Shown here in pieces: positions 1-64,000 of a stretch of 64,000 bases of DNA (the first letter of the stretch is position 1; every line of letters starts with the position of its first letter). The stretch is from contig NZ_CP119766.1 of the NCBI RefSeq assembly GCF_030378165.1, forward strand, positions 5,146,001 to 5,210,000, written 5' to 3'. Origin of the DNA: Flavobacterium panacagri (GTDB lineage Bacteria > Bacteroidota > Bacteroidia > Flavobacteriales > Flavobacteriaceae). The notes beneath the pieces are model-generated. The model did not search any database. It was not told the DNA's origin and worked only from the letters and a program-made list of their open reading frames with translations. A program made the translations under genes and the position numbers.

Positions 1-679
1 GCGATAAATTATCAGATTTGATAGTCTGCTGTGAGAATCCTAAACGTTTTTCTTCTCTCTTAATTCCTAAAGCCGTTACCACCACTTCATTAAGTTCGCT
101 TGTACTTAATTTCATCACAATGGTAATTGGGCTAGCACTAGCTTGAACCTCTTGAGAAACATATCCCATATAAGAAACGACAAGTACAGCCGAAGCATTT
201 ACAGCAAAGCTGAAATTTCCTTCCATGTCTGTCATCGTATTCGTTTTTGTTCCTTTTTCAAGAATGGTGACTCCCGGCATTGGCATACCGCTTTCGTCCA
301 GAACTTTCCCTCGCACATTCATTTGGGCACGAAGATTTTTGGTAACTGTAATAGTGTTGTTTAGTTTTTTAAATGAAAGACCTGTTTTTGCTGCAACTTT
401 TGCAAGCACTCCGTCAAGGCTTTCTTTTTCTGCATAAATGGAAATGCGCTGTGATGTTCCTGATATCTTTTCGTCAAAAAGAAAAGTAAAAGATGTTTTC
501 TGTTCTACTGCGCTGAAAAATTCTGTAATTGCCGCATCTTTTAGATTAAGGCTAATCTGCACATCTTTACCCGACTGTACAGAGGCAAATCCTTTAAAGG
601 AAAAAAATAATAAAATCATTAAGTAAAGATTTTTCATCTTTATATACTTATTGAAAAAAAATTGTAGTTTCGTATTCAT
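1..679 (-). CDS. SusC/RagA-type TonB-dependent receptor, N-terminal part (cut by window edge)
   Basis: This is an outer-membrane TonB-dependent transporter of the SusC/FecA type. Only about 226 residues lie in the window; the plug and barrel continue beyond the left edge. The frame stays open from ATG 679. It encodes a hydrophobic signal segment (about residues 15-32), a secretin/TonB short N-terminal (STN) domain (about 36-105), a carboxypeptidase-regulatory-like beta domain containing GKVLDESGMPMPGV (from about 115), and a TonB-box-like ELNEVVVTALG before the expected plug. An in-frame ATG at 637 is an alternative start and would sit directly before the signal peptide. The STN domain fits signalling to the FecR protein encoded just upstream (766-1710). 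The cargo cannot be read from this part. Confidence 0.88.
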   Translation of the reverse strand, partial: MNTKLQFFFNKYIKMKNLYLMILLFFSFKGFASVQSGKDVQISLNLKDAAITEFFSAVEQKTSFTFLFDEKISGTSQRISIYAEKESLDGVLAKVAAKTGLSFKKLNNTITVTKNLRAQMNVRGKVLDESGMPMPGVTILEKGTKTNTMTDMEGNFSFAVNASAVLVVSYMGYVSQEVQASASPITIVMKLSTSELNEVVVTALGIKREEKRLGFSQQTIKSDNLS

Positions 680-721
680 TACTATTAGGCTATAAATTTT
701 ATTTTTAGTCTTTTAAAATCG

Positions 722-747
722 CCCGTTTCCGTTGCACCGGAAGCGGG
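722..747 (-). promoter_or_regulatory. Hairpin in the fecR-susC gap (leader or attenuator)
   Basis: Arms CCCGTTTCCG (722-731) and CGGAAGCGGG (738-747) pair with one wobble around a 6-nt loop. In the direction of transcription the stem is followed by CGATTTTAAAAG. It starts 43 nt upstream of the susC ATG. A comparable hairpin lies upstream of the second susC (28348-28373). It may limit read-through from the regulatory genes or act as a leader element; function is inferred. Confidence 0.5.
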
Positions 748-765
748 TTTGTTTTTTCTGTTTTT

Positions 766-1710
766 TTATGGTGTCTTTTTTCTTATAGTGATATGGTTTT
801 TGGTTGTGTAATTTATTTTCAGTTGTTTTAAATAGGCAATACTTTCCAATACATTTTCCAGTTTTTCATCTTTAAATTTTCCTGAAATCGTAAGGTTGTT
901 TAATTCTGGATCTTCAATTGTAATATCCACATTGTACCAGTTCTCAATAATTTTAACTGTTTCTGAAAGCTTGGTGTTTTTAAGCATAATAGTATTACTG
1001 ATCCAAGCGATTTTATCTTCGCTGTTTTCTGTAGAAATCTGTAAATCTGAATTTTTAAGCAAATCAGCCTGTTGGTTTTTAATAAGCAGCACTTTTTTAC
1101 CCGTTGGCGAGCTTACTTCAACTTTTCCGCTGATAACACTTACTTTGGTATCGTGATGGTTATAGGAATTGATATCGAATGAAGTTCCAAGCACTCTAAC
1201 TTTTACATCGTGTGTTTGTACTATAAAAGGACGTTTTACATCTCTAAAAACTTTAAAATAAGCCTGTCCAACCAATTTGATATTTCTTGTGGTTTCAAAT
1301 TTTTCTGGATAAGTAATGCTGCTGTTTGAGTTAAGTACGATTACACTTCCGTCTTCAAGGAAAATTTCTTTCTTTTCTCCTTTGGCGGTAATTTGAGTAA
1401 TTGCTGCTGGCTGGAAGATAAATTGAGCTGCAGCAAATGCAATCGAAAGTCCGATAACGAAAACTGCTGCAATTTTCAACACTTTTCGGATTGTATATTT
1501 TTTTGGTTTTACCTGTAATTCTAAAAATATCTTATTAAGAATTACATCTCCTTTGGCATCAGAAATTTCTATTTCTGATGATTGTTCCTGCATCTTATCA
1601 AAAAATGATTCAACTGCTATTTTTTCTTCAGGTGTGCAGGTACCTTCTTCGTATTTTTTTGCTAACTGCAAAAAGATTTCTTTTTTCAAAATATGTGCTT
1701 TTATATACAA
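766..1710 (-). CDS. FecR family anti-sigma factor
   Basis: This inner-membrane regulator holds an ECF sigma factor inactive until a TonB-dependent receptor signals cargo binding. The N-terminal cytosolic part (about 1-80) has the acidic KKYEEGTCTPEEK region. A membrane segment follows at about 84-110. The periplasmic FecR domain contains the family pattern around ITAKGEKKEIFLEDGSVIVL, YFKVFRDVKRPFIVQT and VRVLGTSFDI. A C-terminal STN-like DUF4974 domain ends the protein. The gene lies 68 bp after its sigma factor and 86 bp before the susC start, so the three form one unit. No ATG is available: the frame opens at TTG 1710, and a TTG at 1689, giving MKKEIFLQL and preceded by an A-rich stretch, is an equally good start. 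Confidence 0.93.
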   Translation of the reverse strand: MYIKAHILKKEIFLQLAKKYEEGTCTPEEKIAVESFFDKMQEQSSEIEISDAKGDVILNKIFLELQVKPKKYTIRKVLKIAAVFVIGLSIAFAAAQFIFQPAAITQITAKGEKKEIFLEDGSVIVLNSNSSITYPEKFETTRNIKLVGQAYFKVFRDVKRPFIVQTHDVKVRVLGTSFDINSYNHHDTKVSVISGKVEVSSPTGKKVLLIKNQQADLLKNSDLQISTENSEDKIAWISNTIMLKNTKLSETVKIIENWYNVDITIEDPELNNLTISGKFKDEKLENVLESIAYLKQLKINYTTKNHITIRKKTP

Positions 1711-1778
1711 GTCACATTTTTTGATTCGAACAAGTAGTCCAAAATGCAGGCTTAACGTTTTCTTAAAACCAGCGTTTT

Positions 1779-2366
1779 TTAGTTAACATAAAAGAACGCT
1801 GCCCAGTAAAAAAGAAGATAATTATAAGATGTATTATTAAGACGAAGCTGCTTCAGAGCATTGCTGATATGCTTCTCTACAGTATGAATAGATAAATTGA
1901 GTTTTGCTGCAATTTCAGCATTTGTAAAATGATCCATACGGCTGAGCAGAAAGACTTCTCTGCATTTTGGAGTCAATTTATTAATTTGATCGTTGATGTT
2001 TTTCTCCAGATCAATATATTCCAAATCATTTATAGTAATGCTTGGATCTGGAATACTCTCTAGTATTTCAATATGCTGCTGATCAAATTTCAGGTTTCGA
2101 ATTTGATTCGCAATCTTATATTTTACTGCTCTAAGAAGATAAGCTTCAAGGTTTAATATTACGGTGCTGGAGGCATTTTTCCAAAAACTTATGAAGATTT
2201 CCTGAACGATATCTTCGCAGATTGCTTCATCTTTATAAATTTTGAAAGCATAAGTATAAAGCTTTTTCCAATAGCGGTTAAAAATAATTGAAAACGCGGC
2301 ATCATTCCCTTCAAAAATTAATTTCTGAAGTTCATCATCAGCCATTTTCAAAAGATCTTTTTCCAT
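1779..2366 (-). CDS. ECF sigma-70 family RNA polymerase sigma factor
   Basis: This is an extracytoplasmic-function sigma factor of the FecI-like Bacteroidota type. Region 2 (about 25-90) carries the core-binding stretch CEDIVQEIFISFWKN. Region 4 (about 135-185) has the helix-turn-helix AEIAAKLNLSIHTVEKHISN that reads the -35 element. The 195-residue length is normal. It is the first gene of the sigma-fecR-susC set, all on the minus strand, and is expected to direct transcription of the downstream receptor. The hydrophobic C-terminal tail (LLFYWAAFFYVN) is common in this subgroup. Confidence 0.94.
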   Translation of the reverse strand: MEKDLLKMADDELQKLIFEGNDAAFSIIFNRYWKKLYTYAFKIYKDEAICEDIVQEIFISFWKNASSTVILNLEAYLLRAVKYKIANQIRNLKFDQQHIEILESIPDPSITINDLEYIDLEKNINDQINKLTPKCREVFLLSRMDHFTNAEIAAKLNLSIHTVEKHISNALKQLRLNNTSYNYLLFYWAAFFYVN

Positions 2367-2415
2367 GAGAGATTAAAAAAGCAAATGAAAAACAACGGAT
2401 AAAAAATACCTAAGA

Positions 2416-2445
2416 AGTTAATTTAACTTTGTGTTAAATTAAACT
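2416..2445. repeat. Inverted repeat upstream of the sigma gene
   Basis: Arms AGTTAATTTAAC (2416-2427) and GTTAAATTAAACT (2433-2445) are inverted copies with a single-base gap. They lie 50-80 bp upstream of the sigma ATG and just beyond the stop of the 2481-3200 gene. This could be an operator or a weak terminator of the upstream gene; the sequence alone does not decide. Confidence 0.3.
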
Positions 2446-2480
2446 ATTTGAAAAATCTGGAAAGAATATCTCTTTTCTAA

Positions 2481-3200
2481 TTAAAACAATATCGAAAAGC
2501 CTTTTGTATATTTTATAAATAAATCGATTCCAATCAAGATCATAATAAGTACTATAAAAATGATAAAATAAGTAATCCTTTGGGCTTTTTTATCGAATTC
2601 GAAAGTTTTAGGATTTATAAAATAGTCTGCATAAACAGCTTGAGAAACTTTTAAATTGGGAGAAAACAGAGAAACGCCATGCAAAAAATGACCAATAAGC
2701 TGATACTTGTTTTTGGGAATGTAAGTCATCCCATCTGCCGGCTTAGAAAAATGAATGGGAATTTGTTTACCTTCTTTAAAACCAAAAATATAACTCGGAG
2801 AATATTTTGTTCCAATCTTTCGATCGATATCACTTACATAGATTTCTGTACTGCGCTCCAGTTCCTTATACAAAATACTTTCAACAGCGCCATTGTATTG
2901 ATGATGATGTATGCCATTGTGATCTACCGAAATAGAAATTATCTTTTTTAGTTTCTGACGTTGGTAATTCCTATAAAGAGCCCAAACTCCCCAAAGCAGT
3001 AACGGAAAATATATCAGGTCGAAAATCATTTCACCATTCGATAAACGACTATTATGCTCCAGCTGAATGCTTAAAGGAAGTACTGCAAATAAAAGCAGCA
3101 TTGCAAAACACAAAAGCCCGAACAGCACATAAACTAATAGGGTAACTGGCACATTACGCTGAGAAGTTAGTTTGGGGAAGTTTTCTTTATTAAAAGTCAT
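2481..3200 (-). CDS. Hypothetical membrane protein, possible YcxB-like
   Basis: I do not recognise a characterised family. The 239 residues hold two hydrophobic helices near the N-terminus (about 18-45 and 60-80), a soluble middle section of about 120 residues, and one C-terminal membrane helix (about 210-230). The order of two membrane helices followed by a beta-rich domain resembles small YcxB-like inner-membrane proteins, but the likeness is weak. It is monocistronic in appearance, and the ECF sigma gene follows after 114 bp. The ATG at 3200 is preceded by an A/T-rich leader. Function unknown. Confidence 0.6.
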   Translation of the reverse strand: MTFNKENFPKLTSQRNVPVTLLVYVLFGLLCFAMLLLFAVLPLSIQLEHNSRLSNGEMIFDLIYFPLLLWGVWALYRNYQRQKLKKIISISVDHNGIHHHQYNGAVESILYKELERSTEIYVSDIDRKIGTKYSPSYIFGFKEGKQIPIHFSKPADGMTYIPKNKYQLIGHFLHGVSLFSPNLKVSQAVYADYFINPKTFEFDKKAQRITYFIIFIVLIMILIGIDLFIKYTKGFSILF

Positions 3201-3559
3201 TATTAAGATATTCTTTCTAAAATTTTAATCTTTCTTTTTAAAATGCCAAATCCCAGTCAAAACAAATAAAACTGCAACAACTTTTTTCATTTTCTAAAGA
3301 GTTAAAAATAGAACTTTCCGTTCGTTTAAACAAAGCTTCTTATTTTTCCAATCAAGCACAACTATGAATAGGCACTGAAATGCTATTCACACAAATATAT
3401 CACAAACAAAACCGATATCTGATAACTGTTATATAAATTTATTCAATACCGCTTTTCTAAAAAAAATATTTTGTGCCTATAAAAAACAAAGCCCATCCCC
3501 AATCAGGAATAGACTCGTTCTAATTAATATAAAAAAACACTCACTAAAATATATAGCTA
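3201..3559. other. Non-coding stretch, AT-rich
   Basis: This 359-bp gap separates two minus-strand genes. Apart from the tiny candidate frame at 3225-3290 I see only A/T-rich sequence, with no clear terminator, repeat or RNA. It should contain the promoter of the 2481-3200 gene. Confidence 0.5.
3225..3290 (-). CDS. Possible 21-residue hydrophobic peptide
   Basis: A short open frame starts at ATG 3290 with MKKVVAVLFVLTGIW and ends in a lysine-rich tail before TAA. The basic start, hydrophobic core and basic end resemble a single-pass micropeptide or a free signal anchor. There is no homologue I can name, and chance occurrence is quite possible at this length. Confidence 0.2.
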   Translation of the reverse strand: MKKVVAVLFVLTGIWHFKKKD

Positions 3560-5080
3560 TTATCTTCCTCCTGGCCCAGTGCTTCCTCCTATTTTAGTCA
3601 CCATAGAGGTCAGCGTAAAACTAGATGATACTGTAGGATTACTAAATGTTCCTGATAAATATAATCCGTTAAAATCTGAAGGACTGCTTACACTAGATGC
3701 TGTAACCAATTTATAAGTTTTACCCGAACTGAATTTACTACCAGACAATAGTAATGTTGTAAAACTAACAGGTGATTTAAATGTCATAACCTCAGCGTTG
3801 TCACTATCTAAAACGCTATAAATAGTTCCTGCATTTCCGCCAGCTAAAATAGCCGAAGCTTGGGTAGATACAGTAGCTGTTGGCGAACTGGTTGCTCCTC
3901 CTGCACCAACCAACAATCCTCCAGTAATCTTGAATGTATTGTTATCACAGTCAAAACCTTCTTCTGGACTTTTAGCACCTATAGCGAAGACTCTTCCTCC
4001 AGTAACAGTTAATGTACCATTAGAATCGATACCATCATTTGTGGTACTGTAGGCAACAATATTTCCACCATTGATATAAATGGCATCACCAGCATTTATT
4101 GCATCATCGACAGCTTTAATATAAATCGTTCCATCGTTGATAGTCAATTTGCTTTTACTTTCTATTCCTTCACCACCTTCACCAGTTGTTGTAATTGTAA
4201 TCGTTCCTCCATTAATTACAACATAAGGATCAATGGTATCATCGGTATCGTATGAAGCTACTATTCCGTCATCGGCAACCGTAATCGTAATCGTTCCTCC
4301 ATTAATGATAATATGTCCTTCTTCGGCTTCGATACCATCACTTGAGGCCGTTATGTTTAGAGTACCTCCATCAATATAAATACCATCATTGGTATGAATA
4401 CCGTCTGAAGCCGCTTTGGTGATATTAATTGTACCACTTTGCACACGTACATAATCATCTGAAACAATACCATGTTTATTATTACCAACAATATTAAGCG
4501 TACCGCTGCCAGAAAAAATAAGTTGTCCTTCGCTGAAAAAAGTTCCTTTTTGGTCTTCGGTAGAAGTAGCATAAGTTGTACCATCTTCTAAAGTGTTTGT
4601 ACCACTCAATACAATAAAAGCGCGTTTTCCCGATTGAATATTAATCGCCGGCCCATCATTGTTTTTTATGGATACGCCATTCAGCGTGAGTTTATATTTT
4701 TTGTCACTATAAATTTTAAGCATACCATTCGTTGTAGTACCTATTACTTCATAAGCCACTTCGGCAACTGTAGAAGTAACTGTAACATCTGCTCCTGAAA
4801 TGGCAACAGTTACTCCTGTTACTGCATTCTCAACCGTAGCACTAGTACCGTTGAATGTAATTTTTACAGTAGAACTAAAACTCGAATTCGCAATTAAATC
4901 ATCTGTGTTTGCACCAGTTTCTGCAGACCCTTCTGCCGTTCCTTTTGCGGTCGTTGCGCTGATTGTAATAGGATTATTGGTTGTAACGGTCGTGTCGTCC
5001 TCTGTATCATTATCTTTTGAACAAGAAATAGTAAGAACTCCTAAAAATAGACTGAAATAGAAATATACTTTAGCTTTCAT
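3560..5080 (-). CDS. Cthe_2159-like beta-helix carbohydrate-binding lipoprotein
   Basis: The protein is exported and lipidated: the N-terminus has a short hydrophobic segment ending in the lipobox LTISCSKD with the acyl cysteine at about residue 20. From about 100 to 420 it consists of repeated short beta-strand turns rich in Asn, Asp and Gly, such as DGIHTNDGIYIDGGTLNI, DGIEAEEGHIIINGGTI and DAINAGDAIYINGGNI, typical of a right-handed parallel beta-helix. The arrangement matches the family represented by Cthe_2159, known for binding acidic and cellulosic polysaccharides with calcium. A Gly/Pro-rich end follows. It has no adjacent transporter or hydrolase, so it may be a surface adhesion or capture protein. 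The 506-residue length fits the family. Confidence 0.78.
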   Translation of the reverse strand: MKAKVYFYFSLFLGVLTISCSKDNDTEDDTTVTTNNPITISATTAKGTAEGSAETGANTDDLIANSSFSSTVKITFNGTSATVENAVTGVTVAISGADVTVTSTVAEVAYEVIGTTTNGMLKIYSDKKYKLTLNGVSIKNNDGPAINIQSGKRAFIVLSGTNTLEDGTTYATSTEDQKGTFFSEGQLIFSGSGTLNIVGNNKHGIVSDDYVRVQSGTINITKAASDGIHTNDGIYIDGGTLNITASSDGIEAEEGHIIINGGTITITVADDGIVASYDTDDTIDPYVVINGGTITITTTGEGGEGIESKSKLTINDGTIYIKAVDDAINAGDAIYINGGNIVAYSTTNDGIDSNGTLTVTGGRVFAIGAKSPEEGFDCDNNTFKITGGLLVGAGGATSSPTATVSTQASAILAGGNAGTIYSVLDSDNAEVMTFKSPVSFTTLLLSGSKFSSGKTYKLVTASSVSSPSDFNGLYLSGTFSNPTVSSSFTLTSMVTKIGGSTGPGGR

Positions 5081-5361
5081 ATTATTGGGGGTTATAAAAT
5101 TTATAATTACGTATTAAGCATCTAACTAAAAGCCAATATCATTAATGTAGTTTTAATAATATAAACTAAGATGCAGTACTTTGATAAAAATTACCAATGC
5201 AATAATATGTATATTCAGAAGCTCTAACAATAAAATGAGGTAAACGCACATTTTTTAGTGGTAAAAGAAATAGCAAGTCTCCTAAAATAGAGCCTTACCA
5301 CTTAAATTCTGAGGATTACTACAGCCGAAGTTTTTATATTTTAGAATATTTTGATCTAAAA

Positions 5362-5979
5362 TTACCCTAGTAAATAAGCTAATTTAGTTTTTAAGATTTC
5401 TTTATCTTGATGTCCAAAATAATGCCCCAAGTTGTTGTAGTTATCATCGAAAATAATAAAGGATGGAGTTCCTTTTAATTGATTGATAGTAAATGTTTCG
5501 GCTATTACAGGAATTGGAGCATAATAGGATTTTACTTTTTGTATTATCGACTTTCTTTCAATTTCGGGAAAATTTTCAAAATTGGGAATAGCATTACAGA
5601 TTGATTCAACTTTATCTGAATTTATAAACTGTTCAGAAGAAATAATACTGTCAAAGGCAACTGGAAAATTTAAAGTTTCTGTGTAATTAGAAATTCCGTA
5701 GTTTGTATGGTAATATTTCTGAGTTTCCCCAACTAATGTTCCGCTTTCCAAAAGCAGTTTTAAGCTTGCTTCGTTATTGTATTCAAAATCTTCAAAAGCA
5801 GTAGCAACTCCAATAAAACCAACTTTACTGTTAAATGAACTATAGAGTTCATTTACAATAGGAATTCCGTAAATAAAACAACCTGGACAATTTACTTGAA
5901 ATACAAAGGCAACATTTACTTTATGTATTATAAATTCTCCTTGAATTAATTCTTTAATATTGAGATGAAATTTTGACAT
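5362..5979 (-). CDS. Thioredoxin-fold protein with CxxC (TlpA-like)
   Basis: A 205-residue protein with a thioredoxin/peroxiredoxin-like fold. It has the redox motif CPGC (Cys31 and Cys34) after a beta strand, VNVAFVFQVN. A conserved cis-proline loop, LKGTPSFIIF, lies near the C-terminus. There is no obvious signal peptide, so a cytosolic location is likely, unlike classic TlpA proteins. A long insertion separates the CxxC from the cis-proline. Its neighbours are unrelated and it looks monocistronic. The role is probably thiol-disulfide exchange or reduction of a peroxide or thiol partner; the substrate cannot be inferred. Confidence 0.68.
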   Translation of the reverse strand: MSKFHLNIKELIQGEFIIHKVNVAFVFQVNCPGCFIYGIPIVNELYSSFNSKVGFIGVATAFEDFEYNNEASLKLLLESGTLVGETQKYYHTNYGISNYTETLNFPVAFDSIISSEQFINSDKVESICNAIPNFENFPEIERKSIIQKVKSYYAPIPVIAETFTINQLKGTPSFIIFDDNYNNLGHYFGHQDKEILKTKLAYLLG

Positions 5980-6201
5980 GGCTATTTTTTATTTGAACAT
6001 CTTTGTGACGTTATAAATTACACTTCGAAATTAACAATGATTCTCAACTCTCTGATAGTCCAGTTCTTGTAATAATTCATACGATCTGGTTTGATTCATT
6101 ATAGATGAATATTTCTACTTTGATTAGGATTTGAATCTTAAACGAGAGCTTCAACTACATATAAATACTTATCTTTATAGTCTGCCAATAAAAGTTACCG
6201 A

Positions 6202-7032
6202 ATGACCGAAATTTTCAAAGTTTTTAAAATCACAGAATCAGAATCAGAAAAAATAATGCAGTCTGTAAACGAACCGCATTCTCATGATTTTGAAGAACTT
6301 ATTATTGGCAACAAAGGACAGCTGGAGCATTTTATAGATTTTAATTCCAAACTAATTGATGCTCCCTTTATCAGTTTTGTCACGCAGGGAAAAATTCATC
6401 GCGCCAAACCGCTCATAAAAGACGGCGAATGCGATATGTGGGTTTTAAGATTTAAAAGTGAATTTATTGCCGAAACGACTTTCAGCCTTTATGCTTCTTT
6501 TCATGATAAAGCCAACATTAGTTTACAAAGCAATCAATGTTTTGAAAAACTGGATATTCTCTGTAAAATGATTTATGATGAATACGCACAAGAAGCGCCT
6601 GATCTTGCCGTTATCCGACAATTATTAAGCGCCTTGTTTACCATTATAGAATCAGAAAGACGCAAATTGAACCTGGATAATGACGAATCCAAGAAGATTC
6701 ACAGTTCTACTTTTAAAAACTTCCTTCGATTATTAGAAGAACATTACAAGGAATCCAAAGACGTGAATTTCTATGCCGAAAAGCTTTTTATGACTTCCCG
6801 TAACTTAAACCTCATCTGTCAAAACATTTTACAGCAGAGTGTTTCTGAAATCATAGAAACCCGAAAACTTACTGAAGCCAAAAATCTTTTAATGACTACG
6901 GATAAAAATATAGCTGAAATTGGTTACGAACTCGGATTTAACGAAAAGACTTATTTTACACATGCCTTTAAACGTAAGTCAGGCATGACTCCGACTGAGT
7001 TTAGGGATGAAATGCAGAAATTGCTTTCTTAA
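6202..7032 (+). CDS. AraC family transcriptional regulator
   Basis: The 276-residue protein has an N-terminal cupin-like sensing domain (histidine-rich NEPHSHDFEELIIG at about 23-36) and a C-terminal double helix-turn-helix of AraC type (about 175-275). The DNA-binding half ends with the family signature NIAEIGYELGFNEKTYFTHA followed by FKRKSGMTPTEFR. It is followed after 104 bp by the dioxygenase-hydrolase pair on the same strand and is the natural candidate for regulating them. The inducer is unknown. Confidence 0.92.
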   Translation: MTEIFKVFKITESESEKIMQSVNEPHSHDFEELIIGNKGQLEHFIDFNSKLIDAPFISFVTQGKIHRAKPLIKDGECDMWVLRFKSEFIAETTFSLYASFHDKANISLQSNQCFEKLDILCKMIYDEYAQEAPDLAVIRQLLSALFTIIESERRKLNLDNDESKKIHSSTFKNFLRLLEEHYKESKDVNFYAEKLFMTSRNLNLICQNILQQSVSEIIETRKLTEAKNLLMTTDKNIAEIGYELGFNEKTYFTHAFKRKSGMTPTEFRDEMQKLLS

Positions 7033-7136
7033 AAACACAACCATTCTTCCGAAAATCGTTACCACATTCGTTGTTATTAATCTGAACTTTGTAATCACAA
7101 AAAAAGATTTTTCTTAAAAACGAATTATAATATAAA

Positions 7137-8027
7137 ATGAACCGTAAAGATTTTCTAAAAACTATGGCAATACTACCAATTGGAGCAGCTGCAATGAAAT
7201 TGAGCTCTCTTAAAACCGTTTCAGATTCTTTCGCCGCAACAGAAAGAATGCCTGTTTTATTTCTTGGACACGGAAATCCGATGAATGCTTTGGCGGATAA
7301 TAGTTTTACGCAAGGTTTTCAAAATATAGCTAAAACACTTCCAAAACCAAAAGCAATTCTGTGTATCTCTGCACACTGGGAAACCAAAGGAACTTTTGTA
7401 ACTGCAATGGAAAAACCAGAAACCATTCATGATTTTGGAGGTTTTCCGCAAGCACTTTTTGATGTGCAATATCCTGCTCCAGGAAGTCCAGAACTGGCTT
7501 TAGAAACTCAAAAAATAATTACCTCAACTTCTGTTGGACTAAGCAATGACTGGGGTTTGGATCACGGATGCTGGACAGTGGTAAAATTCCTGTATCCAAA
7601 TGCTGATATTCCGATTATTCAAATGAGTATTGATTATACGAAACCGGCTTCTTATCATTATGAATTAGGAAAAGAATTAGCTGCTTTAAGAAGAAAAGGA
7701 GTTTTGATTGTGGGAAGCGGAAACTCCGTTCATAATTTAAGACTAGCGGCCTGGGACAAAATGATGGTACCAGGTTATGCTTTTGAATGGGCTCATATTG
7801 CGAATGAAAAGATGAAAACGATGATTCTGGAAAACGACCATCAATCTCTGGTAAACTTTGATAAACAAGGAAAAGAGTTTCAATTAGCGGTGCCAACTCC
7901 AGAACATTATATGCCGTTATTATACACTTTGTCACTTAGAGAAAAAGATGAAAAAGCGACTATTTTCAACGATGCCATTTTAGCGGGATCACTCAATATG
8001 ATGTCGGTTAAAATAGATAAAGCATGA
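7137..8027 (+). CDS. ygiD: DODA-type extradiol ring-opening dioxygenase (YgiD-like)
   Basis: This belongs to the LigB-fold 4,5-DOPA extradiol dioxygenase family, which cleaves catechol rings using a metal bound by histidines. Likely ligands and active-site residues are seen in FLGHGNPMNAL (His45), SAHWET (His80), the His-containing GLDHGCW (His143), GSGNSVHN (His199) and PTPEHYMPL. An N-terminal stretch (MNRKDFLKTMAILPIGAAA) precedes the catalytic domain and resembles an export signal, although only one arginine is present rather than the Tat pair. It overlaps the next gene by 4 bp (ATGA), so the two are translationally coupled. Its real aromatic substrate is unknown. Confidence 0.9.
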   Translation: MNRKDFLKTMAILPIGAAAMKLSSLKTVSDSFAATERMPVLFLGHGNPMNALADNSFTQGFQNIAKTLPKPKAILCISAHWETKGTFVTAMEKPETIHDFGGFPQALFDVQYPAPGSPELALETQKIITSTSVGLSNDWGLDHGCWTVVKFLYPNADIPIIQMSIDYTKPASYHYELGKELAALRRKGVLIVGSGNSVHNLRLAAWDKMMVPGYAFEWAHIANEKMKTMILENDHQSLVNFDKQGKEFQLAVPTPEHYMPLLYTLSLREKDEKATIFNDAILAGSLNMMSVKIDKA

Positions 8028-8761
8028 GTTTAAACAAACCGTTTTGGATTTCGTTTGGAATCCTTATTTCAATTTCCATCTTTAGTTTTACGATTATGAA
8101 TTCAGATACAAAAAATACAAAACTGCACTATTTAATCAGACAGCCTAAAATTAAAACAGAAAATCCACCCTTGCTGATTCTGCTACATGGCGTGGGCGGC
8201 AATGAACAGAACTTATTTTCTTTTGCTCCTAATCTGCCAGAAAATTTTGTGGTGGTTTCGGCTCGAGGCCCATTGACTTTTGGTGCGAATAGTTTTGCTT
8301 GGTTTCAAGTGGATTTTTCTACAGGACGACCTCAAATCAACGAACAGCAGGCAGAAAACGCTAGAAAAATGCTCATCGATTTTATCGAAGACTTAAAAAC
8401 CGAAATCTCTTTCGACTCTAAACAAGTTTATTTAATGGGATTTAGTCAAGGCGGTATTATGAGTTACAGCGTTGCACTGACTGCTCCAGAAAAAATAAGC
8501 GGAATTGCTGTAATGAGCGGCAGACTACTTCCAGAAATAAAACCTTTTATGGCTGCTGAAAAACGTCTGGAAAAACTCAAAATTTTTATTTCGCACGGAA
8601 AACAAGATGCCGTTTTAAATTACCAATATGCAACTGATGCTTTGGAATTTCTTAAAACTAAAAATCTAAATCCTGAATTTCATTCATATGAAGAAGGACA
8701 TACTGTAAATCAGCAAATGTTTGACGACGTTAATAATTGGTTGCATAACAATATCAAATAA
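8024..8761 (+). CDS. Alpha/beta hydrolase (carboxylesterase/phospholipase type)
   Basis: A 245-residue alpha/beta hydrolase of the small carboxylesterase family. An N-terminal hydrophobic segment (about 7-25) is a signal peptide or anchor. The oxyanion-hole strand reads LILLHGVGGNEQNL. The nucleophile is in GFSQGG (Ser141), and the triad is completed by Asp195 (HGKQDAVL) and His226 (EEGHTVN). The start codon overlaps the stop of the dioxygenase gene, which suggests the two enzymes act in one process, possibly ester release followed by aromatic ring opening. That link is inference from coupling. Confidence 0.88.
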   Translation: MSLNKPFWISFGILISISIFSFTIMNSDTKNTKLHYLIRQPKIKTENPPLLILLHGVGGNEQNLFSFAPNLPENFVVVSARGPLTFGANSFAWFQVDFSTGRPQINEQQAENARKMLIDFIEDLKTEISFDSKQVYLMGFSQGGIMSYSVALTAPEKISGIAVMSGRLLPEIKPFMAAEKRLEKLKIFISHGKQDAVLNYQYATDALEFLKTKNLNPEFHSYEEGHTVNQQMFDDVNNWLHNNIK

Positions 8762-8767
8762 AAACAT

Positions 8768-9187
8768 AATCATTCCGTAGGAATGTCTCGTCGGTAAAAA
8801 TGGCTAAAACAAACGTTCCTACGGAACGTAAAAAAATCACAACATCATGATTTTCTACCAATGAAATGTTCCGATGGAACATAGAAGCTACATTTCAATC
8901 ATTCCGTAGGAATATCTCATCGGTAAAATGGCGAAAACAAACGTTCGTACGGAACGTAAAAAAATCACAACATCATGATTTTCCACCAATGAAATGTTCC
9001 GATGGAACATAGAAGCTACATTTCAATCATTCCGTAGGAATGTCTCGTCGGTAAAATGGCGAAAACAAACGTTCCTACGGAACGTAAAACAATGACATCA
9101 TTATAATTTTCTACCAATGAAATGTTCCGATGGAACATCGAAGTTGTATTTCAATCATTCCGTAGGAATGTCTCATCGGTAAAAAGG
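8768..9187. repeat. Tandem cluster of a 128-bp repeat containing three palindromes
   Basis: Units begin at 8768, 8897, 9025 and 9153 (periods 129, 128 and 128 bp); the fourth is truncated after about 33 bp. Each full unit holds three short hairpins: CATTCCGTAGGAATG, CGTTCCTACGGAACG and GTTCCGATGGAAC. Copies differ by only a few substitutions (for example TCTCGTCGG or TCTCATCGG). The units lack the constant repeat/variable spacer form of a CRISPR and contain no open frame. They resemble the REP/BIME class of hairpin repeats. Confidence 0.9.
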
Positions 9188-9216
9188 GCTGTTTCTAAAT
9201 CGAAACAGCCCTTTTT
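9181..9216. terminator. Bidirectional terminator
   Basis: Perfect arms AAAAAGGGCTGTTTC (9181-9195) and GAAACAGCCCTTTTT (9202-9216) enclose a 6-nt loop. Flanking A and T tracts make it active in both directions. It lies 25 bp beyond the stop of the minus-strand GH3 gene and ends the plus-strand hydrolase/repeat region. Confidence 0.85.
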
Positions 9217-9241
9217 CACTAACTAACCAAACGATAATCAA

Positions 9242-11692
9242 TTAAGGTTTAAGCTCTGTAAACTTCGAATCTAATTCGAAAGCTTTCTTCACTTTCTCAA
9301 CTGTTATTTCTTTTGCAACCGAAAATTTTGCTGTTTTCTTAATGTCTGATGAAGAGGCTCCTATCAGTACATTATATTCGCCAGCTTCGGCAATCCAAGC
9401 GCTTTTATTTTCTAAGAAAGAAGCCAGATCTTTTGGCGATAAAGTCAATGTTAAGGTCTCACTCTCGCCTGCCTTTAATTCTTTTGTTTTAGCAAAAGCT
9501 TTTAATTCTTCTTTCGGTTTATCAATAGATTTTGAAGGAGCTGCAAGATATACTTGTACAACTTCTTTCCCAGAAACTTTTCCTGTATTTTTTATCGTAA
9601 CAGAAACCGTCAGTTTATCTTTGAATGATGATGAACTCAATTTCACATCCGTATATTCAAAAGAAGTATAGGATTTTCCGAAACCAAATTCGTATGAAGG
9701 TTTAATATTGAACGTATTAAAATAACGGTATCCCACATAAACACCTTCTTCATAAGTTACTTCCTGCGGATTATCAGCTGGAATTCCAGGGAAGTTTTTC
9801 GCCGAAGGAGTATCCGAATATTTCACTGGGAAAGTCATCGTTAATTTCCCAGACGGATTAATTTTTCCTGAAACCACATCTGCAACAGAATGTCCGCCCT
9901 CCTGACCTGGCTGCCAAGCTAATAAAATAGCATCTACTTTATCTTTCCAAGAAGCGGTTTCGATTACACCACCGATATTTAAAATCACAACTACTTTTTT
10001 CCCTTGATCATGAAAAGCTTTTGAGATTTTATCCAGCATTAGAATTTCTTCGTCTGCCATATTAAAATCGTTGTCTACCACTCTATCTCCGCCTTCTCCA
10101 GAATTTCTTCCAAGCGTTACAAAGGCAATTTCAGAACTTGCTGCCTTTTTAGCGATAAAAGCATCGTCCATTTTTAGTTCTGGAAGTCTTTCCGGCAAAG
10201 CTAAAATTCCTCTTGCTTTTCTGTTTTCTTTTTCAACTGCTACTTCTTTTTCTGCGTGTGGCTGGTATAAATCAACCAATTCTTTGTCTAGTTTATAACC
10301 TGCAGCCGTTAAACCTTCTAAAAGAGAAACCGTATGTTTGTTGTTTACACTTCCGCTTCCTGTACCGCCTGTAATCCAAGCGTATGAAGTAACTCCAAAT
10401 AAAGAAACCTCTTTTTGCTTGTCAGCGAAAGGCAATGCATTTTTTTCATTTTTAAGCAAAACCATTCCTTCTGCAGCCGCATTTCTGGTTACTGCTGCAT
10501 TTTTGGTTAAGTTTGGCTTATCGCTGTATTTGTATTTAGCAAAAGTCGGTGTTCGGAAAATGTATTCCAAAATTCTTTTCGCATTAGTATTGGCTACTTC
10601 CTGAGACAATTTACCAGAATTTAAAGCTTCCAATAATGCTTTTTTCTGAACAGGAATTCCCGGCATCAGTAAATCATTTCCGGCAATCATTTGTTTGACA
10701 ACATCTGAATTAGAACCTTTTTGAATCGATTCGAATCCTGGGAAACCACCGAACCAGTCTGTCATTACAATTCCTTTGTAACCCCATTCGTTTCTTAAAA
10801 CGTCTGTCAATAAATCTTTTCTCGCAGAAGTATATTCTCCGTTTAATTTATTGTAAGAAGACATCACTGTCCACGGATCAGATTCTTTAACCGTGATTTC
10901 GAAACCTTTCAAATAAACTTCTCTAATCGCTCTTTCTGAAACGTGTGCATTGATTGTCAAACGGTTACTTTCTTCATTATTTACGGCGAAGTGTTTAATC
11001 GAAGTTCCAACGCCTTGTGACTGAATTCCGTTTACAATTGCTGCCGCTGTTTTCCCTGAAATTAAGGGATCTTCAGAATAATATTCGAAGTTTCTTCCAT
11101 TCAATGGATTTCTGTGAATATTCAAGGCCGGTGCCAATAAAACATCAACTCCATACTCTTTAACCTCATTTCCCATTGCTTTACCCACTTCTTCCAAAAG
11201 CGCTTTATTCCACGTAGAAGCTAAAGCTGTTCCAACCGGAAATGCCGTTGCATAATAGGTTTTTGAATCATTTTCTCTGGTTGGCGCAATTCTCAGACCT
11301 GCCGGCCCATCGGCTACAACCGTTGCAGGAATACCGAATCGTTCAAAGGCTGCAGTTCCCCCTGCTGCGCCAGGAACCAATCCCTGTTTTGAATCGCCTA
11401 CTGGGCCTGTTAAGACTTCGATTCCAGGCATTCCTGTTCCGATTAGTAATTCAACTTTTTCTGCATTGGTCATTTCCTTGATAATCGCATCAATTCTCTG
11501 ATTAACAGAAAGGCGTGTATCTTCCCAAGAATCTAATTTTCCGTTTCTGTTGAAATCAGCAAACGTAAACCCTTTAATCGTAACAAGAGGCGGATTCGTT
11601 TCATCATTCGGAATGGTATTCCATGATAAATTAGAAAGCACTAACGCCGTCAAAAGCGTTACTCTGGCTGTTTTTATAATTGTATGTTTCAT
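9242..11692 (-). CDS. Glycoside hydrolase family 3 beta-glucosidase (BglX-like)
   Basis: This is an exported retaining glycosidase releasing terminal beta-linked sugars. After an N-terminal hydrophobic segment (about 10-25) there is a calcium-loop-like DFNRNGKLDSWED (47-59). The GH3 N-terminal barrel then carries VADGPAG, KHFAVNNEE (233-241) and the nucleophile Asp312 in VMTDWFGG. The GH3 C-terminal domain (about 400-640) and a fibronectin-III-like domain (about 695-770) follow. The 816-residue length fits periplasmic BglX-type enzymes. It is the last gene of the minus-strand operon headed by the receptor at 18572, 22 bp after the esterase. Specificity (gluco-, xylo- or mixed) cannot be fixed from sequence alone. 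Confidence 0.94.
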   Translation of the reverse strand: MKHTIIKTARVTLLTALVLSNLSWNTIPNDETNPPLVTIKGFTFADFNRNGKLDSWEDTRLSVNQRIDAIIKEMTNAEKVELLIGTGMPGIEVLTGPVGDSKQGLVPGAAGGTAAFERFGIPATVVADGPAGLRIAPTRENDSKTYYATAFPVGTALASTWNKALLEEVGKAMGNEVKEYGVDVLLAPALNIHRNPLNGRNFEYYSEDPLISGKTAAAIVNGIQSQGVGTSIKHFAVNNEESNRLTINAHVSERAIREVYLKGFEITVKESDPWTVMSSYNKLNGEYTSARKDLLTDVLRNEWGYKGIVMTDWFGGFPGFESIQKGSNSDVVKQMIAGNDLLMPGIPVQKKALLEALNSGKLSQEVANTNAKRILEYIFRTPTFAKYKYSDKPNLTKNAAVTRNAAAEGMVLLKNEKNALPFADKQKEVSLFGVTSYAWITGGTGSGSVNNKHTVSLLEGLTAAGYKLDKELVDLYQPHAEKEVAVEKENRKARGILALPERLPELKMDDAFIAKKAASSEIAFVTLGRNSGEGGDRVVDNDFNMADEEILMLDKISKAFHDQGKKVVVILNIGGVIETASWKDKVDAILLAWQPGQEGGHSVADVVSGKINPSGKLTMTFPVKYSDTPSAKNFPGIPADNPQEVTYEEGVYVGYRYFNTFNIKPSYEFGFGKSYTSFEYTDVKLSSSSFKDKLTVSVTIKNTGKVSGKEVVQVYLAAPSKSIDKPKEELKAFAKTKELKAGESETLTLTLSPKDLASFLENKSAWIAEAGEYNVLIGASSSDIKKTAKFSVAKEITVEKVKKAFELDSKFTELKP

Positions 11693-11714
11693 AATATATA
11701 GTTTTATTAAGTCC

Positions 11715-12605
11715 TTATTTAGTTAAAAATCCTTCCAGCGAAAGCCATTCTTCAAAACGAGTTTCCCAGGAATCAACTGGTAAATTTTGTTTTCCAGTTC
11801 CAAAACCGTGTCCGCCTTTTGAGTACATGTGTAATTCAACTGTCTGACCAGCATCCAGCCATTTGTTATACATTTGAATGCTTCTTGGAGCCAATTTCAA
11901 CTGATCGTCACTTGCTGCACAGACGAACATCGGAATCTTTTTATCTGGAGCAGGAACACTTAAAAGTTCTGGTCTTGGGCCGCCGTAAATATTCGCTACA
12001 AAATCTGGAAGCTGTTCTGGTTTGTTGTCTAAAACCGTTTCCATTGCCACAGTACTTCCAGCTGAAAAACCAATTATCCCCACTTTTTTAGTATCAATTC
12101 CGTATTTTGATGCATTAGCACGAACATAATTCAAAGCGTTTTTTCCGTCCTGCGCAGCCAGCTGAATTGTTGCCAGAGAGTTTTTCTCAAAAGCTGCTCT
12201 GTCTTTTAATTTATCCATCATTTCTCTTGCTGGATCGTTGGTTTCTGTTTTGTTGAGACGGTATTTTAAAACAAAAGCGGTAATTCCTTTTTTGCTTAAA
12301 ATTTCGGCCAGTTCTTTTCCTTCTCTGTTGATTGATAAACTCTGAAATCCTCCGCCAGGCGCAATCACAATAGCCGTTCCTGTATTTTTAACTCCTTTTG
12401 GAACTTGGTAAACAATTAAAGTCGGATCGGTTACATTGTAGACTACTTCGGTTTTAAATAAATCTGAGTACATCTCAGCTTCTTTTTGTGTCCAGTTTTC
12501 AGATCCCGGTGCTTTTTCCTGATATAATTTTATCGTTTCCTGTGCTCTTAAAGTGGTTCCTAAAAGCATGCAGAAAGCAAATAAAAGCGTCATTTGATTT
12601 TTCAT
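11715..12605 (-). CDS. Secreted alpha/beta hydrolase, carbohydrate-esterase-like
   Basis: The 296-residue protein has a clear signal peptide (MKNQMTLLFAFCMLLGTTLRA, cleaved near residue 21). The alpha/beta fold carries IAPGGGFQSL (oxyanion region), the nucleophile Ser181 in IGFSAGS, Asp233 or Asp234 (AASDDQLK) and His266 (KGGHGFG). This is the layout of Bacteroidota acetyl xylan esterases and bifunctional feruloyl/acetyl esterases. It lies between a nucleoside-hydrolase-fold protein and a GH3 enzyme with gaps of 16 and 22 bp, so it probably removes acyl groups from the saccharide handled by the GH3 enzymes. The actual ester is inferred, not shown. Confidence 0.88.
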   Translation of the reverse strand: MKNQMTLLFAFCMLLGTTLRAQETIKLYQEKAPGSENWTQKEAEMYSDLFKTEVVYNVTDPTLIVYQVPKGVKNTGTAIVIAPGGGFQSLSINREGKELAEILSKKGITAFVLKYRLNKTETNDPAREMMDKLKDRAAFEKNSLATIQLAAQDGKNALNYVRANASKYGIDTKKVGIIGFSAGSTVAMETVLDNKPEQLPDFVANIYGGPRPELLSVPAPDKKIPMFVCAASDDQLKLAPRSIQMYNKWLDAGQTVELHMYSKGGHGFGTGKQNLPVDSWETRFEEWLSLEGFLTK

Positions 12606-12621
12606 ACAATATGTTTTTTAG

Positions 12622-13653
12622 TTAGATTTTAGATAACTGAAGTTTGGCAAAGAAGTCTTCAAACATCAAACGAGTATCCAATTGAGTATAGACTCTGATG
12701 TTTCTCCCGTTATGGTTGGTTTCATAAAGTCCCTGTGCATTGATTGTAGGCGATAGTTTTAAAACATACGAACTCGAACTTGGATCGGCTTCAAAAGAAG
12801 ATTGCAACGCAGTTAATAAAACCAGCGGACTATCTCCCATAATATAAGTTTCGCCAACATGAAGATTAAATTGCTGTACTCGTTTCATGAGGCTTTCTAT
12901 TTTTTCAGCAAGGTATTCTCCAGTTTTTCCCTGTGGTTTTACTTTTAAAAACAATTCAGCATAAGACATTAAAGTCTGGCGATAGACATTTCTCGGTACT
13001 TGCCAGATTGGAATTTTCGAATCATTAAAAACCACTTGTCCTGCTGTAATATCAATTCCTAAATTGTATTCCAGCGAAGTATATCCTGGCGGCGGTGTTG
13101 CCAAATCAGTATATTCAGGGCCACCAATCCAAACGAGAGTAAGACGATCTGCAATTTTAGGTTCTATCAAATAGGCACTTGCAATTTCTGTCAAACCTGC
13201 GCCACAGACTACATAAAGCGGTGTTTTCACATCATCTCGCATCGCTTCTTTTACAATCGCCTTTGCTCCTTCTGAAATATTTGGCGTTTTAGCATCTTTC
13301 AATTGTAAATTGGAACCTTCATAAACTGGAAAAGAATTCTGAAGTTTCATGACTTCCAAAAATTCTTTTACTTTTTTCACAGCATTTGTTGCTGTTTCTG
13401 AAGAAGAATCAAAACCATCATCCGGTTTTAAATGTGACCCAATTATACCTCGAATTTCTGCCGAAGGCGATAAAATCTGATGCATCAATTGGAACAAACC
13501 ATCGGGATCACCGCTAAAATCATTGTCGACTATCACACGCATTCTCGGCACCACTAAATCTTTCGAAAATGATTTTTTTGATGTGGATTGTGCTTGAGAG
13601 CAAATGCTTAAAAGCAAACAAAACACTAATAATATCTTTATTTTATTTTTCAT
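12622..13653 (-). CDS. Secreted nucleoside-hydrolase-fold protein
   Basis: A signal peptide (cleavage near SQAQ, residue 22) precedes a domain of the inosine/uridine-preferring nucleoside hydrolase fold. The N-terminal Asp cluster is MRVIVDNDFSGDPDG (Asp43, Asp45, Asp49, Asp51), a variant of the calcium-binding DTDPGxDD motif. Later elements such as PLYVVCGAGLTEIA and LVWIGGPEYTD also fit. In Bacteroidota saccharide operons, proteins of this fold are exported and probably hydrolyse an N- or O-ribosyl or other glycosyl bond rather than salvage nucleosides. It sits directly upstream of the esterase (16 bp) and 337 bp after a GH3 gene. Substrate unknown. Confidence 0.82.
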   Translation of the reverse strand: MKNKIKILLVFCLLLSICSQAQSTSKKSFSKDLVVPRMRVIVDNDFSGDPDGLFQLMHQILSPSAEIRGIIGSHLKPDDGFDSSSETATNAVKKVKEFLEVMKLQNSFPVYEGSNLQLKDAKTPNISEGAKAIVKEAMRDDVKTPLYVVCGAGLTEIASAYLIEPKIADRLTLVWIGGPEYTDLATPPPGYTSLEYNLGIDITAGQVVFNDSKIPIWQVPRNVYRQTLMSYAELFLKVKPQGKTGEYLAEKIESLMKRVQQFNLHVGETYIMGDSPLVLLTALQSSFEADPSSSSYVLKLSPTINAQGLYETNHNGRNIRVYTQLDTRLMFEDFFAKLQLSKI

Positions 13654-13672
13654 CCTTTTACTGTTTTTCTTA

Positions 13673-13947
13673 TTTCACGCAGATTTTAAAAAGATTTAAG
13701 CAGATTCTGCAGATTTTATAGTTTTTGCCACCATACAATTTTTCATTTAAAATCTTTCAAATCTTTGAGCGACTTCGACTTCGCTCAGTCTGACAAATAT
13801 TGTCGATTTACTACTTGTTAGAAAAACTTTAAGTCTGTGTTGAATTAAAATTTCCCGCAGATTCTGCAGATTGAGCAGATTTGAATTAATAATCTGCGCT
13901 CATCTGCTTAAATCTTTTTAATCCCGATAACTATCGGGAGCGTGAAA
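13673..13947. repeat. Intergenic composite element bounded by imperfect inverted repeats
   Basis: The left arm (13673-13715) holds TTTCACGC, then an AGATTT/AAGATTTAAGCAGAT block. The right arm (13888-13947) holds the inverted form, interrupted by a small hairpin with arms TCCCGATA (13922-13929) and TATCGGGA (13932-13939). A further inner stretch (about 13765-13798) has GAGCGACTTCGACTTCGCTC. There is no coding frame. It fills the 337-bp gap between the nucleoside-hydrolase and second GH3 genes. It looks like a non-autonomous mobile or REP-type repeat island. Confidence 0.6.
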
Positions 13948-13952
13948 CGAAA

Positions 13953-13980
13953 AAACTTTGCGCCTTAGCGCCTTCGTGGC
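13953..13980. repeat. 28-bp gene-end repeat, copy 1
   Basis: AAACTTTGCGCCTTAGCG plus CCTTCGTGGC lies 10 bp beyond the stop codon of the minus-strand GH3 gene. Near-identical copies in the same orientation lie beyond the stops of the GH28 gene (50638-50665) and the symporter gene (52374-52401). Confidence 0.75.
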
Positions 13981-13990
13981 ATTAAAAAAA

Positions 13991-16303
13991 TTACTGCTTC
14001 TTGTAAATCTCTGTTCGGGCATCTTTAATAACTCCTTTCCAGTTCAATCCGTAAGCGAAATCATAAACATTCCCTTCAGAGTCTTTGTGTGGAATCATAT
14101 CATAAGGAACATCTTCAAATTGTTTTTCAACCGTTTCCATATTCGCTGGCATTTGAACCGGAAGTAATCCTGAAGGTTCTGTTTTTCCTGAAATAATATC
14201 CAAAACAGCCTGAGAAGAAACTCCGAAATTCAATACAATTCCGTCAACCTGTTTTTCGAATTCATTAAAAATCATTGGTTTTGAAGCAGTAACCGAAACA
14301 ATAACCGGTTTACCGTTCATCATATCTTTGGTATCGAGAATCGTTCTCAAATCCATAGTGTTGGCAGCGGTAACGGTTTTGTTTTTATAGGTTCTGTCTT
14401 TAATCGTTGGATCGATAACCTGATCTCCGGCCGCAATACTTTTCGCTCTGGCTTCCGTTGCGGTGTAAGTTCCGTATTGAAGGGAAATCGGTACATAACC
14501 ATTGCTTCCGTTTTGTCTGTCTTTCAAATCATAACCGCCTTCTAAACTCAGCGGACTCGTTACAAAAACAATGGCAAAATCGGCTTTTGAAGGATTTTCA
14601 GTAACATTGTAATATTTCTTAACCAATTCCAGATTTACTGGATATTCTAATTTTGGCTGACTCGCAACACCCCACCAATCTTTGGTTGAAGCCGTATAAA
14701 TCTTTGGAATAAAAACCGTTTTCTTTTCTTTTACAGGCAGAACCGCTGTTTTGTTTTTCAATAAAACAACCGATTTCAATTGTGCTTCATATCCTGCTTT
14801 CATAAATTCAGGATTTCCCACAACTGCTTTCGTTTCTTCTACATTCAAATAAGGATTCTCGAAAAGTCCAACTCTGAAAATATTCTTCAACAAACGAACA
14901 GCCGATCTTTCGAAACGAGCTCTCATAAAAGATTCTCCAAATTCTTTTACGCCCATTTCATAAGCTGCTAAAACTGGCATTTTATCATTATTCCCTCCAA
15001 ACTGATCTACTCCCGCAATAATTGCTTTGTAATGTCTGTCATTTATAGAAAGATTCTCCACTCCCCAAGGTTTTCCTGCAAAAAGATTCGGTGTTTTTCC
15101 TTCGTCACCCGTTACTAACCAATCGGTACAGACTACGCCGTCATAGCCGTATTTATCTCGAAGTAAATCGGTAATAATATATTTGCTGTAACCATTGGCT
15201 ACATTTTCGTTGTATTTTTTATCCTGATCAAAAGTGATGGTATAATAAGGCATCACTGCCGAAGCTTTGCTTGTTTTTCCTTTCAGTTTAAAAGCACCAT
15301 TAATAAAGGGATCAATATGTTGCTGTAAATTATTTCCTGGATAAACCGCAAATTTTCCGTAAGCCCAGTGTCCGTCTCGTCCGCCTTCTTCAGCACCACC
15401 ACTCGGCCAGTGTTTTACCATGGCATTGACACTTTTGTAACCCCAACCCTCTTTGATTTCGTCTTTTCCGTAAGAAGTCTGGAATCCGTCAATGTAAGCT
15501 CTTCCCATATCTCTTGTTAGAGCCGGGCTTTCGCCGAAAGTCATTGAAATTCTATACCATCTCGGTTCAGAACCTAAATCAATTTGTGGCGAAAGTGCTG
15601 TTGCAATTCCTAACGCACGATATTCTTTAGCCGCAATTTGTCCAAACTGTTCTACAATTTTTGGATCAAAAGTCGAAGCCATTCCCAATCCGTCTGGCCA
15701 CATAGAAATGGTTCCTCCTGCTCCAGCATTAAACTCAGAAGTTACATTTGCCGTATGGCGTGGATCTGTACTCGTATTGCTCGGAATTCCAAGTCCGATT
15801 CCTTCCACAAAAGCCTGCATATTATTATTCCACAAAGCGGCCGTTTCTGGAGTCTGAACACTTGTAATTAAAACATGACGCAGATTATCTTCTTTTAAAA
15901 AGGCTTTCTGCTGATCGGTTAAATCGGAAGCTTTGGCATTGCTTTCTGGAAATATTTTTCCGTTGTAAGTCCCTGCATTATAACCCGAAACTCCAGCTGG
16001 TAAAGCCTGATGACGACTGTAAAGCATCAATCCCGCGATTTGTTCAACGGACATTTTGGAAGCTAAATCTTTGGCTCTTTCATCTGCCGAAAGGCGCCAA
16101 TCTTCATATTTATCCAGCTTTCCGTTTTTATTTAAATCCTTAAACTTTTTTCCGTTAACCGTCAATATTTTGATGCCAGATTCAGGAGAATATCCCAAAT
16201 CTGCACCTTTATTATTTTTAACAATAGTAAAATTTCCTTGTTGTGCCTGCATCGTTACGCTTAGAAAAAAAGCGAAAGCGGCAGTTATGACTATTTTTTT
16301 CAT
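13991..16303 (-). CDS. Glycoside hydrolase family 3 protein, second paralogue
   Basis: An exported GH3 enzyme of 770 residues (signal peptide ending near MQAQ, residue 21). A calcium-loop-like DLNKNGKLDKYED (56-68) precedes the barrel. The catalytic nucleophile is Asp394 in VVCTDWLVTG. The substrate-site Lys-His is KHWPSGG (297-303), where the first GH3 in this operon has KHF. Large barrel insertions (about 300-370) set it apart from the 816-residue paralogue, so the two enzymes probably act on different linkages. It starts 10 bp after the receptor-like gene at 16314-18572 and is clearly co-transcribed with it. Confidence 0.92.
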   Translation of the reverse strand: MKKIVITAAFAFFLSVTMQAQQGNFTIVKNNKGADLGYSPESGIKILTVNGKKFKDLNKNGKLDKYEDWRLSADERAKDLASKMSVEQIAGLMLYSRHQALPAGVSGYNAGTYNGKIFPESNAKASDLTDQQKAFLKEDNLRHVLITSVQTPETAALWNNNMQAFVEGIGLGIPSNTSTDPRHTANVTSEFNAGAGGTISMWPDGLGMASTFDPKIVEQFGQIAAKEYRALGIATALSPQIDLGSEPRWYRISMTFGESPALTRDMGRAYIDGFQTSYGKDEIKEGWGYKSVNAMVKHWPSGGAEEGGRDGHWAYGKFAVYPGNNLQQHIDPFINGAFKLKGKTSKASAVMPYYTITFDQDKKYNENVANGYSKYIITDLLRDKYGYDGVVCTDWLVTGDEGKTPNLFAGKPWGVENLSINDRHYKAIIAGVDQFGGNNDKMPVLAAYEMGVKEFGESFMRARFERSAVRLLKNIFRVGLFENPYLNVEETKAVVGNPEFMKAGYEAQLKSVVLLKNKTAVLPVKEKKTVFIPKIYTASTKDWWGVASQPKLEYPVNLELVKKYYNVTENPSKADFAIVFVTSPLSLEGGYDLKDRQNGSNGYVPISLQYGTYTATEARAKSIAAGDQVIDPTIKDRTYKNKTVTAANTMDLRTILDTKDMMNGKPVIVSVTASKPMIFNEFEKQVDGIVLNFGVSSQAVLDIISGKTEPSGLLPVQMPANMETVEKQFEDVPYDMIPHKDSEGNVYDFAYGLNWKGVIKDARTEIYKKQ

Positions 16304-16313
16304 AGAATGAAAT

Positions 16314-18572
16314 TTAGAATCTGAAATTAAGTGACGCTTCTAAAGTGAATGGACGAATGTATGATCCAACCAAAAGCTGATCGTAATAACCTGAAGCATC
16401 TGTAATTAATTCTGCTCCGTTGATTGTTCCTTTTGCTCCTGTCTGATTCAAGAAGTTTACTGCGGTCAAGCCGATATCAAAATGATTGTTGATTTTGTAG
16501 TTTACACCTCCAAAGGTTTCCCATCTTGGCGCAAAATATAAGGCATTGGTCTGGTTCGCGTACTGCTTGCTGAAGTATCTGAAACTCGCCCAAAATTTGA
16601 AATCTTTATACGTATAACTTGGATCAATTTCCATTAAAACTTTAGAAATTTCCAATACGTTTTTATCGTTATAAGAATAGTTGTTTCCAAAAGCAGCAAA
16701 ATCATAATTTTTGTAAACTGGATCTTGGAACGTAATTAGATAATGCAGATTAAATCCTTTGAATGGCGTTGCCACAATATCTGTTGTCCATCCTAAAGTT
16801 TGGATATCGTAGAAAACCGTTGCTACTTCTGACTGAGTAGCATCTGCCGGATTCACTAAATTTAATCTTGCTAAATAATTATTTCTAGTTAAATAAGTTG
16901 CCTGAGAAACGATACTGAATTTATCATGATTGAAATACAATCCGAACGCTGCCAAAGGACTTTTTGATTTCGCATTATTAGGTGCTACCGCTCCAGAATA
17001 ACTTTCTAACTGTCCGTTTTTTTCGGTGTAGGTAAAGTCGGCTAGAACTCCGGCTCTTTTGGTTACTTTATAAACCGCATTGATCGAACCTCCTAAATGA
17101 AACCAATTGTTATCAAAATAGGTTTTCTGACTTGGATCAAAAACTAAATCTGGTGTTCGTGGTGTTAAGTAATAATCTCCTTTTAATTTGTGGTATCTTA
17201 AATTCACTCCGTAAGCTAAACTCAAACGGTCTGTAATAGTCCAGTTATCCGAGAAATATCCAGATAATTTGTTTTCGAAACCATTGTGGTATTCACCTCC
17301 AACATTGTAGTTGTAAAATCCGTCAGCATCTGTGTTTGAAGTTCCGCCTGGTGTGTTACGAACCAATTTATCAGGGTTTGCGCTTACTGTTTGATTAAAA
17401 AAAGAACGGCTTGACGTAAAATCATCTACTTGGTAATAGTATTCCATTAAACCAAATCTCCATTGGTGTTTTTCTACATTTTTAGTGATTTCAAATCTAG
17501 ATAACGCTGTTTTTGTAGGTGTTCCGTCTGTGTATAATCCCAGCATTGAATTTACATTCCCAACATAAGCATTACCAGTAGATTTGTATGTGAAATTATC
17601 TGCTGCAGTCGCTTGAAAAATTCCTAGTGGAATGGCAATTAACTGAGATGCTTCGGCATAACGAAAACGAGTCGAGAAATTAAATTTCCAATCATTTTCT
17701 AAATCATAATTTCCTAAGATATCAAAAGTGTGAGAAGTTGATGCAGCATCGCTTCCGCCCATATCAGCAAATTTCGTTTCACCCGTCATGATGTCTTTAA
17801 ACTTCATGATTCCGTCATTCACGATATACGAATCACGTCCAATTCTAAAGTCGTTGTATTCTTCGACTCTTCCACCTTCTTTGTATCTAAAAACAGCATA
17901 ATTTGTTAACGAAGCTGAATTGGCATATTTATACAAAAAGCTGATTTGTCCTTTTCCGTTATTGAATTTCTTCGTTAAACCTGCTCTGTAAATTTGTGTA
18001 CGATCTGAATATTTGGCAAATTTTAAATCGAAAGAGTTTGGATCAAAATTGGCATAAGCGCCCATTGTATACGACCAGCCTTTTGCTAATGGCCCAGAAA
18101 CATTTAGGTCGCCTTTCATCCATCCAAAACTAGAACCTGAAAAATTCCCCACGACTTCCAGTTTATCTGTCCCTAATTTGGTATAAGAATTAACGGCAAA
18201 ACCTAAATCTCCGGTCGTAATGGCTGCTTCTCCAATTTTTAATAATCCAGTGCGTCCTAAACTCGTGCTTTGTCTCCAAGTACGGTTTGGCAGTTCCGGC
18301 CAGAAATAATAAACCACTGGTAAATCATTTTCCTGAATCGTGATACCGCCCACAGTTGACGGCAACCCGATATTTACATCACGCGGGCCAGTGTTGTTCG
18401 CCGCATTAAGCATAACATTTCTATTTTTTTCTTCTTTAGTGTCTGATTCTACAATTTTGGTAGTTTTTTTAATTGAATCTGTAGCTTTTTGCTGTTTGTT
18501 GTCTTCTTGTGAAAAAGCCTCAAAAGCTGGAAAAAAAGCCAGACAGATTGTGGAAATAATTAATTTTTTCAT
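16314..18572 (-). CDS. TonB-dependent receptor-like outer-membrane beta-barrel
   Basis: First gene of the GH3 operon. The 752 residues start with a signal peptide (MKKLIISTICLAFFPAFEAFS) and a charged linker rich in Lys, Glu and Thr. The plug-like section is short (about 55-130: NIGLPSTVGGITIQENDLP). A long series of alternating amphipathic strands ends with LEASLNFRF and its terminal Phe, the usual outer-membrane insertion signal. It lacks the STN and carboxypeptidase-like domains of SusC proteins, I see no clear TonB box, and no SusD follows. It is probably the outer-membrane entry port for the sugar processed by the downstream enzymes. Annotation as a TonB receptor is likely but the degenerate plug is a caveat. 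Confidence 0.8.
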   Translation of the reverse strand: MKKLIISTICLAFFPAFEAFSQEDNKQQKATDSIKKTTKIVESDTKEEKNRNVMLNAANNTGPRDVNIGLPSTVGGITIQENDLPVVYYFWPELPNRTWRQSTSLGRTGLLKIGEAAITTGDLGFAVNSYTKLGTDKLEVVGNFSGSSFGWMKGDLNVSGPLAKGWSYTMGAYANFDPNSFDLKFAKYSDRTQIYRAGLTKKFNNGKGQISFLYKYANSASLTNYAVFRYKEGGRVEEYNDFRIGRDSYIVNDGIMKFKDIMTGETKFADMGGSDAASTSHTFDILGNYDLENDWKFNFSTRFRYAEASQLIAIPLGIFQATAADNFTYKSTGNAYVGNVNSMLGLYTDGTPTKTALSRFEITKNVEKHQWRFGLMEYYYQVDDFTSSRSFFNQTVSANPDKLVRNTPGGTSNTDADGFYNYNVGGEYHNGFENKLSGYFSDNWTITDRLSLAYGVNLRYHKLKGDYYLTPRTPDLVFDPSQKTYFDNNWFHLGGSINAVYKVTKRAGVLADFTYTEKNGQLESYSGAVAPNNAKSKSPLAAFGLYFNHDKFSIVSQATYLTRNNYLARLNLVNPADATQSEVATVFYDIQTLGWTTDIVATPFKGFNLHYLITFQDPVYKNYDFAAFGNNYSYNDKNVLEISKVLMEIDPSYTYKDFKFWASFRYFSKQYANQTNALYFAPRWETFGGVNYKINNHFDIGLTAVNFLNQTGAKGTINGAELITDASGYYDQLLVGSYIRPFTLEASLNFRF

Positions 18573-18608
18573 GAGTAGTTTAAGTTAGGTTTTTGTTATG
18601 AAATTTTC

Positions 18609-18629
18609 ATTGCTTCATAATGAAGCAAT
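18609..18629. promoter_or_regulatory. Palindrome, candidate operator of the GH3 operon
   Basis: A perfect inverted repeat ATTGCTTCA-N3-TGAAGCAAT lies 36 bp upstream of the receptor start (18572) in the 394-bp region shared with the divergent Nudix-type regulator. Its position and symmetry suit a dimeric repressor site. Assignment to that regulator is inference. Confidence 0.45.
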
Positions 18630-18856
18630 ATTAATTACTATTTCTCATTTCAGCAAATAAATGGTATTAATATTTTCAATATCGCATAAAAACCCATCTA
18701 TAAATTCCATAAAAACAACAATCAAGACAGATCTCTTAATTGTCAAACAAACACTTAAAAAACCACTACCTCGTTTGCGTAAAGTCTTGTAATTGTTGAA
18801 AAAAATAGATTGGAAAATGAGAAAAATGTAAAAACGTTTTGGAAGGAGAAATAAAA

Positions 18857-18891
18857 AAAACACATCAAAGACAAAATTTGTGACGTGTTTT
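18857..18891. promoter_or_regulatory. Second inverted repeat in the divergent region
   Basis: Arms AAAACACATCA (18857-18867) and TGACGTGTTTT (18881-18891) match except for one base, with a smaller ACAAA/TTTGT palindrome nested inside. It lies 76 bp upstream of the regulator ATG (18967). It may be an autoregulatory site or the end of a short transcript. I see nothing else in the 18573-18966 gap apart from this and the palindrome at 18609. Confidence 0.3.
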
Positions 18892-18966
18892 AAAAAGACA
18901 GAAAAAACTTAGACAATTTGACTCGTACGGATTAAAAAGTTTAAATTTGAAGCTAATTATACCGTC

Positions 18967-19713
18967 ATGGATTTCAAAAAATTTCTCGAAATCGAGTCTA
19001 AAGAGGCTTGGCAAAAATATATTCCGACACTTTCTATTGATAGTGTTATCTTTAGTTTTCATCAAAATTCGCTGTATGTGCTGCTTTTAAAAATGAAGGA
19101 CATGGAATCTTGGGGACTGCCTGGCGGTTATGTAAAAAAGACGGAAAATGTGGATGAAGCTGCGGTTCGGATCTTAAAAGATAGAACTGGAACTGAAAAT
19201 ATTTACCTGCATCAGTTTCATACTTTTGGAGATCGTAATCGTTCTGAAGATGCTTTTGCGGACTATGATGATGATATTTGGTACAAACAGCGTTTTATCT
19301 CGATTGGATATTATGCTTTGGCAGAACATTCGCAGGTAAAACTCGTAATTGATGAATTTTCGAGTGCTGTTGAATGGCATTTAATAGATAATCTTCCTGA
19401 TTTTATGATGGATCACCGAAGTATTTATGACAAAGCGCTACTAACACTTCGGGAACAATTAAACAATCATCCTATTGGATACAATCTTCTTCCTGAGAAA
19501 TTTACGATGCCCGAATTACAGAAATTATATGAAGGTATTTTAGGAAAAAAACTGAACCGCGGTAATTTCTACAGAAAAATTCTGCGTTACGATATCCTCA
19601 CAAAACTAGACGAATCTCGTAAAGGCGGCGCGCACAAAGCACCTGATTTGTACAGTTTTGATTTGGAAAAATACAACAGCGCATTAAAAGAAGGTTTACA
19701 AGGAAACTGGTAA
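18967..19713 (+). CDS. Nudix-fold transcriptional regulator (NrtR/AraR-like)
   Basis: A 248-residue protein with a Nudix domain (about 22-150) and a C-terminal winged helix (about 155-240) ending in RKGGAHKAPDLYSFD, a typical motif of NrtR-family regulators. The Nudix box is degenerate: GGYVKKTENVDEAAVRILKDRTG (53-75) has Ile69, Asp72 and Arg73 where catalysis needs glutamates, so it should bind a ligand rather than hydrolyse one. Bacteroidota members of this family include the arabinose regulator AraR. It is divergent from the GH3/receptor operon, which it probably represses until a sugar derived from the substrate binds. Its stop codon directly abuts that of the convergent kinase gene. Confidence 0.88.
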   Translation: MDFKKFLEIESKEAWQKYIPTLSIDSVIFSFHQNSLYVLLLKMKDMESWGLPGGYVKKTENVDEAAVRILKDRTGTENIYLHQFHTFGDRNRSEDAFADYDDDIWYKQRFISIGYYALAEHSQVKLVIDEFSSAVEWHLIDNLPDFMMDHRSIYDKALLTLREQLNNHPIGYNLLPEKFTMPELQKLYEGILGKKLNRGNFYRKILRYDILTKLDESRKGGAHKAPDLYSFDLEKYNSALKEGLQGNW

Positions 19714-21078
19714 TTATTGCAATGGCAGCATAACTGTAAAAGTGGTTCCTTTTCCAACAGTAGAAGTTACTTCAATTGAACCATTGTGCAGGCTGATAAT
19801 TTGTTTTACAATAGACAATCCGATGCCGTAACCATTTTCGTGATCTTTGTTTTTGCCTCGATAAAATAAGTTGTAGATTTTTTCAAGATCGGCTTCTGGG
19901 ATTCCTATTCCTTCATCTGAAAAAGTTAATGTAATTTTTTCTGATGAAGCGTTAATCTCTACATTACAAGAATGATTTTCAGAATATTTACACGCATTTT
20001 CCATAATATTTGAAAAAGCAATCTGCAGCAGATATGGATTTCCAGTATAATTGTAAACACTAGAATCGGTATCGCCCAAATTGGTATAACTTATTCCAAT
20101 CTTGTATTTTACCTCTTTTTTATTGATCAGATTTAATTTGGCATCGACCAAAATTTCATCGATTCTGGTTGGCGACATCTTGATTTGTGAGACATCATAA
20201 TTCGCCCTTGCAAAATCTAAAAGTGCTGTCGAAAGCTGCGATACATGATTGGCTTCTTCTAAAGCATTATCCAATGATTTTTTATAATCGTCAATGGTCT
20301 GATTCAATTCTTTTCCCAGTTCAATTTCGGCAATCAAAATAGAAAGAGGCGTTCGAAATTCATGTGAAATAGTGGTCACAAAATTTCGATGATTGTTAAA
20401 GGATTTTTCTAATCTGTTGAAAGTCGTATTAAAAGTCTGTGTCAGTTCATAAAGCTCGTCTTTGGCTTTTGGAACCACAATTCGTTTGTTCAAATTATGT
20501 TCGGAGATATCCCTGATTTGAAAAATAATATCTTTCAACGGTTTTAGGGTATAATAGGAAAACCCAAAACCAATAATGAAAACCAGAACAATCGAAATAA
20601 AATATACATAAAGTACATTTTCTTTAAAAGCATTAATGTGGTTCAAACCGGTTACATCTATTGCTCTTCCAACAATATAATATTCTTTATTATTGTCTTT
20701 GTATAAAATACCTCGATATTGGTATTTTTCATCTGCCCAGTTTAAGGATTTATTCTTTTTTATAGTCTCTAATATTTTTTGATTGCCAAGCGGTGGCATA
20801 TTATCCGAAAAATAAATATTAAAATTGCTGTCATAAACACTTATATCGGCTTCGTTTAATACCTTTTTATTTTTAGTATGCAGAAATTTAATGAGGTCTT
20901 TGTTGATTTGGGCATCAAATATAAACTCGGCACGCCAGGTTATTTTATAATCCAGACGATCAAAAAATTCATCTTTTCTGTTTTTTTCGGAAACAAAATA
21001 GACGCTGTACGCAAATACGAATAAAATAAAAGCTGTTAAAATAGCATAAGCGAGGGCAGTTCGGGTTACTAATTTCAT
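19714..21078 (-). CDS. Sensor histidine kinase
   Basis: A 454-residue membrane kinase. Two membrane helices (about 7-29 and 156-177) enclose a periplasmic sensor of about 125 residues. HAMP follows (about 178-230). The phospho-acceptor is His239 in ISHEFRTPLS. The ATP-binding domain has the N box around Asn361 (NIMENACKY), the G1 box SDEGIGIPE and the G2 box NGYGIGLSIV. It overlaps the response regulator gene by 4 bp. The periplasmic domain resembles that of CusS/RprX-like kinases in general layout only; the signal is unknown. The porin operon on the other side of the regulator is the likely target. Confidence 0.94.
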   Translation of the reverse strand: MKLVTRTALAYAILTAFILFVFAYSVYFVSEKNRKDEFFDRLDYKITWRAEFIFDAQINKDLIKFLHTKNKKVLNEADISVYDSNFNIYFSDNMPPLGNQKILETIKKNKSLNWADEKYQYRGILYKDNNKEYYIVGRAIDVTGLNHINAFKENVLYVYFISIVLVFIIGFGFSYYTLKPLKDIIFQIRDISEHNLNKRIVVPKAKDELYELTQTFNTTFNRLEKSFNNHRNFVTTISHEFRTPLSILIAEIELGKELNQTIDDYKKSLDNALEEANHVSQLSTALLDFARANYDVSQIKMSPTRIDEILVDAKLNLINKKEVKYKIGISYTNLGDTDSSVYNYTGNPYLLQIAFSNIMENACKYSENHSCNVEINASSEKITLTFSDEGIGIPEADLEKIYNLFYRGKNKDHENGYGIGLSIVKQIISLHNGSIEVTSTVGKGTTFTVMLPLQ

Positions 21079-21764
21079 ATTTTATTGCTTAAAATAAATC
21101 CCATTCCCACCTTGGTATGAATTAGTTTCTGATCAAAATCTTTGTCTATTTTCTTTCTCAAATAAGCAATATAGACATCTATATAATTGGTTCCTGTATC
21201 AAAATTATTTCCCCAGACATTATCGGCAATTTCATCGCGAGTAAGCAATCGTTCCGGATGCTGCATCAGAAAATGGAGTAAATTAAATTCTTTCGGAGTC
21301 AGATTAATTGTTATTCCTTGTCTGTAAACTACTTTGGTTCGTTTGTCCAGAACAAGATCATTATACGTGATTTGAGAAGTTTCTTCAACAGTATAAACAG
21401 CATCATTTTTACGCTGTAATAAAGCTTTAACTCTGGCATAAAGTTCTCTTATTTCAAAAGGTTTTACGAGATAATCATCTGCGCCGGCATCAAAACCTTC
21501 AATCTTTTCATCAATGGTTCCTAAAGCGGTAAGCATAATGATTGGGATTTTTTTTCCGGATTGACGGATCTTTTTACAGAAAGTAATGCCATCCATTCCA
21601 GCCAGCATAATATCGGTAATGATTAATTCAAAATCAATTTTCTCTAAAAGGATAAGTCCTTCCTCTGCTTCTTCTGCAATATATACCTGATATCCCTGAC
21701 TTTCTAATCCTCTTTTCAGCAAAGCCGAAACCCTGCTGTTATCTTCCACAATTAAGATCTTCAT
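21075..21764 (-). CDS. OmpR-family response regulator
   Basis: A 229-residue regulator with a receiver domain (1-120; acidic pocket ED at 7-8, phospho-acceptor Asp51 in ITDIML, Thr79 and Lys101 in LVKPFE) and an OmpR/PhoB winged helix (about 130-226, with LTPKEFNLLHFLM and YIDVYIAYLRKKID). It is the first gene of the pair, with the kinase coupled by a 4-bp overlap. Proteins of this class bind tandem direct repeats spaced by one helical turn; such an array lies just upstream at 21902-21945 in front of the divergent porin gene. Confidence 0.95.
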   Translation of the reverse strand: MKILIVEDNSRVSALLKRGLESQGYQVYIAEEAEEGLILLEKIDFELIITDIMLAGMDGITFCKKIRQSGKKIPIIMLTALGTIDEKIEGFDAGADDYLVKPFEIRELYARVKALLQRKNDAVYTVEETSQITYNDLVLDKRTKVVYRQGITINLTPKEFNLLHFLMQHPERLLTRDEIADNVWGNNFDTGTNYIDVYIAYLRKKIDKDFDQKLIHTKVGMGFILSNKI

Positions 21765-21901
21765 CTCTGTCTGTTCCTTTTAAAATCGAAGTCAAATTTA
21801 CGACAATATTTTCTTTTTCTAATAGCAGGTTAAAATGTCTCACATTTCAAACAAATACAAAACACCCTGTTTTACAGTACTTTAAAACAAAAACAAATCA
21901 A

Positions 21902-21945
21902 TTTCTAATAACATTCTATAGCCTTTCTAATACTTTTCTAATAAC
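21902..21945. promoter_or_regulatory. Four 11-bp tandem direct repeats, candidate response-regulator site
   Basis: Consecutive units read TTTCTAATAAC (21902), ATTCTATAGCC (21913), TTTCTAATACT (21924) and TTTCTAATAAC (21935). The spacing of exactly 11 bp places them on one face of the helix, as OmpR-family regulators require. A further TTTCTAATA lies at 21816-21824. The array ends 19 bp upstream of a flavobacterial -7 box and so occupies the -33 region of the porin promoter. Confidence 0.75.
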
Positions 21946-21964
21946 CCAAAGTGTATCCTGAATC

Positions 21965-21972
21965 TACCTTTG
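21965..21972 (+). promoter_or_regulatory. Bacteroidota -7 promoter element of the porin operon
   Basis: TACCTTTG matches the Bacteroidota -7 consensus TAnnTTTG exactly. No good TTG is seen at the -33 position, which is instead covered by the 11-bp repeats, as expected of an activator-dependent promoter. It lies 57 bp upstream of the porin ATG. Confidence 0.6.
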
Positions 21973-22029
21973 TCGAGTCAAAAACAAGTAGTGATCACTA
22001 CCAGAACAAAATGTAAATTTTAACTATAC

Positions 22030-23358
22030 ATGAAAACAAATTATTTAAAAATTGGATTGTGTTTTACTCTGCTTGCAGGGTTTATCAATACAATTAATGC
22101 TCAAAAAAAGAATGATTTTGGAAACCCAACTTTAACCAAATATTTAAACGATGAAAAAACACGTTCGATCTCATTTAGCGGTTACACAGAAATTTGGGCT
22201 CGTTATGCAGAACTTAACCCAGGAAGTTTGGTAAACGGCGAACAAGTCAACAGTATTTCTGATTTATCATTACGAAGAGTTAGGGTAAAAATGTCTTATC
22301 AGCCTACAGAAAAATTCACATTTGTATTACAAGGTGGTTTAACAAATGTAAACGTCGCTTCTAAAACTACTCCTGCATTTGAACTTTTAGACGCTTATGC
22401 TGAATATAAATTTAACGATATCATTGCTGCCGGTGCAGGGCGATCAACTTGGAGAGGTTTATCCCGATTTACCACTGGGCCTTTGAATACTTTATTGTAC
22501 GATCTGCCATCTTATGCAACGGGAAATGCTGGTATATCAGACGAAACGGTAAGAGAATTGAGTGTTTATGCTAAAGGACAAATAGGAAAATTAGATTATC
22601 GTTTGGTTATTGCCGATCCTTATAGGAATGTAAGTGCTGATCCGCAATATAATCTTGCAACGTTTAGCAAAACACATCCAAATAAAGATTACTCTGGTTA
22701 TTTCAAATATGAATTCTTTGATTCTGAAAACAATTCTTCTCCATTCCATTCTGGCACTTATAATGGTAAAAAGAAAGTTCTGGCGTTAGGAGCTGGTTTT
22801 GAATATATGCACAATGCACTATGGCATTTAGATGAAGCAAAAACGACTATTAATGATGACGAAAAAAGTTTTGCTGTTGACCTTTTCTACGATACGCCAA
22901 TTAACAAAGACCGCGGTACTTCTTTCAGTGCTTATGCCATGGCAATGAATAATAATTACGGGCCAAATTATGTTCGTTATTCTGGAGTTAGCAATCCCGC
23001 AAGCGGTGTAAATACTTCTGTAAGCAGTCTGAATGGAGCTGGAAATAATTCTCCTGTTATAGGAACCGGAAACACTTATTATGTACAAGTCGGTGGAACA
23101 CTTCCTTATTTTAATAAAGCTAAAAACAGCCTTCAGTTACAGCCGGCGGGAAGTGTGATGCTTTCTGATCTTGACGGACTTCACGATAAAGCGCTGACTT
23201 ATGATGCGGGAATTTCTTTACTGATGAACGGCATGTCTTCACGATTAACTTTTGATGCTCAAAATCGTCCTATTTATACTTTGAATGATGCAAACTTAGC
23301 CACAGTTTCAGATCGAAAATGGCAGTATGTTTTAAAATACAGAATTGACTTTAATTAA
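22030..23358 (+). CDS. Outer-membrane porin (O/P family-like)
   Basis: The 442-residue protein has a signal peptide (cleavage near INAQ, residue 25). Its amphipathic strands resemble phosphate-selective porins of the OprO/OprP type: early strand GYTEIWARYAELNPG, then SLRRVRVKMSYQPTEKF, and a closing strand WQYVLKYRIDFN. There is no plug domain, so it is a passive pore. It heads a short plus-strand unit followed 12 bp later by a Dabb protein. The upstream direct repeats and -7 box suggest control by the divergent two-component system. The solute is not deducible; the family name is not evidence for phosphate here. Confidence 0.85.
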   Translation: MKTNYLKIGLCFTLLAGFINTINAQKKNDFGNPTLTKYLNDEKTRSISFSGYTEIWARYAELNPGSLVNGEQVNSISDLSLRRVRVKMSYQPTEKFTFVLQGGLTNVNVASKTTPAFELLDAYAEYKFNDIIAAGAGRSTWRGLSRFTTGPLNTLLYDLPSYATGNAGISDETVRELSVYAKGQIGKLDYRLVIADPYRNVSADPQYNLATFSKTHPNKDYSGYFKYEFFDSENNSSPFHSGTYNGKKKVLALGAGFEYMHNALWHLDEAKTTINDDEKSFAVDLFYDTPINKDRGTSFSAYAMAMNNNYGPNYVRYSGVSNPASGVNTSVSSLNGAGNNSPVIGTGNTYYVQVGGTLPYFNKAKNSLQLQPAGSVMLSDLDGLHDKALTYDAGISLLMNGMSSRLTFDAQNRPIYTLNDANLATVSDRKWQYVLKYRIDFN

Positions 23359-23370
23359 AACTTTACGATT

Positions 23371-23790
23371 ATGGAAAGACGAAATTTTATTATAAAATCA
23401 GCGAGCGCTGGAGCACTTGCTTTAGCCGGAGCAAAAGTATTGGCTAATACTTCAAATGAAACAGAATCTCAGCACAAAACGGTTTATTTTCATTATCTGC
23501 TTTTCTGGCTTAAACCTGAACTTACGCCAGAACAAGTCGAAGATTTCAAAAACTTTTTTGAAGGACTTAAAAAGCTTCCGTATGTAAAAAATGTACGTTA
23601 CGGAAAACCTGCCAATTCAACGCCAAGACCTGTTATGGATAATTCTTTTACTTACAATGCTTCTATGGAATTTGATTCTCTCGAAGACTTAGAAACTTAC
23701 GGTAAACTTGACGGACATCTTGCTTTGGTTGCGAAATACAAACCATTCTTCAACAAAATGATGGTTCATGATTCAGTTTACATTCAATAA
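23371..23790 (+). CDS. Tat-exported Dabb (stress-responsive alpha-beta barrel) protein
   Basis: A 139-residue protein starting with a twin-arginine-like signal (MERRNFIIKSASAGALALAG). The mature part (about 35-139) is a single dimeric alpha+beta barrel domain of the Dabb family: VYFHYLLFWLKPELTPEQ, later VKNVRYGKPA and a terminal VHDSVYIQ. Tat export implies folding, perhaps with a cofactor, before secretion. It lies 12 bp after the porin gene and is surely co-transcribed. Dabb proteins include cyclases and small-molecule-handling enzymes, but many have no known role, so the function is open. Confidence 0.85.
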   Translation: MERRNFIIKSASAGALALAGAKVLANTSNETESQHKTVYFHYLLFWLKPELTPEQVEDFKNFFEGLKKLPYVKNVRYGKPANSTPRPVMDNSFTYNASMEFDSLEDLETYGKLDGHLALVAKYKPFFNKMMVHDSVYIQ

Positions 23791-23799
23791 AAATTTTTA

Positions 23800-23948
23800 A
23801 ATACATAGGAACATCGTTATCTCTTTATCTAAAAAAAGAAAACAGAAAGAAACTAGTTTCTAACACCTAGTATGCTATGTGTGTTGATGCAGATGAAATG
23901 CCTTTACACGGTTGTATCACCTATGTTTCCATGTGTTTAAAATTAATT
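23800..23948. repeat. MITE-like element, copy A
   Basis: The inverted termini are AATACATAGGAACAT (left) and CTATGTTTCCATGTGTTT (right). The interior has no frame but has the perfect palindrome GAAACTAGTTTC at 23849-23860, 49 bp from the left end. An inverted, diverged copy lies at 58580-58712 with the palindrome likewise 49 bp from the matching end. It separates the Dabb gene from the cupin gene. Confidence 0.7.
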
Positions 23949-23985
23949 ACAAAAAATAATTATTACTTTTAAATTTAATACCAAA

Positions 23986-24459
23986 ATGAAAAATCTATTA
24001 AAAGGATTTATCCTAACTGCATTTCTTATGGCCGCAAACAGTAATTATGCACAAGATCACAAAAAAGTCCAAATGAAAGCTTTGGAAGAAGAATCAGATA
24101 TTCCTGCGTACCGCCTTGTAAATAAACCCGACGGTTCGTGCTACTTTGAAAAAGGTTCAATTCCATCCTTAAAACATATGAATACTGCTTCTTTCTGGTA
24201 CAGCAATAAAACAGAAGAATGGGAAAAAAATGCCCATCCAGCACCGAGAAAACAATATGTAATTACGGTAAAAGGCAAAATTAAATTTAAAGTATCAGAC
24301 GGAAGTACTTTTATCATCGAACCTGGAGTTGTATTGCTTGCTGAGGATCTTAAAGGAAAAGGACACAGCTGGGACATGGTGGACAGCGATGTTTGGGAAA
24401 GATTGTATATCCCGATTACCGAAAATTCAGATGACCTTTTTAAAGCTGAATCTAAATAA
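23986..24459 (+). CDS. Secreted cupin-domain protein
   Basis: A 157-residue protein with a signal peptide (cleavage near NYAQ, residue 23). The mature part is a single cupin barrel: APRKQYVITVKGKIKFKV followed by FIIEPGVVLLAEDLKGKGHSWD. Few histidines are present in the first cupin motif, so metal binding is uncertain. It follows the porin and Dabb genes on the same strand after a 195-bp gap filled by the MITE-like element, and a strong terminator follows. Exported cupins often bind or isomerise small polar molecules. A joint role with the Dabb protein is an inference from position. Confidence 0.83.
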   Translation: MKNLLKGFILTAFLMAANSNYAQDHKKVQMKALEEESDIPAYRLVNKPDGSCYFEKGSIPSLKHMNTASFWYSNKTEEWEKNAHPAPRKQYVITVKGKIKFKVSDGSTFIIEPGVVLLAEDLKGKGHSWDMVDSDVWERLYIPITENSDDLFKAESK

Positions 24460-24507
24460 ATGAAATATTAAGCGACTGCAATAAAAGATGGATTTATTGA
24501 CAGTGAA

Positions 24508-24540
24508 AGAGGTGCTTGAATTACTCAAGCACCTCTCTTT
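24508..24540. terminator. Intrinsic terminator between convergent genes
   Basis: Perfect 12-bp arms AGAGGTGCTTGA (24508-24519) and TCAAGCACCTCT (24525-24536), with loop ATTAC, are followed by CTTTTATTTTAT. It ends the cupin transcript and lies just beyond the stop of the minus-strand M28 gene. Confidence 0.88.
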
Positions 24541-24554
24541 TATTTTATAAACAA

Positions 24555-26024
24555 TTATCTCTCTGTTTTTTGCGGAATTACTTTTGGACGATCTGTCTGA
24601 TTCGATAGAATCCAGCCAGTGCGATACATCCAGTCTGTCATTTTATGCAGTTTGACAAAATCTATATTCTCCGACTCATCCATTGGAGTATGATATTGAC
24701 TGTGCAAAACACTTGTAAAGAAAACTGCTGGAATATTTTTTCTAGCGTAAGGCAGATGGTCTGATCTAAAATAAAAGAACTCAGGATGCTCCGGTCTGTC
24801 CCAAAGTTTATCAAGTTCGAATTTTGGCCCTTCATCATTGGCTTTTTTAGCTACAGCCACAAGATCAGGAGAATTTTGATGCGGGTCGCTGGATCCTAAA
24901 AGTGCTGCTTGATTGATATCATTTCTTCCAATCATATCACCATTTAAAACCGCAATGATATCTTTTTCAGGTACTGTTGGGTGCGATGCATACCAACTAG
25001 AACCTAGTAATCCGCGTTCTTCTGAGCCATGAAACACAAACAAAGCGGATCTTTTTGCGGGCTGTTTCTTGTAGGCTCTCGCAATAGCGAGCATAGCCAC
25101 ACAAGTACTTGCATTATCATCTGCTCCGTTGTAGATAGAATCTTGTCCGTATTTCTGCCTTACGCCATCGTGATCTTGATGGCCGCTGAAAAGAACATAT
25201 TCGTTCTTTAATTTAGCATCTGTTCCTTCAATTTTTCCAACAACGTTTACAGATGGATATTTATAGGTTTCTGAAATTACTTCGGCAGATAAAAGTTCTT
25301 TTGTGTTTTTAAGAAAATCTAATTGATTATTATGAACCCAAAAAGCAGGCATTCTAGGAGGAACAGGCATTTTATCGCGGTAACCTTCAATACCATAAAC
25401 ACCTCGTTTCATTTGAGGTTCTACTTCAGACCAGCTTTTTTCGCCCAATTCATCTGCAACGATAATAAGGGCTGCCGCGCCTTTATAAGCTAAATCTTCG
25501 TAATATTTCTGCTTGACAAAACCAGGATAACGTCTTTCAAAAAGAGAAATATTATCTGCAATTCCCTCTTTAGAAGCCAATATTACAACTGCTTTTCCTT
25601 TTACATCTGCTTTTCTGATTTCTTCAGCAGAAGCGTTAGCTAAAAACAATATTGGAGCTTCCACTTTTTTAGTAGTCGTTTCAGCAACTAGCACTTCACT
25701 CCATAATTTAAATTCTTTTTGACCGATTTTAAATTTGGTGTTGTTGGTAACCTGATGTCGGTATAAATCAAAAAATTGAAAAAAAGTACCATCATCACCA
25801 GCAGGTGACATTCCGGCTTCTTTTGCCTTCTCTGCCAACCACATAGAGACTTTTAATTCGTCCAAAGTACCTGCTTCGCGTCCATTAAAATGGTCGCCAG
25901 CCATTTGGTACATATCTGTTTTAAGATCCTTTAAAGTTATAGCACTAACCAAAGGTTTTTTGACTGTCTGCGAAAAAATCACATTACAGCTTAAGCTGAA
26001 TAATAAAAACAACTTTTTTTTCAT
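24555..26024 (-). CDS. Secreted M28-family zinc aminopeptidase with PA insert
   Basis: A 489-residue exported peptidase (signal peptide MKKKLFLLFSLSCNVIFSQ). The co-catalytic zinc site is visible in order: FSGHQDHDG, NGADDNAST, the general base and ligand in HGSEERGLLG, LNGDMIGRND and, near the C-terminus, HSQYHTPMD. A protease-associated-domain-like insertion lies between about 115 and 250. The family removes N-terminal residues from peptides in the periplasm or outside the cell. It is divergent from the sigma/FecR/SusCD/M16 operon across a 341-bp gap, so a joint role in peptide breakdown is plausible but unproven. Confidence 0.93.
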   Translation of the reverse strand: MKKKLFLLFSLSCNVIFSQTVKKPLVSAITLKDLKTDMYQMAGDHFNGREAGTLDELKVSMWLAEKAKEAGMSPAGDDGTFFQFFDLYRHQVTNNTKFKIGQKEFKLWSEVLVAETTTKKVEAPILFLANASAEEIRKADVKGKAVVILASKEGIADNISLFERRYPGFVKQKYYEDLAYKGAAALIIVADELGEKSWSEVEPQMKRGVYGIEGYRDKMPVPPRMPAFWVHNNQLDFLKNTKELLSAEVISETYKYPSVNVVGKIEGTDAKLKNEYVLFSGHQDHDGVRQKYGQDSIYNGADDNASTCVAMLAIARAYKKQPAKRSALFVFHGSEERGLLGSSWYASHPTVPEKDIIAVLNGDMIGRNDINQAALLGSSDPHQNSPDLVAVAKKANDEGPKFELDKLWDRPEHPEFFYFRSDHLPYARKNIPAVFFTSVLHSQYHTPMDESENIDFVKLHKMTDWMYRTGWILSNQTDRPKVIPQKTER

Positions 26025-26365
26025 AATTAAAAATCAAATTAAAGATTGAATAATTTTCTGATAAAAAAAGAAGAGCCTGAAAAAAGGACAAATCTATATT
26101 TTTTATAAATATACTTCAAAAAAGATTGAAAATTTAATTGTATTCTGCTCAATTTTCAATTAAAACAAGACTTAACCTACAATATGTTAAACACCACTAC
26201 AAGCACCTTTTGAATCTTATGCAAAAGAGGCTTACTTATTTTTACAATAATTTATTATTTTAATCATAAAATGGTAAAATAACATTTTTCGAGGCTTGTT
26301 ATCGATAAATAATCTTCAATTCAAAAAAAATAAATAATATTGCTGAATTGATTGTTACCAAAAAC
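26025..26365. other. Divergent intergenic region
   Basis: This 341-bp AT-rich region lies between the M28 peptidase and sigma factor genes and must hold both promoters. I find no convincing TTG/TAnnTTTG pair, no clear inverted repeat, and no small gene. Confidence 0.5.
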
Positions 26366-26953
26366 ATGGCTCAAAATTTCAATATTGACGAAAAAAAACT
26401 TCTTCTTGAATTATCTCAAGGAAGCGAGCTTGCGTTTACAAATGTGTACAATCAATATAAAAATAATGTCTATTCGACTGCTTTACGAATTACGAAATCT
26501 AAAATTCAAGCAGAAGAAGCTGTTCAAGACATCTTTTTGAAGATCTGGCAAAATCGCGAAAACTTGGTTGAAGTAACCCATTTTGAGAATTATCTTTATA
26601 TAATCTCTCGTAATCATTTATTCAATTCAATTAAAAAAATCGCTCGCGAAACAAGTCAAATTTCTCCATTCGATCAAAAAGAAACAGGTATTATTGATAC
26701 TGACAGCAATATTAAAGACGAACAATACAATACAATTTTAAACCAGATTGTAGAGCAGTTACCTCCTCAGCAGCAAAAAGTCTATCAAATGGCAAAAAGG
26801 GATGGCCTTAGTCATCAAAAAATTGGCGAAGATTTAGGCATCTCAACAGAGACGGTAAAAAAACATATGGCTCAGGCTTTAAAATTTATACGTCTTAAAA
26901 TTTCTCCATACATGAATATGTTCATGTCATTACTGCTATTTTTAAAGTTTTAG
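26366..26953 (+). CDS. ECF sigma-70 family RNA polymerase sigma factor
   Basis: A FecI-like sigma factor that starts the M16/SusCD operon. Region 2 contains AEEAVQDIFLKIWQNREN and region 4 the helix-turn-helix HQKIGEDLGISTETVKKHM. The open frame reaches a TTG at 26348, but the ATG at 26366 (MAQNFNIDEKK) gives the usual 195-residue form and is preferred. The C-terminus ends with the hydrophobic MNMFMSLLLFLKF. A FecR gene follows after 220 bp, then SusC and SusD. It should drive the receptor genes when the SusC STN domain signals through FecR. Confidence 0.94.
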   Translation: MAQNFNIDEKKLLLELSQGSELAFTNVYNQYKNNVYSTALRITKSKIQAEEAVQDIFLKIWQNRENLVEVTHFENYLYIISRNHLFNSIKKIARETSQISPFDQKETGIIDTDSNIKDEQYNTILNQIVEQLPPQQQKVYQMAKRDGLSHQKIGEDLGISTETVKKHMAQALKFIRLKISPYMNMFMSLLLFLKF

Positions 26954-26990
26954 CCTAAAGGTTTTTCTTTCAAAAAGATTCAAAACTACA

Positions 26991-27125
26991 TTTTTTTACA
27001 TTTTTTTTACATTTTTTTCACTTTCGACTACTCCCTCCCCTTTTTTTAATGGTCTTTATATAAAAAGGGACATTTTTAAACGTGTCCTATCCCTAAAATT
27101 AGAAGGGCTGAAAAAAAAAAAAAAA
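26991..27125. repeat. Homopolymer and short-tract region upstream of fecR
   Basis: Three stretches of ACA followed by seven or eight T lie at about 26988-27018, and an uninterrupted run of 15 A lies at 27111-27125, 48 bp before the fecR start. Such long runs are prone to slippage. A GGACA/TGTCC inverted repeat lies between them at about 27068-27087. Confidence 0.6.
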
Positions 27126-27173
27126 CTCCAAACTATCATTTACAAACAAGTACTAATTTAATTAACGAGACAA

Positions 27174-28223
27174 ATGCAGCAAAAAAAGTTCGAAGAGTTA
27201 TTTGAAGGCTATCTGCAAAATAATCTATCTGATGCAGAACAGCAGCAAATGATGAAGATAATGCAGCAGGGCGTGCATGATGATTTTCTGAAGGAAAAAA
27301 TTCATGAGATGCTGAAAAGTGATTATGTTACAGATGTGATGGATAAAAAACAGAGTGATGATATTCTGAAGTACATTTTATCTAAACCACAGAATGAACC
27401 TAAGGTAGTGGATTTAAATCCGAAGAGAAAAACAAGAGTGGTTTTACAATCGCTTTTCGCAGCGGCAAGTATCGCTTTATTAATTGTTTTGGGAAATTCG
27501 TTGTTCTTTAAACAAAAAACGACAATTCCAACTATTATACCTGAAGCACCTGCTGTTGTAGCCCAAAATACTTTAATTGACTTTAGCGGGAAACAATTGG
27601 TACACCTTCCAGATGGTAGTACAGTTCTTTTAAATGATAACAGTACACTGAAATACGATAAAGATTCTTTTGATTCTAAAACTCGTGAAGTTACATTGAC
27701 TGGAGAAGCTTTTTTTGATATTAAACACAATACAGAAAAACCTTTTATTGTACATACTGGTAAAATTCAGACTAAAGTATTAGGAACTGCTTTTAATATT
27801 AATGCTCAAAATTCTTCAGAAAATATAGAGGTTACAGTTGCACGCGGTAAAGTTCAAGTTGGCGATGTAGAAAAAGTATATGGTGTAATTACTCCAAATC
27901 AACAGATTAAAGTAAATAAAAGCACTTTAAACTTCGAACAAAACAATATCAGTTCGGCTATTGTAACTGAATGGAAAAGCAATTATCTGATTCTTGATGA
28001 TCTTAATATGTCCGAAGCTGTTTCTCTAATAGCTCAAAAATATAAAGTACAGATTTTTATCTCGAACGAAAAAATTAAGAATTGCAGAATAACAGCGAGT
28101 TTCTTAAACGAAGAAGATTTAGATCATGTACTAAAAGTAATTAGCAGTGTTATCGAAACCGAATATCGTTACAATAAAGCCGGTAACGTTATTTTAGACG
28201 GAAAAGGCTGTGAGAAAGAATAA
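27174..28223 (+). CDS. FecR family anti-sigma factor
   Basis: A 349-residue inner-membrane regulator paired with the sigma factor just upstream. The cytosolic part (about 1-90) starts QQKKFEELFEGYLQNNL. The membrane helix is at about 96-112. The periplasmic FecR domain carries IDFSGKQLVHLPDGSTVLLN, EAFFDIKHNTEKPFIVHT and TKVLGTAFNI. A C-terminal DUF4974 domain (about 265-345) is expected to contact the STN domain of the SusC receptor. The stop codon lies in the first unit of an AAAGAAT heptamer array, so the protein ends Lys-Glu. The ATG at 27174 follows an A-rich leader. Confidence 0.94.
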   Translation: MQQKKFEELFEGYLQNNLSDAEQQQMMKIMQQGVHDDFLKEKIHEMLKSDYVTDVMDKKQSDDILKYILSKPQNEPKVVDLNPKRKTRVVLQSLFAAASIALLIVLGNSLFFKQKTTIPTIIPEAPAVVAQNTLIDFSGKQLVHLPDGSTVLLNDNSTLKYDKDSFDSKTREVTLTGEAFFDIKHNTEKPFIVHTGKIQTKVLGTAFNINAQNSSENIEVTVARGKVQVGDVEKVYGVITPNQQIKVNKSTLNFEQNNISSAIVTEWKSNYLILDDLNMSEAVSLIAQKYKVQIFISNEKIKNCRITASFLNEEDLDHVLKVISSVIETEYRYNKAGNVILDGKGCEKE

Positions 28224-28263
28224 AGAATAAAGAGTAAAGAATAAAGAATAAAGAGTAAAGAAG
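28215..28263. repeat. Heptamer tandem array at the fecR stop codon
   Basis: Seven 7-bp units run AAAGAAT, AAAGAAT, AAAGAGT, then the same three again, then AAAGAAG. The fecR stop TAA is formed at the junction of units 1 and 2. The same heptamer forms a second array at 41681-41750, also overlapping a gene end. Confidence 0.85.
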
Positions 28264-28347
28264 CTGACTAACCTCCTACTTAGAAAGCTTGGAAAATAAA
28301 TATTAACCTTAAAACAAAGACCAATTAACCAAAACTAAATTAAAAAA

Positions 28348-28373
28348 GCCATCCAGCTCCTACACCAGATGGC
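28348..28373 (+). promoter_or_regulatory. Hairpin in the fecR-susC gap (leader or attenuator)
   Basis: Arms GCCATC (28348-28353) and GATGGC (28368-28373) are followed by CGAGATTTTTAAC. It ends 49 nt upstream of the susC ATG. The position and the tail resemble the hairpin at 722-747 upstream of the other susC gene. Confidence 0.4.
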
Positions 28374-28422
28374 CGAGATTTTTAACAATTAATCCAGTAA
28401 CCATTAAAAAACAAGCAAATTT

Positions 28423-31400
28423 ATGAAATTACGCTGTAAAACAACCATGTTTGACAGTGAAAAGAATTCGTCTTTTTTTCACTTGTCAAAAAAAACCATT
28501 ATGATTATGCGAATCAGTTTATTCCACATTTTCTTGCTGACCTGCGGCACTCATATGATCTTCGCAACCGAAATGAGCGGTCAGAATTTAGAGTCTATAT
28601 CTGTTGACATTGAACTGCATAATCAGGATATTAAAACGCTTTTTAAAACGATAGAAAACAGAACGGGATTACTGTTCGCCTATCAGCCACAGATTATTAA
28701 AGATTTTCCAAAAGTGACTACTCAGCGTGGTCGTCGAACTGTTAGTGATATTTTAAACACTGTATTTCAAGGCACAAATTTGGTCTATAAACAAGTGGAC
28801 AAAAATGTTGTAATTTATAAAAAAGAAGTTCCTAAAACAGTTGTATCAAAAACAGAAAATGACAGTGAAGCAAATTATATGCTTAATGGTAAAGTTTTAG
28901 ATGAAAACGGCCAGCCTTTGCCTGGAGTATCTGTTGCTGTTGTTGGCGGTAATAAACAAGGCGTTTCAGACTTTGATGGTCAGTTTTATATTGAATTGCC
29001 GTCTGGAAAACATATCTTAAAAGTATCTTATTTAGGTTATAAATCGCAAGAAATTACAGTCGAAAACCAAACTTCGATTACTATCAAAATGCAGCCCGAT
29101 TTAGCTAAACTGGATGAAGTTGTAATTATTGGATATGGAACAACAACTAAAAGAACTTCAACAGGATCAGTTGTTAAAATTACTTCTGAAGATATTGAAA
29201 AACAACCTATAACCAATATTCTGCAAAGTTTACAAGGAAGAACTCCTGGAGTTTTTGTTACACAGACTTCTGGTTATGCAGGAAGTAATATTAATATTAG
29301 CATTCGTGGTACAAATTCTATAGCAGGAGACAATTTACCTCTTTATGTAATTGATGGGGTTCCTTACATCTCTGATGATATAAAGGAACAAGTTCAATCG
29401 GATCGTGTTATTAGAGGAGCACAAAAAGCCACAAGTCCGCTGAATGTAATCAATCCAAATGATATTCAGAGTATCGAAATCCTTAAAGATGCTGATGCTA
29501 CAGCGATATACGGATCCAGAGGTGCAAACGGAGTTGTACTTATTACAACTAAAAAAGGAGAATCTGGAAAAACTGTATTTACTTTAAATGCAAACTCAGG
29601 AATTTCTGAGGTTGCGCATATGGTAAAAACCTTAGATACGCCTACTTACCTAAATATGCTTCGTACAGCTTTGACCAATGCCAATGCGACCCCAAGTGCC
29701 TTTAGTACCGGAATTGCATTAACAGCTTTTGATCAAAATGCTTATACAAACTGGCAGAAAAAATTAATTGGCGGTTCTGCTAATTTTAATGATTATTCAG
29801 GAAGCTTAAAAGGTGGAAATGAAAACACTAATTTCTTATTAAGCAGTGCTTACCATAAAGAAACAACAGTTTTACCAGGAGATTTTGGATACAATAAATT
29901 CTCTACCAATTTTAATATCAATCATTATACTTTCAACAAAAAACTAAAGATAGGAGCTTCAGTTATTTTTGCTGCAGATAAAAATGTATTGCCTTATTAT
30001 GATATAACGAATTATGCGGTACTTACTGCGCCAAATCATACCATTTACAATGCAGACGGAACTTATTACTGGTCACCGACTTATTTTAGTGATGTAAATC
30101 CGCTTGCTGCTTTAGACCGAAGAGTTGAGGATAAAGGAAACAATTTAATTACGAGTTTCAGTATTCAGTACGAAATTGCTAAAGGATTATCTTTTAAAAC
30201 AGATTTAGGATACGGAAGAGCACAAATGATCTCAAAGCAAATCCTTCCAGCTTCTGGAATGAATAATGTGTATTATACGACAAATAATATTTCACTTAAT
30301 ACTTCAAGATCCTATACCGTTTCGAATAACAATACAAACAATTTTACCATCGATCCTCAATTAAATTACAATACTACGTTGTTTAAAGGAAACTTTACAG
30401 CGCTGGTTGGAGGTTCTTGGCAGAATAGAAAATCAGAAATGCCATCATATGTAAGTACATCTGGCTACAGTTCTGATAATCTTATTGGTATTACTGGTAC
30501 TGCTGCAACTGTTACTTCATACAACGGAACATCTGAATATAAATACGCTTCTATTTTCAGTAGAATTAACTACAATTTCTTAAATAAATATATCCTGAAT
30601 GTCAACTTCAGAAGAGACGGTTCTTCACGTTTTGGAGCAAATAACCGTTATGGAAACTTTGGTTCTGTGGGTGCTGCTTGGGTTTTCACAGAAGAAAAAT
30701 TCTTAAGAGACAAATCATGGCTGAGTTTTGGTAAACTTCGTTCCAGCTATGGTGAAATTGGAAGTGATGCCATTGGAGATTACGGCTATGCAAATACCTA
30801 TTCAACAGGAACATACGGAAATGGAAATGCTGCCATGACAGCAACAAGAATTGCAAATCCAAATTATCAATGGGAAGTAACTAAAAAGTTTGAAGCAGCT
30901 TTAGATTTAGGTTTCCTTGATGATCGAATTTCATTTAGTGCGGCCTTCTACAGAAATCGTTCCGGAAATCAATTAGTAAGTGCAACACTTAGTCCACAAG
31001 CTGGTTTTACAAGTTATCAAGCAAATTTAGCGGCAGAAGTAGAAAATAAAGGAATCGAATTTACTTTAAGTACTACTAACATCCGTAATAAAAACTTAAA
31101 CTGGAGTACTTCGTTTAATATTTCTAAAAACTCTAACAAATTATTATCATTCCCTGGAATAGAAACGTCAAGTTATTACACTACTTATGTAGTTGGAAAT
31201 CCTTTAAGCAGTAGATATTTATACAATTTTACAGGTGTAAATGCAAACGGAATTGCACAATTTGAAGATGCTAACGGAGACGGAAAAATCTCTTCAGGAT
31301 TTGCTCAGACAGGAACTGGAGATAGAAAATACTATGGACCGTCTTATCCTAAATATTATGGTGGTATTTCAAACTCTATCAGTTATAAAAAATTCTCACT

Positions 31401-31809
31401 TGATTTCTTGTTCCAATTTGTAAAACAAGAAGGAAGAAGCCTCTTATCGTCTATCGCAGTACAGCCAGGATATCCTTACGGACTTGCTAATTATCAAGTT
31501 GATGAATACAATGATTACTTAGCGCAAGGCAATGTTTTAAGCTCTAATTACCAGGCTAGTTTCTTTAACTATGCAGGATCTACAGCTACAATTGTTGATG
31601 CTTCGTACATCAAACTTAAAAATGTAAGCGCATCTTATAACATTCCATTAGATCAAAACACGCAAAAATTCATCCAAAATATTCGTGTTTCATTACAAGG
31701 GCAAAACCTTGTAACCTTCACAAAATATAAAGGGTTTGATCCGGAAACTCAAGGTTTAAATTTACCTCCGTTACGTACCATTACTTTAGGAACACAGTTT
31801 ACATTTTAA
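28423..31809 (+). CDS. SusC/RagA-type TonB-dependent receptor with STN domain
   Basis: An 1128-residue outer-membrane transporter. The order is signal segment (about 28-48), STN signalling domain (about 56-133, VDIELHNQDIKTLFKTIENR), carboxypeptidase-regulatory-like domain (about 153-223, GKVLDENGQPLPGVSVAV), TonB-box-like DEVVIIGYGT (231-240), plug (about 245-370; SIRGTNSIAG and PLYVIDGVPY) and a 22-strand barrel ending TLGTQFTF. It forms a transporter with the SusD lipoprotein encoded 11 bp downstream, whose lid closes over the barrel. The STN domain plus the adjacent sigma/FecR pair show cargo-induced control. The downstream protease genes suggest a peptide or protein cargo rather than a glycan. 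Confidence 0.95.
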   Translation: MKLRCKTTMFDSEKNSSFFHLSKKTIMIMRISLFHIFLLTCGTHMIFATEMSGQNLESISVDIELHNQDIKTLFKTIENRTGLLFAYQPQIIKDFPKVTTQRGRRTVSDILNTVFQGTNLVYKQVDKNVVIYKKEVPKTVVSKTENDSEANYMLNGKVLDENGQPLPGVSVAVVGGNKQGVSDFDGQFYIELPSGKHILKVSYLGYKSQEITVENQTSITIKMQPDLAKLDEVVIIGYGTTTKRTSTGSVVKITSEDIEKQPITNILQSLQGRTPGVFVTQTSGYAGSNINISIRGTNSIAGDNLPLYVIDGVPYISDDIKEQVQSDRVIRGAQKATSPLNVINPNDIQSIEILKDADATAIYGSRGANGVVLITTKKGESGKTVFTLNANSGISEVAHMVKTLDTPTYLNMLRTALTNANATPSAFSTGIALTAFDQNAYTNWQKKLIGGSANFNDYSGSLKGGNENTNFLLSSAYHKETTVLPGDFGYNKFSTNFNINHYTFNKKLKIGASVIFAADKNVLPYYDITNYAVLTAPNHTIYNADGTYYWSPTYFSDVNPLAALDRRVEDKGNNLITSFSIQYEIAKGLSFKTDLGYGRAQMISKQILPASGMNNVYYTTNNISLNTSRSYTVSNNNTNNFTIDPQLNYNTTLFKGNFTALVGGSWQNRKSEMPSYVSTSGYSSDNLIGITGTAATVTSYNGTSEYKYASIFSRINYNFLNKYILNVNFRRDGSSRFGANNRYGNFGSVGAAWVFTEEKFLRDKSWLSFGKLRSSYGEIGSDAIGDYGYANTYSTGTYGNGNAAMTATRIANPNYQWEVTKKFEAALDLGFLDDRISFSAAFYRNRSGNQLVSATLSPQAGFTSYQANLAAEVENKGIEFTLSTTNIRNKNLNWSTSFNISKNSNKLLSFPGIETSSYYTTYVVGNPLSSRYLYNFTGVNANGIAQFEDANGDGKISSGFAQTGTGDRKYYGPSYPKYYGGISNSISYKKFSLDFLFQFVKQEGRSLLSSIAVQPGYPYGLANYQVDEYNDYLAQGNVLSSNYQASFFNYAGSTATIVDASYIKLKNVSASYNIPLDQNTQKFIQNIRVSLQGQNLVTFTKYKGFDPETQGLNLPPLRTITLGTQFTF

Positions 31810-31820
31810 ATCTAAAAGAC

Positions 31821-33188
31821 ATGAAAAATAATTCTATAAAATACTCTTATATATTTTCGTTTTTTCTTTTAATGGGATTAACGAGTTGCGATGAAATGCT
31901 TGACGTTGATCTGCCAAGCAATGAATTGTCTTCGGCTACAATATACGCTTCTGATCCTACTGCAGAAGCTGCTGTAAATGGAATTTACAATAGTATTAAT
32001 GTTAGTACCTATTATAGTTCACTGCATTATGTTTTGGGACAAACTTCTGATGAGCTTATACCAAAAACGCAGCTGGTAAATGTTTATACTTCTAATGAAA
32101 TGATTGACACTGATGGAACGACAAGCTCTATGTGGACTGAATTCTACAAAACGGTTTATAATGCCAACAATGTTATTGAAGGGATATCAGCAAGTAAAAC
32201 ATTAAGTGCTGCAAAAAGTAAAAACTGGATTGGCGAAGCTAAATTTTTAAGAGCTTACTGCTATTTTTACATGACCAATATTTGGGGTGAAGTCCCTTTG
32301 GTTTTAACCACAAATGTTGATAAATCCGCTTTGGCTCCAAAAAACACCCAAGCAGAAATTTACAATCAGATTGTTTTGGATTTGACAGATGCTGTGGCTG
32401 ATCTTCCTGTAAATTATACATCTTATAATTCATTGCGAATTAGAGCTACAAAATGGGCCGCTGAAGCTTTATTGGCCAGAGTAAACCTTTACTTAGGAAA
32501 ATGGTCTGAAGCCTCAACTTATGCAAGTGATGTAATCAGCCAAACGGGAACCTATAAAATGGTAACGGGGTTAACTGCAACAAATAGTCCTTTTATTGCT
32601 GACAATACCGAAGCAATATGGCAGATTCCTTATTTTAATACTACTTATACCTATGAAGGTGCTGCTTTGTTCTCTACAGCAGGAACTTATATGCTTAGAA
32701 AAGGAAACACAATGTTTGAAACTGATGACGCCAGAAAAACTAACTGGACAATTAGCGTAATAGCAAGTGACGGAACAACATTTTTAGCGCCTAGAAAATA
32801 TAAAAATGCTTATGTTGCTTCTCCAGTAGAACGTTCAACGGCACTTCGTTTAGCTGAACTTTATTTAATTAGAGCCGAAGCTAGAGTAAAACTAAACCAA
32901 ATTACTGGCGCTCAGGAAGACATTAATGTAATCCGTAACAGAGCTTTATTACCTTCTACTACATTAACAGATCCTACTCAATTGTCAGCCTTAATTGCTG
33001 CAGAAAGAGAACGCGAACTGTTTGCAGAATTTGGCCACAGATGGTTTGATCTTAAAAGAACTGGAACTATAGATCAAGTTCTTGGAGCAACTGCTGGAAA
33101 AATCTGGTCTTCTACAGACAGTCTTTTCCCAATACCAGAATCTGCAATTCGCTCAAATCCCTTTTTAACCCAAAATTCAGGATACTAA
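31821..33188 (+). CDS. SusD/RagB-type surface lipoprotein
   Basis: A 455-residue lipoprotein with lipobox MGLTSCDEM (acyl Cys23). It has the alpha-helical SusD/RagB fold: the N-terminal DEMLDVDLPSNELS, tetratricopeptide-like helices such as WIGEAKFLRAYCYFYMTNIW, and the C-terminal signature AAERERELFAEFGHRWFDLKR. It caps the SusC barrel and captures cargo at the cell surface. At 455 residues it is shorter than many glycan-type SusD proteins (about 500-600). A strong hairpin follows the stop before the ABC transporter gene. Confidence 0.94.
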   Translation: MKNNSIKYSYIFSFFLLMGLTSCDEMLDVDLPSNELSSATIYASDPTAEAAVNGIYNSINVSTYYSSLHYVLGQTSDELIPKTQLVNVYTSNEMIDTDGTTSSMWTEFYKTVYNANNVIEGISASKTLSAAKSKNWIGEAKFLRAYCYFYMTNIWGEVPLVLTTNVDKSALAPKNTQAEIYNQIVLDLTDAVADLPVNYTSYNSLRIRATKWAAEALLARVNLYLGKWSEASTYASDVISQTGTYKMVTGLTATNSPFIADNTEAIWQIPYFNTTYTYEGAALFSTAGTYMLRKGNTMFETDDARKTNWTISVIASDGTTFLAPRKYKNAYVASPVERSTALRLAELYLIRAEARVKLNQITGAQEDINVIRNRALLPSTTLTDPTQLSALIAAERERELFAEFGHRWFDLKRTGTIDQVLGATAGKIWSSTDSLFPIPESAIRSNPFLTQNSGY

Positions 33189-33201
33189 ACATTAAAAGTA
33201 A

Positions 33202-33235
33202 CGCAGGAATGAAATTGTAAAAACTCATTCCTGCG
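33202..33235 (+). terminator. Intercistronic hairpin between susD and the ABC ATPase
   Basis: Perfect 11-bp arms CGCAGGAATGA (33202-33212) and TCATTCCTGCG (33225-33235) are followed by ATTTTAAAAAT. Only 15 nt separate it from the ATG at 33251, leaving no room for a new promoter. It should act as a partial terminator or an mRNA-stabilising structure that lowers expression of the downstream genes relative to susCD. Confidence 0.6.
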
Positions 33236-33250
33236 ATTTTAAAAATCACT

Positions 33251-34201
33251 ATGGAAACAACAACAATTGTAAGAGTTGAGGACTTGTCGCATCAATATAG
33301 TAAGGATTGGGCAATACAAAATATAAATTTCGAGATTAAAACAAACAGAATTTTAGGCCTTTTAGGATCGAACGGTGCCGGAAAATCTACTACAATGAAT
33401 ATTCTTTGCGGTGTTCTAAACCAAACCAGCGGTAATATTTTTATTGATGGAATTAACCTGAAAGAAAATCCTGTTGAAGCTAAAAAATTAATTGGTTTTT
33501 TACCGCAGACACCGCCTTTACATTTAGATTTAACAGTAGATGAATATTTGATTCATTGTGCAGAGCTGCGTCATGTAAAAAAAGAAGATTTAAAAAGTGC
33601 TTTAGAAAAAGCCAAAGAACAATGCGGTATTTCACATTTCAGCAATCGCTTAATCCGAAATCTATCTGGAGGATACCGTCAGCGAGTGGGTATTGCACAG
33701 GCTATTATTCATGAACCTAAATTAGTCGTTTTAGATGAACCAACAAACGGACTTGATCCTAACCAGATTTTAGAAGTTAGAAAATTAATTAAAAAAATCT
33801 CCAAAGACAAAGCCGTAATATTCTCTTCGCATATTCTATCTGAAGTTCAGGCAACCTGCCAGGATATCAGAATGATCGAGAACGGACACATGGTGTTTTC
33901 AGATACTTTGGATGCTTTTAATAATTATATCGAAGCAGATAAATTAACGGCTAGTTTTGAAAATCCGCCAAAAATTGAATCTTTAACAGCGATTTCAGAA
34001 GTTACTAATGCTGTATATCTTACTCCAAAAAAAGTACAAATTACTTTCGAAGGCACGCAGGAAGTTGCTGAAAAAATCGTTTCCCTAAGCGTTCATAACG
34101 ATTGGAAATTACGTGAAATTCAATTCGAAAAAGTCTCTTTAGATGAGATTTTTGCACAATTATCTAAAAAAGCCCCTTCTAAAAACGCTACACTTTCTTA
34201 A
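33251..34201 (+). CDS. ABC transporter ATP-binding protein (GldA/CcmA-like)
   Basis: A 316-residue ATPase. Walker A is GSNGAGKST (39-47), the signature motif is NLSGGYRQRVGIAQA, Walker B is LVVLDEPTNGLD and the H-loop is FSSHILSE. A C-terminal extension of about 90 residues is typical of GldA-type drug- or export-like ATPases. It is coupled to the permease gene 11 bp downstream, so the two form the transporter. The susCD genes lie upstream and an M16 protease downstream in the same operon. Direction of transport cannot be read from sequence; the family mostly exports. Confidence 0.93.
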   Translation: METTTIVRVEDLSHQYSKDWAIQNINFEIKTNRILGLLGSNGAGKSTTMNILCGVLNQTSGNIFIDGINLKENPVEAKKLIGFLPQTPPLHLDLTVDEYLIHCAELRHVKKEDLKSALEKAKEQCGISHFSNRLIRNLSGGYRQRVGIAQAIIHEPKLVVLDEPTNGLDPNQILEVRKLIKKISKDKAVIFSSHILSEVQATCQDIRMIENGHMVFSDTLDAFNNYIEADKLTASFENPPKIESLTAISEVTNAVYLTPKKVQITFEGTQEVAEKIVSLSVHNDWKLREIQFEKVSLDEIFAQLSKKAPSKNATLS

Positions 34202-34212
34202 AAACAAAACAA

Positions 34213-36474
34213 ATGAAAACAATATATAGAATTGCTAAAACAGAGCTCAACACTATGTTTTACTCACCTGTTGCGTGGGTTGTTTTAGTGATATTTTCAA
34301 TCCAGTCAAGCTGGAAATTTTTCAATACTATCGAACGTTTTGAAAAAGCACAAAAAATCGGTCAGAGCATGGACAATTTATCACAGATTGTTTTTTCAGG
34401 CTTTAGCGGGTTATATACCGAAATGCAGAATTACCTATACCTGTATGTTCCTCTTTTGACCATGGGATTGGTAAGCCGTGAAATCAACAGCGGTTCTATA
34501 AAGCTTTTGCTTTCTTCTCCCATTAAAATTAAAGAAATTGTATTAGGAAAATATTTAGCTATTGCTGCTTACTGTCTTTTATTCATTGCGATTTTGGGAC
34601 TACAGGTTGCAATTGCTTATTTTTCTATTGAGAATCTCGACCTTAAATTTGCCATTTCTGGTTTAATTGGTTTGTACCTGTTGGTTTGCACTTATGCGGC
34701 AATAGGACTTTTTATGTCTTGCCTGACTTCTTATCAAGTTGTGGCTGCTATAAGTACACTTGTCGTTTTAGCAGGTTTAAATTTTATTGGAAAACTTTGG
34801 CAGGATGTCGAAATCGTAAAAGACATTACCTATTTCCTTTCAATCGCCGGGCGTGCCAATGAAATGCTGGAAGGATTGATTATCAGTAAAGATGTATTTT
34901 ATTTTGTTTTAGTAAGCAGTCTTTTTATTGTATTAAGTATTTACAAATTACAAACAGGAAGAGATGCGCAGACCATTTCAAAAAGACTTTTAAAATATAC
35001 TCTTTTAATCACTATTGTTTTATCGCTTGGCTATATCACATCAAGAGCACCTCTTACGCTTTATACAGATATGACAAGAAATAAAGACAATACACTAACA
35101 AAGAGCAGTTTAGATGTTATTGATAAGATAGAAGGACCTGTTAAGATAACGACCTATGTTAACTTGCTAGATATTAATTATTACATGGCAATGCCATACT
35201 CTCAAAATTCTGATATTGCGAGTTTTGCAAAATATACCCGTTTTTTGCCCCAAATAGAAATGGAATATGTTTATTATTACGACACTTCAACAAATGAAGC
35301 TTTGTATGCTCAAAATCCAGGATTAAACGACAAACAGCTTGCCGAAAAAATGGTCGAGTCGCAGAGTATGAAACTTAAAAAATTATATTCTCCAACAGAA
35401 ATCAAAAAAATTATCGATTTAGGACCTGAACAAAATAGAGTGGTCAGAACAGTAGAATATAACGGAAAAAAGACCTTCCTAAGAATGTTTGATGACTTAT
35501 TTAAAGTACCATTTGAAAAAGAAATATCCGCTTCATTAAAGCGTTTAGTTTCTAATCCTGTAAAAATTGTATTTGCAACTGGAAATATGGAACGCAGTAT
35601 TGAAAAAAATGGAGATAAAAATTATAAAACTGGATTTAACGAAATAACATTTAGAAACTCGTTAATCAATCAAGGATTTGACGTTGTTTCTGTTGATATT
35701 AATGCGCAGAATATTCCTTCTGAAACTACTATTTTAATCATTGCGGATCCTAAAACACAATTAAGTCAAGGTGCTGTCGACCGTATTACTAAATATATTG
35801 ATGAAGGCAAAAACTTAATGCTTTTGGCAGAACCTGAGACCAACTCAGCTTTAGCAGCGATTACAGATAAACTAGGAATCGCATTTACAAAAAAGACTTT
35901 AGTACAGGAAAGTGAAACAAATTCGCCTGATTTCTTAGTAACCGAGCTTCAAAAAAATGTTGATTCTACTGTAATCAAATTAAGTAAAATCAATAATCCA
36001 ATTCCGTTTTTAGGGAGCAGTGGTATTACAACTACAAAAGATGCCGGATTTAAAGTTACGCCACTTTTAAAAACCAATAAGCAGCCAGCATGGGAATCTC
36101 AGGCAGGAATTACTTCAATTTCAGAAGATTTAAAGAAACAGCCTTCTTCAAAAGAAATTCCTCTTGTAACTGCTTTAACGAGAAACATCAATGGTAAAAC
36201 ACAAAAAATAATTGTTGCTGGAGATGCCGATTTTATGGGCAATGCCGAATTAAGCCGTGGTGGATCTGGAACTTTTCAATTTGTAACCGATATTTTCAGC
36301 TGGTTTAGTAATTATCAATTCCCAATTGATACTACTCGTCCTCAAAAAACCGACAAAAAAATCACGATTACTTCAAATCAAGTTTTCATTGACAAAATTT
36401 TGTTTATCGGAATCTTTCCATTATTGATCATATTAGGCGGTGCTTTTATACTTATAAGAAGAAATAGAAGATAA
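34213..36474 (+). CDS. ABC permease fused to a GldG-like auxiliary domain
   Basis: The 753 residues join two parts. The first (about 1-250) is an ABC-2-type membrane domain with six helices like GldF (start MKTIYRIAKTELNTMFYSPV). The second (about 270-720) is a periplasmic GldG/ABC-transporter-auxiliary domain (ITSRAPLTLYTDMTRNKDNTL, later VIVAGDADFMGN-like IIVAGDADFMGNAEL), closed by a C-terminal helix (about 727-747). In F. johnsoniae GldF and GldG are separate gliding proteins; here they are one polypeptide within a receptor/protease operon, so this is a paralogue with another job. It partners the ATPase 11 bp upstream. Confidence 0.87.
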   Translation: MKTIYRIAKTELNTMFYSPVAWVVLVIFSIQSSWKFFNTIERFEKAQKIGQSMDNLSQIVFSGFSGLYTEMQNYLYLYVPLLTMGLVSREINSGSIKLLLSSPIKIKEIVLGKYLAIAAYCLLFIAILGLQVAIAYFSIENLDLKFAISGLIGLYLLVCTYAAIGLFMSCLTSYQVVAAISTLVVLAGLNFIGKLWQDVEIVKDITYFLSIAGRANEMLEGLIISKDVFYFVLVSSLFIVLSIYKLQTGRDAQTISKRLLKYTLLITIVLSLGYITSRAPLTLYTDMTRNKDNTLTKSSLDVIDKIEGPVKITTYVNLLDINYYMAMPYSQNSDIASFAKYTRFLPQIEMEYVYYYDTSTNEALYAQNPGLNDKQLAEKMVESQSMKLKKLYSPTEIKKIIDLGPEQNRVVRTVEYNGKKTFLRMFDDLFKVPFEKEISASLKRLVSNPVKIVFATGNMERSIEKNGDKNYKTGFNEITFRNSLINQGFDVVSVDINAQNIPSETTILIIADPKTQLSQGAVDRITKYIDEGKNLMLLAEPETNSALAAITDKLGIAFTKKTLVQESETNSPDFLVTELQKNVDSTVIKLSKINNPIPFLGSSGITTTKDAGFKVTPLLKTNKQPAWESQAGITSISEDLKKQPSSKEIPLVTALTRNINGKTQKIIVAGDADFMGNAELSRGGSGTFQFVTDIFSWFSNYQFPIDTTRPQKTDKKITITSNQVFIDKILFIGIFPLLIILGGAFILIRRNRR

Positions 36475-36485
36475 AATTCAAAAAA

Positions 36486-39299
36486 ATGAATACTAAAAAA
36501 AATATCATCATTGCGATTATCGCCTTGTCTTTTCAAGGCGCATTTTCGCAGTTTAAAACCACGATTCCGCTGGACAAAAACGTTACGACTGGAAAATTAA
36601 AAAACGGTCTAACCTATTATATCCTGCATAACGAAGAACCAAAAGACAGAGCGAGTTTTTATTTTGTCCAAAATGTTGGTGCCATTTTAGAAGATGACAA
36701 TCAAAACGGATTGGCGCATTTTCTAGAGCACATGGCGTTTAACGGAACGGAACATTTTAAAGGAAAAGGCATTATTAAAATGCTGGAAAAAAATGGTGTA
36801 AGTTTTGGTAAAGACATCAACGCGTATACCGCTCAGGACGAAACGGTTTACAACATCAGTACGGTTCCTGTTTCCAATGAAAAACTAATTGATTCTACTC
36901 TTTGGGTCTTACACGACTGGTCAGGTTCTCTTTCATTAACCAATGAAGAAATTGATGCTGAAAGAGGTGTCATCAGAGAAGAATGGAGAACTCGCCGTAC
37001 AAGCGGTTTCCGTTTAAAAATGCAGACGGACCAGGTTTTGTACAAAGGTTCAAAATACAGTAAAAGAGATGTTATTGGTGATTTAAATATCATTAATAAC
37101 TTCAAATATCCTGAATTGAGAAACTATTATAAAAAATGGTACAGACCCGATTTACAAGCTGTAATTATTGTGGGAGACATTGATGTAAAAGCAATGGAAC
37201 AAAAGGTAAAAACTATTTTTTCTGGAATTCCTTTAGCTAAAAAAGCCACCGCAAGAACCTATACAGAAATTCCAAAACATGACGAATTGTACTTTGGAAC
37301 AGCATCTGATAAAGAAGCTTCTTCAACTGCGATTACGTTACAATATGTTTTGGATGAACCTTTGGTAAAAGATAGTATTTTGAGCCGTAAAAACGTGATG
37401 AATTCTTTTTACACCAGTATTCTAAACAACCGTTTTAAAGAATTAATCTTAAAAAACCAAAGTGCCGCTTTAGGTTTAAAAACATATTTTGAACCTATTT
37501 CAAGATTAAATACATCTTTTAATATTTCGGCTTCGGCCAAAAAAGGAAAAACATTAGAAGCTTTTGAAGATGCATACACAGAAGCTGAGCGTTTAAAACG
37601 TTTCGGAATTGCACAGGCGGAACTGGATAGAACTAAAAAACTTTTCATAAGTTCTTATGATGATTTTATCAGTAATAAAGACAAAGTGGACAATGACAGC
37701 TGGGCTGATAAACTGACTAATTATTTCCTCAAAGCAAAACCATTCCTTTCTGCTGAAGATGATTATAAATTAATTGTTGGTATTATTAAAAGTCTTTCTT
37801 TAGAAGAAATAAATACTTACATCAAAACCATTCAGAAACCAACTAATCAAGTCATTTTAGTAACTGGTTCTGATGAGGATAAAGTAAATTTTCCAACGAA
37901 AGAAGCTGTGGTTCAAGTAATGAAAAAAGTCGAAAACAAGACTTTAGAACCTTACACGAAAAAAGAGAATAACGAACCTTTAATTGCAAAAGAATTAAAA
38001 CCAGCCTCAATTAAAAAAACATTTGAAGTGCCGGGAATTACAGCGGCAAAAGGGTACACTTTAGAAAATGGCGCTAACGTAATTGTGCTTCCAACAACTT
38101 ATTCACAAGATCAAGTGGTGCTTACAGCATTTTCTAAAGGCGGTAAATCTTTAATTAAAACAGAAGATTTAGCTTCTGCCGAGATCGCCACAACGATCGC
38201 AAGATCATCTGGTTTAGGCAATTTTGATAATATTGCTTTAAAAGAAAAATTGACGGGTAAAGTTGCACAGTCTGCTCCTTTTATTGGCGAAAATACGCAG
38301 GGATTTCAAGGAAGTTCCAACAAAGCCGATTTCGAATCGATGCTTCAATTACTGTATCTTTCTTTTGAATCGCCTCGATTTGATTCGAATATTTTCAATA
38401 TTTTAAAAGAACAGTATAAAAACCGTTTAGAAAATATCAAAAAAGATAACGGAAATACATTTAAAGATTCTGTTGCCTTAGCAAACTCCAATCATAATCC
38501 AAGGACTTTTATTTTTGATGAAAAGTTTTTGCAAAATATTGATTTGAAGAAAGCGGAAAGTATTTACAGAGACAGAATTAAAAATGCTTCAGATTTCACT
38601 TTTGTTTTTGTAGGGAATATTCCAGATGGCGCTTTAGAAATGATCCAAAAATATATTGGAAATTTAAAATCAAATCCTGCCGTAAAAGAAACTTTCGCAG
38701 ATCATAATATTGGTCCTAAAAAAGGAAAAACAGTAGTGCATTTCAAGCGTCCTATGGAAGTAGCTAAAAGTACTGTTTACTTGAATTTGACTGGAAAAAC
38801 AGAATATACAAAAGAAAATGCCATGACGATGTATATCATTGGAGAGCTCCTTTCAAAACGTTTCTTGCAGACTATTAGAGAAGAAGAAGGCGGAAGCTAC
38901 GGCGTAAACGTTGGAGGCAATCTGGAATTGATTCCAAAACCATCCTTTAGCCTTGCTTTGACTTTTGACTGTAATCCCGATAAGCAAGAAAAATTAATGC
39001 AGATTGTCTGGAAAGAAATCAATGATTTAAAATCGAATCCAGTTAATGCAAATGATTTGGAAGATATTAAAAAAGCTTTATTGAAAAACAGAGAAGAATC
39101 GCTTAAAACGAATACTTTCTGGGCAACAACGCTGTACAATTACAGTTTAAATCAGATTCCGTTTTCAACAGATGAAGAATATAAAAATTTAATTTCTAAA
39201 ATTAATCAGAAAACTATTCAGCAGTTTAGTAAGCACGTTTTGGATAGTTCTAGTAGCGTCGAAGTTATTATGAATCCTGAAAGCCAATCAGGAAAATAA
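36486..39299 (+). CDS. Periplasmic M16 zinc metalloprotease (PqqL/FusC-like)
   Basis: A 937-residue two-half M16 protease with a signal peptide (cleavage near residue 21, GAFSQ). The N-terminal half has the inverted zinc motif HFLEH (His78, Glu81, His82) and the distal ligand Glu159 in EEIDAERGVIREEW, 77 residues after His82 as in pitrilysin. The C-terminal half lacks a zinc site but keeps the substrate-contact motif REEEGGSYGVNVGG. Proteases of this architecture form closed clamshell chambers that degrade peptides or small imported proteins. It is the last gene of the operon, 11 bp after the permease. Compare PqqL and FusC, which sit beside TonB receptors. Confidence 0.93.
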   Translation: MNTKKNIIIAIIALSFQGAFSQFKTTIPLDKNVTTGKLKNGLTYYILHNEEPKDRASFYFVQNVGAILEDDNQNGLAHFLEHMAFNGTEHFKGKGIIKMLEKNGVSFGKDINAYTAQDETVYNISTVPVSNEKLIDSTLWVLHDWSGSLSLTNEEIDAERGVIREEWRTRRTSGFRLKMQTDQVLYKGSKYSKRDVIGDLNIINNFKYPELRNYYKKWYRPDLQAVIIVGDIDVKAMEQKVKTIFSGIPLAKKATARTYTEIPKHDELYFGTASDKEASSTAITLQYVLDEPLVKDSILSRKNVMNSFYTSILNNRFKELILKNQSAALGLKTYFEPISRLNTSFNISASAKKGKTLEAFEDAYTEAERLKRFGIAQAELDRTKKLFISSYDDFISNKDKVDNDSWADKLTNYFLKAKPFLSAEDDYKLIVGIIKSLSLEEINTYIKTIQKPTNQVILVTGSDEDKVNFPTKEAVVQVMKKVENKTLEPYTKKENNEPLIAKELKPASIKKTFEVPGITAAKGYTLENGANVIVLPTTYSQDQVVLTAFSKGGKSLIKTEDLASAEIATTIARSSGLGNFDNIALKEKLTGKVAQSAPFIGENTQGFQGSSNKADFESMLQLLYLSFESPRFDSNIFNILKEQYKNRLENIKKDNGNTFKDSVALANSNHNPRTFIFDEKFLQNIDLKKAESIYRDRIKNASDFTFVFVGNIPDGALEMIQKYIGNLKSNPAVKETFADHNIGPKKGKTVVHFKRPMEVAKSTVYLNLTGKTEYTKENAMTMYIIGELLSKRFLQTIREEEGGSYGVNVGGNLELIPKPSFSLALTFDCNPDKQEKLMQIVWKEINDLKSNPVNANDLEDIKKALLKNREESLKTNTFWATTLYNYSLNQIPFSTDEEYKNLISKINQKTIQQFSKHVLDSSSSVEVIMNPESQSGK

Positions 39300-39337
39300 A
39301 AAACTTTAGCATACATTTTTATTTTAATTAGTCATTA

Positions 39338-39366
39338 AAGGTTGTCTTTCCAGACAGCCTTTTTTG
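39338..39366 (+). terminator. Intrinsic terminator of the M16 operon
   Basis: Stem AGGTTGTCT (39339-39347) pairs with AGACAGCCT (39352-39360) with one wobble, followed by TTTTTTG. It lies 39 bp after the M16 stop. Confidence 0.8.
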
Positions 39367-39665
39367 TTTTTTGGCTTTTTTTTAATCTCAACTTAAAAAG
39401 TTAATTCACATTATTGGGTAAATGCATAAAAAATGTTTCTAAACAAAAGCATGACCTTTACAAAATTCTGATTTGACTCCTTTTTATTATTTAATTCTCT
39501 CTTTACCCCCAATAAAAATAGGCCTCAACAAAATTTATCTGTGTTTTTCTGAGAGAAAATAACTTATAAACAACTGTATATCAAAAATTTATTTATCTTT
39601 AACATTCCCTCAATCTAAACTCAGATTTAAAATCTGCAACAGCCTAACCATCTAAATTTTATATT
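39367..39665. other. Intergenic region with a short palindrome before the TPR gene
   Basis: This AT-rich stretch contains the palindrome CAGATTTAAAATCTG at 39622-39636, 29 bp before the next ATG, and a -7-like TATCTTTA at 39594-39601. I see no gene or repeat copy here. Confidence 0.35.
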
Positions 39666-40256
39666 ATGAAATGGTTTGTCAATTTAGGTTTTTCGTTTAA
39701 AAACAAGGTCTCGGAACAAAATATCCAGCAGGATGCAGCTGACTTAGAAAAAGGAAAAGAACTTTATCTTTCAAGCCAATTTTCTGAGGCTTTGTCTTAT
39801 CTGGACAACGCTGTAAACTCTGGATTTAACAGTACAGTATATGAACTTAGGGCAAAATGTTTTCAAAAACTGAATTATCATTATAAAGCTATTGATGATT
39901 TTGATAAAGTGATTGAAGACAATCCGCTTGAGTTTTCTTACTACTACAGTCGAGCCGTTTCTAAAAATGCCATTTCTGATATTACAGGTCAAATTGAAGA
40001 CCTTCAAAACTGCATCTATTACTACAAGAAAAATAAAAATATAGAAAGCCGTATTTTAAAAAATCTTGAAACTGATTTGATAACAGCTGGGGATTATATT
40101 GAAAGCGTAAAAAATACGATTGCATCTGTTCCCAATAATTCTTACTTAGAAATAAAAAATCTCATTAACGAATGTTTACTTCAAATAAAAAGAATCCGAC
40201 TTAAAAGCAGAAGATTTAAAACACCAAAAAACGAAGAAATTCTTTTAAGAAGCTAA
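39666..40256 (+). CDS. Tetratricopeptide-repeat protein
   Basis: A 196-residue protein with about two TPR-like helical hairpins (about 28-95: KGKELYLSSQFSEALSYLDN and AKCFQKLNYHYKAIDDFDKV). A basic C-terminal tail follows (RIRLKSRRFKTPK). No signal peptide or membrane helix is seen, so it is probably cytosolic. It has no operon partner: a terminator precedes it and the DUF763 gene starts 138 bp later. TPRs mediate protein contacts; the partner is unknown. Confidence 0.8.
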   Translation: MKWFVNLGFSFKNKVSEQNIQQDAADLEKGKELYLSSQFSEALSYLDNAVNSGFNSTVYELRAKCFQKLNYHYKAIDDFDKVIEDNPLEFSYYYSRAVSKNAISDITGQIEDLQNCIYYYKKNKNIESRILKNLETDLITAGDYIESVKNTIASVPNNSYLEIKNLINECLLQIKRIRLKSRRFKTPKNEEILLRS

Positions 40257-40394
40257 GGCTTGATCCTTAATTCAATTTTCATTCTTCTTTCAGGATTGAA
40301 AATTTTTATTAAAAATGCACAGCTCTGAACTTCACTTCCATCCATCTAAAGTTTCATTTCTTTTTGCTTATTTTTGTAAAAATGCAATAATCAA

Positions 40395-41615
40395 ATGAAA
40401 CGTTCCGGAACGGCAGATTTACCTTTACATTACGGCCAAGTCCCGTTGTGGCTTTCTGAGCGAATGGCTAAACTTGGTTTTGCAATTGTCGAAACGATTG
40501 CTTTAGAATTTTCTACTTCAGAGGTAATCAGCAAACTCAGCAATCCTTTTTGGTTTCAAAGTTTTGGCGCCGTAATGGGAATGGATTGGCATTCGTCTGG
40601 AATTACAACTTCTGTACTCGGAGCTTTAAAGAAATCGGTTAATCCGCATTCAAAAGAATTGGGAATTTATATCTGCGGAGGAAAAGGCAAAAATTCACTT
40701 TTGACTCCTCAAGAACTTTTATTTGTGGGAGAAAAAACAGGGCTTGACGGAAATAATCTAGCCAACTGCAGCCGACTAACCGCAAAAGTAGACAATACAG
40801 CCATTCAAGACGGTTTTCAATTGTATCAGCATAATTTTATTGTAGACAACAAAGGACAATGGGCGGTTATACAGCAAGGAATGAATCCGTATTCTAAAAC
40901 TGCCAGAAGATACCATTGGCATTCGCCCGATTTAAAATCTTTTATAAATGAACCTCATACGTTTATTTATGGCGAAAATCAAGGTACAATCCTAAATCTG
41001 ACTGCTCAAGCCGCAGAAAAATCGAGAGAAGGAATTTTAGAACTGGTCAAAGAATCTCCAACTAAAATCATAAAAGAAATGCAGCATCTTACTATGCCTG
41101 ATCATCATGATGTTAGAATGGAAGATGTCAACATGAAAAGGCTCGGCGCAATGCTGTGGACAACTCATGAAAATAAACCAGAAGATTTTGAAGAATTATT
41201 ACTTTTAAAAGGAATGGGGCCAAGAGCTTTGCAGTCTTTAGCATTGGTCAGTGAAATAATTTACGGCACTCCCACCCGATTTGAAGATCCTGCCCGTTTC
41301 TCTTTTGCCCACGGAGGAAAAGACGGACATCCATTTCCTGTACCTGTAAAAATTTACGATGAAACCATTGATACTTTACAACGTGCTATTAACCGCGCCA
41401 AAATAGGCAACAACGATAAAATTGATGCTATTCGAAAATTGTCTGAAATCTCCAGAAAAGCAGAACAAAGTTTTACTCCCAACTCCAATTTTGATGCGCT
41501 AATTCAGAGAGAGCGGGACGAATCTTATAAGTATGGCGGAAAAACTGTTTTTGGAGACGCAAAACCTCCTAAAAAGAAACCTATAAATCCAAACAATCAA
41601 CTGGAGTTATTCTAA
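40395..41615 (+). CDS. DUF763 domain protein
   Basis: A 406-residue protein matching the DUF763 family over most of its length. The opening MKRSGTADLPLHYGQVPLWL and the segments GIYICGGKGKNS, AVIQQGMNPYSKTARRYHWH and AHGGKDGHPFPVPVKIYDET are characteristic. A helix-hairpin-helix-like stretch (LLLKGMGPRALQSLALVSE) hints at nucleic-acid contact. The family occurs in archaea and bacteria and has no proven function. It appears monocistronic. The DNA glycosylase gene about 2 kb away is not evidence of a link. Confidence 0.88.
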   Translation: MKRSGTADLPLHYGQVPLWLSERMAKLGFAIVETIALEFSTSEVISKLSNPFWFQSFGAVMGMDWHSSGITTSVLGALKKSVNPHSKELGIYICGGKGKNSLLTPQELLFVGEKTGLDGNNLANCSRLTAKVDNTAIQDGFQLYQHNFIVDNKGQWAVIQQGMNPYSKTARRYHWHSPDLKSFINEPHTFIYGENQGTILNLTAQAAEKSREGILELVKESPTKIIKEMQHLTMPDHHDVRMEDVNMKRLGAMLWTTHENKPEDFEELLLLKGMGPRALQSLALVSEIIYGTPTRFEDPARFSFAHGGKDGHPFPVPVKIYDETIDTLQRAINRAKIGNNDKIDAIRKLSEISRKAEQSFTPNSNFDALIQRERDESYKYGGKTVFGDAKPPKKKPINPNNQLELF

Positions 41616-41680
41616 ACCAACTTCAAGGCAAAACTTTGCCGCTGTCTTAAAATAAAAATGCCTTAGGCTTTATCTAAGAC

Positions 41681-41750
41681 ATTCTTTATTCTTTATTCTT
41701 TATTCTTTATTCTTTATTCTTTATTCTTTATTCTTTATTCTTTATTCTTA
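41681..41750. repeat. Heptamer tandem array at the end of the small acidic gene
   Basis: Nine exact copies of ATTCTTT (reverse complement AAAGAAT), followed by ATTCTTA. The minus-strand gene at 41735-41950 reads into the array and gets its TAA stop and final Lys-Glu from it, exactly as the fecR gene does at 28215-28263. Confidence 0.9.
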
Positions 41751-41950
41751 TTTTTCTCCTCATTATCCAATTTATCATCGAAATCAGGTTCTTTTCCTTT
41801 GAATTTATGAGTATCTGTATCATAATTTTCATCGTTTGTTAAAACTTCATCATGATCTCTATATTGGTGTTTTCTTGTGTCACTTCGATTATCAGAACCG
41901 CTTTTTTTAGCGTTATCTGGATTTTGATTGTTCGTTTTCATAATCTCCAA
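41735..41950 (-). CDS. Small, highly charged hypothetical protein
   Basis: A 71-residue (or 68-residue, from the second Met, MKTNNQNPDN) protein made almost entirely of Asp, Asn, Lys, Glu and Thr (for example DENYDTDTHKFKGKEPDFDD). It has no hydrophobic segment and is likely to be intrinsically disordered. The last five codons are encoded by the heptamer array. Similar short disordered proteins are common in Flavobacterium, often stress-related, but I cannot assign a function. Composition could also reflect a chance frame, which keeps confidence moderate. Confidence 0.55.
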   Translation of the reverse strand: MEIMKTNNQNPDNAKKSGSDNRSDTRKHQYRDHDEVLTNDENYDTDTHKFKGKEPDFDDKLDNEEKNKNKE

Positions 41951-42062
41951 TTTTTAAATTTTAATAAAATTACCTGATTATCAACACATATACTTATACA
42001 ATCATTTCTAAAAGTTATAAAACTAGCACGCCTAACCTCTATTTAATCACACCAATCCAAAT

Positions 42063-43460
42063 TTACATATAACCTGCCCCATCTGTTTTACTTAATCGTG
42101 AAAACGTGATGCTGGATAAAATTGTAAAAACAGCCAAAACTATAAAAGTATATTGAAATGCTTTTGTAGTATTCAATTCAAATATGCCAGACTGAAACAA
42201 AGACAAAACCAAACTAGCTACAGAAACTCCAAAACTTACAGACAACTGCTGCATGATAACCAACATCGTATTCCCGCCACTCGCTGTGTCCTGATCTAAG
42301 TCAGACAGTGTTATGGTATTCATTGCTGACATTTGAATGGATGTAAAAACACCATAAAAAATCATCAGTACAATATAATAAGGCAATGGCGTTTCTTTGG
42401 TCACAAAACCTAAAACAATCAATATCATTCCTAATAAAATGGTATTACTAATTAAGACCGTTCTGTAGCCGAAGAATTTTATAATACTAACCATAAAAGG
42501 CTTAACCGCCACGTTTGACAAAGCAGACGGAAGCAAAAGCAATCCCGATACCGAAGCCGAATAACCAAAACTCGTTTGCAGCATTAAAGGCAGTAATAAA
42601 GGTAATCCGCCAATTCCTAGTCTTGTAATTAAACTTCCTTTTAAACCAATTTTTAAAGTTCGGATGTTGAGCAGTCTCAAATCGATAATGGGTTTTTCTG
42701 TTTTTTTATAATGGATATAATAGAAAAGCGACAATAAACCTGAAAGAAAAAGCAGACCTAAAATAACCATCATATGAGTTCTGCCGTTTCCTATAAGTTC
42801 AAGAACCATTGTAATAAATATTAGCGCCAAGCTAAAATAAACCAATCCTCTAAAATCAAAACGACCAACAGCATGTTTAAAATTAGGCATGATTTTGTAT
42901 GCCATCGAAATTCCTATAATGCCAATTGGAACATTCACTAAAAATATCCAATGCCAAGACAAATTATCAGAGAGAAAGCCACCGAGACTTGGGCCGGCAA
43001 CCATTCCTAAGAGTCCAAAAACAGTAATAAAGTTCATTGTTTTTAAAAGTTCGCTTTTAGGATATTGATATAAAATAGCCAGCCTTGCAATTGGAACCAT
43101 CATCGACGCTCCTATTGCCTGTAAAACTCGGGCTAAATTAAAAGTCTGCAAATCGACAGAAAGTGCGCAAAACAAAGAACCTGTCACAAATAAAAAAACC
43201 GCAATCATAAACATGGTTCTGGTGCCAAATTTATCGGCAAGCCAACCAGACAACGGAATAAACATAGCTAATGTAAGCGTATAAGTAACAATTACAGAAT
43301 GCATTTCGGTTGCAGAATATCCCATATCTCTCGCAATAGAAGGCAATGAAGTGTTGAGAATGGTGCCGTCTAATGACTGAATGAACATCGCAATTGCGGT
43401 AACCCATGGCAAAAGATGTACAGCGTTTTGTTCTTTTTTTTCTTCTGTTTTGTCTGACAT
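42063..43460 (-). CDS. MFS drug exporter of the DHA2 family (MdtD-like)
   Basis: A 465-residue inner-membrane proton-coupled exporter with about 14 helices. It matches MdtD/EmrB proteins: FIQSLDGTILNTSLPSIA in helix 1, LSGWLADKFGTRTMF in the loop 2-3 motif, ARVLQAIGASMMVPIARL, and WHWIFLVNVPIGIIG. The frame extends upstream to TTG 43517, but the ATG at 43460 (MSDKTEEKKEQ) has an AAAGGAA ribosome-binding-like sequence 5 bp ahead and is preferred. It is divergent from the mpg gene. The substrate is unknown. Confidence 0.92.
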   Translation of the reverse strand: MSDKTEEKKEQNAVHLLPWVTAIAMFIQSLDGTILNTSLPSIARDMGYSATEMHSVIVTYTLTLAMFIPLSGWLADKFGTRTMFMIAVFLFVTGSLFCALSVDLQTFNLARVLQAIGASMMVPIARLAILYQYPKSELLKTMNFITVFGLLGMVAGPSLGGFLSDNLSWHWIFLVNVPIGIIGISMAYKIMPNFKHAVGRFDFRGLVYFSLALIFITMVLELIGNGRTHMMVILGLLFLSGLLSLFYYIHYKKTEKPIIDLRLLNIRTLKIGLKGSLITRLGIGGLPLLLPLMLQTSFGYSASVSGLLLLPSALSNVAVKPFMVSIIKFFGYRTVLISNTILLGMILIVLGFVTKETPLPYYIVLMIFYGVFTSIQMSAMNTITLSDLDQDTASGGNTMLVIMQQLSVSFGVSVASLVLSLFQSGIFELNTTKAFQYTFIVLAVFTILSSITFSRLSKTDGAGYM

Positions 43461-43618
43461 ATTTGTTCCTTTACTATAATCTTTAGAATAGTAATAAAAA
43501 ACGCTCTTTAGTTTCAAGAGAGTTCTTTAGTGAATTCAGTTAAATTTAAGGAATCTTAATTTATAACGAGTTTATTTTTTAAATTTAAAAACAGTTACTT
43601 TTTAATCTGTATTTGACT

Positions 43619-44251
43619 ATGATCGAAAATTCTACAAAATATCCTTTTAAACTGCCTTTCTCTTATTATTTAAATCCTGACGTACTTTTTTTGGCAAAAG
43701 ATCTTTTGGGAAAAGTTCTTCATACGCAAATAGATGGAAAAACAACCAGCGGTATTATCGTAGAAACTGAGGCTTATTTTGGCGTACAGGATAAAGCCTC
43801 TCATGCTTATGGAGGCCGAAGAACAAATAGAACCGAAACAATGTACAGCAGCGGCGGTGTTTCCTATGTTTATTTGTGCTACGGAATTCATCATCTTTTC
43901 AATATTGTAAGCTCAGTTGAAGGAGAGCCACATGCCGTTTTAATAAGAGCAATTGAACCTTTAGAAGGAAAAGAAATTATGGAAGAAAGAAGAAATATGG
44001 CTTTCTCTAAAGCGGCAATTACTTCTGGGCCTGGCTCTGCTGCAAAAGCTTTAGGAATTGATGCTTCTTTTAATAAAAAGGATTTAAACGGAGAGGAGAT
44101 CTGGCTTGAAGATCATGGCATTCGATATGATGAAGAAGAAATTGTCGCAACGCCTCGTGTTGGAGTTGCCTACGCTCAGGAAGACGCCCTTTTGCCTTGG
44201 CGCTTTTTTGTTAAAGGAAATAAATATGTCAGCAAACCCAATAAAATATAA
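43619..44251 (+). CDS. mpg: DNA-3-methyladenine glycosylase (AAG/MPG type)
   Basis: A 210-residue base-excision repair enzyme that removes alkylated and deaminated purines. Family motifs are clear: VETEAYFG with the catalytic Glu, DKASHAYGGRRTNRTETMY, GGVSYVYLCYGIHHLFNIV (the Tyr that intercalates into DNA lies in this region), RAIEPLEG and TSGPGSAAKALG. The start is ATG 43619 (MIENSTKYP); the frame reaches an upstream TTG that I reject. A bidirectional terminator follows directly after the stop. Confidence 0.95.
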   Translation: MIENSTKYPFKLPFSYYLNPDVLFLAKDLLGKVLHTQIDGKTTSGIIVETEAYFGVQDKASHAYGGRRTNRTETMYSSGGVSYVYLCYGIHHLFNIVSSVEGEPHAVLIRAIEPLEGKEIMEERRNMAFSKAAITSGPGSAAKALGIDASFNKKDLNGEEIWLEDHGIRYDEEEIVATPRVGVAYAQEDALLPWRFFVKGNKYVSKPNKI

Positions 44252-44252
44252 A

Positions 44253-44282
44253 GCCAAACTATAATTTAAATGATAGTTTGGC
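44253..44282. terminator. Bidirectional terminator
   Basis: Perfect arms GCCAAACTAT (44253-44262) and ATAGTTTGGC (44273-44282) lie between the convergent mpg and GH95 genes. The loop is AT-rich and there is no long T run, so strength is uncertain. Confidence 0.65.
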
Positions 44283-44301
44283 CTAACAAGTTAGAAAAGG
44301 A

Positions 44302-46773
44302 TTACTTAGAAGCTATAATAGTGTAAGCAGTTCCTTTTTTAGTATCAAATGTTGCTGTATAACCAATAGATGATTTTTTACTTTTAACGTTTAGTTTTTC
44401 AATTATAAATGGTTCAGCAGACCTTACAGAACAAGTGCCTCCAATATTAGACACAATTTTTGCTTGAGTCAATTTACCTGCATTCCATTTAATATCTACT
44501 TTGAAATTCCCTTTTGCAGTAATTCCTTTTATTTCGCCGTCTGTCCAAGAATCTGGCAAGGCAGGAAGCAAATGTATTTCTTTATTCTGACTCTGCATTA
44601 ACATTTCGATTACACCGGCAGTTCCTGCAAAATTTCCATCGATTTGGAAAGGCGGATGCGCGTCAAACAAATTTGGATAACAACCTCCATGTCGTTTGTA
44701 CTTAGGATCATTATCTTTTGTTAATCTTAATTGATTTTTGAATAATGTATAAGCGTGATTTCCGTCTAAAAGTCTCGCCCACATATTTACTTTCCAAGCT
44801 AAACTCCAGCCTGTTCCATCGTCGCCGCGCAGTTCTAATGTTTTCTTTGCTGCTGTGGCTAATTCTGGTGTATTGAGCGGCGAAATTAAATTAGCTGGAT
44901 GCAAAGCATACAAATGAGAAGTATGCCTGTGATGCGGATCTTCTTCTTCAAAATCTTTATACCATTCTAACAATTGTCCTTTACTTCCAATTTGAAAAGG
45001 CAGTAATTCATCAGCTGCTTTATTTACTTTTTCTCTGAATTCTGAATCGGTTCCTAAAACTTTAGAAGCTTCAACTGTATTTTCGAATAAATCTTTAATA
45101 ATTCCAATATCCATTGTAGAAGCCGTCGTTACGACACCTTTCTTTTTGCCATCGTAATAAAACATATTTTCTGGCGAAGTCGAAGGCATGGTAACCAAAT
45201 GGCCGTTTTTGTCTTTCTGCAACCAGTCTAAACTAAATTCTGCAGCACCTTTAATAATTGGATATACTTTTTTCAAATAGGCTTTATCGCCAGTGTATTC
45301 ATAATGTTCCCATAAATGTCTGCTCAGCCAGTTCGCTCCCATATACCAGTTGGCCCACATTGGATCGCCTTTTCCAAAATCGCCTACAGGATTTGTCATC
45401 GCCCAGATATCTGAATTATGGTGCAAAACCCAGCCGTTGGCATGATAATAACTTTTGGCGGTTTCGGTTCCTGTTACAGAAGCATTTTTAATATATTCGT
45501 CAAGTGGAAAAAATAATTCAGACAAACTTCCTGATTCTACAGGCCAGTAATTCATCTGTAAATTGATGTTTGTTGTGTAGTTACTGCTCCAAGGCGCACG
45601 AAGTTTATTATTCCAAATTCCTTGTAAATTGGCTGGTGCGTTGTGTGTGCGAGAAGAAGAAATCAACAAATAACGTCCAAACTGAAAAAACAAAGCTTCT
45701 AATCCAGCATCTTTTTCTCCTTTTGCATATTCTTCCAATCGTACATCTGTTGCTAGATTAGATTTATTGGTTTCTTTTTCATTCAACTTTAAGGAAACCC
45801 TATTGAAGAGTTTTTGAAAATCGGCTATATGCTCTTTTAATAAACTATCGTACTTTTTAGCAATTACCTTTTTAATCGGAGCTTCAGCAAATTGATGTTC
45901 GTCTTTTCCTTCGCTGTCAGGGCATTTATCAAATCCGTTGAAACTAGTTGCAGCCGAAACGAAAAGCAAAATCTCCGAGGCATTTTTAATCACTAATTTA
46001 TTTCCGTCAGCACTTATTTCTCCGTCTTTTATGACAGGTTTAATAATCAGTTCAAAACGCATTCCTCTGCATCCTGACGCATCTTCGTAAATGACTGGTT
46101 CTTTGTTGTAATCAATATAATTTGGATCAGAATGTGATGGTGCTTTTCCTTTTAAAACCAAGGTCTGATTTTGCACTGTTCTTTCATTTTTCAAAAGACT
46201 TGAAGCATCCAGTGTCACAGAAAGTTTCTTTAATTGATCTGCCGAAAGTTTAATCACAATACATTGCGCAGGTGCCGAAGCAAAAATTTCTCTTTTGTAC
46301 TTTACACCAGCAACACTAAAATTGGTAACTGCCAATCCTGTCTGTAATTCTAGACTTCTATTATAATTCTCTGTTTTTTGTCCACCAAAATCTTGTTTTA
46401 AAATAAGATCTCCCAACGGCATAAAACTTTCGCTGTAAGGCCCCTGCATATTTTTAGTTAAAGCATAGGCTTTCTCAAAATCCTCCTTCGTCAACGCTTC
46501 TCTAATTAAAGCTAAATTCTTAAAAGCATCTGGATTTACATTTTTTTGCACCGGCCCGCCGCTCCATAAAGTGGCTTCATTGAGCTGAATTAATTCAGAA
46601 TCCACTTTTCCAAAAACCATTGCACCAAGCGTACCATTTCCTATTGGTAAAGCTTCTGTCCATTCAACAGCTGGCTGCTTGTATTGCAGTTTTAAATCTT
46701 GCTGTGCAAAAACAGAAAATCCTGTCAGTATTAACAATAAAAAAAGACTTTTTTGAAAAGAATGGTTTGGCAT
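44302..46773 (-). CDS. Glycoside hydrolase family 95 (alpha-L-fucosidase/galactosidase)
   Basis: An 823-residue exported inverting hydrolase (signal peptide ending near FAQQ). Family features: ALPIGNGTLGAMVFG and QLNEATLWSGGP in the N-terminal domain, NINLQMNYWPVESG with the catalytic asparagines, the acid residue in STSPENMFY, and QIDGNFAGTAGVIEML with the Asp contributing to the active site. GH95 enzymes remove alpha-1,2-L-fucose or alpha-L-galactose; both occur in pectin and xyloglucan side chains. It is the last gene of the pectin locus, 147 bp after the GH51 gene. Which sugar it prefers cannot be decided here. Confidence 0.94.
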   Translation of the reverse strand: MPNHSFQKSLFLLLILTGFSVFAQQDLKLQYKQPAVEWTEALPIGNGTLGAMVFGKVDSELIQLNEATLWSGGPVQKNVNPDAFKNLALIREALTKEDFEKAYALTKNMQGPYSESFMPLGDLILKQDFGGQKTENYNRSLELQTGLAVTNFSVAGVKYKREIFASAPAQCIVIKLSADQLKKLSVTLDASSLLKNERTVQNQTLVLKGKAPSHSDPNYIDYNKEPVIYEDASGCRGMRFELIIKPVIKDGEISADGNKLVIKNASEILLFVSAATSFNGFDKCPDSEGKDEHQFAEAPIKKVIAKKYDSLLKEHIADFQKLFNRVSLKLNEKETNKSNLATDVRLEEYAKGEKDAGLEALFFQFGRYLLISSSRTHNAPANLQGIWNNKLRAPWSSNYTTNINLQMNYWPVESGSLSELFFPLDEYIKNASVTGTETAKSYYHANGWVLHHNSDIWAMTNPVGDFGKGDPMWANWYMGANWLSRHLWEHYEYTGDKAYLKKVYPIIKGAAEFSLDWLQKDKNGHLVTMPSTSPENMFYYDGKKKGVVTTASTMDIGIIKDLFENTVEASKVLGTDSEFREKVNKAADELLPFQIGSKGQLLEWYKDFEEEDPHHRHTSHLYALHPANLISPLNTPELATAAKKTLELRGDDGTGWSLAWKVNMWARLLDGNHAYTLFKNQLRLTKDNDPKYKRHGGCYPNLFDAHPPFQIDGNFAGTAGVIEMLMQSQNKEIHLLPALPDSWTDGEIKGITAKGNFKVDIKWNAGKLTQAKIVSNIGGTCSVRSAEPFIIEKLNVKSKKSSIGYTATFDTKKGTAYTIIASK

Positions 46774-46829
46774 ATATTTTTATTTTAAATGATAGTATGA
46801 ATTAAAAGGAGCCAATTTATATTTTTAGA

Positions 46830-46860
46830 AACCTGACAGGTTTTAAAAACCTGTCAGGTT
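46830..46860. terminator. Inverted repeat between GH51 and GH95 genes
   Basis: Arms AACCTGACAGGT (46830-46841) and ACCTGTCAGGTT (46849-46860) enclose TTTAAAA. In the minus direction the stem lies 60 bp after the GH51 stop and may end or attenuate that transcript. The AACCTGACAGGTT sequence is also a common Bacteroidota intergenic repeat. Confidence 0.6.
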
Positions 46861-46919
46861 TAATCGTATGGATAAAAATATTCTATTTCAGTCCTTGATT
46901 ATTCGTATAAATACTAATT

Positions 46920-48899
46920 TTAGATTGTTTTCAATTTCAAAACAGTTACAGAATAAGCAGGAAGATTCAATTGCTGCTTTCCTTTTGTTATTTTGTATTC
47001 ACTTTGTTTTGGAGTAATTTTTTTAGGTTCTGCAAACGTATTTTCATCTTGTAAATTTGCGCTTACCAAACTAATTATACTTCCTTTTGATCCCAATTTT
47101 GCTCCTTTTAAATCAATACTAACTTCTGATGCTGTCGATGCTGTATTAACCAATTTCACAATAATTTCTTTACTGTTTACATCTTTTACTGCTGAAGCAT
47201 ATAAATTATTCTGACCAATTAAAGCTTTTCCATCCTGAGTAATATCCAACAAATCAGTTCCTTTATTGGTGGAGAATAATTGCTGTACATAATAATTGGC
47301 TGAACCATGAGAATCCAAATTATTAAACCAAATCATATCTGGTGTCCACTGCCAAGCATCTTCGTGTGCCATCAAAGGAGCGTAAGAGGTTAAATGAACT
47401 ACTGCTGCATTTCTTTCCAATCCTGTCATAAAAGCCGCTTCAGAAAAAGCACATTCCCAATTATTTCTGTTATTCGGATTGGCACCTGAAACACTTTGCG
47501 CTGCATATTCTCCAGCAAATATTTTTGGGCCTTTTCGGTCATATTTATCATAGCGGCCGGCATTTTCCCTAAACCATTTCGGGCTTTGGTAATAATGTTC
47601 ATCAACTAACTCTGCATTCAGTTTTTTAAGTTCTTCCATTGCAAAATCAAAGTGTTCGCCATCTGGAGAAGGCCCGCTTCCTGAAACAATTATAATGTTT
47701 GGATATTTTGCTTTAATTGCTTTTTCAAAAACCTTATATCTATCAATATAATCTGGCCCCCATTGTTCGTTTCCAACTCCGATATATTTTAAATTAAATG
47801 GTTTTGGATGTCCCATATCCGAACGGATTTTACCCCAATTTGTCGTCACTGCGCCATTAGCAAATTCAATCAAATCTAAAGCATCCTGCACATACGGATC
47901 CAGTTCGTCTAAAGGAGTCAACTCTCCTGTATTGTACTGACATGCCATACCGCAACTTAAAATTGGAAGCGGTTCTGCGCCAATGTCTTCTGAAAGCTGG
48001 AAATATTCAAAAAAACCTAATCCGAAACTTTGAAAATAATCAGGAGTTAGTTTATGGTTGAACTCTACATTCCAACGGTTCATTTTTGTTTCTCTATCTT
48101 CTACATTTCCAATCGATTTTTTCCATTGGTAACGATCAGCCAAAGTTCTTCCTTCTACAATACAACCACCTGGAAAACGTAAAAATCCGGGTTTCATATC
48201 ATACAAAAGCTGTACAAGATCTTTACGAAGGCCATTTTTTCTGTTTTTCCAAGTATCTTCTGGGAACAGCGAAATCATATCTAAATCTATCGTTCCTGTT
48301 CCATCAAAAGTGATCTTCAGCTTTGCTTTTGCCTCGGTTTGAGTAGCTGTAATTTGAGCTGTATAATTTGCCCATTGCTCCGATTTTGGTACAATACTCG
48401 TTTCTCCCAGTACTTTTTGGTCTTTACCAATTAACTGCACAATGATTTTTTTGATGTCTCCTTTAGGATTGGACGCTTTTAAAGAAAGATTGTATTTTGC
48501 ATCTTTCTTTACTCCCATTCCTCTGAAACCTTCATTTATTAAGGCATAACCTTTATCATTATTAATTTCAACTCGGCAAAAATTAGTATTATTGGATGCT
48601 ATGTTAATAGGCAACGCACTACCCGATTCTTTGTTTAAAGATGACCTTTTGGTATTAGGCTGCTCCCATCCCATCAAAGGTTTTTCAAATTCGAAAGATC
48701 TGTTTTTAATCATTTCCGCGTATAGTCCGCCATCTGCAGCAAAATTGATGTCTTCAAAAAACAAACCAAACATAGTTGGCTGGATCTTAGTTATCGTTTT
48801 GGAAGCATCAACTTCTAAAGTCGCTTTTTGAGCATTTCCATAAATACTACTAAATAGTAAACCACTTATGAATAATGTTGAAATTACATTTCTTTTCAT
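46920..48899 (-). CDS. GH51 alpha-L-arabinofuranosidase
   Basis: A 659-residue exported retaining hydrolase. The signal peptide ends near GNAQ (residue 24). A carbohydrate-binding-module-like region (CBM4_9-type, about 85-215) precedes the barrel. The acid/base is Glu378 in VGNEQWGPD and the nucleophile is Glu464 in FAGEYAAQ. A C-terminal beta domain closes the protein. It strips arabinose from arabinan or arabinogalactan side chains of rhamnogalacturonan I. The frame extends to TTG 48932, but ATG 48899 (MKRNVISTLF) directly begins the signal peptide. It follows the GH28 gene by 126 bp. Confidence 0.95.
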   Translation of the reverse strand: MKRNVISTLFISGLLFSSIYGNAQKATLEVDASKTITKIQPTMFGLFFEDINFAADGGLYAEMIKNRSFEFEKPLMGWEQPNTKRSSLNKESGSALPINIASNNTNFCRVEINNDKGYALINEGFRGMGVKKDAKYNLSLKASNPKGDIKKIIVQLIGKDQKVLGETSIVPKSEQWANYTAQITATQTEAKAKLKITFDGTGTIDLDMISLFPEDTWKNRKNGLRKDLVQLLYDMKPGFLRFPGGCIVEGRTLADRYQWKKSIGNVEDRETKMNRWNVEFNHKLTPDYFQSFGLGFFEYFQLSEDIGAEPLPILSCGMACQYNTGELTPLDELDPYVQDALDLIEFANGAVTTNWGKIRSDMGHPKPFNLKYIGVGNEQWGPDYIDRYKVFEKAIKAKYPNIIIVSGSGPSPDGEHFDFAMEELKKLNAELVDEHYYQSPKWFRENAGRYDKYDRKGPKIFAGEYAAQSVSGANPNNRNNWECAFSEAAFMTGLERNAAVVHLTSYAPLMAHEDAWQWTPDMIWFNNLDSHGSANYYVQQLFSTNKGTDLLDITQDGKALIGQNNLYASAVKDVNSKEIIVKLVNTASTASEVSIDLKGAKLGSKGSIISLVSANLQDENTFAEPKKITPKQSEYKITKGKQQLNLPAYSVTVLKLKTI

Positions 48900-49025
48900 T
48901 GTATTGTTTTTATATTGAGAATATACTTGCAATATATTAATTAATCTTTTTAGAGCCTATGAAAAGTATCACGTCACAAAAGTTTATTGTTACTTTTACA
49001 CTTATAATTCTTTCACAAGAATAGA

Positions 49026-50465
49026 TCACTTCTTAACTGCCTCATACTTATTTGGAAAAGCCGCTTCTCCATCTAAATTGATCAATTTCAAAACATCAAC
49101 ATTTTTACTTTCAACTGCATATTTAAAGTAATCTGGTTTGTTTTTTCCCCATTGTACTGTGCAGTTCTGAACTTTGATGCTTTCGGCAGTATCAAAATAA
49201 AATCCTGAAGTGCTTCCTTTTACAAAACCTTCCACTTTTGCAGGTCGTCTATCGTATAATCCGCCAGGAAAAGCAGTTGTTTTGTCCATAAAAACACTCA
49301 CATTATCAAAGACAATATTCTTGATTTTATCTTTTGATTCTCCGCTTACAAAAACACCGTTTTCTCCTGTACATTGAATATTAGAAAAATAAATATTCTT
49401 AATCTCGCCTACTTTTCCTTCTGTTGCTCCTTTTGGAAAACGCCAGTTTGCATCTTTATGATTCGCTTTTGCTCTGCTGAAAGCCGTTATGTAAATTGGT
49501 TCTGCTTTTCCCCACCAAGTATCAGTGTTTAATTTACTTTCGATAATGATGTTAGAGAAAATAACATCGCTTACTGTCCCTTCATCACGATTCTGAATTC
49601 CTAATGCACGATTGCTATTTTTGATGATACAATTATTGAAAACTACTTGTCGAATCGCATCCATATTTTCTGAACCAATTTTAATGGCACAGCTGCTGCT
49701 GGTCATCGTACAATTGGTTACCGTAATATTTTCGCAGGCACCAAATTCTTCAAACTCCCTTCTATTTTTCAAACAGATACAATCGTCGCCACTTTCGATA
49801 TAACAATCGCTGATTCTCACATTTTTTGAATGATCTAAATCGATTCCGTCGCTGTTGCGGACTTTCAAACTATTCAGCAAAGTAATGCCACTGATGACAA
49901 CATCATTACAACCAATCAAATGTACTGTCCAATAGGCAGAATTTCCAATGTGGACATCTTTGATTCTAATATTTTTACCGCCGATAATCGTTAATACGTG
50001 AGGTCTTGGGTCTAATACATTGAACGGTTTTAAGACATAAGCATCCTCTTCTTCTGCACCCATAAAAGAAATTCCGTTTCCATCTATTTTTCCGCTGCCG
50101 CTAATGGTAAAATCTTCTATATTTTCTCCGCCAATCCAAATTGTTCCTTCTCCTGGATTGGTTCTGAAAGCACTTTTAGTATAAAGCTTTTCGTCAGGAC
50201 TTGCTAATAATTTAGCACCAGCTTCGATATGTAAATCTACTTTTGATTTTACATCAATTGGCCCAGCTAAAAAGGTAAATGGTGCCGGAATTAAAACTCT
50301 TCCGCCTGTTTTACTACAGGCATCAATTGCTTTTTGGATAGCTGCTGCATCATTGGTTTTTCCGTCTCCTTTTGCTCCGTATTTTTTAATATCGTAAATT
50401 TTCTGTGCGGAAACGGTTAACGAAAGGCAGAAAATGATGAGCGCGATTATAGATTTCTTGTTCAT
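49026..50465 (-). CDS. GH28 family glycosidase (polygalacturonase-like), copy 1
   Basis: A 479-residue exported right-handed beta-helix enzyme (signal peptide ending near VSAQ). It starts with the pectinase-typical YDIKKYGAKGDGKTNDAAAI. The active-site aspartates appear in RNSDGIDLD and ESGDDCICLK. The classical GHG and RIK motifs of endo-polygalacturonase are absent: SSCAIKIGSE and ALGIQNRDEG stand in these places. It therefore probably cleaves a modified or branched galacturonan, or an oligomer, rather than plain homogalacturonan. It follows the second GH28 gene by 204 bp. Confidence 0.92.
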   Translation of the reverse strand: MNKKSIIALIIFCLSLTVSAQKIYDIKKYGAKGDGKTNDAAAIQKAIDACSKTGGRVLIPAPFTFLAGPIDVKSKVDLHIEAGAKLLASPDEKLYTKSAFRTNPGEGTIWIGGENIEDFTISGSGKIDGNGISFMGAEEEDAYVLKPFNVLDPRPHVLTIIGGKNIRIKDVHIGNSAYWTVHLIGCNDVVISGITLLNSLKVRNSDGIDLDHSKNVRISDCYIESGDDCICLKNRREFEEFGACENITVTNCTMTSSSCAIKIGSENMDAIRQVVFNNCIIKNSNRALGIQNRDEGTVSDVIFSNIIIESKLNTDTWWGKAEPIYITAFSRAKANHKDANWRFPKGATEGKVGEIKNIYFSNIQCTGENGVFVSGESKDKIKNIVFDNVSVFMDKTTAFPGGLYDRRPAKVEGFVKGSTSGFYFDTAESIKVQNCTVQWGKNKPDYFKYAVESKNVDVLKLINLDGEAAFPNKYEAVKK

Positions 50466-50519
50466 TTCTTTTTATTTTAATCTGTATTTTTTTATCTCAT
50501 TGGTTCGCAAAAATTATAA

Positions 50520-50596
50520 TCTCCCGCAGATCTTGCAGATTTAACAGATATGTAATTAAAATCTATTAATCTGCTAAATCTGCAGAATCTGCGAGA
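50520..50596. repeat. Intergenic hairpin element between the GH28 genes
   Basis: Imperfect inverted arms of about 28 bp (50520-50549 and 50569-50596), built of CGCAGAT, TTGCAGATTT or CTGCAGATTT and CAGAT blocks. The same GCAGATT-type blocks occur in the element at 13673-13947, so this is probably a member of the same intergenic family. Confidence 0.6.
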
Positions 50597-50637
50597 AACT
50601 AAAAAATCCTTGTTAATCTTAGAATCTGTGGCAAAAA

Positions 50638-50665
50638 AAACTTTGCGTCTTAGCGCCTTTGTGGC
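50638..50665. repeat. 28-bp gene-end repeat, copy 2
   Basis: AAACTTTGCGTCTTAGCG plus CCTTTGTGGC lies 4 bp beyond the stop of the second GH28 gene, in the same orientation as the copies at 13953 and 52374. Confidence 0.75.
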
Positions 50666-50669
50666 CAAC

Positions 50670-52199
50670 CTAATGTGCTGGTAATTCAAATTTATTTTGC
50701 TCTGGTTCGATTTTTCTTTTTAGAGATTCGCTGTCCAAATTACTTGATGAAACATCTTTAAAAACAATTTGATTGATTTTATCTGACGGAACATCAATCC
50801 CTTTCATGGTCAGATTTTTTACATCATCAAAAACGAAAGCGGGACGAAAATCTTCTTTATCCAAAATCAGTTTGATGTTTTTCATTTCGATTCCGTTTAC
50901 GTGACGCACATAAAATCCCCAAGATGGCAGTTCTCCAAACATGGTAAATTCAGGATAACCATTGATGTTTTCTTTTACATCTTTCAATCGGCTTAAAGGA
51001 TGGTATGCCATTCCTTTTGAAGCTCTTCCTGGATAAACGATTTCAATATTTTCTAAAGTTACATTTTCAATTAAATGCCCCGGAATTCCGGCAATTGAAG
51101 CTGGAAACGGATTGTGGAAATAATCGACTTCAGGCCCGCGCATATCGTAATCAATATCTGGACGGCCAAAAGGAACTTGTACTTTCACATTTTTAACCGA
51201 TACATTTTTGATATAACCCGGTTTGTCTCCATTTCTATGACCTAAACGGATCAAGATTGCATTACCAGTATTTACGGCAGTAATATCCGAAACTTTGATA
51301 TTTTCAATCTCCGCACCATCAACAGATTCAATGGCAACCGCAGATCTGAACGTATCAAATACCTTGATATTTTCAATCGTTACGTTTTTGAAACTTCCGT
51401 AAGAACCAGTTCCAAATTTCACTGCATTGGCACTTGATCTAATGGTACAATTTCCAATGTAAATATTGTTATTGTGTAATCCCGGCACTTCCGATTTCAA
51501 ACAGATTCCATCATCTGCAGCGTTTACATTACAATTGGTAATTCGGGCATTTTCACATCCGTCAAGGTCAATTCCGTCATTGTTCCAATACGCGCGGCTT
51601 TCCACTTTCATAAAATCAATGACCATGTTTTTGCATGCTCTAAAGCACATTGTCCAACCTGGACTGTTCTTCAAAGTAATTTGAGTCATGGTAATCGAAT
51701 CACATTTTACAAACGAAATCAGTTTTCCTCTTCCGTCTTCAGGACGCATTCTTCTGTAATTGTATTTTGGGTCAATTCGCACTCCTGTATGGTGCAGAGA
51801 ATCAATTGCTAAAGCCAGTTCTCTTCCCTGCCCGTCTATAATTCCCTTTCCGTTTACGGCAATATTTTTAGATTCATTCGCAATAATAAAAGCTCTAATG
51901 CCTTCATATTTCGGATAATCGTCCGGATTGGTGCTTCCTAATAAAATGGCACCTTCTTCAAAAAACAATTCCACATCACTTTTTAAAACAATACTTCCAG
52001 ATAAAAAAGTTCCTTTAGAAAAAAGAACTTTTCCTCCTTTACTTTTATTGGCTGCGTCAATTGCTTTTTGGATTGCTTTTGTATTTAATGTTTTTCCGTC
52101 TCCAACAGCGCCGTATTTTTTAACATCAAATACTTTCTGCGCTGAAACGGTTACGGAAATACAAAAAATAAAAAATACGATTACAAAATTTCTTTTCAT
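50670..52199 (-). CDS. GH28 family glycosidase (polygalacturonase-like), copy 2
   Basis: A 509-residue exported beta-helix protein (signal peptide ending near VSAQ). The opening FDVKKYGAVGDGKTLNTKAI parallels copy 1. Active-site aspartates appear in WNNDGIDLD and NAADDGICLK. As in copy 1, the histidine of the GHG motif is missing (SSANAVKFGTG). Sequence and length differ enough from copy 1 to suggest a different bond or chain position, for example exo-acting or rhamnogalacturonan-directed enzymes. It lies between the symporter (213 bp gap) and the other GH28. Confidence 0.92.
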   Translation of the reverse strand: MKRNFVIVFFIFCISVTVSAQKVFDVKKYGAVGDGKTLNTKAIQKAIDAANKSKGGKVLFSKGTFLSGSIVLKSDVELFFEEGAILLGSTNPDDYPKYEGIRAFIIANESKNIAVNGKGIIDGQGRELALAIDSLHHTGVRIDPKYNYRRMRPEDGRGKLISFVKCDSITMTQITLKNSPGWTMCFRACKNMVIDFMKVESRAYWNNDGIDLDGCENARITNCNVNAADDGICLKSEVPGLHNNNIYIGNCTIRSSANAVKFGTGSYGSFKNVTIENIKVFDTFRSAVAIESVDGAEIENIKVSDITAVNTGNAILIRLGHRNGDKPGYIKNVSVKNVKVQVPFGRPDIDYDMRGPEVDYFHNPFPASIAGIPGHLIENVTLENIEIVYPGRASKGMAYHPLSRLKDVKENINGYPEFTMFGELPSWGFYVRHVNGIEMKNIKLILDKEDFRPAFVFDDVKNLTMKGIDVPSDKINQIVFKDVSSSNLDSESLKRKIEPEQNKFELPAH

Positions 52200-52247
52200 T
52201 TCTATTTTTTTTATGCCACAAATACACTAAGTCACTAAGTGAAAATG

Positions 52248-52313
52248 AACCATATAAGTAATATAAGGTCAATTAAGACAAAACTTAAATTATCTTATAT
52301 CACTTATATGGTT
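52248..52313. repeat. Intergenic inverted repeat
   Basis: Arms AACCATATAAGTAATATAAG (52248-52267) and its inverse (52294-52313) match at 19 of 20 positions around a 26-bp loop. It sits between the symporter and GH28 genes, with a GCCACAAATACACTAAG stretch on one side and the gene-end repeat on the other. Confidence 0.65.
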
Positions 52314-52373
52314 TAAAAAAAACTTTGTGTCTCTGCGTCTTTGCGAACAATTTTCAATTTAATTTTTTTAAAT

Positions 52374-52401
52374 AAACTTTGAGCCTTTGTGCCTTCGTGG
52401 C
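52374..52401. repeat. 28-bp gene-end repeat, copy 3
   Basis: AAACTTTGAGCCTTTGTG plus CCTTCGTGGC lies 10 bp beyond the stop of the symporter gene. A related stretch, AACTTTGTGTCTCTGCG, lies about 53 bp further out. Confidence 0.7.
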
Positions 52402-52411
52402 AAAACAAAAA

Positions 52412-54049
52412 CTACCAGAAAACAGTGTACAAAGCCACCAATATCCCACTGATGATAAAAGAACCAACGATAAACTCTGATGACACTTTAAACATCGATT
52501 TATCGACTTCTATTTTATGAATTTCAGACTCCTCTTCAGAAACTGGTTTTGCCAAACTAATTCCCACCATTATCAATACAATGATAAAGAAAACAATAGT
52601 CATACGATCTAAGAAAGGATAATCTGGGAAAGCCCCTTCTGTCCACATTGGCAGGAATTTTAAAATCGCTGCAAGTGGCACTGTTAATAACGCACCTGCC
52701 AATCCAGCTGCTGGTGTTGTTTTTTTCCAGAACATTCCCAGCAAGAAAATAGCCAAAACTCCTGGCGAAAAGAAACCTACATATTCTTGAATAAATTGAT
52801 ACGCCTGATCTAATGATTTTAATGCCGGCGCTACAAAAGCAGCAATGATCATACAAACTACAACACACCATCTTCCGGTACGAACCAGTTTTTTTTCTGA
52901 TGCCTGAGAATTGAAATATTTTTTATAAATATCTAAAGAAAAAATAGTCGAAATACTATTCGCTTTTCCTGCTAAAGAAGCCACAATTGCTGCCGTTAAA
53001 GCTGCTAAAGCCACACCTTTTAATCCCGCAGGCAATAAATTCATTAAAGTCGGATAGGCATGATCTGGTTTTAAAACTCCTGCTGCATCCACCATTTCCT
53101 GCTGAAACATTCCGTTTTCATGCATTACGAACATTGCGATACCCGGTAAAACAGCAATAATTGGAACTAATAATTTTAGGAAAGCAGCAAATAAAATTCC
53201 TTTTCTTGCAGTCTTCAAATCGGCTCCTAAAGCTCTTTGAACAATGTATTGATTACAGCCCCAATACGCTAGATTATTGATCAACATACCGCCAACTAAA
53301 ACCGACATTCCCGGCAATTCAGTATAATGCGGATTGGATTCGTCTAAAATCATGTGCAAATGTCCCGGTGCTTCATCAGCAATAATGGCAAGTCCTTTTA
53401 GAATGTCTTTTCCAAAACCAAACTGATCTGAAAGTAAAGTCAATGCTAAATAAGTGGTAACTAATCCACCCAGAATTAAAACAATTACTTGAAACATATC
53501 GGTATATCCAATTACTTTCATCCCGCCTAAAGTGACAATTACAGAGAATAAACTCAGTGCAATAACACAAAACTGAAAACTAACCGGTGCTATAGAAGAA
53601 ATGGCTAAAGCTCCCAAATAAATGATTGACGTAAGATTGACAAATACATAAATCAACAGCCAGATAATGGCCATAATTGTACTAACAGTCCCGCTGTATC
53701 TTTTGGCGAGAAACTGAGGCATGGTAAAGATCTTATTTTTAAGATAAACGGGTAAAATAAACATGGCCACAATAATTAATGTGGCCGCCGACATCCATTC
53801 GTAAGAAGCAATCGCAAGTCCGATGGCAAAGCCTGAACCGCTCATACCAATAAAATGTTCTGCTGAAATATTAGAAGCAATCAACGAAGCTCCAATTGCC
53901 CACCAAGTAAGTGAACCTTCGGCTAAGAAATATTCGTTGGAACTGGTTGCAGCCGTTTTTTTGCTTCTGTAAATATACATTCCATAAGCCGTGACTATGA
54001 CAAAGTAAATAAAGAAAACAATGTAATCTGCGGTTTGTAATACATTCAT
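52412..54049 (-). CDS. Sodium:solute symporter (SSS family, SGLT-like)
   Basis: A 545-residue inner-membrane protein with about 14 helices. It opens with VFFIYFVIVTAYGMYIYRSK and carries SSS-family marks: SNEYFLAEGSLTWWAIGASLIASNISAEHFIG, where the conserved Ser/Asn/Glu helix lines the substrate path, and AALTAAIVASLAGKANSIST with the sodium-site serines. It imports a monosaccharide or uronate with sodium, probably a product of the surrounding GH28, GH51, GH95 and GH2 enzymes. It is 56 bp after the DUF5009 gene and clearly co-transcribed with it. Confidence 0.93.
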   Translation of the reverse strand: MNVLQTADYIVFFIYFVIVTAYGMYIYRSKKTAATSSNEYFLAEGSLTWWAIGASLIASNISAEHFIGMSGSGFAIGLAIASYEWMSAATLIIVAMFILPVYLKNKIFTMPQFLAKRYSGTVSTIMAIIWLLIYVFVNLTSIIYLGALAISSIAPVSFQFCVIALSLFSVIVTLGGMKVIGYTDMFQVIVLILGGLVTTYLALTLLSDQFGFGKDILKGLAIIADEAPGHLHMILDESNPHYTELPGMSVLVGGMLINNLAYWGCNQYIVQRALGADLKTARKGILFAAFLKLLVPIIAVLPGIAMFVMHENGMFQQEMVDAAGVLKPDHAYPTLMNLLPAGLKGVALAALTAAIVASLAGKANSISTIFSLDIYKKYFNSQASEKKLVRTGRWCVVVCMIIAAFVAPALKSLDQAYQFIQEYVGFFSPGVLAIFLLGMFWKKTTPAAGLAGALLTVPLAAILKFLPMWTEGAFPDYPFLDRMTIVFFIIVLIMVGISLAKPVSEEESEIHKIEVDKSMFKVSSEFIVGSFIISGILVALYTVFW

Positions 54050-54105
54050 AATGTGTGGTTATTGTGTGGTTAGATAGTTAGATGTATTTTAAAATTTGAT
54101 TGGCA

Positions 54106-55248
54106 TCAAATCTTGAGAAACCATTTCTTTTTATATAAAAAATAGAGTAGCAAAAGCTGCACGACAGTTACAGACAAAGCTGTAAAAAAAGGTTGCCAAG
54201 CAATTGATGTATATTGTATAAGTCCGCCAAAAATATAATCTGCCGTATGTTTAAAATCTACCGAACCTTCGGCGGCGATATAAATCAAAATAGAATTAGA
54301 ACCGATTAAAACCAATGGGAATGCCCATTTTTGAAACCCTAATAAGTCAATTATTACATAGAAAAAGACAAAAAATAAAATACTGAATCCACCGACAAAA
54401 CAAACAAAGGAACTTGTCCATAAATGCTTGTTGATTGGGAAATTAATATCCCAGATTAATCCTGCAATAATCAGAACTACAGCGGTTAAAGTCATTAAAA
54501 GCAGTTTTACTTTTATCGAAAAAGGACATTTTGCTTTTAAAAACGTTCCAATAAAAACACCTAATAAAGCTGTCGAAATCGCTGGAAGAGTTGAAAATAT
54601 TCCTTCTGGATCATAAACGGTGCTGTGTAATCTTCCTGGTAAAAACAAACGATCAATATAGCCTTCCAATGAACCTTCTTTAGTTAAAACCCCTGCTCCA
54701 AAATTAGGAACTGGAATCCATTTCATTGCTACATAGTAGCCAATCAAAATTCCGAAAAACCAGATTAATTGTTTCTTGAAATCAAAATTTAAATAGATGA
54801 TTCCGGCAAAAAACCAAGCCAATCCGATTCGGCCTAAAACACTTGCTAAACGAGTATGATCAAAACCATCAAAACGAAGCAATCCATTTACTATAAATCC
54901 TAAAACCAGTAAAATACAGGTTCTTCTTAGCATTGATAAATAGATTTTACGCTTCTCGCTTGAAGGTAATTCTTGTGGTGTTTTTACTCCCGCCAAACTC
55001 ATTTTCTTTTCAAAAGAGAAAGGCATCGAAACTCCGGCAACAAATAGAAAGACAGGAAAAATCATATCGTAAAATGTAATTCCATTCCATTCTGCATGAT
55101 GCAGCTGTGAAGACATCCAGATAAAAATAGGAATTGGCGCTGCTTTGGCCAGAGCATGAATAATATGTTCGCCGCTCATAATCCAAAACATAACAAATCC
55201 GCGAAGCACATCTAAAGAGATTAGTCTTCCATTTGTAGGGTTACTCAT
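54106..55248 (-). CDS. DUF5009/heparan-acetyltransferase-like membrane protein
   Basis: A 380-residue membrane protein with about 10 helices. It starts RLISLDVLRGFVMFWIM, the hallmark of the acyltransferase family related to heparan-alpha-glucosaminide N-acetyltransferase (NagX/DUF5009). YDMIFPVFLFVAGVSMPFS and ASVLGRIGLAWFFAGIIYL also fit. Family members move acetyl groups from cytosolic acetyl-CoA onto periplasmic sugars. It is encoded between the symporter and the GH2 gene in the pectin locus and may modify or sense an oligosaccharide there; the reaction is inferred from family only. Confidence 0.85.
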   Translation of the reverse strand: MSNPTNGRLISLDVLRGFVMFWIMSGEHIIHALAKAAPIPIFIWMSSQLHHAEWNGITFYDMIFPVFLFVAGVSMPFSFEKKMSLAGVKTPQELPSSEKRKIYLSMLRRTCILLVLGFIVNGLLRFDGFDHTRLASVLGRIGLAWFFAGIIYLNFDFKKQLIWFFGILIGYYVAMKWIPVPNFGAGVLTKEGSLEGYIDRLFLPGRLHSTVYDPEGIFSTLPAISTALLGVFIGTFLKAKCPFSIKVKLLLMTLTAVVLIIAGLIWDINFPINKHLWTSSFVCFVGGFSILFFVFFYVIIDLLGFQKWAFPLVLIGSNSILIYIAAEGSVDFKHTADYIFGGLIQYTSIAWQPFFTALSVTVVQLLLLYFLYKKKWFLKI

Positions 55249-55267
55249 TTTATTTAGTATTCAGTGG

Positions 55268-55340
55268 TCAATAGTTAGTGGTCAGATTTTTAGTGGTCAG
55301 TCTTACGGAAGTGGTCAGTGGTCAGATTTTTAGTAATCAG
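55268..55340. repeat. AGTGGTCAG-type short direct repeats
   Basis: The block AGTGGTCAGATTTTTAGT occurs twice (from 55277 and from 55317), flanked by further AGTGGTCA copies. There is no frame. It lies in the 159-bp gap between the DUF5009 and GH2 genes and looks like slipped-strand expansion of a short intergenic repeat. Confidence 0.65.
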
Positions 55341-55407
55341 TTTAGTTTGTTTTTATCAAAAAACTGTGGCAAAAACTGAACACTAAAAATCTGAATACTG
55401 AAGACTT

Positions 55408-58712
<3,305 letters not shown>

Positions 58713-58722
58713 AAATAAACTT

Positions 58723-59610
58723 TTAAAACTTCAATTTTTCAGGTAAATATTTAGCAACTAATTCTTTATAATAAGGAAGCAATGCTTTTACATCTGGTTT
58801 AACGGGAGCTTTAGTGTACAAATCATACGGATTGAACTTTCTTACCCAATCAAACATTTCGATATCTTTTTCATTCATTAAATGTGCATAGGCATTTTCT
58901 TTATGCTGCGAATAAAAAGAGTGGTAACGAATCATATACAAAGCTGGATCCGGCAGATAATCTTTCATAATCTGATACAGATATTCGTCATGACCCCAGC
59001 TCATTTTTACCTTATCTAATCCGCAGTTTTGGGTATAGATTCCTAGCTTGGTATTGAATCTCTCATCTGTATAATCTGGATTTTCTTTAAAGAATTCTGA
59101 ATATACAATTTTATCTGAGTAAGCACAGCCAACCGGAAATGTATCTCCAACCACAGCCCATTGCGGTTCTCCAAACAAACATAAAACTTTACCTAAATCA
59201 TGGATAAAACCTGTCAGTACAAACCAATCCGGATGACCATCGGCACGAATGGCCTCTGAAGTCTGTAAAAGGTGTTGTGTCTGATCTAAGTCAATATCTG
59301 GGTCGCTGTCGTCTACAAGTGTGTTCAAAAACTCAACAGCTTCCCAGATTGACATTTCTTTTCTATTAAATTGCAGAAATTCCTGTTCTTTACTGCATAC
59401 AAAGTCATAAGTTTGATAGGTATGGTTAATTCTGTAAAACTCCTTAACCGTTTCTACTCTTTCTGAATCGACATAATTCCTAAATTCTTCTTTCTGCTTT
59501 TCTTTTACCTCTTCATTTTCTTCAGAAGGATCAGGATATCGCATTAACAAATCATCTTCCCACTCATCTAAATTTTTCAACGGATTGTCTGTGTCTATAT
59601 GCTTTTTCAT
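58723..59610 (-). CDS. Myo-inositol oxygenase
   Basis: A 295-residue non-haem diiron enzyme that converts myo-inositol and oxygen into D-glucuronate. The metal ligands of the distorted HD fold are all present: His113 (TQHLLQ), His137 and Asp138 (FIHDLGK), His207 (WGHDEYL), His230 (RYHSFY) and Asp263 (NPYDLYTK). There is no signal peptide, so it is cytosolic. Length matches the animal and plant enzyme. It sits between the hybrid sensor and GH2 genes. Glucuronate and the galacturonate made by GH28 enzymes both enter uronate isomerase pathways, which may explain the placement. Confidence 0.95.
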
Positions 59611-59784
59611 AATGGTTAATAGTTAAAAGTTACTAACACAAAAATAGAATTACATATTCCTTTCAAAATGGATTAATACATCAAAAACATGGATAATTCT
59701 GATTATTGTAGGATTTTTACGTTTTATTTGATTAAAAAAGCTATTGCATTGTTTTTTTGCCTGCTTTAATCTCATAGTTTTTTA

Positions 59785-60041
59785 GCCACGAATTCACGAA
59801 TTTTCACTTTCCTGTAGAAACTTTAAACTTTGAGGGGAATTGCACGAATCTTTATAGATTCTGTTGATAGATTTTCAACCACAGGGACATTGCGGGAGAT
59901 TACAAAAAAATTAGATTACGAATATGCGTTGTCAATATACGTTGCGTTCCCGTGGTTGAAACCACGGGCTATGTTATAATTCGTTCAATTTAACACAAAG
60001 AAAAAATCCTCTATATAAGTGAAAATTCGTGAATCCGTGGC
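59785..60041. repeat. Inverted-repeat-bounded element with nested hairpin
   Basis: Termini of 25 bp at 59785-59809 (beginning GCCACGAATTCACGAATT) and 60017-60041 (its inverse) differ at a single position. The interior has no gene but carries a hairpin with arms CCCGTGGTT (59949-59957) and AACCACGGG (59960-59968). The 257-bp unit fills most of the gap between the hybrid sensor and inositol oxygenase genes (59611-60085). The remainder of that gap is AT-rich and should include the oxygenase promoter. It looks like a non-autonomous mobile element. Confidence 0.7.
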
Positions 60042-60085
60042 GAAAAAAAATCTTTTATGATCCTCCTTAATCTGTGGCAAAAAAA

Positions 60086-63000
60086 CTAATTAATAATCTT
60101 ACTAGGAGGAAAACCAAACTGCTTTTTAAAACATCTACTAAAATAAAGCGGATCATTAAACCCGACTAAATTCGTTACTTCTGAAACATTGTATTTCTTT
60201 GTTTTAAGCAGTTCTGCCGATTTTTTCAATCGAATGGTTCTAATAAATTCATTTGGTGCCAAATCCGTTAATTCTTTGATTTTTCTATATAATTTAGACG
60301 AACTTACGCCCAATTTATCACACAGAAAATCAGTTGAAAGATCTACTTCACTTAGATTATCGTTGATTAGATTTGTTACTTTTTCCATAAATTCTTCATC
60401 GATTGGAGAATGTGTCAGCATACTAACTTTACTTTCCACTTCGCCAGAGAATTTCTGTTTCAGTTCTAATCTCGATTTAATCATGTTTTCGATAACCGTT
60501 TTCAGCAATAAAGGCTCAAAAGGTTTTACCAAATAACCATCAGCTCCTGTGTCGTAGCCTTTTACTTTATCCATGTTTTCAGAAAGAGCCGTCAGCATTA
60601 CAACCGGAATATGACTAATGAACTCATCATTTTTAAGTTCACGGCAGAATTCCAATCCGTCCATAATTGGCATCATGACATCTGTAACGCATAAAATTGG
60701 TTTTATTTGTCGGCAGATTTTTAAACCTTCCATTCCATTTTCGGCCTCATAAACTTTGTAATAATCAGACAAATAATCCACCAGATATTTTCTGAGTTCA
60801 TTATTGTCTTCAATTACTAATATTTTTTCTTTTAAATCGGTGTTTTGAATAATTTTCTTCGCCGCTTTTTCTGGAATAAGCATACTCAGGTTATCGTTTT
60901 TAAGAGCGTATTCGAATACTTCTTTATGCTCGTAAGAGTCACGGTCAATTGGAATTTCAACTCTAAAAGTACTTCCTTTTCCTGGAGTGCTTTCGACCGA
61001 AATAGTTCCTTTATGAATGGCAACTAAAGATTTTACCAAAGACAAACCAATCCCAGATCCAGTATTATTGGCTTTACTGTTGGTTGCCTGATAAAATCGT
61101 TTAAAAATTTTCTCTTGACTTTTTACGGGGATTCCAATTCCGTCATCCATTACTTCAATCACTAAAATATCCTCAACCGTGTCTTTCAATCTTACATCCA
61201 AATCAACGTTTCCGTTTTTATTGGTAAACTTTAAGGCATTCGATAAAAGATTGTAAAGAATCTTATCGTATTTATCATTGTCCAGCCAGCCGTTTATTTC
61301 ATCATCTTCGGTAATAAAATTGAGCTTAATCTTTTTATTATAAGCCATTTCTTTGAAAGAATCGAAGATGTTTTTTGAGTACGCTAAAATATCCGTTTTA
61401 GTCACTTTCAGTTTCAATTCCCCTGATTGTGCTTTTCTAAAATCCAAAACCTGATTTACCAGATTCAATAATCTGCTGGCATTTTGATAAATTAAATTGT
61501 ATCTGCTTTTTTCATAATCCGTTGCATTACTGCTTTCATCTAAAAGCTGTTTGGCAGGGCCTAAAATCAATGTTAACGGCGTTCTTAATTCATGCGAAAT
61601 ATTCGTAAAAAAACGGAGTTTTTCGTTATTCAGCTTGATGTCGTGTTCTCTGTTTACTTTCTCCGTAAGCAGTTCTTGTTTTAAACGAATTCGGTTTTTG
61701 ATTTCTTTTCTAATAAAATAAAAAATCCCAAACAAAATCGCAAAAAACATCAAAAACGATGTTGGTGTAAGCCAGAAAGGAGGCAGAATTTTTATTTTAT
61801 ACGAAACCGTTTTACTCCAATATCCATCACTGTTACTCGATCTGATTTTAAAAGTATAATTTCCCGGATAAAGGTTGGTATATTGAACAATTCTCGAAGT
61901 ACTGTTAGCTGTAATCCAATGTTTGTCAAAACCTTCCAGCATGTATTGAAACTTATTCAGTTTTTCATTTGCAAAAGACGGAGCCGAAAACTGAAGAGAA
62001 AAATTTCGGTTTTTATGGCTTAATTCTATTTCTTTTCCATAATTCAGATCTTTTGAAAGCGGAATTTCTCCATTGATTTCCATTTCAGGAAAGACCTCTT
62101 CATTCTGAATTTTAAACTCAGAAATCACAGGCAATGGCGACCAATTATTTCTTTTCATTGCCGGTGGCGAAAAAGAAATAATTCCGTTTTTACCGCCCAG
62201 AAAAATATTAGAATTATTGAAATAAAAGAAACCGCTCGAACTAAAAACATCTAGTCTGTTACCGCTGTTTACATGATAAATACTGATATCTTTTAGATTA
62301 GATTTTACAAAAGCAATATTATTATTGTTGATGTTCAGCCAAAGATTTCCGTTGGCATCAGATAAAATATCGGTAATCCATTTTCCTGAAAGTTCTTTTA
62401 GATTTTTTACAGGCTCAAATTCATTCTTTTTCGGATTAAACAGACACAATCCGAAACGCGTTGAAGCCCAGATTTTTCCCTTTACATCTACTAAAACATC
62501 ACTAACATTTTCATCATGAGGCACTCCTTTTTCTTTGACAAAAAGTGATGAATACGTTTCTATTTTTCCTGAAGTAATATTGTACTTTACAACTCCGGTT
62601 TCAGTCGCAAACCATACGTTATTTTTAGCATCTCTCTCGATAGCATTAATCTGAAAATCAGGTAAAAGTTTACTCGAAGTTTCTACTTGGAGTGTTTTAG
62701 TATTTAGAATTACAGCTCCTTCTCCAAAAGACCCCACAATTATTTTATCCTCTGCAATTTTTCGAAAAGCAAAAACAGGCGATTTTTCAAATCCTGCCTT
62801 TATTTCCCTCGAAGAATTATTCATGTAATTGTACACCAGAATGTTTCCGTCCCACAGTCCGCAATAAAAAATTCTTCCGTCATCAGAATAAATACTGGCG
62901 ATATCTTTTCCGGTATTGTGTAAGGGAGTTGAGCCTTTAATATTCGAAATATAAAGTCCGTTATGATAGGTCGCCACAATTACTTTTTCATCGTAAGTCT

Positions 63001-64000
63001 TAGCAAAACCACGAATTCTAGGTGCCTGATTGCCAATAGAACGTGAAATATCTTTGTTTAAAGTAAACTGATTTTCATACGGATCGTATTTGTCCAAACC
63101 GTCTTCAGTTCCAATCCATAAGACACCGGATTTATCAAAATAAAGGGATGCAATTAAATTATCGACAAGCGAAGTATCATCAGACAAAATTGAATAATAC
63201 CATTTGTAATTGCCACTTTGAATGTCTTCCAGCTGATCGCAGACCAATAATCCGCCCAAAGTTCCAACCCAGTATTTTCCGTCGGGAGCTTGTGCAACGG
63301 ATAGAAAATAAGGGCCTAAAGCTCCTCTAACCTGTTTGTTATCAATATATAAATTAACAAATTGGTTTCTGGCTTTATCTAGTTTATACAATCCTTCACG
63401 AGTACCAATAAAAATATCCGACTTGGCATCTTCGTAAATAAAGTTGATGTATGGATTTTTGATGCTTGAATTTGGAACAGAAAGTGTATAGGTGTTAATC
63501 CTTACAATCGCGCCTTTTGTGTCCATTGTAATTTTGGCCACACCCGACTTTTCGTAGCTTCCCACCCAGACATTGCCTTTTTTATCTTCGAAAATTTCTT
63601 TAACGTAATCAAAACCTTTAAGCTTAATTTTATCAAATCGGTTTTCTTTCAGAGAAAATAAATAGGCTCCTTTGGTCTTGGTACCTACCCAGACTCTATT
63701 AAATTTATCTACATGAACTGATCTCACTTCATCATCTGGAAGGCTGTTTGGATCGCCTTTTTTATGAAAAAAAGTAGTAAAAACATGGGTATCCATCTGA
63801 AAAAGCGTCAATCCTTTTCGGGTTCCAATCCATAATTGATTGGCTTTTTCATCCAGTTCCAAAGCTGTGATATCGTCATTGTATAATTTATTTTTTCCAG
63901 GTGTAGAACTCATGTAGTTTTTGAATTGATAACCGTCAAAACGATTTAATCCAGAGAACGTTCCAAACCACATGAAACCTTTTTTGTCCTGTACAATATG
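60086..64000 (-). CDS. Hybrid two-component sensor/AraC regulator (HTCS), N-terminus cut
   Basis: A one-protein signalling system that senses an oligosaccharide in the periplasm and activates a polysaccharide locus. Numbering from the first visible Met (63973): beta-propeller sensor of Reg_prop repeats (about 1-610, repeated LWIGT and VWVGT motifs), Y_Y_Y domain (about 650-730), membrane helix (about 733-755), His kinase with His794 (NISHELRTP), ATP-binding domain (N box LLSNALKFT, G box DDGIGIPV), receiver with Asp1098 and Lys1150, and an AraC helix-turn-helix (about 1200-1295). The frame stays open through the right edge (QDKKGFMWFG), so the real start lies beyond the window. Its natural target is the minus-strand pectin locus. 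Confidence 0.95.
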   Translation of the reverse strand, partial: HIVQDKKGFMWFGTFSGLNRFDGYQFKNYMSSTPGKNKLYNDDITALELDEKANQLWIGTRKGLTLFQMDTHVFTTFFHKKGDPNSLPDDEVRSVHVDKFNRVWVGTKTKGAYLFSLKENRFDKIKLKGFDYVKEIFEDKKGNVWVGSYEKSGVAKITMDTKGAIVRINTYTLSVPNSSIKNPYINFIYEDAKSDIFIGTREGLYKLDKARNQFVNLYIDNKQVRGALGPYFLSVAQAPDGKYWVGTLGGLLVCDQLEDIQSGNYKWYYSILSDDTSLVDNLIASLYFDKSGVLWIGTEDGLDKYDPYENQFTLNKDISRSIGNQAPRIRGFAKTYDEKVIVATYHNGLYISNIKGSTPLHNTGKDIASIYSDDGRIFYCGLWDGNILVYNYMNNSSREIKAGFEKSPVFAFRKIAEDKIIVGSFGEGAVILNTKTLQVETSSKLLPDFQINAIERDAKNNVWFATETGVVKYNITSGKIETYSSLFVKEKGVPHDENVSDVLVDVKGKIWASTRFGLCLFNPKKNEFEPVKNLKELSGKWITDILSDANGNLWLNINNNNIAFVKSNLKDISIYHVNSGNRLDVFSSSGFFYFNNSNIFLGGKNGIISFSPPAMKRNNWSPLPVISEFKIQNEEVFPEMEINGEIPLSKDLNYGKEIELSHKNRNFSLQFSAPSFANEKLNKFQYMLEGFDKHWITANSTSRIVQYTNLYPGNYTFKIRSSNSDGYWSKTVSYKIKILPPFWLTPTSFLMFFAILFGIFYFIRKEIKNRIRLKQELLTEKVNREHDIKLNNEKLRFFTNISHELRTPLTLILGPAKQLLDESSNATDYEKSRYNLIYQNASRLLNLVNQVLDFRKAQSGELKLKVTKTDILAYSKNIFDSFKEMAYNKKIKLNFITEDDEINGWLDNDKYDKILYNLLSNALKFTNKNGNVDLDVRLKDTVEDILVIEVMDDGIGIPVKSQEKIFKRFYQATNSKANNTGSGIGLSLVKSLVAIHKGTISVESTPGKGSTFRVEIPIDRDSYEHKEVFEYALKNDNLSMLIPEKAAKKIIQNTDLKEKILVIEDNNELRKYLVDYLSDYYKVYEAENGMEGLKICRQIKPILCVTDVMMPIMDGLEFCRELKNDEFISHIPVVMLTALSENMDKVKGYDTGADGYLVKPFEPLLLKTVIENMIKSRLELKQKFSGEVESKVSMLTHSPIDEEFMEKVTNLINDNLSEVDLSTDFLCDKLGVSSSKLYRKIKELTDLAPNEFIRTIRLKKSAELLKTKKYNVSEVTNLVGFNDPLYFSRCFKKQFGFPPSKIIN

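Follow-up and report, generated by a model that had tools for sequence, protein, structure and literature searches.

What a SusC-SusD outer-membrane pair, a GldFG-like ABC machine and an M16 protease may do together is the question raised by a locus of Flavobacterium panacagri, which lies within the 64,000-nucleotide stretch of DNA analysed here (the window). The preliminary description had proposed an import system in which the SusCD pair captures a peptide or small protein, the M16 protease cuts it and the ABC transporter handles the products. The features of the locus are as follows.

24555..26024, - strand: M28 aminopeptidase, divergent, an optional neighbour
26366..26953, + strand: ECF sigma factor (TIGR02985)
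27174..28223, + strand: FecR-type anti-sigma factor (PF04773, PF16344)
28423..31809, + strand: SusC/RagA-family TonB-dependent transporter whose N-terminal part holds STN and CarboxypepD_reg-like domains (TIGR04056, 755.4 bits)
28672..28824, + strand: STN domain of SusC, residues 84-134 (PF07660), in the part that shares the FecR/ABC/M16 history
29140..33188, + strand: receptor block that seems to have been exchanged, SusC plug and barrel (from about residue 240) plus SusD; edges approximate (60-residue windows)
31821..33188, + strand: SusD lipoprotein lid (SusD family match; lipobox LTSC read by eye)
33251..34201, + strand: ABC ATPase, GldA-like, below the GldA cut-off
34213..36474, + strand: fused GldF-GldG-type permease, ABC-2 membrane part plus periplasmic GIFT-like domain
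35563..36249, + strand: ABC_transp_aux (GldG/GIFT-like) domain of the permease, residues 451-679
36486..39299, + strand: two-lobed M16 metalloprotease; its start resembles a signal peptide
36717..36731, + strand: HFLEH motif of M16, residues 78-82
39337..39362, + strand: terminator-like hairpin 3' of M16, weak evidence alone

Profile matches bear out seven genes on one strand (26366-39299), in the families that had been claimed for them. The STN domain of SusC was likewise recovered (30.1 bits against a cut-off of 28.4), and the intergenic gaps downstream of susC are 11, 62, 11 and 11 bp, in agreement with the 11-bp spacing described for three of the four joints. The hairpin starts 38 bases past the M16 stop, the window holding 13 terminator-like sites against 8.1 ± 3.8 in shuffles, while a promoter scan of the window (49 sites against 51.5 expected) carries no information. 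Simple arithmetic from the 53 SusC genes above cut-off in the 5.98 Mb genome gives a random gene a 3-4% chance of lying within 8 kb downstream of a same-strand SusC; yet the same arrangement recurs in dozens of genomes.

The co-occurrence of an M16 protease with susCD and a fused GldF-GldG permease was looked for in other genomes. All 30 named loci from Flavobacterium and its close kin keep the seven-gene order, as do 19 of 19 whole-genome loci examined, nine of the latter being the same contigs as named loci. The ATPases of L061, L139 and L145, masked by an overlap filter, were recovered from the raw matches. susC is split in two ORFs in L035, and the M16 ORF of L129 measures 684 residues. 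The gene set is present in 15 of the 199 genomes of the genus sample. No extra conserved gene was found inside the set in the loci read (ORFs of at least 70 aa), and the flanks vary. The divergent M28 aminopeptidase, put forward earlier as a possible finishing peptidase of the system, adjoins the operon in fewer than half of the loci (13 of the 30 named ones and 6 of the 19 from whole genomes), which marks it as an optional neighbour. Comparison with solved structures gave one weak, chance-like match for the DUF4843 protein and no match for the PKD_2 protein.

The M16 protein begins with a signal-peptide-like stretch and has no lipobox, as read by eye. It carries E159 besides its HFLEH motif, and H78, E81, H82 and E159 are invariant in all 23 aligned sequences, the window's own included. 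By sequence it matches the solved structures of PqqL (3.4e-86), in an alignment spanning nearly its whole length, and FusC (2.8e-47 over residues 24-586), and its model is no closer to FusC (TM 0.67-0.70) than to insulin-degrading enzyme (TM 0.67-0.74). However, a Flavobacterium M16 without SusCD, used as a control, matches the same structures (PqqL 5.8e-71, FusC 8.7e-39), and PqqL likeness was therefore rejected as a hallmark of the operon. Of the proposed likeness to the Fus/PqqL systems, the kind of protease is supported by sequence, but it is not peculiar to this operon. The two other M16 genes of the same kind in the genome (E ≤ 1e-60) both stand in SusCD operons, which also hold thioredoxin-like, S9/S33-type or DsbD genes; among M16 places outside the cassette, 20 of 30 were fetched. 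Two M16 comparisons place two distinct lineages 3' of the permease in SusCD-ABC core loci; in the first, Flavobacterium cassettes were thinned by hand and M16 ORFs of up to 880 aa were left out, and the second omitted three long-branch rows and one duplicate.

The ABC machine was only in part as anticipated. Profile search finds ABC2_membrane_2 and the GldG-type ABC_transp_aux domain in the permease; the ATPase scores 285.5 bits against the GldA cut-off of 402.6 and the GldF part 83.5 bits against the GldF cut-off of 288.5, and these proteins are therefore not classed as gliding proteins. A separate GldF-like match is present elsewhere in the genome. The gliding GldA-GldF-GldG system likewise combines an ATPase, an ABC-2 permease and a GldG-type domain, whereas the GldF and GldG parts are fused in the present permease. 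In structure comparison the membrane part of the permease model matches, over partial length, a NosDFY chain which we take to be NosY; the operon differs from NosDFY in having no NosD and in the GIFT-like periplasmic domain fused to its permease. On these partial-length matches of the model, the machine looks exporter-like, its membrane part resembling NosY and its periplasmic domain being GIFT-like, which makes its supposed role in taking up products doubtful.

The conserved set, the two M16 lineages and the paralogous M16 proteases in SusCD operons together make uptake of peptides or small proteins with proteolysis the best, if unproven, reading. The import system of the preliminary description survives to this extent, but the exporter-type ABC fold and the separate history of the receptor weigh against it as first drawn. 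We judge the whole, a sigma/FecR-controlled uptake-and-digestion operon, to have a little better than an even chance of being right; that the cargo is a polypeptide, the directions of transport and the cooperation of the parts are what we infer. At the outer membrane SusC and SusD would bind the cargo and, driven by TonB, move it into the periplasm, while the STN domain of SusC would signal its presence to FecR and then to sigma. The periplasmic M16 clamshell would cleave it. The ATPase and the fused permease would form an ABC-2, NosY-like machine in which ATP drives the periplasmic GIFT-like domain; its most likely task is not import but the removal, transfer or expulsion of cargo or its fragments.

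The history of the genes was elucidated by comparison across loci. SusC plug, barrel and SusD form one historical block, and a second history is in large part common to the SusC N-terminus, FecR, ATPase, permease and M16, the break lying near SusC residue 240 (60-residue windows; approximate). SusC as a whole does not co-evolve with M16, as had been expected of it: co-evolution of the receptor block with M16 was weak at best when tested, the two having largely separate histories. The mosaic comparison was made without G397, whose ATPase the overlap filter had masked. For G112, with its split SusC, it used the longer piece alone; the follow-up history comparison and the SusC break scan left this genome out. 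The second break scan covered 27 loci and the window, with L129, L139 and L145 left out; eight of the 27, and the window, had already entered the first scan as the same contigs or genome. It seems that the receptor block was exchanged between species while most other genes stayed put, with recombination as the probable cause; the SusC N-terminus, the ABC machine and M16 would remain together through such swaps. An exchanged receptor block beside constant processing genes suggests that processing is rather generic and that specificity resides in the receptor. Among paralogous SusCD-M16 operons, L105/L107 share 70% (SusC), 78% (SusD) and 93% (M16) identity, L105/L109 show the same trend and L108/L110 differ in SusD (75%) against M16 (86%); L107/L109 (88, 89, 90%) and L104/L106 (97, 93, 90%) show no gap. 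The gaps in some pairs suggest that receptor exchange may not be unique to the present operon.

Such exchange would also be expected of a defence system, in which hostile peptides or bacteriocin-like proteins are sensed or let in by SusCD, destroyed by M16 and expelled by the ABC machine, and receptor swaps provide escape from phages or toxins. The exporter-type fold and the patchy occurrence of the set agree with this, as does SusD being the fastest changing gene (median dN/dS 0.17 against 0.07 for M16; 13 genomes, pairs with dS 0.05-2). However, the median dN/dS, with dS near saturation, is far below 1 in all seven genes, and the paralogous SusCD-M16 operons look nutritional; defence is therefore unlikely.

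Among the observations that count against the uptake reading are the best solved relative of SusC, which is 8aa4, presumably a glycan transporter, ahead of RagA, and the other partners of some core loci, such as the glycoside hydrolase family 92 gene after the permease in L170. Both would suit a glycan or glycopeptide system in which SusCD imports a glycoconjugate, the GIFT-like domain handles the sugar and M16 trims the peptide, and the GIFT-like domain, which we assume may bind sugar, matches IFT52 and oligosaccharyltransferase-complex folds. This too is unlikely, since none of the seven genes encodes a carbohydrate-active enzyme and the partner proteins tested at other loci include many thioredoxin-like and peptidase families.

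Wider breadth was assessed from the sampled genomes and the best 80 of 586 permease relatives of the scan. Among these 80 named loci, SusC lies on the same strand within four genes in 73 and SusD in 76, and M16 follows at most three genes downstream in 45; other Bacteroidota families also have the core of SusCD, ATPase and permease. Of the 50 loci outside Flavobacterium, 15 have M16 after the permease; in the other 35, some of which end at a contig edge, no M16 was found there, which suggests that the core does not need M16. L155, inside an M16-bearing permease clade, has no M16; a met-zincin and a thioredoxin-like gene stand between SusD and the ATPase, and an amidohydrolase gene lies 3' of the permease, an arrangement that speaks for the uptake-and-digestion reading. 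The SusCD-ABC core may instead act alone, with M16 a generic periplasmic protease co-transcribed by chance, as the conflicting histories of receptor block and M16 would allow. Against this stand the two M16 lineages behind the same core, the set kept in every Flavobacterium locus read, and a permease-M16 gap of 2-14 bp in most of 49 listed loci (93-113 bp in nine, 44 bp in L145 and 773 bp in L129), and we regard it as unlikely. M16 proteases and ABC exporters are paired in peptide biosynthesis, but a scheme in which M16 trims a precursor, the ABC machine secretes the peptide and SusCD retrieves it is very improbable, as the set holds no further conserved gene among ORFs of at least 70 aa in the loci read and the flanks differ.

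A broader reading is conceivable, though tentative: across the phylum, Bacteroidota would share a platform made up of a signalling part (sigma, FecR, SusC N-terminus), a GldFG-type ABC machine and an exchangeable processing enzyme, and recombination at the N-terminus/plug border would fit different receptor modules (SusC plug, barrel and SusD) to it. The ABC machine would then be no classical importer; it would use energy in the periplasm to unfold imported polypeptides or pass them on. SusCD pairs have been studied mostly as glycan gates, and several families pair SusCD with this unexplained ABC machine. The contrast between a swapped receptor block and signalling and processing genes that stay more constant provides a natural experiment, in which receptors can be compared against like machinery.

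Among known systems, the SusCD pair of Tong 2024, which reportedly imports Bacteroides ubiquitin homologues, offers a parallel for the small-protein uptake proposed here. The window's SusC and SusD likewise form a pair of the SusCD/RagAB type, matching both families and lying adjacent (gap 11 bp). RagAB of Porphyromonas gingivalis, as far as the accessible text goes, is a SusCD-type pair implicated in protein uptake, with four alleles, suspected horizontal transfer and a conserved N-terminal part, and that text mentions no adjacent M16, GldFG-type ABC or N-terminus/plug break. A literature search, confined mostly to papers outside subscription, turned up no account of SusCD combined with an M16 protease and a GldFG-type ABC. 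The 2019 survey, in the parts available, places Fus/PqqL-type protease-associated import systems in Proteobacteria and mentions SusC only as a distant comparison; a conserved SusCD-ABC-protease operon in which several M16 lineages can take part would widen the range of such protein piracy to Bacteroidota. As in Fus (FusA/FusC, Pectobacterium) and YddB/PqqL (E. coli), a TonB-dependent outer-membrane transporter stands beside a periplasmic two-lobed M16, here adjoining the receptor and of the PqqL/FusC kind, a sequence kind to which the SusCD-free M16 also belongs. By its profile match (TIGR04056, cut-off 368.25 bits) the present receptor is a SusC/RagA protein rather than one of the FusA/YddB cluster; it has a SusD lid, and the operon adds ECF sigma/FecR and a GldF-GldG-like ABC machine.

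The positions of the seven genes in the preliminary description were confirmed in the window, and are listed with the gene downstream.

26366-39299, forward strand: sigma factor, FecR, SusC, SusD, ABC ATPase, permease and M16 protease genes
40395-41615: gene for a DUF763 protein, 3' of the operon and outside the conserved set

SusC belongs to the SusC/RagA family with an STN domain present, SusD to the SusD/RagB family, the ATPase is GldA-like, and the permease joins an ABC-2 membrane part to a GldG-type domain in one fused protein. The M16 protease (937 residues) is the final gene, with a terminator-like hairpin 3' of it, and the intergenic gaps downstream of susC are 11, 62, 11 and 11 bp. 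The source genome is a single contig of 5.98 Mb. The closest named permeases among the matches listed, where its own record is possibly absent, are those of Flavobacterium ginsenosidimutans, F. panacis and F. phragmitis (95-96% identity).

Full-length permease relatives occupy 16 places in 15 of 199 Flavobacterium genomes, the own genome counted; in the remaining genomes of the genus the listed matches are weak and largely of GldF length. The gene order from sigma to M16 is preserved at all 15 non-window places, including L035, where susC consists of two ORFs, and the genes beyond the set vary. With later loci added, the complete set is found in 19/19 whole-genome loci and in 30/30 named loci (L124-L153; by title 26 Flavobacterium, three Flavobacteriaceae and one [Flexibacter]), counting as present three ATPase genes removed by an overlap filter and recovered from raw hits. 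Nine of the 30 lie on contigs of the whole-genome set, so about 40 loci are distinct. The conservation of susCD with the ABC-M16 genes in related genomes, on which the preliminary description had staked its proposal, is thereby borne out. An M28 gene adjoins the set in 13/30 named and 6/19 whole-genome loci. Two genomes each carry a second copy (L041, and L063, which a subsequent search added), in which SusC to M16 is preserved and sigma and FecR show a likeness of just ~28-29% to those of the window.

Outside the genus, a permease alignment search at 1e-30 found relatives in 11/395 genomes of a phylum sample and 6/395 of a class-level sample, which share genomes, and a scan of named genomes confirmed at least 586. 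Locus counts rest on the best 80 of these, which are nearest relatives and no random sample, from Flavobacterium, Mucilaginibacter, Pedobacter, Sphingobacterium, Chitinophaga, Butyricimonas, Ancylomarina, Gillisia, Salegentibacter and other genera. Among these 80, a same-strand SusC lies within four genes of the permease in 73 (the rest being four loci at the end of a contig and three in which SusC is five genes off), SusD lies within four genes in 76, and SusD, ATPase and permease are immediate neighbours in 61. An alternative order, sigma-ATPase-permease-FecR-SusC-SusD, occurs at L064, L167 and L182, and at L201 with two ATPase-permease pairs. L068 and L069, on one contig, have the ATPase-permease core and sigma with no SusCD within the fetched stretch. 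The association of the ABC core with SusCD is, therefore, strong but not absolute. At L069, a 919-aa neighbour is an OMP_b-brl_3 outer-membrane barrel, adjoined by 914- and 917-aa proteins; a 910-aa protein of L068 gave no match in a Pfam search. Seven loci (L066, L068, L169, L186, L194, L200, L201) hold at least two fused GldFG permeases per ATPase, or tandem permeases with ATPases, and these could form heteromeric machines.

The co-occurrence of M16 with susCD and the permease, as earlier proposed, stands in part. An M16 gene lies within three genes downstream of the permease in 45 of the best 80 of at least 586 relatives, namely in all of L124-L153, but in just 15 of the 50 others. Core neighbours elsewhere, among the proteins tested, are thioredoxin-like, DUF4843 and PKD_2 proteins and MutS-like pairs and, once each, a met-zincin together with an amidohydrolase (L155), GH92 glycoside hydrolase (L170), calcineurin-like phosphoesterase (L178), oxidoreductase (L187), histidine kinase (L180) and DUF4397 (L070); part of these genes may lie outside the operon. 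The MutS-like pair (MutS_III + MutS_V, ~440 aa each) lies 3' of the permease at L071:312-2992 and L177:12400-15049, the two Pfam-checked loci, and is recognized by length alone at L173, L174, L179, L184, L185, L187, L195, L197 and L202. These are SusCD loci, many from Chitinophagaceae, and the pairs are unexpected transporter partners.

In M16 trees of 45 and 41 rows, the Flavobacterium cassette proteases group with the own-genome paralogues L104 and L105, and those of the other cassettes form a second clade close to SusCD-free M16s. Constraining all cassette M16s to one group was rejected in the 41-row tree (p-AU 1.4e-7; labels from gene context, test picked after the initial tree), so this place received an M16 gene, or exchanged one, on at least two occasions. 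The permease tree, a quick tree, needs seven changes of M16 presence, at least five being forced by starred branches. At the non-cassette loci L104-L123 (20 fetched of 30 places), SusC or SusD lies upstream on the same strand in 8/20 and is absent in 12/20. The partners at the SusCD-bearing loci tested (L104, L105, L108, L112) are thioredoxin-like, S9/S33-type, DsbD, aspartyl-protease, DUF4843 and PKD_2 proteins; this context points to polypeptide cargo.

Co-evolution of SusC as a whole with M16, raised in the preliminary description, proved weak at best when distances were compared over 17 genomes. SusC and SusD agree with each other (partial r 0.81 given gyrB), as do ATPase, permease and M16 (0.63-0.87), and FecR matches permease (0.68) and M16 (0.65); when SusC or SusD is paired with one of ATPase, permease and M16, the value is only 0.12-0.25 (permutation p <0.05 in 4/6). 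Paralogous operons gave mixed results. In tree tests on 16 genomes, neither block accepted the other's tree (log-likelihood lower by 1257 and 1531). The trees of sigma plus FecR and of ATPase-permease-M16 also conflict, less strongly (140 and 403 lower), so the history of the regulators is partly separate. With gyrB, both blocks show little correlation (r -0.11 to 0.21), which may mean that the entire operon is mobile too or that gyrB (mean distance 0.07) is poorly informative.

The boundary falls within SusC. Its STN and CarboxypepD_reg-like parts track FecR_C, ATPase, permease and M16 (r 0.49-0.75), and its plug and barrel and SusD track one another (0.58-0.91). A scan of 28 sets (27 loci and the window) places the switch at SusC residues ~220-260, with r 0.82 for the N-terminus against ATPase-permease-M16, 0.90 for plug-barrel against SusD and 0.32 for plug-barrel against ATPase-permease-M16. 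Separation is incomplete, as between-block values are 0.30-0.38 (permutation p 0.0005 to 0.0035); plug-barrel against FecR gives 0.14 (p 0.049). Windows in the middle of the ATPase track neither block. Median dN/dS, with median dS >1 and close to saturation, is 0.17 for SusD, 0.12 for FecR, 0.10 for SusC, 0.09 for sigma, 0.07 for M16 and permease, and 0.05 for the ATPase. Of the 15 parts measured, the FecR N-terminal part (residues 1-140; 27174-27593) varies most (mean distance 0.87), and it co-varies with sigma (r 0.67).

The M16 model (pLDDT 86.9) is matched best by the structure of a zinc protease from P. gingivalis (9ldy, TM 0.93). It superposes poorly on whole PqqL, whose crystal form is open (TM 0.48, rmsd 35.8), and matches the first half of PqqL with TM 0.91-0.92 (target length), FusC with 0.67-0.70 and human insulin-degrading enzyme with 0.67-0.74; in a sequence search, a control Flavobacterium M16 without SusCD retrieves the same relatives. 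The permease model (pLDDT 89.0) matches IFT52 and chains of the oligosaccharyltransferase complex and NosDFY, the latter two presumably OST48 and NosY, with PmtCD and ABCG exporters ranked lower; every match is partial (TM 0.2-0.3 by query length). NosDFY-type machines transmit force to periplasmic partners, and GIFT domains may bind sugars. From the fold of the permease model, we infer that the machine may have an export-type or force-transmitting action.

The operon is best read as a putative uptake and digestion system for peptides or small proteins with an exchangeable receptor. Its receptor lies outside the receptor family of the protease-associated Fus (Pectobacterium) and PqqL (E. coli) import systems; it is therefore not assigned to their class, although its mode of action may be like theirs.
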